41,224 nucleotides of DNA from Lentisphaerota bacterium (GTDB lineage Bacteria; Verrucomicrobiota; Kiritimatiellia; Kiritimatiellales; Pontiellaceae), in the NCBI GenBank assembly GCA_012729265.1, contig JAAYDL010000347.1, forward strand, positions 1 to 41,224, read 5' to 3'. Positions 1 to 41,224 of the stretch are shown in pieces. The notes beneath the pieces were generated by a model. The model worked only from the letters and a program-made list of their open reading frames with translations, searched no databases and was not told the DNA's origin. Made by a program: the position numbers and the translations under genes. How positions within the stretch are numbered: the first letter of the stretch is position 1; the number at the start of each line of letters is the position of its first letter.

Positions 1-140
1 AAAGGCGGAATATCGGTTTTTTATTCATAATAATCGTCGTTGGTTTTGTGTGAGAACAAAAGAAATCTGAGTCCCAAGTTAATAGTCAATCTGTCCCTGC
101 AAATCAACACCTTCCTGTTGGTGAAATACGTAGGTTTGTA

Positions 141-1064
141 TCACTGTTCTTTCGTATTTCCAACGGCATCAAAAATGGTGTCCGTATAGTTTTTGTTTAC
201 GTTGCCAGCAAAAACCATGATGCCCGCTTTGGGGGTTTCCTGTGGCTCCCACGCGCAATGGGCCAATACGCTCTCCAGTGAGTTATAATCGAGCACCATG
301 CCGTTCATCACCTTTCCGGCTCCAATGATATCGGCATATTGGTTAAAGCGCGTCTGGTTGTTCTGGAAGTAGCCCATGTCCTCCACAAAATTAAAATAAG
401 CGGCGGTTTCGAGGTTTTTCCCGATTGCGTTGCCCGCTGCCGCGCCGGAATAAATGGCGGCAGTGTAAATAGTGCTGTCCGGATTAATCGATTTCGGACC
501 AAAATATTTTCCAAACTCCCGGACGAGGTTGATGAAGTTTTGGTTGGCTGGACCCGAAAAATGCTCTACGTCCAGAGCGATTCCATCAAACGGAACCTTC
601 TGGGCCATTTCATATACCAGAGCGGCATATTCCTCGTAGGTTTTTCCTTCGCCTGCATAGTCGGTAAACGGGATCTCCGTTTGCCACGACTGCGTATCGT
701 CCACGTTCATCAGGACAAGAATGCCGCGCGCCTGAAGCGTGTGAATGTCGGCGATGATCTGTTCATAGCGAGTGTACGGCCCGTCCGAAATGGATAGGAT
801 ATACGCATCGTCTTTTCCATAGTGCTCAGGATCTGCCAGTTCAAAAATGTTGCCCTCGAAGAGAACGATAATGTTCGCTTTGTCGGAAAAATCGGTTAAG
901 GAAAGCTTTTCCTGCCCGACCGGAGTGGCATCAAATGCATAATAGGCTACACGGTTGTTCCATGCCTCAGGAATTGAACGTCTGGGCGACGTGGTGCACG
1001 CCACACCGAACAGCAGTGGAACAACAGCAAGAGAATCAAGGCGATTAAAAAAAGGACATTTCAT
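141..1064 (-). CDS. Secreted GH18 endo-beta-N-acetylglucosaminidase-like lipoprotein
   Basis: 307-aa protein. The start is the ATG at 1064, which has GGAG ten bases upstream; an in-frame start further out would place a non-signal-like stretch before the hydrophobic leader. The N-terminus (SLAVVPLLFGVACTTS) looks like a lipoprotein signal with Cys23 as candidate lipidation site, although residue -3 is Gly, so the lipobox is imperfect. Residues 160-167 read DGIALDVE, matching the GH18 DGxxxDxE active-site strand, with Glu167 as predicted acid. Layout and length resemble the EndoH/EndoF branch of GH18, which cleaves the chitobiose core of N-glycans. Likely role is surface glycan processing. It is the only carbohydrate-active gene recognised here and no transporter or sulfatase lies beside it. 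Family call fairly sure; substrate is inference. Confidence 0.7.
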   Translation of the reverse strand: MKCPFFNRLDSLAVVPLLFGVACTTSPRRSIPEAWNNRVAYYAFDATPVGQEKLSLTDFSDKANIIVLFEGNIFELADPEHYGKDDAYILSISDGPYTRYEQIIADIHTLQARGILVLMNVDDTQSWQTEIPFTDYAGEGKTYEEYAALVYEMAQKVPFDGIALDVEHFSGPANQNFINLVREFGKYFGPKSINPDSTIYTAAIYSGAAAGNAIGKNLETAAYFNFVEDMGYFQNNQTRFNQYADIIGAGKVMNGMVLDYNSLESVLAHCAWEPQETPKAGIMVFAGNVNKNYTDTIFDAVGNTKEQ

Positions 1065-1301
1065 TGGTTCATTTCTCCATAAAATTAAACGCACCAACGT
1101 TGCCTCAATCCACTCTATAGAGCAAGGGTGGAGACTCCAATATCCGAAGGTCCTCAATCTAACACCACATGCCACTTTTCAACGCGATTTTCAACGAATA
1201 GGAAAAAATAACCCTTTCTTAAATCGGAAAAATTGCGGAGTGCTCAAGTAACACTAAAATCAATTTGCGGCGGGGTGGGCGATTTCCTAAAGTGCATACC
1301 T

Positions 1302-2396
1302 ATGAAAAAGACACCGCTGCACAAAAAGCATTTGGAACTAGGGGCCCGTATGGGTGAATTCGGCGGCTGGGATATGCCGATTCAGTATGCAGGAATCCTT
1401 CAGGAGCATGAACATACGCGCTCGAAGGTTTCCGTGTTCGATATCTGCCACATGGGCGAATTTGAGCTGATCGGACCGTCCGCCTGCGAAGATCTGGAAA
1501 AGCTGCTGACCTGTGACGTCGCCTCCCTGAAAGTCGGTCAGGTGCGTTATGGGTTTATGCTCAATGAAGAAGGCGGAACTATTGACGATCTGACCTGCTA
1601 TCGCTTGGAAGAGGAGCGATATATGCTGGTGGTAAATGCCGGAACGATCGAGAAGGATGCGGCATGGATTCGGGTGCAACTTTCTGAAGCCACGCTTTTT
1701 TCGGACCTGTCCGATTCGCTCGCAAAATTGGATGTGCAGGGTCCAAAGGCAGCTGATGCGCTTAATGACGTGCTGAATGGACGCCTTCCAGCGTTGGGTT
1801 ATTTTCGTTTCGCGGAGGTGGAGACTGAGGAGTTTTCCTGTCTGATCAGCCGGACGGGTTACACGGGCGAGCTGGGGTATGAAGTTTATCTTCCGGTTGC
1901 TGCCGTTGAGTCGTTCTGGGATCAGCTGCTGGCGCATCCAATGGTGGAGCCGGCGGGGCTGGGGGCACGCGATACGCTTCGTCTGGAGATGGGCTATTCA
2001 CTCTACGGACACGAGCTGTCGGAGGCGGATACGCCCGTTTCGACATCGCGCGGAATGTTTATTAACAGCGAAAAGGAATTTATCGGGAAGGCACCCGTTC
2101 TTGCGGCGTTGGAAAAACCGGAACGTTATCTGGTTGGGTTAAAATTTGATTCCAAGCGGGCTGCACGGGCGCATGATAAAGTTTTTTATGCGGGCGAAGA
2201 GGTTGGCGAAATCTCCAGTGGTTCCTTGGCCCCGAGTTTGGACGTGGCGGTGGCGATGGCGTTTGTGAAACCCACCTTGGCCGAAGTCGGGCAGATGTTT
2301 GAGGTCGAAATTCGTGGGAAACTTTTCCCCGCAGAGGTGGTTGATCTTCCGTTTTATAAAGAGGGTTCTGCAAGAAGAACCACTAATCTTCACTAA
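1302..2396 (+). CDS. gcvT: Glycine cleavage system T protein (aminomethyltransferase)
   Basis: 364-aa GcvT, the usual family length. It transfers the methylene group from aminomethyl-lipoyl GcvH to tetrahydrofolate and releases ammonia. The N-terminus (KTPLHKKHLELGARMGEFGGWDMP) and the following HTRSKVSVFDICHMGE and TGYTGELGYE blocks are typical of the family. The ATG at 1302 is chosen because homology begins there; the preceding bases are a poor ribosome site. The family normally ends soon after VVDLPFYK; here the last eleven residues (EGSARRTTNLH) run into a palindromic repeat, so the C-terminal tail and stop codon are repeat-derived. First gene of the gcv cluster; gcvPA follows 75 bp later. 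gcvH is not between them or elsewhere in the window. Confidence 0.95.
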   Translation: MKKTPLHKKHLELGARMGEFGGWDMPIQYAGILQEHEHTRSKVSVFDICHMGEFELIGPSACEDLEKLLTCDVASLKVGQVRYGFMLNEEGGTIDDLTCYRLEEERYMLVVNAGTIEKDAAWIRVQLSEATLFSDLSDSLAKLDVQGPKAADALNDVLNGRLPALGYFRFAEVETEEFSCLISRTGYTGELGYEVYLPVAAVESFWDQLLAHPMVEPAGLGARDTLRLEMGYSLYGHELSEADTPVSTSRGMFINSEKEFIGKAPVLAALEKPERYLVGLKFDSKRAARAHDKVFYAGEEVGEISSGSLAPSLDVAVAMAFVKPTLAEVGQMFEVEIRGKLFPAEVVDLPFYKEGSARRTTNLH

Positions 2397-2450
2397 TTTA
2401 CACTAATCATTTTTTAGAGAATTAATGCTGATTAGTGTTAATTAGTGGTT
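2378..2450. repeat. CACTAAT-word inverted repeat at the gcvT end
   Basis: AACCACTAAT (2378-2387) and ACACTAATCA (2400-2409) are matched in inverted orientation by TGATTAGTGT (2429-2438) and ATTAGTGGTT (2441-2450). The left arm holds one extra CACTAAT word. The left arm overlaps the last codons and stop of gcvT and the whole element fills the gcvT-gcvPA gap. It could fold in the mRNA and set relative expression, or may be a dispersed repeat of no function. Confidence 0.85.
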
Positions 2451-2471
2451 GGTTTGAAAGGGTAGTTGGAT

Positions 2472-3818
2472 ATGAAAAAGACACCGTTTTGTGCGACGAG
2501 CGAGCAGGATCAGCAGGTCATGTTCGATTCGCTGGGTATTCGTGATTTTGATGATCTGTTTGCCGCGATTCCTTCCTCGCTGCGGGCGAAGGAGTTGAAT
2601 ATTCCCGAGGGGATCTCTGAAATGGGGATGATGCAGCAGATTCGTAAATTAGCGCGCAAAAACTCGACCCATCTGATTAATTTCTGCGGTGCAGGGTTTT
2701 ATGATCATTATATTCCGGCGGCGGTCGATGCGCTATCGAGCCGCGGCGAGTTTTACACGGCCTATACGCCATATCAACCCGAGGCCTCGCAAGGTACACT
2801 GCAGGCGGCGTTTGAGTTTCAGACGGCGATTTGCCGGTTGACGGGTATGGAGGTGGCCAATGCGTCATTGTTCGATGGTGGAACGGCGCTGTTTGAAGGA
2901 ATTATGATGGCGCTGCGCGATACGAAGCGCAACAAGGTGCTGGTGGATGAAGGCGTGAATCCCATCTATCGCACCATGCTCCGCTGCTATACGCAGAATC
3001 TGTCCGTTGATTATCAGGAAATTGCTCTCTCGAAAAACGGCGTGGCCGATCGAAAAGCGTATGCTGAAGCGCTGGACGGAGAAGTCGGAGCGGTGGTGCT
3101 GCAGAATCCTAACTTTTTCGGCTGTCTGGATAATTTAACGGAGTTGATCGAGAAGACTCATGCGGTCGGGGCGCTGGCCATTATGTCGGTTTATCCGATG
3201 GCGCTTTCGCATGTAGAAACCCCCGGCGCGATGGGGGCGGATATTGTCACGGGCGAAGGGCAGAGTCTGGGGCTTCCGCTCAACTTCGGCGGGCCATATC
3301 TCGGTTTTATGGCGACCACGAAGGCGCTGGTGCGTAAAATGCCGGGCCGTATCGTGGGCGAGACGAGCGATGCACAAGGGCGGCGCGGTTATGTGCTGAC
3401 GCTGCAGGCACGCGAACAGCACATCCGCCGCGAAAAGGCGACCTCCAATATTTGCTCCAATGTGCAGCTCTGTGCGCTTCGCGCCATCATTTATCTGTCG
3501 CTCGTCGGACGCGAAGGCTTTCAGGAGGTCGGGCGCGACTGTATGGACCGTGCGAGCTACGCCTGGCACAAGCTCACCAAAATTCCCGGAGTAACGCCCG
3601 CGTTTAACCGCCGCTTCTTCAATGAGTTTGCGTTGCGTCTGCCGAAGGATGCCTCCGACGTCGTGAGCGCACTGGTCGACCAAGGCATTGCCGCCGGTTT
3701 CCCGGTCGGTCGATATTACAAAGGAATGGAAAATGTTCTCCTCCTCTCCTTCACGGAAAAGCGCACGAAAGAGGAGATCGATATTCTGTTGGCCAAACTC
3801 GAAAGTGTGTTGGCGTGA
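2472..3818 (+). CDS. gcvPA: Glycine dehydrogenase (decarboxylating) subunit 1
   Basis: 448-aa N-terminal half of the split P protein, which with GcvPB forms the PLP-dependent glycine decarboxylase of the glycine cleavage complex. Family features include the start region FDSLGIRDFDDLFAAIP, NFCGAGFYDHYIPAAVDAL, the YTPYQPEASQGTLQAAFEFQ block, and the end region GYVLTLQAREQHIRREKATSNICS. Start taken at the ATG at 2472, with AAAGGG nine bases upstream; an in-frame TTG lies six bases earlier. The PLP lysine is on the partner subunit. In most split-P genomes gcvPB follows directly; here 1276 bp carrying three unrelated genes separate them. Confidence 0.95.
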   Translation: MKKTPFCATSEQDQQVMFDSLGIRDFDDLFAAIPSSLRAKELNIPEGISEMGMMQQIRKLARKNSTHLINFCGAGFYDHYIPAAVDALSSRGEFYTAYTPYQPEASQGTLQAAFEFQTAICRLTGMEVANASLFDGGTALFEGIMMALRDTKRNKVLVDEGVNPIYRTMLRCYTQNLSVDYQEIALSKNGVADRKAYAEALDGEVGAVVLQNPNFFGCLDNLTELIEKTHAVGALAIMSVYPMALSHVETPGAMGADIVTGEGQSLGLPLNFGGPYLGFMATTKALVRKMPGRIVGETSDAQGRRGYVLTLQAREQHIRREKATSNICSNVQLCALRAIIYLSLVGREGFQEVGRDCMDRASYAWHKLTKIPGVTPAFNRRFFNEFALRLPKDASDVVSALVDQGIAAGFPVGRYYKGMENVLLLSFTEKRTKEEIDILLAKLESVLA

Positions 3819-3823
3819 TACGT

Positions 3824-3852
3824 CGTAATGCGTACTACGTATTGCGTAATTT
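3824..3852. repeat. Left terminal inverted repeat of the TA cassette
   Basis: 29 bp six bases after the gcvPA stop. Its first 11 and last 11 bases, taken together, equal the reverse complement of 5062-5083 exactly; the difference is one extra 7-base word (CTACGTA) in the middle. It belongs to the CGTAAT/CGCAAT word family also seen at 30838-30900. Confidence 0.8.
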
Positions 3853-3932
3853 TGCGGGTGAGATGAAGTGCTTGACTGCGGACGGTATGGCTCTTTGGTG
3901 AAGCGGGCGTTGTTAGTTTTTGGAGGTGAATC

Positions 3933-4235
3933 GTGTTTGCTGTAGTTACATCAAAGGGGCGAGTAACGATTCCAATTGAGGTTCGACGAAGATTCGGTAT
4001 CAAGGCGGGCAGTAAGCTTGATTTTGTGATTACGGAAGATGGGCGAATGGAAGTCATTCCCATGACGGATTCGATGCTGAATTTAAAGGGAATGGTTCCA
4101 AAGCCGAAGAAGGCACTGGCCTTGGAGGAAATGGACGAGGCCATTGGTGAGAGAAATGTAGACGGAGCATTCTGCTTCGTTGTTGGGAAATTGCGGAGAG
4201 GGCACAACGCGGCTGGAAGCTCGCGTCTACGATGA
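3933..4235 (+). CDS. AbrB/MazE/SpoVT-type DNA-binding protein, putative antitoxin
   Basis: 100 aa from a GTG start with a strong GGAGG seven bases upstream. Residues 1-45 (VTSKGRVTIPIEVRRRFGIK then GSKLDFV) are a swapped-hairpin AbrB fold, as in VapB/MazE antitoxins and AbrB regulators. Such proteins bind their own promoter and often neutralise a neighbouring toxin. The partner here is not a PIN or MazF toxin but a zeta-like kinase gene that overlaps by four bases (ATGA), so pairing is inferred from context only. After EEMDEAIGE the C-terminal ~27 residues look unlike the family and are encoded by what seems to be another palindromic repeat (4158-4230); the native end may have been lost. Confidence 0.75.
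   Translation: MFAVVTSKGRVTIPIEVRRRFGIKAGSKLDFVITEDGRMEVIPMTDSMLNLKGMVPKPKKALALEEMDEAIGERNVDGAFCFVVGKLRRGHNAAGSSRLR
4158..4230. repeat. Imperfect inverted repeat in the AbrB gene end
   Basis: GTAGACGGAGCATTC from 4158 resembles the reverse complement of GCTTCCAGC-type arm 4212-4230 (ends CGCGTCTAC); both outer arms read GTAGACG on opposite strands. It would explain the odd C-terminus of the AbrB-type protein. Arms match only partly, so this is tentative. Confidence 0.4.
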
Positions 4236-4825
4236 GTAAAATGAATAGGGAAAGACCAATCTGTTATGTGATTGCCGGGCCGAACGGTGCCGGAAAGACG
4301 ACATTTGCTTTGCGTTATTTGAAAGAGCTGACGGGGTGCCGGAGTTTTGTTAATGCAGACCTCATAGCAGACGGTTTGTCGCCGCTTGATCCGTCGAAAG
4401 CACAGATGGAAGCCGGGAGAATCTTGCTGCGCGAGATTCGTTCGTGTGTGCAGCGGGGCGAGGATTTTGCATTTGAAACGACGCTTTCAGGAAAGAGCTA
4501 TGCGCGGTTGTTGAAGGAGTTGCGCGTTGAAGGATGGAAGATCGTGTTGTTCTATTTGTGGATTCCGAGTGCACAGTTTTCTGCGGCGCGGGTGCGTCAG
4601 CGAGTGGAGTCCGGCGGGCACGACATTCCGGTGGATGCGATTCTGCGGCGGTATTGCAGAACGGTTTCTAATTTTCTGAATGTGTTTGTTCCGTTGTGTG
4701 ATGAGGTGATGTGCTACGACAACTCTGAAATGAATCCTGTTCCTGTCTTTTCGGATTGTTTGGGTGAGAGGTCTGTGTTGGATAATGCTCGTTTTAGATT
4801 TATTCTGGAGAGTGCTCATGAGTGA
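4232..4825 (+). CDS. Zeta-toxin-like P-loop kinase
   Basis: 197 aa. Residues 16-24 form a Walker A motif (GPNGAGKTT), followed by NADLIADGLSPLDP, FAFETTLSG and a lid-like RVRQRVESGGHDIPVD block, the order seen in zeta-toxin/UDP-N-acetylglucosamine kinase-like proteins. Zeta toxins phosphorylate UDP-GlcNAc and block wall synthesis; some homologues of this small chromosomal class have no proven toxicity. The start ATG overlaps the AbrB-type stop; no good ribosome site is visible, so translational coupling is likely. An ATG three codons downstream is an alternative. The stop overlaps the start of the next small gene by eight bases, so the three genes form one tight unit between gcvPA and gcvPB. 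Confidence 0.8.
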   Translation: MSKMNRERPICYVIAGPNGAGKTTFALRYLKELTGCRSFVNADLIADGLSPLDPSKAQMEAGRILLREIRSCVQRGEDFAFETTLSGKSYARLLKELRVEGWKIVLFYLWIPSAQFSAARVRQRVESGGHDIPVDAILRRYCRTVSNFLNVFVPLCDEVMCYDNSEMNPVPVFSDCLGERSVLDNARFRFILESAHE

Positions 4826-5015
4826 AAAAAGCATACTTAAAAAAACAGAAGAGGCTCGCGAATGTATGAAACGAGCGGTTCATGATGAGTTGGTAAAGAA
4901 GGCGAAGTTGGGGCAGGATGTGATCATCAACCGCAATGGGGAGCCGCACAAGATTTCGGCGGCAGAGGCGTTGCGGATTCAGGAAGCGGAGTCGGAGAAG
5001 TACGGGGAAAAATGA
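4818..5015 (+). CDS. Small 65-aa protein, possible partner of the zeta-like kinase
   Basis: Unrecognised 65-aa, lysine- and glutamate-rich, mostly helical protein (starts MSEKSILKKTEEA, ends AESEKYGEK). The start at 4818 has GGAGAG eight bases upstream and overlaps the kinase stop, which supports real, coupled translation. Residues 35-47 (QDVIINRNGEPHK) look like a small turn-strand motif of the kind seen in short proteins encoded next to zeta-like genes. It may be the true antitoxin of the cassette, which would leave the AbrB-type protein as regulator; nothing in the sequence decides between them. Confidence 0.6.
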   Translation: MSEKSILKKTEEARECMKRAVHDELVKKAKLGQDVIINRNGEPHKISAAEALRIQEAESEKYGEK

Positions 5016-5028
5016 TTTTATATGGGTT

Positions 5029-5060
5029 AGGGAGACCAGCTCCGACGGAGCGTCGCCCTC
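5029..5060. repeat. GCTCCG-A-CGGAGC quasi-palindrome
   Basis: Imperfect palindrome centred on 5045: GCTCCG, A, CGGAGC is perfect, and the flanks AGGGAGACCA and GTCGCCCTC pair partly. It abuts the right terminal inverted repeat of the TA cassette and resembles REP-type elements. Confidence 0.6.
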
Positions 5061-5061
5061 T

Positions 5062-5083
5062 AAATTACGCAATACGCATTACG
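5062..5083. repeat. Right terminal inverted repeat of the TA cassette
   Basis: 22 bp, exact reverse complement of the left element at 3824-3852 except that the left copy has one extra 7-base word. It ends immediately before the GGAG (5082-5085) that serves as ribosome site for gcvPB. Confidence 0.8.
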
Positions 5084-5094
5084 GAGTAAGCAAT

Positions 5095-6543
5095 ATGAAA
5101 CTGATTTATGAAAAGTCATCGCCGGGGCGTTCCGGGGTGCAGATGTCGTCGATTAAAATCTCGGAGAATGAGGAGATTCCGGCCGAGTATCTGCGGAGTC
5201 AGCCGGCGGAGCTTCCGGAGGTTTCGGAGGCGGAAGTGGTTCGTCATTTTACGGCGCTTTCCCGACTTAATTTTTCGGTGGACACCCATTTTTATCCGCT
5301 GGGATCCTGCACGATGAAGTATAATCCGAAGGCGTGCGAGGCGGCGGCCAATCTGCCGGAGCTGACGGGTGTGCATCCGCTGTGGCCGCAGTTGAGAGGC
5401 GGGGGTTTGCTCACGCAGGGCTCGCTGGCGATACTCTATCATACGGAGCGGCTGCTTTCGGAGGCGACCGGACTGGATGAGTTTACACTACAGCCGATGT
5501 CGGGTGCGCACGGGGAGCTGACGGGCGTGATGATAATAGCGGCCTATCACAAGGATCGCGGGAATGAGAAGGATCATATCATTATTCCGGATTCGGCGCA
5601 CGGAACCAACCCGGCCAGCGCGCACTTGGCGGGATATAAGGTGGTGACGATTCCTTCCGACAGTAAAGGAGTGATGGACTTTGAGCTGTTTAAGGCGGCG
5701 CTGAATGAAAAAACGGCCGGCGTAATGCTGACCGCCCCGAATACGCTCGGGGTGTTTAATACGCGGATCAAGGAGATCTGTGATGCGGTTCACGAAGTGG
5801 ATGGGTTGATGTATTATGACGGTGCCAACTTTAATGCAATTATGGGCCGGTATCGTCCCGGCGATATGGGGTTTGATATCTGCCATCTTAATCTGCATAA
5901 GTCGTTTGGGACTCCGCACGGCGGAGGAGGTCCTGGTGCCGGACCTGTAGGCGTGGCGGAAAAACTGCGGCCTTATCTTCCGATTTCGCGCGTGGTGAAA
6001 ACCAACGACGGCACCTATTCGCTTAATTATGATGCGCCGAAGAGCATCGGTTATATTGCTCCGTTTTATGGTAATTTCGGGATCGTTGCACGCGCGTACG
6101 CCTATTTGCTCTGCCTTGGACGTGACGGTATGCTTGGAACCAGTAACCGTGCGGTGCTTAATGCGAACTATCTTCAGGAAAAGCTGCGCCCGCTCTTCGA
6201 CGAGAAATACAAAGGCCGCTGCATGCATGAGTTTGTCTTTTCCGGCAAGTGCCTTGCCCAATACGGCGTTCACACGCTGGATCTGGCGAAGGGGATGATT
6301 GATCGGGGAATTCATCCGCCGACGATTTATTTCCCGCTCAACGTGCCTGAATCCTTTATGGTGGAACCGACCGAGACGGAAGACCGCGATACGCTCGACT
6401 ATTTTGTGAGCGTGGTCGAAGAGCTGTTTGAGCTGGCAAAAACTGATCCTGACAAATTGCACGAAGCGCCGGTTTCGACTCCGGTTGGCCGTTTGGATGA
6501 AGTCAAGGCCGCGCGTGAGATGCGTTTGGTTGCTGAGCGTTAA
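5095..6543 (+). CDS. gcvPB: Glycine dehydrogenase (decarboxylating) subunit 2
   Basis: 482-aa C-terminal half of the split P protein, normal length. It carries the PLP site: HLNLHKSFGTPHGGGGPGAG with Lys269 as Schiff-base lysine. Other family blocks are LGSCTMKYNPK near the start, TLQPMSGAHGE and DSAHGTNPASAH. The start is the ATG at 5095 with GGAG eight bases upstream, right at the edge of the repeat that closes the TA cassette. With GcvPA it decarboxylates glycine onto lipoyl-GcvH. Its TAA stop overlaps, in TTAA, the stop of the convergent gene on the other strand. Whether transcription from gcvT still reaches it through the inserted cassette is unclear. Confidence 0.95.
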   Translation: MKLIYEKSSPGRSGVQMSSIKISENEEIPAEYLRSQPAELPEVSEAEVVRHFTALSRLNFSVDTHFYPLGSCTMKYNPKACEAAANLPELTGVHPLWPQLRGGGLLTQGSLAILYHTERLLSEATGLDEFTLQPMSGAHGELTGVMIIAAYHKDRGNEKDHIIIPDSAHGTNPASAHLAGYKVVTIPSDSKGVMDFELFKAALNEKTAGVMLTAPNTLGVFNTRIKEICDAVHEVDGLMYYDGANFNAIMGRYRPGDMGFDICHLNLHKSFGTPHGGGGPGAGPVGVAEKLRPYLPISRVVKTNDGTYSLNYDAPKSIGYIAPFYGNFGIVARAYAYLLCLGRDGMLGTSNRAVLNANYLQEKLRPLFDEKYKGRCMHEFVFSGKCLAQYGVHTLDLAKGMIDRGIHPPTIYFPLNVPESFMVEPTETEDRDTLDYFVSVVEELFELAKTDPDKLHEAPVSTPVGRLDEVKAAREMRLVAER

Positions 6544-8777
6544 TCGCTCAGCAATTCTTCAAGGAAGAGCTGCGGATAAACCGGCGTAAAGTTATAGTGC
6601 TCGGCCAGTGCACGAAATTCCGTTTTCTTCTCCGGATTGCTCCATCTGAATGTAGTGAGCAGCAGCGCCTTGTCCGGCGCATCAATGTCGAGTTTCTGTA
6701 TGGAATCGGGCGTTACAGACTGCGCCTTGCTGAGCAGATCGGCGATCTGTGTCAGCGATTCCTCGGAGAGAGCTTCAATGGCTTGTTTCATATTCTGTTC
6801 TGCCAATGCTGCGTTTTCTTTCCGCATGGCCGCGCAGTAAAGAAGAAGATGGTCCTTCCACGATGCGGAATCGAGAGCGGTTAATGCTTCATTCGCCGAT
6901 TCAATTTCCCCATTATATAGAAATTCTTCAAAGTCGACATGAGTGTCTTTTGCAGTACGCAGGTTCTGTAAATAGCCCTTAATATTGTGGCGGGTGGCAT
7001 AAAGCCGAAGCGCATTGAGCTGCGCAAACTGCGCGCTTCCTTCTTCGGCGTGTTTAGTAATGGCCTCAATCGCTTTCTGATGGAAACCTGCGCAGGTCAG
7101 ATAAAGCACTGTTTTTTGCAAAATTTCATCGGATGGCTTGGGGTTGGCCCGAAGAAATTCCTCTGCCAATTCTGCCAGTTTTTTATAGTTTCGCTGTCCA
7201 AGCAGAATGTTTTCATTTAAGTCGCTGAACTGTTTTTCGGACGGATCATGCAGCAGTGCTTTTTGAATATAGGGCTGCGCTTCCGCAAAGCTTCCGAAGA
7301 TGTAGAGATCGCGGGAAATGGCAAAATATCCCATGCCTTTCATTCCGTAATCCTGGTCCGAAGCATTGTATAATATACGGGCTTCTTCGCGGTTTTTTGC
7401 AACGCGGGCAGCCAAATAGAGACTTTCCGGTTCGGAAATATTTTGCTTAGCGCGGTTCGCATACTCGGGTACTAGGTCGATTTCTGGATGATGGATTTTC
7501 ATGTAATCCTGATAGTAGAGATGCCAATCCAGTAAAGATTGGACACGGTCGACTTGTTTTTTCAGAAATGCCAAAGTTTCCTGATCATTCATCGATTTGA
7601 CAGCCAACGGGATAAGCAGTTTGGCTTCCTCTGTAAAGGGATCCATTTCCAGCACGCTGCGGGCATACTTCTCTGCGGCCTCCGGCTGATTGATTTGTTG
7701 GAGCTGTTTTATTATCCCCTCATGATTTTGAGGCCGAAACAGAGCAATAGAATCGGTTTTTTCCAATGGAGATAACAGAGGTTTTTTAAATCCTTTCTTC
7801 GAAAACGGGACATTTTCAAGTACCCGTATTTGTCCGTCATGCGAATAAATGGTTTCGCCTGGCTGGCTATTTCCCTTCATTTTCTTCATTGCAATCAGGG
7901 CCATATTGTCGGGATTGATGACCAGTAATGATTTTTTAAGAATTTGCCTTATCAGCGGATCATTATTCGTAAATGAAAATGCCGGTTGATTTCCCATTTT
8001 AAGGGTATGCTCTCCGAGTCTGATTTTGATTTTTTCGACGCCGCTAGGGGACAATGTGTAGGGTTTATTGTCGATGGTAAATGTGTAGGACTGCAGGGTT
8101 CCGTTTACAAGCCAAGCGTTGGAATAGTCTAATGAGGACTTGCCCAGATATGCAACGCCAGCAATTAACAGAGCGAAAAACAGCATAAGGGGTAAGTATG
8201 CCAAGGTTGCAGATTTTGGCTTGAGCCGGTTTCTTATACTGTTGCCTACGGCAGCCTGTAGTGTTTCACAATATTGCAGGAATTCTTCCGCCTCCTCACC
8301 CGCTCCCAAGACAATCGCTTTTCGACAGTAGATCGCTGCTTCATCCTGATGGCCAAAGCGGCTGAGTCCCTGCGCAATAAGGAGCTGAATCTGCGGATTA
8401 GTTTCATAATCGAAAGGAAGTGATTTTTTCGCTTTATTGAACTCCGGCTCCATGTTGTAGATCATGAGCGTATGCAGTGCTTGAGCAAATCGGCTAACGT
8501 TTTCCTTATCGGAAATGTCTTTTCGCAAGCGTGCGAGGTCCCTCTTCCGTTCCTTTGCGAATTTTTTTGCAGAGGTTATCCCTCGCTTCCCACATCGAGA
8601 ACATTCATCGATGATTTGTATTTTCTCCCCCGGAAACAGAGGGATCCGTAGAAGTTTTATAAAATTTTGGGTGGTATAGGAATTAAGATAAGTCAGGCGT
8701 TTACAGAAATCGCACCGGCAAAAGTGCGAGGCCACCTTGGATCTCCCTATATATTCTGTTTCAAATAATCGTGACAT
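6540..8777 (-). CDS. Zinc-ribbon, single-span membrane protein with TPR repeats
   Basis: 745 aa, not a named family. Residues about 19-65 hold two CxxC knuckles (CRCDFC and CSRCG), a likely zinc ribbon. Residues about 105-175 form helical TPR-like repeats (IQLLIAQGLSRFGHQDEAA). One membrane span follows near 192-212 (LPLMLFFALLIAGVAYL), so the N-terminal part should be cytoplasmic and the rest periplasmic. A beta-rich segment with NKPYTLSPSGVEKIKI follows, then more than 350 residues of TPR-like helices (PEAAEKYARSVLEMDP, AEAQPYIQKALLHDP). It may be a scaffold or assembly factor. Convergent with gcvPB, sharing the TTAA stop. Start at 8777 fits the zinc ribbon but has no strong ribosome site. 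Confidence 0.75.
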   Translation of the reverse strand: MSRLFETEYIGRSKVASHFCRCDFCKRLTYLNSYTTQNFIKLLRIPLFPGEKIQIIDECSRCGKRGITSAKKFAKERKRDLARLRKDISDKENVSRFAQALHTLMIYNMEPEFNKAKKSLPFDYETNPQIQLLIAQGLSRFGHQDEAAIYCRKAIVLGAGEEAEEFLQYCETLQAAVGNSIRNRLKPKSATLAYLPLMLFFALLIAGVAYLGKSSLDYSNAWLVNGTLQSYTFTIDNKPYTLSPSGVEKIKIRLGEHTLKMGNQPAFSFTNNDPLIRQILKKSLLVINPDNMALIAMKKMKGNSQPGETIYSHDGQIRVLENVPFSKKGFKKPLLSPLEKTDSIALFRPQNHEGIIKQLQQINQPEAAEKYARSVLEMDPFTEEAKLLIPLAVKSMNDQETLAFLKKQVDRVQSLLDWHLYYQDYMKIHHPEIDLVPEYANRAKQNISEPESLYLAARVAKNREEARILYNASDQDYGMKGMGYFAISRDLYIFGSFAEAQPYIQKALLHDPSEKQFSDLNENILLGQRNYKKLAELAEEFLRANPKPSDEILQKTVLYLTCAGFHQKAIEAITKHAEEGSAQFAQLNALRLYATRHNIKGYLQNLRTAKDTHVDFEEFLYNGEIESANEALTALDSASWKDHLLLYCAAMRKENAALAEQNMKQAIEALSEESLTQIADLLSKAQSVTPDSIQKLDIDAPDKALLLTTFRWSNPEKKTEFRALAEHYNFTPVYPQLFLEELLSD

Positions 8778-8902
8778 GCAGGCTTATCTTTTTCGTTAAC
8801 TGTCTAGTCCAATAGCACAAGGATGAGTTGTACGCAAAACGAAGTGTTGGAAAAATACCGAAATGGGGCATTTTAATTTACAGTCTACCCACCCACGTAA
8901 TA

Positions 8903-9934
8903 TTACGAAATATCAGGTGGATAATGAAACAGTGGATGAAATTCGTCCGGCAAATTTCGGAAGTCCATATCTTCGATCTCCTTTGAGAAATTACGGGAAT
9001 TGAGGGTATTCCAATAGAGCACATTTTTCCCTTCGAGCGCGCCGGAATTGAGGTCATGGAGCAGAGCGGCTGCCGTTTTCCCCGTGTACGTGTTTTCCAG
9101 TTCGACGTGCTCGAATTGTTTAAACTGTTCAACAGCTCTTTTCCCTTCTGTGGTGGGAATGCCGTAATCGGAGCCGAGAAACTCGTTGCGGATGTGGATC
9201 TCCGATTCGTCGATTTTCGGTGCTACATCAAGTTTTGTGCAGAGCTCGCTGCATAGTTTGAGGATGTGGCTTTTGTTGCGGAAGGAGGGATCGACCACCC
9301 GTACAGCTTCGATGCGCGTTTTCAGTCCGGCCAGTTTTAGTCCAACTAAAAGGCCGGCCAGGGTTCCGCCTGTCCCCATAGGCAGATAAATGATATCGGG
9401 TCGGGCCTGCTCTTTCAGTTCGAACGCGGCGTTCACAAATCCGAGTGCGCCGACGGCGTTACTGCCTCCGGCGGGAATGATGTAAGGGTCAACGCCGTCG
9501 CGATTCCTACATTCCTCAACACGATGTTGAGTCACTTTCGGAAAGTCAACAAAACTGCCGCAAAGGTGGAGTTGAGCACCAACGGCACGGCCCAGCAGAA
9601 TGTTTTTACGCACATGCGCGCTGGTTTCCTGCGGAGCCAGAATGGAGATGGCGCGCAGACCGACTTCTCTACAATAAACAGCCGTTGCCAGGGCATGGTT
9701 TGAGCCTGCCGCACCGTAGGTGATGACCGATTTCCGTCCTGCGGCCAGCGCTTCGCCCAGCAGAAATTCAAGTTTACGTATTTTATTCCCTCCGTAAACC
9801 CGGCCGCTTAGGTCATCCCGCTTCATCAAGAGCTCGTTGCAGCGATCTGCGCCCTCCAAATGACGCAGGGGCGTGATGGGGGTTGGCAATTCGGCGAACC
9901 GCGTTCTTGGAAAATGGTCGAATATGTGATTCAT
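8903..9934 (-). CDS. ACC deaminase / D-cysteine desulfhydrase family PLP enzyme
   Basis: 343 aa, close to the ~330-340 of the family (fold-type II PLP enzymes). GRVYGGNKIRKLEF gives Lys51 as the PLP lysine, and ITYGAAGSNHALATA follows as the substrate/PLP loop. A glycine-rich phosphate-binding loop (LPMGTGGTLAG) is in the middle, and FLGSDYGIPT, the family substrate loop, later. The family includes D-cysteine desulfhydrase (to pyruvate, H2S, ammonia) and 1-aminocyclopropane-1-carboxylate deaminase; sequence reading alone does not separate these. Start at 9934 follows family homology; longer upstream frame is not family-like. Divergent from the transglutaminase-like gene, 58 bp apart. The stop lies in a perfect 12-bp palindrome (8896-8907). 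Confidence 0.8.
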   Translation of the reverse strand: MNHIFDHFPRTRFAELPTPITPLRHLEGADRCNELLMKRDDLSGRVYGGNKIRKLEFLLGEALAAGRKSVITYGAAGSNHALATAVYCREVGLRAISILAPQETSAHVRKNILLGRAVGAQLHLCGSFVDFPKVTQHRVEECRNRDGVDPYIIPAGGSNAVGALGFVNAAFELKEQARPDIIYLPMGTGGTLAGLLVGLKLAGLKTRIEAVRVVDPSFRNKSHILKLCSELCTKLDVAPKIDESEIHIRNEFLGSDYGIPTTEGKRAVEQFKQFEHVELENTYTGKTAAALLHDLNSGALEGKNVLYWNTLNSRNFSKEIEDMDFRNLPDEFHPLFHYPPDIS

Positions 9935-9992
9935 AATGAGACCAATAACACAGTATTCGGTTCGTTTCCACCCCTTTATGGGAGATCGGTTC

Positions 9993-11717
9993 ATGATGAA
10001 AGGAGTATCAGCCATTCTGTTTGCAGTTGCATTTTCTGCAACGTTGACTTCGTTTGCGCTGCCGTCGAGTGAGAAAGTTCGGGCAGCGACAGAAGAATAT
10101 ATCCGGGATAATCATCAGGAAGAGGGAATAAAAACCTTCACGAATGCGCTGGTGAATGAATTGAAATCGAGTGTGAGAATCGCTGAGAATCGTCTCGCGG
10201 TTTATGGCGAATTAGCCGATTGCGTGCGCCTGATGCAGCTCTCCAGGGCAGTCCCAATTCCGGAGAATGTGCTGAAGTGGATTTCAGCCTCCAGCGAACG
10301 ACTTCACCTTTTGGTGGATACACTCTCCTCGAAGGACAAACTGCCGGAATGTATGGCGATTCTCGATCAGCTGGCTGCCCATGACCCGGAGGGAAGAGAT
10401 AAATATTTTAAGCTGATTCTGGCGATGTCGGTGGTGTGGGACGAGCCTCGCCGCCCGCGTCTGCATGGGCAGATGGGGAGAAAAGTTCTTCCGTATGAGC
10501 CCGAGCTGGAAAAGCGCTACGACTATTACAAGAACCTTTATGAGAGCAAAAAGGCCAAGATTGCTTACGGCGATCTCGGGGTTGGCGATCTGGTTTTTGT
10601 GGTGGACACACCGGTTCCAATAGAGGAGTTGGAGTGGGCACGGGATAATGAGAGCGGATCGGCAGACTCATGGGGCAAGAAGTATGCGATGATCAAATAT
10701 GATAACAATCGGCTGCAGAAGGAGAAGTATGACTGGCCCAACGGAGAATATCGGCTTTCCTCCATCAAAGAACACGGCGGCATTTGTGTGGATCAGGCGT
10801 ACTACTGCGTCATTACTGCACGCGCATACGGAATCCCCGCGATCTTTTTTGATGCTATAGGCAGCAGTGGGGGGCATGCCTGGTTTTCCTACATGCGGTC
10901 ACCGAGGGAATGGGAGCTGGATATTGGACGGTACGAAAATCAGAACTTTACCACGGGCAACGCGTTTTATCCCCAGACCGGCGATTTGATGACGGATCAT
11001 GATATTGAGTTTGCCATCGACAGCGCACGGCGAACGTCCGCCGCGATTAAGGCAGAATGGTATATCACCATCGCCAAGGTTGTTCGCAGACCGTCGCCGA
11101 GTATTGCGCGGCGTTGTGCGCAAGAAGCCCGGAAGGCCTTTTCAAAAAATCTGGATGCATGGAATCTGGAACTTGGCCTGCTGATTGAAGATCACGATTA
11201 CTCGGGCATGCTCTCCCTGTTTAAGGAGTTTAAGGATGTTTTTCGGAAGTATCCCGATGTGCTGGCCGAGGCCGCCTCAAAAATCAATACGGCGCTTGTT
11301 GAGTCCGGACGGGATAAGGAGGCCGATGAATTGTTTAAAATGCTTTCCGGGGTGATCGGCAGCGATCGTGATGATATCCAGCGTGAGATGGAGATGATGC
11401 GCATTACTCAGATTATGGAGTCGGGTGACGCCAAAACCGCTCTGCGGGAGTTTGAGCAGTTGCTGGAGGATCAGATGGAGGCGGGGAGCAAGGTGCTTCC
11501 GTTATTAAACAGCTATTATGAGTTCATGGTTTCTTCCGACCAGATCAACGAGGGAGTCGATTTTCTTGGGGACTATGTAGATGACATGGTCGAAAAATCC
11601 GATATGCTGCCGGTGTATGAGCGGCAGTTCTTTCTGATCCTGCGCGATGCTTATCAGGAAACTGGCGATCAGAAGGCACTCGATAAAGTCGAGACGCGGT
11701 TGCAGGAATACGATTGA
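9993..11717 (+). CDS. Secreted transglutaminase-like superfamily protein
   Basis: 574 aa. The first of two adjacent ATGs has GGGAG eight bases upstream. Residues 1-22 are a Sec signal (VSAILFAVAFSATLTSFA). A papain-like transglutaminase core lies at about 255-320: GGICVDQA gives Cys265, GGHAWFSY gives His295 and WELDIG gives Asp310, the expected Cys-His-Asp order. The family has proteases, peptide cross-linkers and inactive binders; nothing shows which applies. About 100 residues before and 230 after the core are helical and TPR-like (EARKAFSKNLDAWNLELGLL). Exported, so it acts in the periplasm or outside. An 8-bp stem-loop (11711-11734) spans its stop codon. Confidence 0.75.
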   Translation: MMKGVSAILFAVAFSATLTSFALPSSEKVRAATEEYIRDNHQEEGIKTFTNALVNELKSSVRIAENRLAVYGELADCVRLMQLSRAVPIPENVLKWISASSERLHLLVDTLSSKDKLPECMAILDQLAAHDPEGRDKYFKLILAMSVVWDEPRRPRLHGQMGRKVLPYEPELEKRYDYYKNLYESKKAKIAYGDLGVGDLVFVVDTPVPIEELEWARDNESGSADSWGKKYAMIKYDNNRLQKEKYDWPNGEYRLSSIKEHGGICVDQAYYCVITARAYGIPAIFFDAIGSSGGHAWFSYMRSPREWELDIGRYENQNFTTGNAFYPQTGDLMTDHDIEFAIDSARRTSAAIKAEWYITIAKVVRRPSPSIARRCAQEARKAFSKNLDAWNLELGLLIEDHDYSGMLSLFKEFKDVFRKYPDVLAEAASKINTALVESGRDKEADELFKMLSGVIGSDRDDIQREMEMMRITQIMESGDAKTALREFEQLLEDQMEAGSKVLPLLNSYYEFMVSSDQINEGVDFLGDYVDDMVEKSDMLPVYERQFFLILRDAYQETGDQKALDKVETRLQEYD

Positions 11718-11734
11718 TCGTCGTAAATCAATCG
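11711..11734 (+). terminator. Stem-loop at the transglutaminase-like gene end
   Basis: CGATTGAT, eight-base loop, ATCAATCG: a perfect 8-bp stem that includes the TGA stop. Only a weak pyrimidine tract (CCTTTCT) follows, so termination is uncertain. Confidence 0.35.
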
Positions 11735-11820
11735 CCTTTCTATGGTTAAAATAAGGAGCTGTTTATCGGTGCTTTTTGGGTCGGCTCTGTTTTTTTGTTT
11801 TTTCCCTTTTAATCCGTTGG

Positions 11821-11868
11821 TTTCAATATATGGTGGATCAGTTTTCGGAGGGGTACTACATATTGTGT
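11821..11868 (+). promoter_or_regulatory. Tandem NrdR boxes upstream of the class II RNR
   Basis: Two 16-bp sites, 11821-11836 (core CAATATATGGTG) and 11853-11868 (core CTACATATTGTGT), match the published NrdR consensus acaCwAtATaTwGtgt at most positions including the conserved C, AT and G. They start 32 bp apart, about three helical turns, which is the usual NrdR spacing. NrdR is the ATP/dATP-sensing repressor of ribonucleotide reductase genes. The sites lie 77-124 bp before the RNR start. Confidence 0.7.
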
Positions 11869-11944
11869 TTGTAAATAATGTAGGCACTTTTCCACTGGTT
11901 GCAGCAGAAGTGCGTTGAATGCACGAATCAGAGGGGTTTGCGCG

Positions 11945-14203
11945 ATGAAGATTAAGGTTAAAAAACGGGATGCGGTATCCGTTGAATACGACGCATCAAA
12001 AATTAAGAATGCCATCGAAAAAGCGGTGAAGAGCGCGACCAAGTGCGCGGAGCAACTTCCGCCGCACCTCCGGACGATTGTGAGCGATATTACCGCCAAG
12101 CTCGACAATATTATTGCGGGCTATGAGCACCAAGGTCTTGAAGAGGTGGAGGTGGAGCAGATTCAGGACCTCGTCGAACAGCAGTTGATGGGCGCCGGGC
12201 TCTACGATGTGGCCCGCGCCTATATTCTTTATCGCGAAGAACACAAGAAGGCGCGTAATCAGCGGTTGCGCCCCGATGCATCGGCGATTCAGGATTATAT
12301 GCTCGTCAGCCGCTACGCGCGTTATCTACCGGAAGTAAACCGTCGCGAAACCTTTGCAGAGGCGGTGGGGCGAGTGCGCGATATGCACCTGCGTAATTTC
12401 CCGACCGCTGAAGAGGAGATTCATTGGGCTTTTGATCGGGTGCTTGAAAAACGCTGCCTGCCATCGATGCGCTCCCTGCAGTTTGGCGGCGCGGCCATCG
12501 AAAAACAGCACGCCCGCATGTATAATTGCACCTTCGGAATTTGCGACCGTCTGGAATTTTTCCGGGAGGGTTTGTTTCTCATGCTCTGCGGAACCGGCGT
12601 TGGCTTCAGTGTGGAGTTTGAGCATGTCGAAAAACTGCCGCCGCTGGCCTGTTCGATCGACGAAGGTCAGGTAACGCATTTTACGATTCCTGACTCCATC
12701 GAGGGCTGGGCGGATGCCATGCACGAGCTGATGAAGAGCTATGTTGAGGGCTATCTGGTCGAGTTTAACTATTCCAGCATTCGTCCACGTGGTAGCTTGT
12801 TATCAACGTCCGGCGGGCGCGCTCCAGGACACGTTCCGCTGCGCCGTGCGTTGGAGCGCTGCCGGAACATTCTCGACGGTGTGCTCGGGCGCAAACTCAA
12901 GCCGATTGAATGTTACGACCTGATGATGCATGCGGCCGATGCGGTAATCGCCGGCGGCGTCCGCCGCAGCGCAACGATCTGCCTCTTTTCTCCGGACGAC
13001 GGCGAAATGATGAATGCCAAGCGCGGCAACTGGTTTGCGGAAAATCCGCAGCGCGGACGATCAAACAACTCGGTTAAACTCATCCGGAACGAAACCTCGA
13101 AAGCGCAGTTTCTGCGCATCTTCCAGAAACAGAAGGAATGGGGGGAACCCGGTTTTTATTTCTCCAACGATTTGTCGCATGGTTGCAACCCCTGCTGTGA
13201 AATCGGGTTAAATCCGCATCTGGAGGTAAAAGATGACGCAGGGAATGTGACGATTGAATCGGGTTGGCAGTTCTGTAACCTGACTGAGATCAACGGTGCG
13301 AAGCTGCATACCGAAGAGGATTTCAGAACGGCGGTGCGGGCGGCCACGATCATCGGCACGCTGCAGGCGGGCTACACCACCTTCCCATACCTTGGCGAAA
13401 CGACCGAAAAGCTCTGCCGCCGCGAAGCGCTGCTCGGCGTTTCCATTACGGGAATGATGGATTCGCCGGCGATTGCCCTCGATCCCGTGCTCCAACGAAA
13501 AATGGCCCACTATGCCATCGAGGTAAACCGCGAGGTTTCCGTGAAGATCGGCACTGAACCCGCCGCCCGACTGACCTGCGTGAAGCCTGCGGGTTCGACG
13601 TCGCTCCTGCTGGGGACGGCATCCGGTATTCATCCGCGCCATGCCCGCCGCTATTTTCGCCGGGTGCAGGCCAATAAAACCGACCCGGTGTATAAATTCT
13701 TCAACAGCCGGAATCCGCACATGTGCGAGGAATCGGTCTGGAGCGCAAACAAGACCGACGATGTGATCACGTTCTGTGTTGAGGCGCCGGAAGAAGCGAT
13801 TCTGCGCAACGAAATGTCGGCGATGGATCTGCTGAAGCATGTGCACTCAACGCAGCAAAACTGGGTCATCCCCGGAACGGGGCGACCGGAATCCAATCCG
13901 GGGCTCTACCACAATGTCTCCAATACGCTCACGGTGCGTGAGGATGAGTGGGATGACGTAGCCGAGTATATTTGGGAAAACCGTGCCGACTTTACCGGAA
14001 TCAGCATGCTGGCGGCATCGGGCGACAAAGTCTACGCGCAAGCTCCTCACGAAGAGGTGGTTTCGGCGCAGGATGAAACCCTTTGGAACGAGCTGATCTC
14101 AAAGTTTAAATTGGTTGATTACACCCAGATGCATGAGCGCGAAGATACCACTAAACTACAGGGCGAAATTGCCTGTGCCGGCGGTGCGTGTGAGTTGGTC
14201 TAA
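11945..14203 (+). CDS. nrdJ: Adenosylcobalamin-dependent ribonucleotide reductase (class II)
   Basis: 752 aa. Residues 1-90 are an ATP-cone (KIKVKKRDAVSVEYDASKIKNAI), the allosteric activity domain. The core has RMYNCTFG with the first redox Cys, NPCCEIG with Cys417 and Glu419 in the C-x-E arrangement of the radical site, and QFCNLTEI with the second redox Cys. The extreme C-terminus has Cys744-x4-Cys749, the pair that re-reduces the active site. Length and motifs are closest to monomeric RTPR-type class II enzymes; NDP versus NTP use is not decidable here. No B12 riboswitch seen; tandem NrdR boxes lie upstream. Start ATG at 11945, GAGGGG upstream. No NrdB or NrdG is present, as expected for class II. 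Confidence 0.9.
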   Translation: MKIKVKKRDAVSVEYDASKIKNAIEKAVKSATKCAEQLPPHLRTIVSDITAKLDNIIAGYEHQGLEEVEVEQIQDLVEQQLMGAGLYDVARAYILYREEHKKARNQRLRPDASAIQDYMLVSRYARYLPEVNRRETFAEAVGRVRDMHLRNFPTAEEEIHWAFDRVLEKRCLPSMRSLQFGGAAIEKQHARMYNCTFGICDRLEFFREGLFLMLCGTGVGFSVEFEHVEKLPPLACSIDEGQVTHFTIPDSIEGWADAMHELMKSYVEGYLVEFNYSSIRPRGSLLSTSGGRAPGHVPLRRALERCRNILDGVLGRKLKPIECYDLMMHAADAVIAGGVRRSATICLFSPDDGEMMNAKRGNWFAENPQRGRSNNSVKLIRNETSKAQFLRIFQKQKEWGEPGFYFSNDLSHGCNPCCEIGLNPHLEVKDDAGNVTIESGWQFCNLTEINGAKLHTEEDFRTAVRAATIIGTLQAGYTTFPYLGETTEKLCRREALLGVSITGMMDSPAIALDPVLQRKMAHYAIEVNREVSVKIGTEPAARLTCVKPAGSTSLLLGTASGIHPRHARRYFRRVQANKTDPVYKFFNSRNPHMCEESVWSANKTDDVITFCVEAPEEAILRNEMSAMDLLKHVHSTQQNWVIPGTGRPESNPGLYHNVSNTLTVREDEWDDVAEYIWENRADFTGISMLAASGDKVYAQAPHEEVVSAQDETLWNELISKFKLVDYTQMHEREDTTKLQGEIACAGGACELV

Positions 14204-14310
14204 TCACAATGATTTTTCCGTCATCGTCGTGGGGTAAGCATCCCTGCCTGCCTGCCTACCACCCAACGCTCCGCCTCCGTTCCACTAAACCTAAAAAGAG
14301 CAGTTGATTT

Positions 14311-15384
14311 TCATAACATAAGGATTTGGGAGCCGTCGTAGACGGGCGCGAGAACTCTTCCTTTAAGCCATTTGATGAAAGCGGCGGATAAAATATACCG
14401 CCAACGGTCTTGAGCACTCAACTGCTCCGCAGTTTGATAGAGCCGGTTTGGAAAGCTCGATATTCGGCTTAGTGTGCGCTGAATCTGCTCGGATGCAGCA
14501 TGCGTTGGAGTCAGACGTAGGGTTCGGGTTCTTCCGCTGGTTATCAATCGCCCGACGGCTTGCAATAGCAGAGGGCGCGAGGTGACGGCTTCCATGTGCT
14601 GATCGGGGTTGGCAAGGCGAGTGAAGATATTCCACCAGTTGTATATGATGGCAACGATACGGGCGATAATGCGGCAGCGTTTGAGGTCTTGGGTCACGTA
14701 GCCACCCCAGCCCCACTGATTTTTAATTTCATCGAAGACGTTTTCGCAGTCGGCTCGATCACGGTAGAGCTTCCCGATGGCGCTGATCGGCAAGGCGGAG
14801 TTGGTGACCAGTATACAATATTCGTAGTCCGGCCCTTTTTTGAGTGCTTCGACAAAGGCGAACTCTCCTGTTTTTTCCGGGAGTGATGCGGGTGAGGAAA
14901 CGACTTGCTCTTTGGGGTGGCGGAGCAAGACGCAGCGGCGCTCCTGACTCCAGCCGGAGAGCTGAAGTTTGGATTCGGTCCCTTGCCAAGCGCCCGCCGA
15001 ATCGAATCCTCCGAAACCACCTTGCTCATTCCCAGCAGCTCCATTCCGACGCGTTCTCCACGCAAGCCTGTGATATGAGCGTAACGCGACTGACCGTTGA
15101 GAACCGAAAGCAAAAGCGTACCCCAGATATCGCGTATCTTCGGGGCATTATTGCTGCGATATTTGATTGGGCAGTCATTACACAAACCCTTGAAGAGTTC
15201 CGCAGATTCCAAATATTGGGCAAAAAAATACCAACGACCCCGTCGACGTAACCTTCGCCTCAGCATCCCATTGCACATCAATACGACCCTTCCCTCGTCC
15301 CAGTAGGAGGCGCAAATCTTCTCCGGCTTGCTTCTGCACACCATCAACAGTAGTGTGCGCATCTAACGTAACGACCTCGCTCAT
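14311..15384 (-). pseudogene. Decayed DDE transposase (IS4/IS1380-like)
   Basis: Several frames on the minus strand are needed to read one transposase. The N-terminal part begins MSEVVTLDAHTT at 15384, moves frame to AQYLESAELFKGLCNDCP and continues to SEDSIRRALGKGP; the C-terminal part contains YRDRADCENVFDEIKNQWG, the glutamate-containing region of the DDE catalytic set, and a typical family tail. The middle, which should supply the first two catalytic aspartates, is missing. So there are frameshifts and an internal deletion; the copy cannot transpose by itself. I could not find convincing terminal inverted repeats or a target-site duplication. Confidence 0.75.
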
Positions 15385-15512
15385 GATAAACTCCTCTGTT
15401 TTTGTCGACATGGAGTTTAGCGCAGGTCGTTACGTTTTTCACCCATTGGGTGCAGTTCGATTTTTCACTTTCCCCCTGTAAACAGAGCTTATATGCCCAA
15501 AAGCATCGCTCA

Positions 15513-15854
15513 ACTGCCGTTTATAGGGTGAACGATGGAACAAGCTGGGCGAGCGCCAAGGCGACGATCCAGGCGGGAGTGGATGTGCAAGATCTCCCAG
15601 GTGGATGGGTTCTTGTTGGAAGCGGAACCTATTCCTTGTCGGCAACGATAACGGTCTCAAAACCGGTTCGCATCATAAGCGTACATGGACCGGAATCGAC
15701 CATTGTGGATGCGGAGAACGGGGATTATCGCCTTGCTTCCACGTCACCATGTATCGATGCGGGGTCCAACGATTCTGTCGTTGGTTCACTGGATATGGAC
15801 GGGAAGCCGCGTATTGCAGGTGGCGTCGTCGACATGGGGGCGTTTGAATTCTAG
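15513..15854 (+). pseudogene. Fragment of a secreted parallel beta-helix protein
   Basis: Readable plus-strand frame with VYRVNDGTSWASAKATIQAG, the beginning of choice-of-anchor/beta-helix exported proteins, then directly RLASTSPCIDAGSND and DMDGKPRIAGGVVDMGAFEF, the usual end of the same type. The hundreds of residues normally in between are absent, and no signal peptide or start precedes it. Internally deleted, 5'-truncated remnant next to the transposase remnant. From 15855 to 16113 I see nothing else of note. Confidence 0.6.
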
Positions 15855-16113
15855 GACGACGAGGAGGATTAACAATGGGCTGTTGGTTTTTTCCACCCGT
15901 TTTGTTGTCCGCCTTAGATCGTTAAAAGACGCAGCCAATAGATGATCGTTTGATGATGGATCAGGGGAGTAAGGGGCTTTTCGACTGCTGTTTTATCTGG
16001 TTGCAGGAGTTGCTTTTTGAACGGAAATAGCTATTTTCGCGCCTCGCTTCCGCTGTGCGGAGGCAAAAAACCAACTTTTAAGAATTTGGAGTTCGGCTCC
16101 AGCGGAGGCTTTA

Positions 16114-17928
16114 ATGTCCCAACAAATAAGGAATATTGCGATCATTGCGCACGTCGACCACGGCAAGACAACGCTGGTGGATGAAATCATCAAGCAGTCC
16201 AAGCTGTTTCGCGACAACGAGGAGATGCAGGTGTGTATGCTCGACAGCAACGATCTGGAGCGTGAGCGCGGTATTACCATTCTGTCAAAAAACATCAGCG
16301 TGAATTATAAGGGCGTAAAGGTGAATGTGATTGATACGCCCGGGCATAGCGATTTCGGGGGCCAAGTGGAGCGTGTGTTGAATCTGGCCGACGGCGTGTT
16401 GCTGCTGGTGGATGCTGCTGAGGGGCCGATGCCTCAGACGCGCTTTGTGCTCGATAAGGCGCTGGAGCTGAATCTTAAGCCGGTGGTGATCATTAATAAG
16501 ATCGATAAGCCGGATGCGCGCCCGAATTATGTTCACGACAAGGTTTTTGATCTGTTTGTGGAACTGGACGCCAACGACGATCAGCTCGATTTCCCGATGC
16601 TCTACTGCAGCGGAAAGGAGGGCTGGGCCGATACCGTGCTGGATGGTCCGCGCGATTCCATGCTCCCGCTGATGGATGCTATTCTGGAGCATATTCCTGC
16701 GCCGAAGTTGCGCGAAGGTGCGGTGCAGATGCAGGTGAGTTCGATCGACTATAATGATTATGTCGGCCGTATCGGCGTGGGGCGCGTGTCTCGCGGAACA
16801 CTCAATACTACTCAGCCGCTGATGCGTATACGACGTAATGGAAGTCAGGCTCAGACCCGAATAAAGCAGCTCTTTACCTTTCAAGGCCTGACGCGCGCTG
16901 AGGTGGACGAAGTGCCTTGTGGTGACATTTGCGCCATCGTCGGTATCCCGGATATTGATATCGGTGATACGATTGCCGACTTCAATGTGCCTGAAGCCCT
17001 GCCGCCGATCAGTATCGACGAGCCGACGCTCTCAATGACCTTCACTGTGAACGATTCGCCGTTTTATGGACAGGACGGACAATATGTAACCAGCCGCCAT
17101 TTGCGCGAGCGACTGCTGAAAGAGACCGAGCGCGATGTGGCACTGCGCGTGGAGGAAGTCGGGGGCGATTCGTTTAAGGTGAGCGGACGCGGTGTCCTCC
17201 ACCTCTCTATTCTGATCGAAAACATGCGCCGCGAAGGCTTTGAGATGTCGGTGGCGCAACCGCAGGTGATTTTGAAGGAGCGGCACGGGAAAAAAGAGGA
17301 GCCGATTGAGATTCTCCATGTGGATGTGCCGGATGAACACGCCGGAAAAATAATTGAACTGGCGGGGATGCGTAAAGGCGAAATGGTCGATATGGAGCAG
17401 CACGGCCTGCGTAAAATGATCCGTTTCGAAATTCCTACGCGCGGACTCATCGGTTTGCGTTCAAAAATGCTCACCGCTTCTACCGGAGAAGCGATCGTGA
17501 CGCATCGTTTTCTTCGGTATGATCCCTACAAGGGACCCATTCAGCAGCGCCAGAACGGGGTGCTGATTTCGCAGGGCAGGGGTTCTTCGGTGCCGTTTGC
17601 GATAGACGGCCTTCAGCAGCGCGGCATTTTCTTTGTTGATCCCGGAGTGGATTGCTACGAAGGCATGATTGTGGCGGAGCACTGCCTCGATAACGATCTG
17701 GTGGTGAATCTCCAAAAAACGAAACAGTTGACCAATATGCGTGCTTCGGGGTCCGACCGTGCGATGAAAATTGCGCCGGCGCAGAAGAAGAGTCTGGAGG
17801 AGGCGCTCGAATATATCGCCGAAGATGAGCTGGTGGAGATTACGCCGAAGCACGTCCGTATGCGCAAAAAGCTCCTTCAGGAACACGAACGCAAAAAAGC
17901 AGGCCGAGCTAAAAAAACCGAGGCGTAG
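16114..17928 (+). CDS. typA: Translational GTPase TypA/BipA
   Basis: 604 aa, normal length. G1 is AHVDHGKTT near residues 12-20, the switch I region [13 protein letters not shown]3 DTPGHSDF and G4 NKID are all present, followed by EF-G-like domains and the TypA-specific C-terminal part ([19 protein letters not shown]). TypA is a ribosome-associated GTPase needed for 50S assembly and stress or cold growth. The start at 16114 has GGAGG five bases upstream. The C-terminus is lysine-rich ([14 protein letters not shown]). Convergent with the permease gene; no clear terminator in the 53 bp between. Confidence 0.95.
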
Positions 17929-17981
17929 GATTTGGCACTATATTGGGGCTTTTCCCTTCCGGCCATTCTCCGTTTCAGTTT

Positions 17982-19004
17982 CTATTGTGTATGTTGTCGG
18001 TTCTTCCTGAAATCCCATCGAAAGATGCCCTTCAACAGCACCACGATGACCAGAATGGCCCAGAATATATTGAGGGGGTTACCGTGTTCGGCGTCGTGGC
18101 AGACCTGTTCCATAATACCGAGCTTCGGCGTGAACAGGTTCATTGCAAACCCTGCCGCCAAGGCGCAGGCCCCAAGCGTAAAAAGAAATACAATGGCCTG
18201 ATTTCGCCCGATAATTTTCCAGAGCGTCGTCAGCGTTGCGGCATTGACAGCCGGTCCGGCAATGAGAAAAACAAGCGCCGCACCGGGCGAGATACCCGCT
18301 TTGATTAGGGCAAAGGCAATCGGTACAGAAGCCGAGGAGCAGACATAAAAGGGGATGCCGACGGCGAGCATAAGGAACAAGATCCATGGTGAGTTTCCCC
18401 ATTCCGCTGGAATAATGTGGGTGTTGACAATACTGCTGATGATTCCGGAAACAATAATACCAAAGATGAGCGGACCGGAGATCTTGCGCGGGAGCGAGAT
18501 AAATCCGTAACGGAGTATGCGCTTGAGCACAGGAATCTGGGTGGGCAGATCGGATTCATCGTCGCTAGTCTCCTCGGTCTGTTCATTTTCTTTGGGCGAT
18601 ATGGCCCCCACGGCAGCTCCGCAGAGAATACCGGAGAGAAAGGCGATCAGTGCTCTGGAAACGGCAAACACGCCGCCGAGCAGGGCGTAGGTGATCATCA
18701 GGCTGTCCACCCCGGTCTGCGGCGTGGAGGCTAAAAACGAGGCGGTTGCGCCGCGTCCGGCACCCTGTTTGCGAAGCGCCGCCGCCAGCGGGATTACGCC
18801 GCAGGAGCAGATGGGCATCGGCACGCCGATCAACGCCGCCTTCACAGAAGGTTTCCATCCGGAGCCGCCGAGGTGACGCCGCACATACTCTTTCGAAATC
18901 AGCACCGAGAGAATGCCCGCCGCCAAAAACCCAAAAAGCAGGTAAGGCGCCATCGCAACCGTAACGAGCCAGATCTCTTTGAGAATGTTCATCATCATAG
19001 TCAT
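17982..19004 (-). CDS. SO_0444-type Cu/Zn efflux permease (DUF318 family)
   Basis: 340 aa with about eight to ten membrane spans. It contains the two repeated permease signatures: VPMPICSCGVIPLAAALRKQ with GRGATASFLASTPQTG in the first half, and CSSASVPIAFALIKAGISPG with GPAVNAATL in the second. The cysteine pair in the first signature is typical of the ArsP/SO_0444-like group that exports metals or metalloids. A charged central loop (KENEQTEETSDDESD) links the halves. GAGG is upstream; the exact start among the clustered ATGs (19004 to 18992) is unsure. No metal regulator lies next to it, so the substrate is inference from family. Confidence 0.8.
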   Translation of the reverse strand: MTMMMNILKEIWLVTVAMAPYLLFGFLAAGILSVLISKEYVRRHLGGSGWKPSVKAALIGVPMPICSCGVIPLAAALRKQGAGRGATASFLASTPQTGVDSLMITYALLGGVFAVSRALIAFLSGILCGAAVGAISPKENEQTEETSDDESDLPTQIPVLKRILRYGFISLPRKISGPLIFGIIVSGIISSIVNTHIIPAEWGNSPWILFLMLAVGIPFYVCSSASVPIAFALIKAGISPGAALVFLIAGPAVNAATLTTLWKIIGRNQAIVFLFTLGACALAAGFAMNLFTPKLGIMEQVCHDAEHGNPLNIFWAILVIVVLLKGIFRWDFRKNRQHTQ

Positions 19005-19151
19005 ATTTCCTCTTTCCCCCTGAAACTGATGTTTTCGTGGCGTTTAATCAAGAACCAAATTGGTACAATTATTCGCGGTTAGAATCGCCGCTCTCCTCGC
19101 TGGATCAGGTGCGCACCACCGGGGAAAGGAATTTTTAGTGGAAATGCGTTC

Positions 19152-19207
19152 GTAGTCCAGCCTTGAGGCTGTTTTATACGCAACAGACAGCCTAAAGGCT
19201 GAACTAC
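19152..19207. repeat. GTAGT-CAGCCTT REP-like palindrome upstream of uvrC
   Basis: Two 21-bp arms, 19152-19172 and 19187-19207, are inverted with two mismatches (arms read GTAGTCCAGCC and GTAGTTCAGCC on opposite strands), around a 14-bp loop. Each arm itself contains a small hairpin (AGCCTTGAGGCT). Located between the permease start and uvrC; probably a dispersed REP-like element. Confidence 0.85.
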
Positions 19208-19270
19208 ATACTTTGAACCTCTGTGCACAGAGTTTTGACAGGCGGGCGGTTGACGTGGTTAAACTGGCGC

Positions 19271-20746
19271 ATGTCATTCTCAAAAATCATCAGGGATAAA
19301 CTGAAGGCGCTGCCGGATGAGCCGGGCTGTTATCTCATGCGCGACCGCGATGGGAAAATCGTGTATGTCGGCAAGGCGGCTTCGTTGCGCAAGCGCGTGC
19401 AGAGCTATTTCCGAGAACACACGCGCCGTACGGCGCAGCCGAAGATCCGGAGCCTGATTAATTCCATCGCCGATTTTGACATTGTGGTGCTCAAGAGCGA
19501 GGCGGAGGCGATCCTGACGGAAGGAAAACTGATTAAGGAATATCGCCCGTATTACAACACGCTGTGGAAGGATGATAAACGGTTTTTGATGATTCGCGTG
19601 GATGTGCAGCATCCTTTTCCGACGTTGCAGAAGTGCCGAATCCGGAAAAACGACGGCGCGGTCTATTTCGGTCCCTACACCTCCGGACTGGCGGTGAAGG
19701 TGGCGATTGAGTTTCTGGAGCGTCAGTTTGGGTTGCGGCGGTGTCGTCCGCGCGTGCCCGATGGAGACTCGTATAAGCACTGCAGCAACGACATTGTGGC
19801 GAACTGTTCGGCACCGTGCGTGGGGCGGGTGAGCGAGGCGGATTATCGGGCGCGGGTGGACACGGCGTGTGCCTTTCTGCGCGGGGAGCGGATGGAGGTG
19901 CTGAAGGCGCTGCGGGCGGATATGGAAAAGGCGTCCGATGAACAACGCTTTGAGGATGCGGCCGCGCTGCGCGATCTGCTGCTCCATCTGCAGACAACGG
20001 TGAAGGAGCGCGCCAAGGTGCGTAAAACGCCGAAGATGAAACAGGATGAGGCGCGTCTGGGTTTGGCCGAACTACAAAAACAGCTCAAGCTGCCGACGGA
20101 GCCGCGCGTGATTGAGTGTTTTGACATTTCCAATATTTCCGGAACAAACTCGGTGGCCAGTATGGTCTGTTCGGTCGACGGCGTTCCGTATCCGAACCGT
20201 TACCGACGTTTTCGCATTAAAACGGTGGAGGGCGCCGACGATCCGCGCTCGATGGCGGAGGTGGTGCACCGGCGCTATTCCAGGCTCCTGAATGAACAGA
20301 AGCCGCTGCCGGGGTTGGTGATGGTGGACGGCGGCATAACGCAGTTGCGCGCGGCGAAGGCCGAGCTGGTTGCGCTGGGGCTGGATGCGCTGCCGATTGT
20401 CGGGCTGGCGAAGCGGTATGAGGAGCTGGTCTGGGACGTGGAGCATAATTCCGGCAACTTGGTGCTGCCTCGCCATTCTGCGGGGTTGACAGTGGTTACG
20501 CGCCTGCGCGATGAGGCCCATCGGTTCGCGATTTCGTATCATCGCGATCTGCGGCGCAAGCGGATTATGGAGTCGCGCTTGGACGAAATACCGGGCATCG
20601 GCGCATCAAAGAAGGAGGCGCTGCTGAAGCATTTTGGCTCCATCGCCCGGCTCGCGCGGGCGGAGGTGGAAGCGATTGCCGAGGCGCCGGGAATTGGACG
20701 TAAAACGGCGGCGCTGATCCGCAGCGAACTGGATAAAAAATCATAA
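19271..20746 (+). CDS. uvrC: Excinuclease ABC subunit C, short form
   Basis: 491 aa against ~600 for most UvrC. The GIY-YIG nuclease domain is at 1-95 (PGCYLMRDRDGKIVYVGKA), the UVR motif that contacts UvrB at about 212-246 (FEDAAALRDLLLHLQ), the RNase H-like nuclease from about 275 with Asp285 (ECFDIS), Asp353 (MVDGG) and His417 (DEAHRF) as its triad, and two helix-hairpin-helix motifs at 438-490 (IPGIGASKKEAL, APGIGRKTAAL). About 100 residues usually between the UVR motif and the first catalytic Asp are missing. All catalytic residues remain, so it is probably active. It makes the two incisions around DNA lesions with UvrB. Start ATG at 19271; weak ribosome site. Confidence 0.92.
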   Translation: MSFSKIIRDKLKALPDEPGCYLMRDRDGKIVYVGKAASLRKRVQSYFREHTRRTAQPKIRSLINSIADFDIVVLKSEAEAILTEGKLIKEYRPYYNTLWKDDKRFLMIRVDVQHPFPTLQKCRIRKNDGAVYFGPYTSGLAVKVAIEFLERQFGLRRCRPRVPDGDSYKHCSNDIVANCSAPCVGRVSEADYRARVDTACAFLRGERMEVLKALRADMEKASDEQRFEDAAALRDLLLHLQTTVKERAKVRKTPKMKQDEARLGLAELQKQLKLPTEPRVIECFDISNISGTNSVASMVCSVDGVPYPNRYRRFRIKTVEGADDPRSMAEVVHRRYSRLLNEQKPLPGLVMVDGGITQLRAAKAELVALGLDALPIVGLAKRYEELVWDVEHNSGNLVLPRHSAGLTVVTRLRDEAHRFAISYHRDLRRKRIMESRLDEIPGIGASKKEALLKHFGSIARLARAEVEAIAEAPGIGRKTAALIRSELDKKS

Positions 20747-20820
20747 ATATACCCACAAAACGACTTGGGCGGAAGACCCAAAAATCTAAGGTTGGCTGAG
20801 CTTCGGGTGCATTTTGCTGA

Positions 20821-22698
20821 TTAGCCGTCTTGTTGCGTCTTTTCTGCGAGAATCCGTTCCTGCCGGTCGCGCAGGATTTCTTTGTTGGTCCAGATGCCGT
20901 ACGGATCGCGGTAGGGGAGTCTGCGGGTGGTTTCTTTGATCATTTTTAGTTCGTGGTCGGGTAGGGGGATTTCAATGTCCTGCGGGCGCATGGCGGCCAG
21001 GGTGCCGCCGCGCTGTCGACCGACGGGTTTGGTTTCGCCGACGTAGAAGCCGGCCTCGATGAGTCCGGAGCGCACGGGGATGGCGGCGCAATAGGTCAGC
21101 AGGAGCGCGTCGGGTTTCATGAGTCGTCGGAGTTTTTTGAAAAAGTCGACGGTCCATAGTTCGCTGTTGCGCTGCGTGGAAAAGGCGTCGAGGAAGACGA
21201 GGTCGAAGTGCTGATTCGGGAGTTTTGTGGCGGTGTAACGCGCGTCGCCCCAGCGGATGATTGCCGATTGTTGATTGCCGATTGATGATTTCCCGTACAG
21301 ATAGAGCTCCGTGAGTGTTTTGCGCCAGTTGAAGGTGTCGGACGGGGAGGGCTGGAGGCTTTGTGCTGCGGCACCGACGACGCGGCGATCCATTTCCAGT
21401 GCAGTGATTTCCAGTTTTGATTTTCCAGTCGCAAGATTCAGGGCGGCTAAGCTGTTGTAGCCCAGCCCGAAGCAGACATCTAAAAGGCGGACGTTTCCGT
21501 GTTCCAGACGGTCGCTCAGTTTGCCCGGAACAATATATTTTTCCTCCGCCTCAAGGCGCGCGCCGGCGGGCGTGTGATAATGCTCTTTGTAGTCCTCGTT
21601 CCAGAAGGTGGTTGAGCCGTCCTCTGTTTCGACAGTTTTCAAACGGCCCGTTTCCGGTTTCAAGTTTCCAGTTTCAAGTTTCAAGTTTCCAGTTTCAAGT
21701 TTCAAGTTTCCAGTTTCCAGTTTCCGATAGAGATCGCCTTGGTGCCATTCGCGGCAGATCATCTGCTGGATGACATAGTCTTTGAACTGACCTTTTGCCA
21801 TGTGCCACCTCGGAGCGATGAGCTCGTCGTCGAGCGTGTCGGTGGTGAGCCGCATGATCGGAATAATCGGCGGCATACGGCGGATAAAGTCCATGAGGTG
21901 CTCGGCATAATCGTGCTCCATAAACAGGGGGAGATTCTTTTCACCACCCGCTCCGCTTGAGGGCACAGAGGATTGGAGTTTTTGTCTCTGGGTCTCCGCG
22001 TCTCTGTGGTGAAGTTCGGAATACTGTTTTGCGAGGGCAGTGCCTTTTTCGATGTGCAGATTATGAACCTTTACCGCGTCGATCGGCAGTGCGGCCAGTG
22101 CGTCGGCGGTGGCTTGAAAATCTTCTGCGGTTTCGCCGGGCAGGCCGAGGATGACGTGTACAGCGACTTTGATTCCGTGCTCATGCAGTCGTCTAATGGC
22201 CTGTTCGCTCGCGGCCCAGTTGTGGCCGCGGTTAATGCGCTGGAGCGTGCGGTCGTTGCAGGTCTGTACGCCCAGCTCCACCCAGGTTTCGATGCGTTCG
22301 TTGAGTTGGGTCAGGAAGTCGTACGCCTGCGGCGTCAGACAGTCGGGGCGGGTTCCAATACTGACGGCGGAAAAATCAAACAGGTTGAGCAGTTCGAGAT
22401 AGAGCGGTTGCTGTTCAGGGCCAAAGGTCGCGGAGAACGCCTGAATGTAGGCCATGAACTTTTTGGCGCCATAGCGCTCGCGCGCAAACTGAATGGCCGC
22501 ACGAACCTGCTCCTGCACCGTTTCCGCGCCCAACGTCTGCACCGCCGCAGCACCGCGTGCGTTGCAGAAAGTGCAGCCGCCCGAGCCGTCGGACTCGCGA
22601 TTCGGGCAGCCCAACCCAAAATCGATCGGTACGCGGAACAGCGCCTGACCGTGGCGTTTAATCAGGTAATCTTTATATTGGAGATAGGGCTTGTTCAT
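20821..22698 (-). CDS. Radical SAM (YhcC/YtqA type) fused to MnmD/MnmC-type tRNA methyltransferase
   Basis: 625 aa with two domains. Residues 1-325: TIGR01212-type radical SAM, Cys31, Cys42 and Cys45 as the cluster ligands (CPNRESDGSGGCTFC), then SIGTRPDC, ELGVQTCND and HVILGLPGET. Residues 355-600: DUF752-type methyltransferase (EHYHTPAGA, motif I LLDVCFGLGYNS, FLDAFS, PVGRQRGGTLA), the class that makes mnm5s2U in tRNA from the aminomethyl intermediate. YtqA-type radical SAM proteins are reported to act just before such a methyltransferase in Gram-positives. The fusion may do both steps, as MnmC does elsewhere. Three word repeats are inserted in frame: 229-254, 326-354 at the domain junction, 471-480. 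Start at 22698 follows homology; ribosome site weak. Confidence 0.85.
   Translation of the reverse strand: MNKPYLQYKDYLIKRHGQALFRVPIDFGLGCPNRESDGSGGCTFCNARGAAAVQTLGAETVQEQVRAAIQFARERYGAKKFMAYIQAFSATFGPEQQPLYLELLNLFDFSAVSIGTRPDCLTPQAYDFLTQLNERIETWVELGVQTCNDRTLQRINRGHNWAASEQAIRRLHEHGIKVAVHVILGLPGETAEDFQATADALAALPIDAVKVHNLHIEKGTALAKQYSELHHRDAETQRQKLQSSVPSSGAGGEKNLPLFMEHDYAEHLMDFIRRMPPIIPIMRLTTDTLDDELIAPRWHMAKGQFKDYVIQQMICREWHQGDLYRKLETGNLKLETGNLKLETGNLKPETGRLKTVETEDGSTTFWNEDYKEHYHTPAGARLEAEEKYIVPGKLSDRLEHGNVRLLDVCFGLGYNSLAALNLATGKSKLEITALEMDRRVVGAAAQSLQPSPSDTFNWRKTLTELYLYGKSSIGNQQSAIIRWGDARYTATKLPNQHFDLVFLDAFSTQRNSELWTVDFFKKLRRLMKPDALLLTYCAAIPVRSGLIEAGFYVGETKPVGRQRGGTLAAMRPQDIEIPLPDHELKMIKETTRRLPYRDPYGIWTNKEILRDRQERILAEKTQQDG
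21257..21290. repeat. GATTGCCGATT-word repeat inside a gene
   Basis: GATTGCCGATTGTT then GATTGCCGATTGAT, two to three near copies of a 12-14-bp word, read as SSIGNQQSAI within the methyltransferase domain. The frame is kept open. Confidence 0.7.
21651..21726. repeat. TTTCCAGTTTCAAG-word repeat at a domain junction
   Basis: About five near copies of a 21-bp unit built from TTTCAAG and TTTCCAG words (encoding LETGNLK on the minus strand). They form the linker between the radical SAM and methyltransferase domains. Confidence 0.9.
21979..22012. repeat. GTCTCTG/GTCTCCGC-word repeat inside a gene
   Basis: TTGTCTCTGGGTCTCCGC and following TCTCTGTGGTGA form a degenerate 8-9-bp word repeat, read on the minus strand as ELHHRDAETQRQK within the radical SAM domain. 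Confidence 0.75.
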
Positions 22699-23090
22699 AA
22701 AAGTGTATGTCGGGTGATCGGTAAATTGTACTTCGCCAATGGGGTTCGAGAAAAATATCGTCACCCAACTGCAGCTGAACATAAAACCTTCGCAGGTCCG
22801 AAGCCAGCGCGAAAAGGAGCTTTGGCCTGTTTCTGGGTATTTGATATTCATTTCCACTTGGAGTGCTATGTGCATGGATCGATAGACCTTTTTCGGCAAA
22901 TACAGTGCATATTTTTCAGCGAAAAAGAGACATAGAATCCCTTTATATACGCGAATGTATATCAGTGAAGTGATTTTGCTTAATATAAAAAATATTAAAA
23001 TAGTACTTGAACTTGGAATGGGCATTTAGATGTGTTAAGTCAATATTCGCATTAGTAGATGTGAATTCATTGTTAAAGGGAGTTTGGGGT
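22699..23090. other. AT-rich intergenic region
   Basis: 392 bp with no gene I can support. The 5' end of the fusion gene frame stays open through it but encodes nothing family-like. The part around 22970-23010 is strongly AT-rich and could hold divergent promoters; I cannot assign boxes. Confidence 0.4.
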
Positions 23091-23312
23091 ATGAGAAGCT
23101 GGAAATGGGGTGTTTTTATTGGCTGCTTGCTCGCAAGTGTTTCTCTTGTACAGTCGGACTTGGTCGCTCATTGGGATTGCGGGATTACGAATGTTGTGGA
23201 CGAGATGTTTCTATCTGGGAATGGAGAGCATCAAAATCTCAACGGAAATAAATTTCTTTCAGCGGATGATTCCCTCATCGGCTCGGTTTCACAAAACAAG
23301 GAGATAGCATGA
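23091..23312 (+). pseudogene. Truncated secreted protein (signal peptide plus short tail)
   Basis: 73 aa. The first ~21 residues are a clear signal peptide (RSWKWGVFIGCLLASVSLVQS), followed by DLVAHWDCG, which resembles the start of LamG-type exported proteins, and then unrelated low-similarity sequence. Probably a gene start whose body was lost. Its TGA overlaps the next ATG as ATGA. Confidence 0.5.
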
Positions 23313-23754
23313 AGAGATCGAATCGTTTCATCGCGGGGCTCTGCGCCCTGTTTGTCGGCATGGGCGCACTCGCGACCGCCATCAGTTCGCCAACCTTCCT
23401 CTGGAACAGAATGGAACCACCATTGCCACCGCCAGCTTCCAGAACGGCCCCATCCTCGCCGCGAAGCGGTTGGGTGCCTGCTGGGTGGAAAGAGCAGCTG
23501 ATGGCTATTTTGGGTTTGTTGAATCCTACGAGGACTCCCAGCTTTGGGAGATGGATGCCATCGAATGCAACCTGCCGGACACGGACACGGTGGAGATGCG
23601 CATCAAGGGCATAGTCGGCGGCGTGATGTTCGACGACTATACGCTCGAACGCTGGATAACGCAGGCGAAGCATACTAAGGGGAGCGAATTCAGTAAGGGC
23701 ATGAATTTAAAGTTAGTACATGTAAATTCAGGAATGGTAAAGAAAGGATTTGTA
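23309..23754 (+). pseudogene. Frameshifted secreted protein
   Basis: Starts with GGAG and a signal peptide (FIAGLCALFVGMGALATA). Around 23380-23400 the protein-like sequence moves to the +2 frame, reading LEQNGTTIATASFQNGP and on through GYFGFVESYEDSQLWEMDAIE and FDDYTLERWITQA. So one frameshift separates the signal from its body; the body then runs without a stop into the next gene. No family recognised. Confidence 0.55.
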
Positions 23755-24216
23755 ATGATCAAGTTCAAGTTAAGAGTTGTATCCATGGCCGCGTCTGCAG
23801 TGTTGCTGGTGTTCATTTTTGGGGGCGAGGCCGGGGCGGGGAACGAACCGTGTGAAGACAATTTCGCGGTCAGCATTTACAATTATCCAAGCGGCGTATT
23901 GACGATGAGGACTGGTGAAGCGAATCTTTTTGACGCTCAGGTAACAGGGGACATGGGTTTGTTACAGGGAGGGTCCTTTAATTGGTATGGTAGCGGGAAC
24001 GCATATGTTGAGCCTCACAACTTTACCCCTTATCAACCATATCTTCAATATTGCCTCTACGTTGCACCGCCTACGCCGGGAGTCTATGAGCTGGAGTGCT
24101 ACTACACGACTAGAAACGAGTGCATGGCAAGCGATACGGTTACGATCAGTGTTGTTAACCCGTCTTTGCGTATGATTGAAATGGCGGGCGGGAGGTTAAA
24201 ACAGAGCTTCGCCTAA
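23755..24216 (+). CDS. Secreted Ig-like domain protein, probably 3'-truncated
   Basis: 153 aa from the ATG at 23755, with AAAGGA upstream and a signal peptide (RVVSMAASAVLLVFIFGGEAGA). The rest is beta-rich: FAVSIYNYPSGVLTMRTGEANLFDA and TPGVYELECYYTTRNECMASDTVTISVV resemble a bacterial Ig-like domain. The last ~15 residues are read across the 3' end of the opposite-strand gene, with which it overlaps by 21 bp, so the original 3' end was probably lost when the two pieces were joined. Family unrecognised. Confidence 0.5.
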   Translation: MIKFKLRVVSMAASAVLLVFIFGGEAGAGNEPCEDNFAVSIYNYPSGVLTMRTGEANLFDAQVTGDMGLLQGGSFNWYGSGNAYVEPHNFTPYQPYLQYCLYVAPPTPGVYELECYYTTRNECMASDTVTISVVNPSLRMIEMAGGRLKQSFA

Positions 24217-25002
24217 CAGATGAACCCAGCGGTCGAAATGCGTATCATCGGGGTCGTAGGGTATCGTTCCATACTCATGATATTTTCCCGTATCTACAAC
24301 GGGATCGCTTGTAGCGTATCCGTTTATTCCGTAACGGATCCCATCCTCTGATGTCATGTCTATCCACGACTTATTATGATTTGGAGAGAATGTAATCACT
24401 CTCTTTTCTGTGTATTCCAGAAATGCAATATTGATTTCCTTTTTTAAAAGCTCTATGTCATCCGTTCCAATGATGGATTCGAGGGAGGCTTCGTATCTCT
24501 CCTGGATTTCAAAGGGTGCTTTCGGGATTTCAAAGACCAGCTTATTATCCGTGGCTTCAATGCACACGGCTTGTTCGGCCTCCCAATTTCTGATTTCTCG
24601 TTCGACTCCAATTGCGATTTTTTCGATCTCGTTCAGGGTTTTGGCGTCCCATTCGAAGAAGTTGATCGCGCCATCGCTGGGAATAAGACGTCCAAAATTA
24701 AAGGGGCTTTCAAAACGTCCCTGTTCAAAGCCCACCCGTTTCCATATTTTCTGGGCATTATCATAGCGGGTAGACTTAAATTGTGCGATTGCGAGTTGAT
24801 TTTGTAAGTCCTCAAGCTGAGCAGACATGGATGATATAGTTTCAGTTTGTAAGGGGAAGGCTTCGGGAAGGGGATTGTTCTGTGCGGGATTGTCAGGTGT
24901 CGTTTTGTTTGCAACTGGATCGTTCTCATTCCCGACTATGAAATACCCCAAGAGAAAGCCGGCGCAGATACTGATTCCTGTACAGGTGATCACATGTTTC
25001 AT
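24196..25002 (-). CDS. Membrane-anchored coiled-coil protein, paralogue 1
   Basis: 268 aa, unknown function. N-terminal membrane anchor (ITCTGISICAGFLLGYFIVG), a proline/asparagine-rich stretch, then a coiled coil at about 55-85 (MSAQLEDLQNQLAIAQFKSTRYDNAQKIW). The C-terminal half shares blocks with the neighbour at 25052: WEAEQAVCIEATDNKLVFEIPKAP, a FEWD/FGWD motif and an RWxHLxG ending. Of the two close ATGs, 25002 has GGA at suitable distance. The two genes are 49 bp apart on one strand and are diverged tandem duplicates. Confidence 0.65.
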   Translation of the reverse strand: MKHVITCTGISICAGFLLGYFIVGNENDPVANKTTPDNPAQNNPLPEAFPLQTETISSMSAQLEDLQNQLAIAQFKSTRYDNAQKIWKRVGFEQGRFESPFNFGRLIPSDGAINFFEWDAKTLNEIEKIAIGVEREIRNWEAEQAVCIEATDNKLVFEIPKAPFEIQERYEASLESIIGTDDIELLKKEINIAFLEYTEKRVITFSPNHNKSWIDMTSEDGIRYGINGYATSDPVVDTGKYHEYGTIPYDPDDTHFDRWVHLLGEALF

Positions 25003-25051
25003 ATTTCGCATTCCGCTTTGGGTTGTTAATTGAGTAGTGAAGTTGAAGTCC

Positions 25052-25975
25052 CTAAAACGGAAGGTCACCAATCAGGTGGTGCCAACGCTCATAGAGTGAA
25101 GATCCGGGGGTGTAAGATCCTGATTCAGCCAATCCAAAGAGTTCTGTTTCTTCTCCTACAGCTATTGAATCTACGTAGAAATGACCATAACACATTATCC
25201 CTACATTAAAGGTGTCCTGAATTGCTCTTGCTGGCCCTATGGTTTCAAAGAGAGAATCAATGTCTGTTGGATCTGGGTGCGCCAGAGTAGAGCGAGTAGA
25301 TTCGCCAAAAAGGAATTCTGGTTCTATAACATCTCCAGCATGAATGTCCGAAAATGTAATCGTTCTCCGGTTTAATTCTTTGTTTATGTTGTCATTCATT
25401 GATGACATCAGAAGATCAGTATCTTCAGCGCCTAAAAGTGTCTCGAGTGACTGCTGGTATTGGTTTCGTATTTCCGGAGGTGCTTTCGGGATTTCAAAGA
25501 CCAAATCGTTATCCGTGACTTCAATGCACACGGCCTGTTCTGCTTCCCATTTCTGAGCCTCTCGCACAGCTGCTTTTGCGATCCAGGCAATCTCGTCAAC
25601 GGTTGATATATCCCAGCCGAAAAACTCGATCAATGCAGCGTTTGGCATCAAGCCATCAGTCACAAGATCTGGTGAAATTCCCGCTCCAAAGCCTTCTTGT
25701 TTCCACAATTCTCTGACTTTGTCATAGCGCTTGGCTTTGAGGCGGGTGGCGTCTAATCGACGTTGAAGGTTTTCGATTCGGGTTGTCAGCGTCGCAATTT
25801 TTTGCGTTTGAGTCTGGGGCTGGCTTTTCCTGTTAGCCCGATCTTCTTGAACGGACTGCTCCTTCGTCTCTGTTTGAGGCGAATTGCTCGTGAGATGACT
25901 TTTACGTGCGAAATGGCCCAATATAAATCCAGTGAAGAGACCAATTACGATGTAGATAATAAAATTACGTTTCAT
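25052..25975 (-). CDS. Membrane-anchored coiled-coil protein, paralogue 2
   Basis: 307 aa, unknown function. N-terminal membrane span (IIYIVIGLFTGFILGHFA), charged linker rich in Gln and Lys, coiled coil near 60-90 (IATLTTRIENLQRRLDATRLKAKRYDKV), and a C-terminal domain with WEAEQAVCIEVTDNDLVFEI shared with paralogue 1. The last third differs more between the two. The conserved WEAEQAVC block is also the best-conserved stretch at DNA level. Probably expressed first and followed by paralogue 1. No signal for export beyond the anchor, so the coiled coil is probably periplasmic. Confidence 0.65.
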   Translation of the reverse strand: MKRNFIIYIVIGLFTGFILGHFARKSHLTSNSPQTETKEQSVQEDRANRKSQPQTQTQKIATLTTRIENLQRRLDATRLKAKRYDKVRELWKQEGFGAGISPDLVTDGLMPNAALIEFFGWDISTVDEIAWIAKAAVREAQKWEAEQAVCIEVTDNDLVFEIPKAPPEIRNQYQQSLETLLGAEDTDLLMSSMNDNINKELNRRTITFSDIHAGDVIEPEFLFGESTRSTLAHPDPTDIDSLFETIGPARAIQDTFNVGIMCYGHFYVDSIAVGEETELFGLAESGSYTPGSSLYERWHHLIGDLPF

Positions 25976-26128
25976 GCGTGGATGGTTGCACGAATGAATT
26001 TTTAAGTCAATGTTGCTGTAAGTCGGATTGCCGCTTTTTGAATGTCAAAACACGATGTGTTTATAACCATGGATGCTGATCAGCCTTGAGCATCAGTGTC
26101 GATCCGCGGAATCCGTGGTTCCGAATAA

Positions 26129-26286
26129 TTACGTGCTCAGCAGCTCCTGCACGTCGCTCCACGTGAGCGATTGGCCGAGGTCTCCATCTTTTTCGAGGGC
26201 GGCATCGATGACGCCTTTTTTCTTCTGCTGCATCTGGAGCACCATTTCTTCGACGGTGTTCTGGGTGATGCGCTCGATGCTGCAAC
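26129..26286 (-). pseudogene. Orphan copy of the 3' end of the SNF2 helicase gene
   Basis: Encodes SIERITQNTVEEMVLQMQQ and on to SDVQELLST with a TAA at 26129, almost the same as the true helicase end at 27594-27752. Over about 149 aligned bases I count eleven differences, eight of them synonymous. Nothing upstream of it belongs to a helicase. It lies beyond the AAA_14 ATPase gene, so that gene is bracketed by direct copies of the helicase 3' end. Confidence 0.85.
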
Positions 26287-26390
26287 TGCTTTTTAGATCA
26301 ATGAGACCACCCTATGGTTGGCGATTGACATATGGATAGAATTAAGATAAACGAAACTGTCAGTTCAGGGTATCTTAGATTGAGGTAATT

Positions 26391-27578
26391 ATGTGGATTG
26401 ACAGATCATTGGAGAAACAGATTCGGAAGGCGTGTGATTCTCGGCCTGCGCTTTTGCTGACCGGCGCCCGCCAAACAGGAAAAAGTTCGTTGTTGCGGCA
26501 TCTTTATCCAGATGCGGATTATATGACATTGGACCGAGTTGCCATTGCCGAAGAAGCGGAAATGAATCCTGCTCTATTTCTGAATCGCTTTTCCGGCCCT
26601 GTAATTCTTGATGAAATTCAGTATGCGCCATCTTTGTTTCGAGAGTTGAAGGTGCGGATTGATAGTAATCGGCAGGAAACCGGGCGATGGATTTTAACGG
26701 GTAGCCAGCGTTTTGAGCTGATGAAAAATGTCAGCGAAAGCCTTGCCGGGCGTTTGCGCATTCTTCCGCTGGAAACATTAAGTGCGCAGGAGCTTCGAGC
26801 CTCCGGGTTTTTCAGTAGCTCCTCCATCAAAGACATTCTGTGGAAAGGAGGCTATCCCGAATTGTGGGCAACGGACGATCTCGAAAGTGGTGAGTTTTTT
26901 GAGGATTATGTCCAAACCTATCTGGAACGGGATTTGAAGGAACTTATTCAGGTGTCAAACCTTCGGGATTTTCGACGGCTGATACAAATTTGTTCCACCC
27001 GAGTCGGCCAACTGCTGAACTATGCCGATCTCGCGAAACATGTGGGGGTTTCTTCTGTGACCATAAAGAAGTGGGTCGGGGCGTTAGAAACCAGCGGGCT
27101 CATCTATTTGCTGCCGCCTTTCTACGCTAACATCGGCAAGCGTTTGGTGAAGGCTCCGAAACTATACTTTGCCGATTCCGGTCTGCTTTGTCATATGTTG
27201 AATCTGCAGGGGGAAGCGGCTTGCCTGCGCAGTCCCATGTTCGGGGCGATATGGGAAAATTTTGTCTTTTCTGAAATGATCAGGACCTTGCCGGTTAAGC
27301 CGGGGCACAATCTTTTTTTCTATCGCGACCAGAACGGAGTTGAAATGGATTTTGTCATAGAGATGGGCGGGCGTTTGATTTTTGTCGAGGCAAAAGCTGC
27401 TCAGAGGGTTGATCCGAGAAAACTGAATTTTTCTAAAATTGTTCCGCTGTTCTCTGATCGGGATGTCCAATGTCTTCTTATGAATTCCAGCGCAGAACAG
27501 TCTCCTGTTTGTTTGAAAGACTATTTCAGCGTTAATCCCTTGACGAATGAGTTGGGGCAGATTGTAGGAGAGGGCTGA
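26391..27578 (+). CDS. AAA_14 / DUF4143 family ATPase
   Basis: 395 aa. Walker A GARQTGKSS (residues 25-33), Walker B PVILDEIQ (70-77), then LTGSQRFELM and LSESLAGRLRILPLETLS-type sensor blocks. The C-terminal DUF4143 part has a winged-helix-like section (YADLAKHVGVSSVTIKKWV) and a GVEMDFVIE then IFVEAKAA end that resembles a PD-(D/E)xK fold. The family is very widespread, often in multiple copies and horizontally exchanged; its function is not settled. The start at 26391 has GAGG five bases upstream. It lies between two copies of the SNF2 gene 3' end, which marks it as inserted DNA. Confidence 0.88.
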   Translation: MWIDRSLEKQIRKACDSRPALLLTGARQTGKSSLLRHLYPDADYMTLDRVAIAEEAEMNPALFLNRFSGPVILDEIQYAPSLFRELKVRIDSNRQETGRWILTGSQRFELMKNVSESLAGRLRILPLETLSAQELRASGFFSSSSIKDILWKGGYPELWATDDLESGEFFEDYVQTYLERDLKELIQVSNLRDFRRLIQICSTRVGQLLNYADLAKHVGVSSVTIKKWVGALETSGLIYLLPPFYANIGKRLVKAPKLYFADSGLLCHMLNLQGEAACLRSPMFGAIWENFVFSEMIRTLPVKPGHNLFFYRDQNGVEMDFVIEMGGRLIFVEAKAAQRVDPRKLNFSKIVPLFSDRDVQCLLMNSSAEQSPVCLKDYFSVNPLTNELGQIVGEG

Positions 27579-27593
27579 CGACGCTCCTCTGTC

Positions 27594-30500
27594 TTACACG
27601 CTCAGCAGTTCCTGCACGTCGCTCCACGTGAGCGACTGGCCGAGGTCGCCGTCCTTTTCGAGGGCGGCATCGATAACGCCTTTTTTCTTCTGTTGCATCT
27701 GGAGCACCTTTTCTTCGACGGTGTTTTGGGTGATGAGCTTGATGCTGTAAACGGTGTTTTTCTGGCCGATACGATGAGCGCGATCGGTGGCCTGATCTTC
27801 GACGGCGGGATTCCACCACGGATCAAAGTGGATGACCATATCGGCGCCGGTCAGGTTGAGGCCGCTGCCGCCGGCTTTGAGGCTGATGAGGAAGAGCGGA
27901 ATCGAGCGGTCGGTGTTAAAGGTGCGAACGCGGTCCTGTCGATCCTGAGTGGAGCCGTCGAGATAGCAGTATTTCAGTGCGCGTGCCTCCAGCTCTTCGC
28001 GAATGATGGCGAGCATGGAGGTAAACTGGCTGAAGACGAGGATGCGGTGGCCGGCGTCGATGGCTTCATCGACCAGTTCAAAGAAGAGCTCGAGTTTGGC
28101 GGAGGGATATTCGCTCTTGAGGCCGGGCAGTTTAAGCAGGTCGAGATGACAGCAGGTCTGGCGCAGTTGGAGCAGGATTTTTAGAATCTGCATACGCGAT
28201 TTGTTGAAGCCCTGCGCATCGACCAAACTGCTGATCTCCTTTTTGGCGCTTTCGAGCAGCTTTTTGTAGACCATGTGCTGGTCTTTACTGAGCGGGCAGT
28301 GGGCCACTCGCACAATTTTGTCGGGCAGGTCCTTGGCCACCTCTTTTTTAAGGCGGCGCAGGAGAAAGGGGTGCAGTTTGCGGCGGAGCTTAATCAGCGC
28401 CAGTTCGGCGTCGGGGCCGCCGTTTTGGATCGGCAGCTCATAGTTTTCGCGGAAGGCCTTGTGGTTGCCGAGGTAGCCGGGCATCAGAAAGTCCATGATG
28501 GACCAGAGGTCGGTCACGCTGTTTTCAATCGGCGTACCGGTGAGGACGAGCTTGTGATAGGCCTGCAGCTTTTTGACGGTGACGGCATTCTGCGTGGTCC
28601 GATTTTTAATGTGCTGCGCTTCGTCGAGTACGACTACAGCGAAGCGGTGGTTGAGGTATTCATCCAGATCGCGGCGGATCAGCGCATAGGAGGTGATTAC
28701 CAAGTCGGATTTGGCAACCTTACTCCAAAGCTCGTGGCGGTCGCTGCCGTGCATTCTCAATACGCCCAGCTCGGGGACAAATTTTTCAGCTTCCTCCGCC
28801 CAGTTATCGACGAGACTGGTGGGGCAGATAATGAGTGCGGGCTGGCCGTTGGCCTGCTCGTTTTGACGTTGAAGTTGAAGCCAGGTCAGCGTTTGCAGCG
28901 TTTTGCCAAGCCCCATCTCGTCGGCGAGGATGCCGCAGAAGTTGCTGCTTTCGAGAAAGCGCATCCAGTATACGCCCTGCTTCTGATAGTCGCGCAGCGT
29001 GTTTTCAAGCCGCTCGCCGAGCGGGATCGGCTCCAACTTGGTGTCGCGGTTCTGCGCATCGGCTCTGGCCGTCCACTCCGGCGTACTTTCAACATCGATG
29101 CCGTCGAGCGCCATCAGCGATGACTGAACGTACGCGGCGTGAATGTTGTTCATAAAGAAGCTGCCGGGCGATTCGCCTCCGCCGACGGAGCAGTCGCTGA
29201 AAACGTTGCGTGCGGTTTCTATCGCTTCGGTATCGAGCAGAATAATACGGCCCTTCTTCTGAATGAACGCTTCGCCCATATTGATCGCACGCTGGATGTC
29301 GGCGTCGTCAAGGCTCTGGCCGCCCTGCGTTTCATACTCATAACCGACTTCAAAAAATCCGCTGTTGGATGCTGGGTTGATGTGCACCACCGGCAACACC
29401 GACTCCGCCTGATCCATAAAGGCCGCCGCCATACCTTCCATATCAATGCGCCAGCCGCGCCGCCGCAGTCGGGGCAGGGCACCGCCGAGGAAATTCAGTA
29501 CTTCGCGCTTGCCGCGAATCTGCCGGAGCATGTCGCCCCGAATGCCGCGAAATCCTTCCGCTGTGACGAGCTCAATGGCCGCCTGTTCCGCCTCGGGATT
29601 GCGGATTTGGAATTCGAGCAGGTCGTCCTCGGAGGGGATAGAAAAGCGGCTCTTTACATCTTCCTTTCCGGCGACGAGGCGGATCGCGCCGTATTCGGCG
29701 TACAGCACAGCGGAGAGCTCCGTTTGCGTTCCATCGATCACCAGCCGGAAGCGCGGTTTGGCGGGGCGGAGCGAGAGCATATCCTCCGAAATAGTGCGCT
29801 CCACCGAAATCATGCTCTCCAGCATCGGTAGTTCGGTTTGAAGAAACGCCGGAATGGCATCATGCGCGATTCGCACCGGCGCATCATAAATGGCGCGCAT
29901 CGGCCCCGGCAGTACGGTTTCAAGCTTGGTGAATACGCCGTCCTGCAGCACCCAGCCGTTTCCGCCGCTGACAATAAAGTCAGATTTAACACCCGCTTCG
30001 CTCAAGGCACTAAGATCACTAAGCTTTGAGTCCTTTGTGTCTTTGTGTTTTATATTATCTGAGTGAATGGTCAGCACCAGTTCGCCGGAGGCTTCGTCGA
30101 GCGTCATCTGAAGATGCGTTGAGGTGACGGCTTCATCGACCATCAGATAATCTTCGCGCCCGCCTTCATAAATTGGTTTTCCGTCGCACAGTTCAAGAAT
30201 ATTGATGAAGTCCGCCAGAGAGGCCGTGAATTTGCCTTTAGCCGGGCCTTCGCAAATGTCTTCCAGGACAAACAGCAGATTTTCGTCGGCGCTACTCAGC
30301 GCCAGCGGATGTTTTTTAGGCACTTCGTTCAGCGGAACAATCTCTCCGCCGATCTCTAGGGCGCAACGCAGAGGGACTTCGCACTGCGGAAGCGATTCGC
30401 GCCAGCTCTGCTTGAGTATAATTCGTAAAGTGGTCAGTGTACCGTTGGGATCGCGGGTGTGGTAGGCCGATTCGTCGAACGCCGCGAGCCGCTCCGCCCG

Positions 30501-30824
30501 GCGTTTTTCCTCTTCCATTTTGTCCACGCGGTGCGGGTCGGAATAGAGGCGGACCGCTTCGAGGCCGAGCGCCACCAAGTGTGCACAGATTTTGCCCTCT
30601 TCCCGGTTTTCGCGGCAGGGGCAGTGGTTTTCAACCAGGCCATCTTTAAGCACCTCGAACTTGCTGCGCATTCCGCGTAGACCGATCGACAGCTGACCGA
30701 TCACAAACGGATGTTCGTAAGTTACTTTATCCACTTTGCCGCGTTCGAACAGCGTCATGCCGTCCTTGAAGGTTTGGCGGCCGGCCCAGTCTTCCAGCAT
30801 TTTTTGTGTAAAAGGTACGTGCAT
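27594..30824 (-). CDS. SWIM-domain SNF2/Rad54-type helicase
   Basis: 1076 aa. Residues 60-90 hold a SWIM zinc finger (Cys68, Cys70, Cys80, His82). A ~500-residue bacterial SNF2-associated region follows. The ATPase core begins about residue 625 (DEMGLGKT, near 635; VVLDEAQH, near 731) and the second RecA lobe has HRILVFSQFTSM and the box WWNPAVEDQATDRAHRIGQ near 1000-1020. Likely a dsDNA translocase that remodels protein-DNA complexes. The start is the ATG at 30824; the frame stays open further up only because a word repeat (30838-30900) has no stop. Another repeat is inserted in frame at 30001-30055. The last 50 codons may come from recombination (see 26129-26286). Confidence 0.92.
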   Translation of the reverse strand: MHVPFTQKMLEDWAGRQTFKDGMTLFERGKVDKVTYEHPFVIGQLSIGLRGMRSKFEVLKDGLVENHCPCRENREEGKICAHLVALGLEAVRLYSDPHRVDKMEEEKRRAERLAAFDESAYHTRDPNGTLTTLRIILKQSWRESLPQCEVPLRCALEIGGEIVPLNEVPKKHPLALSSADENLLFVLEDICEGPAKGKFTASLADFINILELCDGKPIYEGGREDYLMVDEAVTSTHLQMTLDEASGELVLTIHSDNIKHKDTKDSKLSDLSALSEAGVKSDFIVSGGNGWVLQDGVFTKLETVLPGPMRAIYDAPVRIAHDAIPAFLQTELPMLESMISVERTISEDMLSLRPAKPRFRLVIDGTQTELSAVLYAEYGAIRLVAGKEDVKSRFSIPSEDDLLEFQIRNPEAEQAAIELVTAEGFRGIRGDMLRQIRGKREVLNFLGGALPRLRRRGWRIDMEGMAAAFMDQAESVLPVVHINPASNSGFFEVGYEYETQGGQSLDDADIQRAINMGEAFIQKKGRIILLDTEAIETARNVFSDCSVGGGESPGSFFMNNIHAAYVQSSLMALDGIDVESTPEWTARADAQNRDTKLEPIPLGERLENTLRDYQKQGVYWMRFLESSNFCGILADEMGLGKTLQTLTWLQLQRQNEQANGQPALIICPTSLVDNWAEEAEKFVPELGVLRMHGSDRHELWSKVAKSDLVITSYALIRRDLDEYLNHRFAVVVLDEAQHIKNRTTQNAVTVKKLQAYHKLVLTGTPIENSVTDLWSIMDFLMPGYLGNHKAFRENYELPIQNGGPDAELALIKLRRKLHPFLLRRLKKEVAKDLPDKIVRVAHCPLSKDQHMVYKKLLESAKKEISSLVDAQGFNKSRMQILKILLQLRQTCCHLDLLKLPGLKSEYPSAKLELFFELVDEAIDAGHRILVFSQFTSMLAIIREELEARALKYCYLDGSTQDRQDRVRTFNTDRSIPLFLISLKAGGSGLNLTGADMVIHFDPWWNPAVEDQATDRAHRIGQKNTVYSIKLITQNTVEEKVLQMQQKKKGVIDAALEKDGDLGQSLTWSDVQELLSV
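30001..30055. repeat. CACTAAG/TTTGTGTC-word repeat inside the SNF2 gene
   Basis: GGCACTAAGATCACTAAGC then TCCTTTGTGTCTTTGTGTTT: degenerate copies of CACTAAG and of CTTTGTGT. On the minus strand they read KHKDTKDSKLSDLSAL, a hydrophilic segment in the non-catalytic region of the helicase. The frame is kept open. Confidence 0.8.
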
Positions 30825-30837
30825 GGTTTTGATTCGT

Positions 30838-30900
30838 GATACGTAATACGTAATATGTAATGCGTGACTCGTAATACGCAATACGCAATACGTAATACTT
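30838..30900. repeat. CGTAATA/CGCAATA-word tandem repeat
   Basis: About eight degenerate copies of an 8-10-bp word (ACGTAATACGTAAT, ACGCAATACGCAAT) just upstream of the SNF2 start. Same word family as the inverted repeats around the TA cassette at 3824 and 5062. Confidence 0.9.
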
Positions 30901-30954
30901 AACATATATTTTTTAGCTTATTGAGGGAAATGTGGCGGTCATGTCTCAAGTTGT

Positions 30955-31059
30955 CTCCCGTTTCGTCCTTCACACATACTTCAGCAGAAGCCTGCTTGTC
31001 CAGTGCGCGATGCGCTCTTTCGATCGCGCAGGAATCAGAGGTAACGCGGGAAACGGGAG
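30955..31059. ncRNA. Candidate structured element, three-way junction
   Basis: CTCCCGTTTC (30955-30964) pairs with GAAACGGGAG (31050-31059). Inside are a 5-bp hairpin (AGCAG, loop AAGC, CTGCT; 30983-30996) and an 8-bp hairpin (TGCGCGAT, ATCGCGCA; 31004-31030). Together this makes a closed stem with two inner hairpins. It lies in the 456-bp divergent gap between the SNF2 gene and the SHD1 gene. No matching RNA family recognised; may be a DNA-level repeat rather than a transcript. The remainder of the gap, 31060-31280, shows nothing else I can support. Confidence 0.35.
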
Positions 31060-31280
31060 TCATTGATGTTGGGACGTCGGAGGTGAAGAAAGGTCAGTCG
31101 ACAAGATTGGGTGCTTTTTGAAAAAATATCCATAAGGCTTTGACTCCTTGCCCGTTCTACGTTTATATGTCTGCAAAAGGGCGCTCGACGGATGGGCCGT
31201 TGCCCGGAAAGAGTTCTCTGTAAAGATCGAATTAGATGTATTTTGGGGGAATTGAAGGTTAAGCAAAACATGGAGGGCGT

Positions 31281-32141
31281 ATGAAAAAGAGTATTGTGCA
31301 TTTTTTTGTTTGGGTTGCCATTGCCGTGGGTGCCGTTCAGGGGGCACCTGTTTATCGAACCTTCACGAACACCGAAGGTCAGACCATTCAGGCACGCATC
31401 ATTCAATATGATGAAGTAGGGGACCGGATTCTGATTGAGCGTAAAGACGGAAAAAATAAGGATTGGGCAGCGCTGTCCATGTTCTCAAAGTCGGATCAGG
31501 AATATATTCAGGAATGGATTGCTGCAGATCTGGTGCTGAACGAGAAAAGTTTGCTCGTTGATATCGACAAAAAAAGTGAAAATATGGAGAGCGATGTAGA
31601 CTATACCTTTGTAGCACCGCGCGGCGCATCAACAGGAACCTGGGAACGAGCAGAGGCCTCACGACTGGATCGCGAGGAGGTTCATTACCAACTGCGTTTA
31701 AAAAACAGCGGCAGCGATGATATTAAAAATATAAAGATCGAATACTGTATCTATTTAGTGAACGATTCCGGTGGTCGACGGTTGAATTCAGGAAGCGTTA
31801 CAAATGGAGTCATTGAGCTTGGTGGGCTCTCCAAAGATCACTACAAAGCGACGGAAACGCAAGAGGTCATTACTTCAAAGTACTATGAAAGAAGGTATGT
31901 ATCGACCTATGACTCCACAGGAGCGAAGAAGTCCTCTTCTTATCTTGCAAAGATTTCCGAGGTGGAAGTGGAGGGAATATGGATCCGTATTACTGGCCCG
32001 GAGCTGGAGGGATTGCCTGTGGTGCGTGATGTTTATTATCCAAGAGGTTTCGAGAAAAAAGGCTATCAATGGAATTCCACAACGAAAATCCTCGAAAAGG
32101 ATAAAAACGATGTGGGAGGATTTGTTTGGGATCGCCTATGA
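31281..32141 (+). CDS. Secreted SHD1-domain protein, paralogue A
   Basis: 286 aa with GGAGG four bases before the ATG. Signal peptide (IVHFFVWVAIAVGAVQGAP) then an SHD1-like fold at about 24-80: YRTFTNTEGQTIQARIIQYD, ILIERKDGK, LSMFSKSDQEYIQEW. SHD1-type modules of this exported kind are common in Planctomycetes and Verrucomicrobia relatives. The rest is beta-rich (EVHYQLRLKNSGSDDIKNIKIEY), resembling the second protein at 32661, which has the same order of domains. Exported, function unknown, possibly cell-surface or matrix binding. Confidence 0.75.
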   Translation: MKKSIVHFFVWVAIAVGAVQGAPVYRTFTNTEGQTIQARIIQYDEVGDRILIERKDGKNKDWAALSMFSKSDQEYIQEWIAADLVLNEKSLLVDIDKKSENMESDVDYTFVAPRGASTGTWERAEASRLDREEVHYQLRLKNSGSDDIKNIKIEYCIYLVNDSGGRRLNSGSVTNGVIELGGLSKDHYKATETQEVITSKYYERRYVSTYDSTGAKKSSSYLAKISEVEVEGIWIRITGPELEGLPVVRDVYYPRGFEKKGYQWNSTTKILEKDKNDVGGFVWDRL

Positions 32142-32160
32142 TCCTAAAAAATGCAGTAGA

Positions 32161-32211
32161 GAAACCGCAAATGAACGTTAATGGACGCAAATAAGTTTTT
32201 CTGGGTTTATG
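32161..32211. repeat. AACCGCA-word element, copy 1
   Basis: Starts GAAACCGCAAATGAACG, continues ATGGACGCAAATAAG, and ends GTTTTTCTGGGTTTAT. It is closely similar along its length to 34404-34454. Confidence 0.75.
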
Positions 32212-32272
32212 AGCGGTGTTATCTTCGTAAACTGGCCTGCACCGTTTGATGTTTCCGAGAGCCAACACGTAA

Positions 32273-32354
32273 CTTCGTTATCTTGGTTTTCTTCTGTAAA
32301 AAAACAAAAATGAAAATGAATGCAGGTTTACAGAAGAAAACGAAGAGAACGAAG
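32273..32354. repeat. CTTCGTT-word inverted repeat
   Basis: Arm 32273-32297 (CTTCGTTATCTTGG...) and arm 32330-32354 (...AACGAAGAGAACGAAG) are inverted with two mismatches over 25 bp and an A-rich loop of 32 bp. Word family ACGAAGA. Confidence 0.85.
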
Positions 32355-32501
32355 CGGGCATGCATCGGAAATTGTTTTGAGCAAGTGGTGGAGCCGGAAA
32401 ATCTTCTCTTTCAGTTCCTTACACCTCAACTTCTATCCATTTTTCCTTTCAAAAACGGCCATGCGTAATACTCTGCGGACAAGGATGTTATTGACCGAAA
32501 A

Positions 32502-32539
32502 GACGCTAAGAAAAAAAGCTGAATTCTTCTCTTTGCGTC
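32502..32539. repeat. GACGC-word inverted pair
   Basis: GACGCTAAGA at 32502-32511 is inverted with one mismatch against TCTTTGCGTC at 32530-32539; further CTTTGCAGTC-like words follow to 32560. Confidence 0.6.
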
Positions 32540-32599
32540 TTCGCCTCTTTGCAGTCATTTTCTGCTGAGGAGCCGCGTTAAGGAAAACTGCTTCGGTGG

Positions 32600-32640
32600 A
32601 AAAAGCAGATGCCGACCGCGAATAACGCGGCCGGCATCTG
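32600..32640 (-). terminator. Intrinsic terminator of the SHD1 paralogue B gene
   Basis: 14-bp stem with one mismatch, 32606-32620 against 32626-32640, loop AATAA. On the minus strand it is followed by CTTTTTCC. It lies 20 bp past the stop of the minus-strand gene ending at 32661. Confidence 0.85.
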
Positions 32641-32660
32641 GGGTTGGGGGAGGAGTAGGT

Positions 32661-33404
32661 TTAGTTAATGGTAAGTTGAGGAAGATCTTTCGTCCATGAG
32701 GCTAAGGTGTTGGGTGTGGAAAATTCCCGTATGGAGAGTACGCCGTTTGTGCCGGACCCATATACTCTGAAGGAAATTCCCAGTACGCTCTCGTTATCTA
32801 TTAAAACTTCGTCTGTGCTGCTTCCAAAGGCGGTCTGTGTGGTCTGTATTTCATAGACGGTGTTGAGCGCGACATCGTCGGTTTTGACCGTGACTTTTTC
32901 GCCTTCGGCCAAGCTTCCTATTTCAATATACCCTTGCTCCACACGCGAGAGCGTTGCTTGACCATCCTCGGTTGATCCGATGCAGTAGTAGTATTCGATA
33001 TAGAGCTTTTCAACGGGTTCTGTGGCAAAATTTCCGACGGTAAGCTCGCAAAAGTGCGCTGTTTCCCGCGTGTAACCATCTTCCTGCTGAACCGTTTTGG
33101 CTTTTCCCTGATTCTGCAGAACGGAAACGAGTAGACTGTCGGCTGAAATCAGCAGACTCGATTCATACCACGCTTCAATATATTCAAGATCTTCGCTGCT
33201 GAACGCATTAACGCCAACCCATGCTTCCGCGCCGTCTTCTCGTCGGAGCTGAATTTTGGATTCTTCAAAATCGATGCCTGTGATCTGGGCGTAAATGGTG
33301 CTGCCCTTTGTGTCGGTAAAGTTACGGTAAAGGCCGAACGCCTGAGCATGAGCAAATCCCGTCGTCAATCCGATTAGTACCAGTGTTAAAAATTTAGTTT
33401 TCAT
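32661..33404 (-). CDS. Secreted SHD1-domain protein, paralogue B
   Basis: 247 aa. The ATG at 33404 has GAGAGGG six bases upstream; a second ATG two codons earlier would overlap the ribosome site. Signal peptide (FLTLVLIGLTTGFAHAQA), then the SHD1-like module (LYRNFTDTKGSTIYAQITGID, IQLRREDG, VNAFSSEDLEYIEAW). A beta-rich C-terminal part with EKLYIEYYYCIGSTEDG parallels EIKIEYCIYLVND-type sequence of paralogue A, and a run QGYIEIGSLAEGEKVTVKTDDV aligns with its GVIELGGLSKDHYKATE. The two are diverged copies in convergent orientation with repeat-rich DNA between. A strong terminator follows. Confidence 0.75.
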   Translation of the reverse strand: MKTKFLTLVLIGLTTGFAHAQAFGLYRNFTDTKGSTIYAQITGIDFEESKIQLRREDGAEAWVGVNAFSSEDLEYIEAWYESSLLISADSLLVSVLQNQGKAKTVQQEDGYTRETAHFCELTVGNFATEPVEKLYIEYYYCIGSTEDGQATLSRVEQGYIEIGSLAEGEKVTVKTDDVALNTVYEIQTTQTAFGSSTDEVLIDNESVLGISFRVYGSGTNGVLSIREFSTPNTLASWTKDLPQLTIN

Positions 33405-33557
33405 TCTCATCCCTCTCTGTTTGGGTTTCGCGAATCCAGCGTTCGCATGGCCAGAAAACAGAAATGGATTCAAATTATTTGCCCTTTTATGATTACAGTA
33501 TTTTCATATTGCTTTCATGTAGGTGTAATGTTTTGTAACCAAAACAATATAAGCATC

Positions 33558-34208
33558 TTACGGGAAAATATCAGTCCATATTTCCAGCTCGGAGTGATTT
33601 GAAAGAGCGACGCCGGCAGCAATTTTTTCCGGAGTGGAGAGCAGCGTTTGAATAATTTTTTTCTTTGAAGTGCCCGTAACGAGCAGAATGAGCCGCTCAA
33701 CGCGCTGGAGAAAAGCGGGGGTTACACTGACGCCGTGCAAGCCGTCGGGGCGATCAGTGTGCAGCACCAGCGGACCCGTTTTCCGGCGAGCCTGTTCGAG
33801 CGTAAAAATTCCGGCGGTATGGCCGTCGGTTCCCATGCCGAGGAATCCGAGATCAATATGCTTCATGGGTTGCAGCGCGTTCTCAAATTGAAGCGCGGCT
33901 GCTGGAGCGGGCAGAGCAGTATTAACACGCAGGAAGCGATTCTCACACTGGAGCGCGGTGATCATCGGCATTAGATTGTGTGCATTGTTTTTATTGGAAT
34001 CGAACGGTTCCATGCGTTCATCGCTGAGAAACAGAATTCGCTCTGGATGAACGGGGCAGGGGGCTGCGGCGAGGTGATTATAAATAACATAAGGTGTGGA
34101 ACCGCCGCTGAGCATCAGGTTGCCTGATTCGGCCAGCGTTCTGCGCAACAATGCATCGGTTTCACCGACCAATGCTTCAAGGGTCTCAAAATGTCGAATC
34201 TTTATCAT
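33558..34208 (-). CDS. pgl: 6-phosphogluconolactonase
   Basis: 216 aa DevB-type lactonase, slightly short of the usual ~230. It hydrolyses 6-phosphogluconolactone to 6-phosphogluconate in the oxidative pentose-phosphate pathway, in the cytoplasm. Family blocks: LMLSGGSTPYVIYNHLA, ILFLSDERMEP, the GMGTDGHTAGIF signature, and LILLVTGTSKKKII. AAAGGA lies four bases before the ATG at 34208. zwf and gnd are not in the window. Upstream is a 397-bp gap to the divergent flotillin operon. Confidence 0.92.
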   Translation of the reverse strand: MIKIRHFETLEALVGETDALLRRTLAESGNLMLSGGSTPYVIYNHLAAAPCPVHPERILFLSDERMEPFDSNKNNAHNLMPMITALQCENRFLRVNTALPAPAAALQFENALQPMKHIDLGFLGMGTDGHTAGIFTLEQARRKTGPLVLHTDRPDGLHGVSVTPAFLQRVERLILLVTGTSKKKIIQTLLSTPEKIAAGVALSNHSELEIWTDIFP

Positions 34209-34403
34209 GCGTCCTTTCGTACCATTTTACGGACGCAGATTCCACTTAAACCCGCCGTTCTAAAATGGGGGGTAAACCGCAAACATTCGACAAAATAATT
34301 TTGACAGAATGATTTGGGGGCAGAATGATGAACCGCTCCTGCGGCGCTATTTCTATGCTGGAAATTATCTGCCTTTCGTTTCGGGTTAAAGGTACATAGG
34401 GGT

Positions 34404-34454
34404 AAAACCGCAGATTAACGCTGATGGACACGAATATTAGTTTTTATGTTTATA
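34404..34454. repeat. AACCGCA-word element, copy 2
   Basis: Starts AAAACCGCAGATTAACG, continues ATGGACACGAATATTAG and ends TTTTTATGTTTATAG. It matches the element at 32161-32211 along its length. It lies directly before a terminator-like hairpin. Confidence 0.75.
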
Positions 34455-34480
34455 GATCGACAGAGTGTCGGTCTTTTTTT
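34455..34480 (+). terminator. Terminator-like hairpin upstream of the flotillin operon
   Basis: GATCGACA, loop GAG, TGTCGGTC (8-bp stem with one G-T pair), then seven T. It reads on the plus strand but no plus-strand gene ends before it; the neighbour pgl is transcribed away. It may end a small RNA or attenuate the 34606 operon leader. The rest of 34209-34605 shows nothing else I can support. Confidence 0.65.
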
Positions 34481-34605
34481 ACTCTGATCTCCTTTGTAAC
34501 ATTGCAATCTGTGAGCAGGCTCCATTACAGAGTTTTTGTGGAGTTATAATGGTGCAGGGAGAATGCAGGTCGTACATTCGCTGCAATCCAATAGGGAGAG
34601 TAAAG

Positions 34606-35061
34606 ATGGACTCATATGAAGTGCTGAAAAAATCGATGAGCGATTTGGGGGTTAAATCGGTGGCCTCAGATTTAGGGCTTTCGACTTCGCTTATCTACAA
34701 GTGGTGTCAGCCCTCCGGAACGGAAGATTCCAGTGGTGCGGAAAACCCGCTGGATCGATTAGTTCGCATCTATGAGCTGACCCGCGATACCGGTCCTATC
34801 AAGTGGCTCTGCCAGCAGGCGAACGGTTATTTTGTTGAAAATGTTTCGCCGAAGGAGATGGACGCGATTCCTCTGCTGCATATGACCCGTCGGATTGTTC
34901 GTGAGTTTTCGGAGCTGCTTGATGTGTTGACCGAGAGCATTGAAAACGACGGTGTTATCGATCTGAAAGAAGCAGATCAGATTCGGGTTGAGTGGGAAAA
35001 GCTCAAGTCAACGGCCGAGAGTTTTGTGGCAGCGTGTGAACAGGGACATTACGACAAATAG
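34606..35061 (+). CDS. HTH protein resembling phage CII-type regulators
   Basis: 151 aa. The ATG at 34606 has GGGAG seven bases upstream; the longer frame is not protein-like. Residues 1-75 look like a Cro/CII-type helix-turn-helix (EVLKKSMSDLGVKSVASDLG then STSLIYKW), followed by NPLDRLVRIYELTRDTGPIKWLCQQANG, a pattern of phage CII/CP76 regulatory proteins. Residues 85-151 are a helical tail (VREFSELLDVLTESIENDGVID). It lies 17 bp before the NfeD-like gene, so it probably regulates this operon. A CII-like repressor in front of a flotillin pair is unusual. Confidence 0.65.
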   Translation: MDSYEVLKKSMSDLGVKSVASDLGLSTSLIYKWCQPSGTEDSSGAENPLDRLVRIYELTRDTGPIKWLCQQANGYFVENVSPKEMDAIPLLHMTRRIVREFSELLDVLTESIENDGVIDLKEADQIRVEWEKLKSTAESFVAACEQGHYDK

Positions 35062-35078
35062 GAAGAGGAGGATGGATT

Positions 35079-35702
35079 ATGCAGGAATGGTGGACAGGCT
35101 TAGAGGGCGTGACTCGGTTTTTCTATGGAATGGCCGCGTTCTTTAGCGTTTTTTTTCTTTGGCAGATGGTTGCCGCTTTTCTCGGGCTGAGCGGCGATAG
35201 CATGGACCTAGATAATATTGACGTCGACATCTCGGATCTCGACGGGACTGATAACTTTGACCATCAAGACGTGGTGGAGTCGTCGCAGGCCTTCAAGATT
35301 CTCAGTTTACGTTCGATCATTACGTTTTTCACGCTCTTCTCGTGGGGCGGTGCGCTCTATACCGGCAACGGCGTTCCGGTAACGAAGGCGCTGGTCATTT
35401 CTTCAATTTGGGGGTTGATCGGAATGTTGGCTGTGACGCTGGTTTTCTGGGCCATGAATAAACTGACCGAAACAGGCACGAAAAATATTGCCGCGAGTAA
35501 AGGGCAGGCAGGGACCGTTTACCTGAATATTCCAGCCGACGGATTCGGTGAAATCAAGACGACGGTCAATGGTGTGGTTGAGCATATAAAAGCCAAGAGT
35601 GTGTCAGGAGAGGCACTTCCTGCGGGAACCGAGATCCGCGTGGTTGAGGTGGTTGATCAGATGTTGGTTGGGGTTGAAAAGTTAAATAATAAGGAGGGTT
35701 AG
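35079..35702 (+). CDS. NfeD/YqiJ-like membrane protein with OB fold
   Basis: 207 aa, ATG preceded by GAGGAGG at eight bases. Three or four hydrophobic spans (FFYGMAAFFSVFFLWQMVAAFL, IITFFTLFSWGGALY, ALVISSIWGLIGMLAVTLVFWAM), an acidic loop (DNIDVDISDLDGTDN), and a soluble OB-fold C-terminus (KGQAGTVYLNIPADGFGEIK). Same size and order as E. coli YqiJ, which sits before flotillin YqiK; here flotillin follows 4 bp later. NfeD-type proteins associate with flotillins in membrane microdomains. Confidence 0.85.
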   Translation: MQEWWTGLEGVTRFFYGMAAFFSVFFLWQMVAAFLGLSGDSMDLDNIDVDISDLDGTDNFDHQDVVESSQAFKILSLRSIITFFTLFSWGGALYTGNGVPVTKALVISSIWGLIGMLAVTLVFWAMNKLTETGTKNIAASKGQAGTVYLNIPADGFGEIKTTVNGVVEHIKAKSVSGEALPAGTEIRVVEVVDQMLVGVEKLNNKEG

Positions 35703-35706
35703 GTAT

Positions 35707-37122
35707 ATGGAGGGATTAGTTCTAGTCATCATTTTAGCGGTTGCTTTTATCGGCGCGGTTATGGCGATGATCAGTCGTTATCGGCGTTGCCCGTCGAACA
35801 AGATTTTAGTGATCTATGGGAAGACCTCGAGTGGAGCCGCAAAATGTATACACGGCGGAGCTGCTTTTGTGTGGCCGCTGATTCAGGATTTTGCCTATTT
35901 GGATCTGGAACCGTTCGTGGTTCCAATCGATCTGAAAAATGCGCTTTCACTTGAAAATATCCGCGTTACGGTTCCGACGACCGTAACGGCTGCGATTTCC
36001 AACACCAAGGGTATCATGCAAAATGCGGCGGTTCGATTGCTGGGGCTGACGCGCCAGCAGATTGAGGATCAGGCCCAGGATATTATTCTCGGGCAGATGC
36101 GTGCCGTCATTGCAACCATGCGCATTGAAGAGATTAATCAGGACCGCCAAGCCTTCCTTGCTAAAGTGAATGATTCGGTTTCCGGCGAACTGGAAAAGAT
36201 TGGTTTGTATCTCATCAATGTCAACATTCGCGACATTGGCGATGAGTCCGGTTATATCGAAGCGCTGGGTCGCCGGGCCGCTGCGGAAGCGATCAATCAG
36301 GCGTTGATCGATGTGGCCGAGCAGGAAAAATTGGGTCAAACCGGGGTGGCCGAACGCGAACGTGATAAGCGTGTTGCGGTGGCGGCAGCAACGGCGGAGG
36401 CGGAAATCGGGGAAGCCACTGCGGATCGTGACCGCCGCTCGAAACGCGCCGGCCTTGATGCGGAAGCCGCGCTGGGCGAAACCGAAGCGCGCTCCAAGAA
36501 GGCCGCATACGTGGCCAATCAGGGCGTGGCGGAGCAGGAAGCCCGTCAGCGTTCAGAATCCGCTGCTCGCGAGGCCGATGGTGCCATTCGCGTAGCGCAG
36601 GAAAATGCCGAGAAGAAGGCGGAAGAGGCCCGTGCCGAACGTGAGGCTGCGCGTCTGAATGCTTCTGTCGTGGTTCCTGCTGAAGCCACCAAGAAGCAGA
36701 CGATTATCGAAGCGGAGGCTCAGAAAGAACGGTCGATTCGTATTGCGCAGGGTGAAGCTGAAGCCAAGCTGGCCAAGATGAAGGCTGAAGCGGCCGGGGT
36801 TCAGGCCATTCTTGATGGTAAGGCAAAAGGTTATGAGGCGTTGGTTAATGCCTGTGAGACGGCAAATCAGGCGGCCTCGCTGCTGCTCATTGAAAAACTG
36901 CAGGAAGTTGCTTCGGTTCAGGCTCAGGCGATTCAGGATCTTCCGATCGAAAAAGTCATTGTTTGGGATGGCGGCGGAAAAGAGAGTGGACTCAATGGCC
37001 TTGGTGGACGTCTTATGGGCGCGCTGCCTCCGATGCACGAGTTGGCCAAGCAGGTCGGGCTTGAACTTCCGGACTTCCTTGGAAAAATGGAAGAAGCACA
37101 GGATTCACCTGCTGAAAAGTAA
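35707..37122 (+). CDS. Flotillin (SPFH domain, YqiK-like)
   Basis: 471 aa. N-terminal membrane anchor (LVIILAVAFIGAVMAMI), SPFH domain at about 30-190 (FVWPLIQDFAYLDLEPFVV, TVPTTVTAAISN, LINVNIRDI), then a long Ala/Glu-rich coiled coil (EAEIGEATADRDRR, EQEARQRSESAAREADG) to about residue 380. The C-terminus has the conserved EKLQEVASVQAQAIQDLPIEKVIVWDGG. Flotillins scaffold membrane microdomains as large oligomers. GGAGG about nine bases upstream. Followed by a strong terminator, so the operon is the HTH, NfeD-like and flotillin genes. Confidence 0.93.
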   Translation: MEGLVLVIILAVAFIGAVMAMISRYRRCPSNKILVIYGKTSSGAAKCIHGGAAFVWPLIQDFAYLDLEPFVVPIDLKNALSLENIRVTVPTTVTAAISNTKGIMQNAAVRLLGLTRQQIEDQAQDIILGQMRAVIATMRIEEINQDRQAFLAKVNDSVSGELEKIGLYLINVNIRDIGDESGYIEALGRRAAAEAINQALIDVAEQEKLGQTGVAERERDKRVAVAAATAEAEIGEATADRDRRSKRAGLDAEAALGETEARSKKAAYVANQGVAEQEARQRSESAAREADGAIRVAQENAEKKAEEARAEREAARLNASVVVPAEATKKQTIIEAEAQKERSIRIAQGEAEAKLAKMKAEAAGVQAILDGKAKGYEALVNACETANQAASLLLIEKLQEVASVQAQAIQDLPIEKVIVWDGGGKESGLNGLGGRLMGALPPMHELAKQVGLELPDFLGKMEEAQDSPAEK

Positions 37123-37143
37123 TTACGTATTCCTTGTTTGAGT

Positions 37144-37174
37144 AGGCCGTCCCGTTCCGGGGCGGCCTTTTTTT
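37144..37174 (+). terminator. Intrinsic terminator of the flotillin operon
   Basis: GGCCGTCCC, short loop, GGGGCGGCC (one G-T pair) followed by seven T. Starts 22 bp after the flotillin stop; its T-tract overlaps the stop of the convergent carboxypeptidase gene. Confidence 0.92.
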
Positions 37175-38297
37175 ACTGCGTCATCCGCTCAAACCCAATG
37201 TCGAGCAGCTTGCGGACTTCGGCGGTTCGGGTTTTGCTGTCGGGAGAACCGACAATCACCGCCAGAATGCGCTGTTCGCCCTTTTTTGCGGTGGCGGCGA
37301 GCGAGTATCCGCCCTTGGCATGGTAGCCGGTCTTGAGTCCGTCGCAGCCGGGATAGGGCTCCTGCCGGACGAGAATATTGCGGTTGGCCAGCATAAACTC
37401 TTCGGAACGGATCGGGGATTGGGGCAGCCAGGCGAGCTTAGTGCTCGAGAGTTCGAGCGTCTTGGGATGGCGCATGACGGCGAGGCAAAGGAGGGCAATG
37501 TCGTACGGCGTGCTGATGTCCGGCTGCGTTCCATCGGAGGGAGGAAGCCCATGCTCCGAGTGGTAGGTTGTCGAATTCATGCCGAGTTCTTCAGCCCTCC
37601 TGTTCATCATCGCCACAAACGTATCGCGGGATCCGGCGACGTGGAGCGCGAGTGCGCGGGCGGCGTCGTTTGCGGAATGGATCATGAGAGCCTGCAACAG
37701 GTTGTCGACGGTGTAGAAGCCGCTTTCCCGCGCATCAAGATAAACCTCTGAGCCGCCGATTTCGGAGACTTCCTTCGTAATCGCAACCTTGTCGTCGAGA
37801 TGAATTTTTCCGTTATCGATCTGTTCGAGCACCAATAGCAGCGTCATCAGCTTGGTGATGCTGGCCGGATAGGCATAGCCTGTGGCTTTGTTTTCGTAGA
37901 GAATTTTGCCTGTGCGTACATCCACCACAATGGCGCTTTGATAGGGGTTCCCGATGAGTTCGGAATGGACTTGCGTAGTGTGATTGTCGGGGCGATCAGA
38001 ACGCAGATAGCCGGATCGGTTTGTAGGAACCGCAATGCTTTCCACGGAAGGAGCGGGTGCGGGCGACGGCGGATCAAGCTCCTGCGGATCGATCGTGTCC
38101 CAGAGCGGTTCAACAAGCGTCCCATCGCCTTCATCCGGTGGTTCCTCTGTGCGCTCTTTCGGAAGATAGGCGGAATAGGGATTTGATAAAGGTGCGGATT
38201 CCTCTTCTTTGTTTTTTAATCCGATGATGGCGTATAGAATCAACGCGTGCAGCGCGATGATCAGGATGCCGATAAATAAAATAGTAGATTTCTTCAT
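37173..38297 (-). CDS. D-alanyl-D-alanine carboxypeptidase (DacA/PBP5 family)
   Basis: 374 aa. N-terminal membrane anchor (STILFIGILIIALHALILYAII), then a Pro/Glu-rich periplasmic linker to about residue 100, and the S11 peptidase domain: SxxK at Ser146-Lys149 (PASITKLMT), SxN at Ser208 (HSANDAA), KTG at 322-324 (LKTGYHAKGGYS). It removes terminal D-Ala from peptidoglycan pentapeptides. It lacks the C-terminal PBP5 domain and amphipathic anchor; the N-terminal span replaces the anchor. Start at 38297 follows the anchor; a frame extension of seven codons is possible and neither start has a good ribosome site. Divergent from mvaD. Confidence 0.88.
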   Translation of the reverse strand: MKKSTILFIGILIIALHALILYAIIGLKNKEEESAPLSNPYSAYLPKERTEEPPDEGDGTLVEPLWDTIDPQELDPPSPAPAPSVESIAVPTNRSGYLRSDRPDNHTTQVHSELIGNPYQSAIVVDVRTGKILYENKATGYAYPASITKLMTLLLVLEQIDNGKIHLDDKVAITKEVSEIGGSEVYLDARESGFYTVDNLLQALMIHSANDAARALALHVAGSRDTFVAMMNRRAEELGMNSTTYHSEHGLPPSDGTQPDISTPYDIALLCLAVMRHPKTLELSSTKLAWLPQSPIRSEEFMLANRNILVRQEPYPGCDGLKTGYHAKGGYSLAATAKKGEQRILAVIVGSPDSKTRTAEVRKLLDIGFERMTQ

Positions 38298-38341
38298 ATG
38301 ACGTTGTACCCATTTCAAAAGTCGGGTATCTCAGGGGATTC

Positions 38342-39346
38342 ATGAACACCATACAATCTCAATTTGTTGAAAAAGTTCTCTTGGGCGGAAAATCCCTGCA
38401 AAAAGCGGAGGGTTCCGCCTTTGCGCCATCCAATATTGCGTTGTGCAAATATTGGGGCAAGCGGGATGCCGGATTAAATCTTCCGATCAATTCCAGTTTA
38501 TCGATTTCACTGGGCGAGCTTGGAACGCACACGAAAATCAGGCTGCGTGAGCGCGAGGATGTGGTCTGTCTGAACGGCGTACAACAAGCCGACGAGAGCG
38601 GATTTGTTCAGCGCATAAAGGCATTTTTAGATCTTTTTCGCCCGGTTTTGGGTTCGGCATTTTTTGAGGTGCGCACGCAAAACAATATTTCCACCGCCGC
38701 CGGGCTGGCTTCTTCGGCTTCCGGGTTTGCGGCACTCGTGCTGGCCCTAGATAATATGGCCGGTTGGGGGCTTGATCGCAAACAGCTCTCCATGCTGGCC
38801 CGCTTGGGCAGCGGCAGTGCTTCGCGCTCCGTGTATGAAGGATTCGTTCAGTGGAATGCCGGGCAGTTGTCCGATGGAACAGATTCCTTTGCAGAACGAC
38901 TGGAGATTGAGTGGCCGGAGTTGCGTGTCGGCATAGTGGAGGTTTCTGCGGACCAAAAACCGGTGGGTTCTCGCGATGGCATGAACCGTACCGTTGCGAC
39001 GTCGGAGCTGTATAAAAGCTGGCCGGATCAGGCTCGTGCGGATTTGTTGTCTATTCGATCTGCTATAGAACAACTTGATTTTACCCTGCTGGGAAAAACG
39101 GCGGAGCGAAATGCGCTGGCCATGCATGCCACCATGCTGTCGGCTTGGCCGCCGCTTCTCTATCTGCAGCCCGACAGCGTGGAGCAGATTCATAAGGTGC
39201 AGCGCACCCGAGCCGACGGTTTGGAGGTCTATTTAACCATCGATGCGGGTCCGAATATCAAGCTGCTGTTTTTGGCCGAGAACGAGTGCGAAGTCTGTGG
39301 AGCCTTTCCAGGGATCCGGGTCATTCGTCCGTTTCCGCAGCTGTAA
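38342..39346 (+). CDS. mvaD: Diphosphomevalonate decarboxylase
   Basis: 334 aa GHMP-kinase fold enzyme of the mevalonate pathway, converting mevalonate diphosphate to isopentenyl diphosphate with ATP. Signature blocks: SNIALCKYWGKRDAGLNLPINSSLS, NNISTAAGLASSASGFAALVLA (ATP-binding loop) and GSGSASRSVYEGFVQWNAG. The start has AGGGG eight bases upstream. The N-terminus is ~25 residues longer than typical before FAPSNIALCKYWGK. Other mevalonate genes are not beside it. Its last 26 bp overlap the convergent GT-C gene. Confidence 0.93.
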   Translation: MNTIQSQFVEKVLLGGKSLQKAEGSAFAPSNIALCKYWGKRDAGLNLPINSSLSISLGELGTHTKIRLREREDVVCLNGVQQADESGFVQRIKAFLDLFRPVLGSAFFEVRTQNNISTAAGLASSASGFAALVLALDNMAGWGLDRKQLSMLARLGSGSASRSVYEGFVQWNAGQLSDGTDSFAERLEIEWPELRVGIVEVSADQKPVGSRDGMNRTVATSELYKSWPDQARADLLSIRSAIEQLDFTLLGKTAERNALAMHATMLSAWPPLLYLQPDSVEQIHKVQRTRADGLEVYLTIDAGPNIKLLFLAENECEVCGAFPGIRVIRPFPQL

Positions 39347-40934
39347 TTCCGTATTCTTTCCACGAAACTCCTTCGGGGAGTTCTTTTGAGAATTCACGCA
39401 GGTTATGTCGCAGTTGCTCTTCTTCGGCGGGATCGACGGCAAAAAAGGCGACCGATTCATCGCCGCAGATGACATTGTTTTGGATCGTATAGCTGCCGGC
39501 TTTGATCCATTCCTCCGGCAGCGCGGCTTGGTCGTGGAACCAAGAGTCGTAAACGAGGGCAATTTTAACGTTCCGCTGCTGTGTTATCTCCCGAATACGC
39601 TGAGTGGTCAGTGCCCCCTTCATATGGAGCAGCATCGTTTCGCGGGAGCCTAAACCCCAGAGGTCCAGACAGCGAGGGGAAGCCAGAAAGTTGATGGCTC
39701 CGATGTCGTTGGCGGCAATGGCGACGGTGTTGTAATACTTTTTCAAAAAGAGACCGCTCTGATAATGTTGCTGATAAATGTTGTGCGTCGCTTGAGGCGT
39801 GTTGCAGTGAGCAATGACCGCACGGTGAGCCAGCGGTCCAATGCATAAAACGATGATAAAGCCTTCGGCAACCCGGGCGAGCAGAGTTGATTTCGAATCC
39901 TTTATCCCTTTGTTGAACAGCAGCGCAATGGAGGCCAATGAGAGCGCGATGAGATATGATTCATAGCGGTAAAACCAACCCACCTGTGCAAATTGAAGAT
40001 GAAGCAGGGTCGCTACAATGGCAACTGCGGCCAGAAGCGTTCTTTGGGTCCAGTGGGTATCGCTATTCAGGTTTTTCCAGAGCCCGACGGCCAAAAGAAG
40101 AACGAGAATAAAGAGGTGCGGTGTGGTGACCAGCGTATTGAATGCGTCCATACCCAGTGAGTTGAGGGTCTGCACAAATCCGCTCACGTCCGGTACACTG
40201 CCTTTGATCAAAACACTGTTGGGTAAAAAGCTCTGTCCGTTAGCTACCCAGTAGAGGCCAAATCCCAACACCGGGAGCGCGGTTCCGAGAGCACAAACAA
40301 GGGCGGATTTCCATTTTTTAACGAGACCAAGCGCGAGAAGAATTGCCGTCGAGGTAAAGAGGGTTTCGAATCGGGAAGAGACTGCGATGGCGCTCCAGAT
40401 TCCCAATGGTATTGCGGTGAGGAATCCGTCCTTTGTGTTGCGGTTGAGCAGCGGCCAGAGGGTATAGGCCATCGCAATGATCGCGGCGGTATGAAGCAGA
40501 TGTTCCATACCGGTCATCGCAATCGGGATCATGGGAAGAAACGCAATGGCTGCAATCAGCAATACGCTTGTTGATCCCTTGCTGATGCCGGTCCGATTTG
40601 CAAACTTCCAAAGCGCAATGATAATGCCCATTCCGCAAAGCCAGTTGAGCAGGAGCGGTATCCACTCCAGCGGACCCACTATGAAAAAACATCCGGCGAG
40701 GAGAAACGTCCAAAGCGGAGATGAAGAGGAGGCGCTGAATTCGTAGGGCGTAATACCGAAAACGCCGTTCTGAGCAACATGTTTCGCCATGGCCATATGG
40801 ATGTAGGCGTCATCCAGTGTATATGAAACATGTCCGTTATATAAAGTAACGCTGCAGATTATGCCCAGTAGAGCCAGTGTATAGACCAGTAATGCTGCCG
40901 GAAGAATCCAGTTTTTTCTTTTGTTTCTGCTCAT
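39321..40934 (-). CDS. GT-C-type multi-span membrane protein (putative glycosyltransferase)
   Basis: 537 aa with about ten to twelve membrane spans. The first periplasmic loop has YTLDDAYIHMAMAKHVAQ, the acidic pair seen near the N-terminus of GT-C enzymes (ArnT/PMT/GT39-like) that use polyprenyl-phosphate sugars. The C-terminal ~150 residues form a soluble domain (NDIGAINFLASPRCLDLWGL and on). Specific family and acceptor not recognised. Start ATG at 40934; a TTG six bases upstream is possible. Convergent with mvaD, 26-bp overlap. Between it and 41143 there is only the terminator of the next gene. Confidence 0.75.
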   Translation of the reverse strand: MSRNKRKNWILPAALLVYTLALLGIICSVTLYNGHVSYTLDDAYIHMAMAKHVAQNGVFGITPYEFSASSSSPLWTFLLAGCFFIVGPLEWIPLLLNWLCGMGIIIALWKFANRTGISKGSTSVLLIAAIAFLPMIPIAMTGMEHLLHTAAIIAMAYTLWPLLNRNTKDGFLTAIPLGIWSAIAVSSRFETLFTSTAILLALGLVKKWKSALVCALGTALPVLGFGLYWVANGQSFLPNSVLIKGSVPDVSGFVQTLNSLGMDAFNTLVTTPHLFILVLLLAVGLWKNLNSDTHWTQRTLLAAVAIVATLLHLQFAQVGWFYRYESYLIALSLASIALLFNKGIKDSKSTLLARVAEGFIIVLCIGPLAHRAVIAHCNTPQATHNIYQQHYQSGLFLKKYYNTVAIAANDIGAINFLASPRCLDLWGLGSRETMLLHMKGALTTQRIREITQQRNVKIALVYDSWFHDQAALPEEWIKAGSYTIQNNVICGDESVAFFAVDPAEEEQLRHNLREFSKELPEGVSWKEYGITAAETDE

Positions 40935-41072
40935 CTTCAATGTGGCGTTTTTGTGTTCATTAGAATTAAAAATGTATCCAAACCGGACACAAAATCAGCG
41001 GGACGGTATACATCCGAAACAGGTTGCACAAGGCATTATTGAGTTTTGCCGGTTTAGAATTTTGGGTGACAA

Positions 41073-41108
41073 TAAAAACGCCGAGACCGTTTAGATAGGC
41101 CTCGGCGT
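41073..41108 (-). terminator. Intrinsic terminator of the gene at the right edge
   Basis: ACGCCGAGACC and GGCCTCGGCGT form a stem with one mismatch; on the minus strand it is followed by TTTTTATTG. It lies 34 bp past the stop of the partial gene at 41143. Confidence 0.85.
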
Positions 41109-41142
41109 ATTATTTACTCAACAAACCGTTAGGTGGGCGGGC

Positions 41143-41224
41143 TTATTCGTCAAAAATAAAGTCCCTGTAGAGTTCGTAGCGAGCAGTCATATCGCGGATT
41201 TTCATTTCAAGGACGCTTGCACGC
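41143..41224 (-). CDS. C-terminal end of an unidentified gene
   Basis: The last 26 residues (ending YELYRDFIFDE, TAA at 41143) of a minus-strand gene that continues past the window. The terminator 34 bp downstream supports it as a real gene end. Too short to assign a family. Confidence 0.6.
   Translation of the reverse strand, partial: RASVLEMKIRDMTARYELYRDFIFDE

Follow-up and report, generated by a model that had tools for sequence, protein, structure and literature searches.

A radical-SAM protein fused to an MnmC2-type methyltransferase as a predicted FAD-free counterpart of MnmC in Kiritimatiellales and Lentisphaeria

We analyzed a stretch of 41,224 nucleotides (contig JAAYDL010000347.1 of assembly GCA_012729265.1, here called the window) from a Pontiella-like member of the Kiritimatiellota, whose genome is assembled into 385 contigs. 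The minus strand of the window carries a gene in which a radical-SAM domain and a DUF752/MnmC2-type methyltransferase domain share one reading frame. The features of this gene are as follows.

20821..22698, minus strand: fused TIGR01212 radical-SAM and DUF752/MnmC2 methyltransferase gene, 625 aa, identified by profile matches and by the same architecture in relatives
21724..22698, minus strand: radical-SAM half with its C-terminal subdomain, residues 1-325 (TIGR01212; Radical_SAM and Radical_SAM_C; AlphaFold fold matching Elp3)
22564..22608, minus strand: codons of Cys31, Cys42 and Cys45, presumed [4Fe-4S] ligands, CPNRESDGSGGCTFC (alignments A1 and A2)
21931..22017, minus strand: in-frame insert, residues 228-256, LHHRDAETQRQKLQSSVPSSGAGGEK..., missing in most relatives and of low model confidence, including residues 249-252
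21650..21725, minus strand: interdomain linker consisting of a 7/21-bp tandem repeat, KLETGNLKLETGNLKLETGNLKPETG, of low model confidence, including residues 344-346
20899..21636, minus strand: DUF752/MnmC2-type methyltransferase half, residues 355-600 (profile, sequence and structure matches)
21460..21474, minus strand: SAM-binding loop CFGLG, residues 409-413, aligned to GFGTG (66-70) of E. coli MnmC
21394..21396, minus strand: Glu435, equivalent by alignment to Glu101 of E. coli MnmC, at least 90% conserved in A2
21187..21189, minus strand: Asp504 (in FLDAF), equivalent by alignment to Asp178 of E. coli MnmC, at least 90% conserved in A2

The length of 625 residues is counted from the ATG at 22698. 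The frame is open upstream to 23025 and contains several further start codons; these are disfavored, as similarity to the relatives begins only at the ATG at 22698. The initial annotation had proposed that a radical-SAM protein is joined here to a DUF752-type methyltransferase, and profile searches bore this out within the single ORF. The N-terminal half matched NCBIfam TIGR01212 ('MnmL/YtqA') over residues 5-228 and a second stretch (E 3e-70, 236.7 bits, cut-off 180), and Pfam Radical_SAM and Radical_SAM_C (residues 256-313) both scored above their cut-offs. Pfam Methyltransf_30 (DUF752) matched residues 479-570 with 87.1 bits (cut-off 22). The MnmC2 model NF033855 aligned with residues 367-565 (E 2.7e-29) at 102.5 bits, below its strict equivalog cut-off of 136, which is also missed by the fusions sampled in the phylum. 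Profile searches of the fused protein detected no FAD-dependent MnmC1 domain (TIGR03197), and a Pfam search detected no GNAT domain. The flanking genes, judged by eye, are unrelated: a uvrC-like gene is convergent with the fusion gene, and a typA-like gene lies further away.

An error in sequencing or assembly might have merged two adjacent genes, a concern raised by the fragmented assembly and by the repeat DNA at the joint, but we consider the probability of this to be negligible. The same fused frame occurs in genomes of the same order and of another family, including the single-contig genomes G024 and G032 and named Pontiella isolates. Comparison between relatives gave a dN/dS of ∼0.06-0.15 in both halves, each of which is thus under purifying selection. 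Since relatives carry the same two-domain ORF under such low dN/dS, the ORF is neither a chance frame nor a misassembly, and the fusion is real.

We then examined the integrity of each half. The cysteines of the C...CxxC motif (Cys31, Cys42 and Cys45) are invariant in alignments of 45 fusion proteins, all 45 of which match TIGR01212 with E-values of 1e-10 or lower. The sister family f2 has a shorter first cysteine spacer (CPHGRCAFC), with the three cysteines retained. In E. coli MnmC, Glu101 and Asp178 have been reported to be critical (PMC3648344); by alignment these residues correspond to Glu435 and Asp504 of the fusion, and the Gly66-Gly70 loop corresponds to CFGLG at 409-413. AlphaFold modeled the fusion as two confident domains (mean pLDDT 89, pTM 0.89); the two inserted stretches were the least confident parts of the model. 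Aquifex MnmC2 was the closest match of the methyltransferase half both in sequence (phmmer 2.4e-28, profile 1.3e-55) and in structure (Foldseek 3.7e-20, TM 0.74 on the target), and MnmC was also matched. For the radical-SAM half, Elp3 was the nearest fold by Foldseek on the AlphaFold model.

The gene also contains repetitive DNA. Tandem repeats based on a 7-bp unit (period 7/14/21/35) were seen in the window at 21650-21725, 21256-21290 and 30830-30902; two of them sit in the fusion gene, in the linker and in a methyltransferase loop, and the third lies at the start of an SNF2-like gene. Relatives have other sequences at both sites in the fusion gene, and the repeats look like repeat DNA tolerated within protein loops. 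The site of the insert in the radical-SAM half (HHRDAETQRQK... type) is filled with a different sequence in the relatives L003 and L021, as if an interspersed repeat had entered the gene.

The initial annotation had also predicted that the genome would contain MnmE and MnmG and would lack MnmC. MnmE (on contig C366), MnmG (C81) and MnmA (C347) were all found in the source genome, no MnmC FAD domain scored above cut-off, and a full MnmC, which had been named as the observation that would count against the proposal, did not turn up. A search of the same genome for MnmM found none, and the DUF752 domain of the fusion is the only one detected there, with no second copy. Among 58 relatives, TIGR03197 had no match above cut-off in any genome. 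MnmG had no match in five of the 58, including two fusion carriers, G004 and G025, whose completeness exceeds 90%; this lack of a match, which speaks against the predicted pathway, may be due to fragmentation.

The distribution of the fusion was followed at two levels. Among the 58 relatives, the same two-domain ORF (∼565-709 aa) was present in nearly every genome of the same genus, in almost all of the same order, and in one genome from another family of the class. A scan of named genomes located it in Pontiellaceae/Kiritimatiellales, including Pontiella sulfatireligans F21 (L087), and also in Lentisphaeria/Victivallales. For phylum-wide counts we used 388 genomes drawn evenly from the phylum. 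A TIGR01212 protein scored above cut-off in 94 of them, and one fragment brought the carriers to 95; in 75 of these 95 an MnmC2-type domain lies in the same frame. The fusion is not a single oddity but the standard architecture at the phylum level, kept in most TIGR01212-bearing Kiritimatiellales and Lentisphaeria. Stand-alone TIGR01212 proteins make up the other 20, seven with a separate DUF752 gene, five with MnmM, and eight with none of the known methyltransferases of the pathway. MnmM was present in 61 and full MnmC in 5 of the 388 genomes, never together with the fusion. The mutual exclusion is clustered by clade, so that the events are not independent and the Fisher p of 6e-7 overstates it. 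These counts show different ways of covering one pair of steps rather than additions to one another. Since eight genomes have TIGR01212 without a known methyltransferase, the link between the steps is not a strict one.

Stand-alone forms also fall inside the fused radical-SAM clade (L046, L051/L113, L053/L055/L120/L121 and L124-L128), and the join has therefore been lost, or made, on more than one occasion. Contig ends truncate a further three stand-alone forms (L021, L107 and L129). Two outlying fusions were seen on contigs filed as Gemmatimonadetes (L084, RFFQ01000113.1) and Candidatus Termititenax (L091, DYQY01000010.1), which reflect either transfer or mis-binning; L084 falls inside the Pontiella clade.

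A different arrangement was seen in other families of the phylum, where a DUF752-type methyltransferase is joined to the C-terminus of the queuosine-inserting Tgt (L133-L138, from G180, G146, G142, G327, G132 and G309); L133, for example, matched Pfam TGT with 476 bits and Methyltransf_30 with 51 bits. About 15 further genomes have DUF752 matches in ∼690-aa frames. One possible role of the Tgt-fused methyltransferase is to methylate preQ1 on its aminomethyl group at position 34; alternatively, it could be an MnmD tied to another wobble-base enzyme. A loss of QueA with methyl-preQ1 as the end product was rejected, as the carriers that were tested do have QueA.

Phylogenetic analysis of TIGR01212, with L139-L146 and L039-L049 included, resolved several deep clades, namely Bacilli MnmL, YhcC, a Bacteroidota/Verrucomicrobiota type, and the fused clade. 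The radical-SAM domains of the fusions group in this distinct clade, separate from that of the Bacilli. AU tests in which whole groups were placed together with the fused clade gave p 0.09 for the Bacilli-type group and p 0.16 for the YhcC group, so that the position of the clade, by tree or by test, is not firm. The fusion had been assigned to the same group as YtqA, and this is correct for the family TIGR01212; within it, the fused clade could lie nearer to either Bacilli MnmL or YhcC. E. coli YhcC belongs to TIGR01212 although E. coli has MnmC, and a literature search for YhcC with tRNA found nothing. Given these several deep clades, the NCBIfam equivalog name MnmL/YtqA may be too broad for all of TIGR01212. 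In Anoxybacillus and Enterococcus, the TIGR01212 gene directly precedes a class I SAM methyltransferase gene.

The partner of YtqA in Gram-positive bacteria is MnmM (YtqB), a methyltransferase of family PF06962. The precedent invoked for the fusion was the replacement of MnmC by YtqA with a separate methyltransferase. Because the MnmM family differs from DUF752, the joining of a radical-SAM protein of the Gram-positive route to a methyltransferase of the E. coli/Aquifex route is, as far as could be checked, a new pairing.

The families matched by the two halves are those named for exactly the two steps carried out by MnmC, and a 2025 review places MnmL beside MnmC for nm5s2U (PMC12548931). Because MnmE, MnmG and MnmA are present, the MnmC FAD domain, MnmM and a second DUF752 are absent, and the fusion never occurs with MnmM or full MnmC, we predict that the fusion converts cmnm5(s2)U34 to nm5 and then mnm5. 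It thus probably corresponds to MnmC, with both activities in one protein but without FAD. In this pathway, cmnm5 would be placed on tRNA U34 by MnmE/MnmG and the s2 group by MnmA. The radical-SAM half at the N-terminus would then cleave SAM with a [4Fe-4S] cluster on Cys31/42/45, and the 5'-deoxyadenosyl radical would attack the carboxymethyl arm, the loss of which would yield nm5(s2)U34; in detail, this could proceed by hydrogen abstraction at the glycine-derived CH2 followed by oxidation and hydrolysis. With a second SAM, the C-terminal MnmC2-type half would transfer a methyl group to the amine, giving mnm5(s2)U34. The analysis shows the joined gene, its conservation, the retained catalytic residues, the predicted folds and which pathway genes the genomes have or lack. 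We infer both reactions and their order within one protein; for the reactions, the grounds are the families to which the halves belong and the lack of any other known enzyme for these steps. The radical-SAM half is the main source of doubt, given YhcC in TIGR01212 and the separate clade of the fused domains.

The methyltransferase half could instead be the only part of the protein in the mnm5 pathway, acting on nm5U that MnmEG produces directly from ammonium; the radical-SAM half would then carry out some other reaction on U34 or tRNA, as YhcC may. This is unlikely, though it deserves consideration. The membership of YhcC, from an MnmC-bearing organism, in TIGR01212 is in its favor, as are the tree, which ties the fused clade no more to MnmL than to YhcC, and the sampled genomes in which the domains occur apart, eight with TIGR01212 in the absence of MnmM or DUF752 and others with DUF752 in the absence of TIGR01212. 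Ammonium is reported to be usable by MnmEG (PMC3936742), a route by which nm5U could reach the methyltransferase half directly. However, the fusion to MnmC2 is stable over two large clades, split pairs occur in the same genomes, and the carriers of the fusion have no other known enzyme that removes cmnm5. Even less probable, in our judgment, is that the wobble base is the target of each half but the product is a different one, such as another methylated xm5U or an Elp3-like one. The distinct clade and the resemblance of the radical-SAM half to Elp3 would suit such a product, but the protein lacks an Elp3-type GNAT domain, the MnmC2 residues are kept, and MnmE and MnmG are in the genome.

The bifunctional reading can also be put in a broader form. 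A separate TIGR01212 clade, distinct from MnmL and YhcC, would have evolved with MnmC2 into one enzyme with two active sites, which would use two SAM molecules differently (radical cleavage and methyl transfer) on one tRNA base and hand nm5U from one site to the other. MnmC would then have been invented independently and without a flavin, as a standard feature of Kiritimatiellales and Lentisphaeria; we hold the chances for and against this fuller account to be evenly balanced. Both halves and the route are already known, and what is new, as far as could be checked, is that they are paired within a single protein whose radical-SAM domain belongs to a distinct clade. Jaroch et al. 2024, the MnmL paper, reportedly mentions 'the occurrence of fusion proteins' in its abstract, and the fusion may already be listed there. 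To our knowledge, the chemistry of the YtqA/MnmL step has yet to be settled. Finding a radical-SAM protein of this family naturally fused to the methyltransferase that would act next is strong guilt by association, and offers one protein in which both steps and the hand-over between them can be examined. The pathway appears to have been rebuilt without the flavin oxidase, and at least four arrangements occur in one phylum: the fusion, split halves, MnmL with MnmM, and MnmC.

Comparison with known systems places the fusion between several enzymes. The bifunctional MnmC of E. coli (MnmC2-MnmC1) follows the same two-step logic and has a homologous MnmC2 methyltransferase half. In the fusion, however, the first step is assigned to an N-terminal radical-SAM/[4Fe-4S] half and not to a C-terminal FAD oxidase half, and the domain order is reversed; judged from its domains, the protein would work like MnmC and yet not be a member of MnmC, as it has no TIGR03197 domain. 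With MnmL (YtqA) and MnmM (YtqB) of Bacillus and its relatives the fusion has the radical-SAM family TIGR01212 in common, whereas there the two proteins are encoded by adjacent separate genes, MnmM is of PF06962 and not DUF752, and the fused radical-SAM clade stands apart from the Bacilli one. Stand-alone MnmC2/MnmD (the Aquifex DUF752 protein, PDB 3vyw) is the closest solved structure to the methyltransferase half and, unlike the fusion, has no radical-SAM domain. Elp3, finally, shares the radical-SAM fold and acts on C5 of tRNA U34, but it builds cm5U rather than trimming cmnm5U, and carries a GNAT domain that is absent from the fusion.
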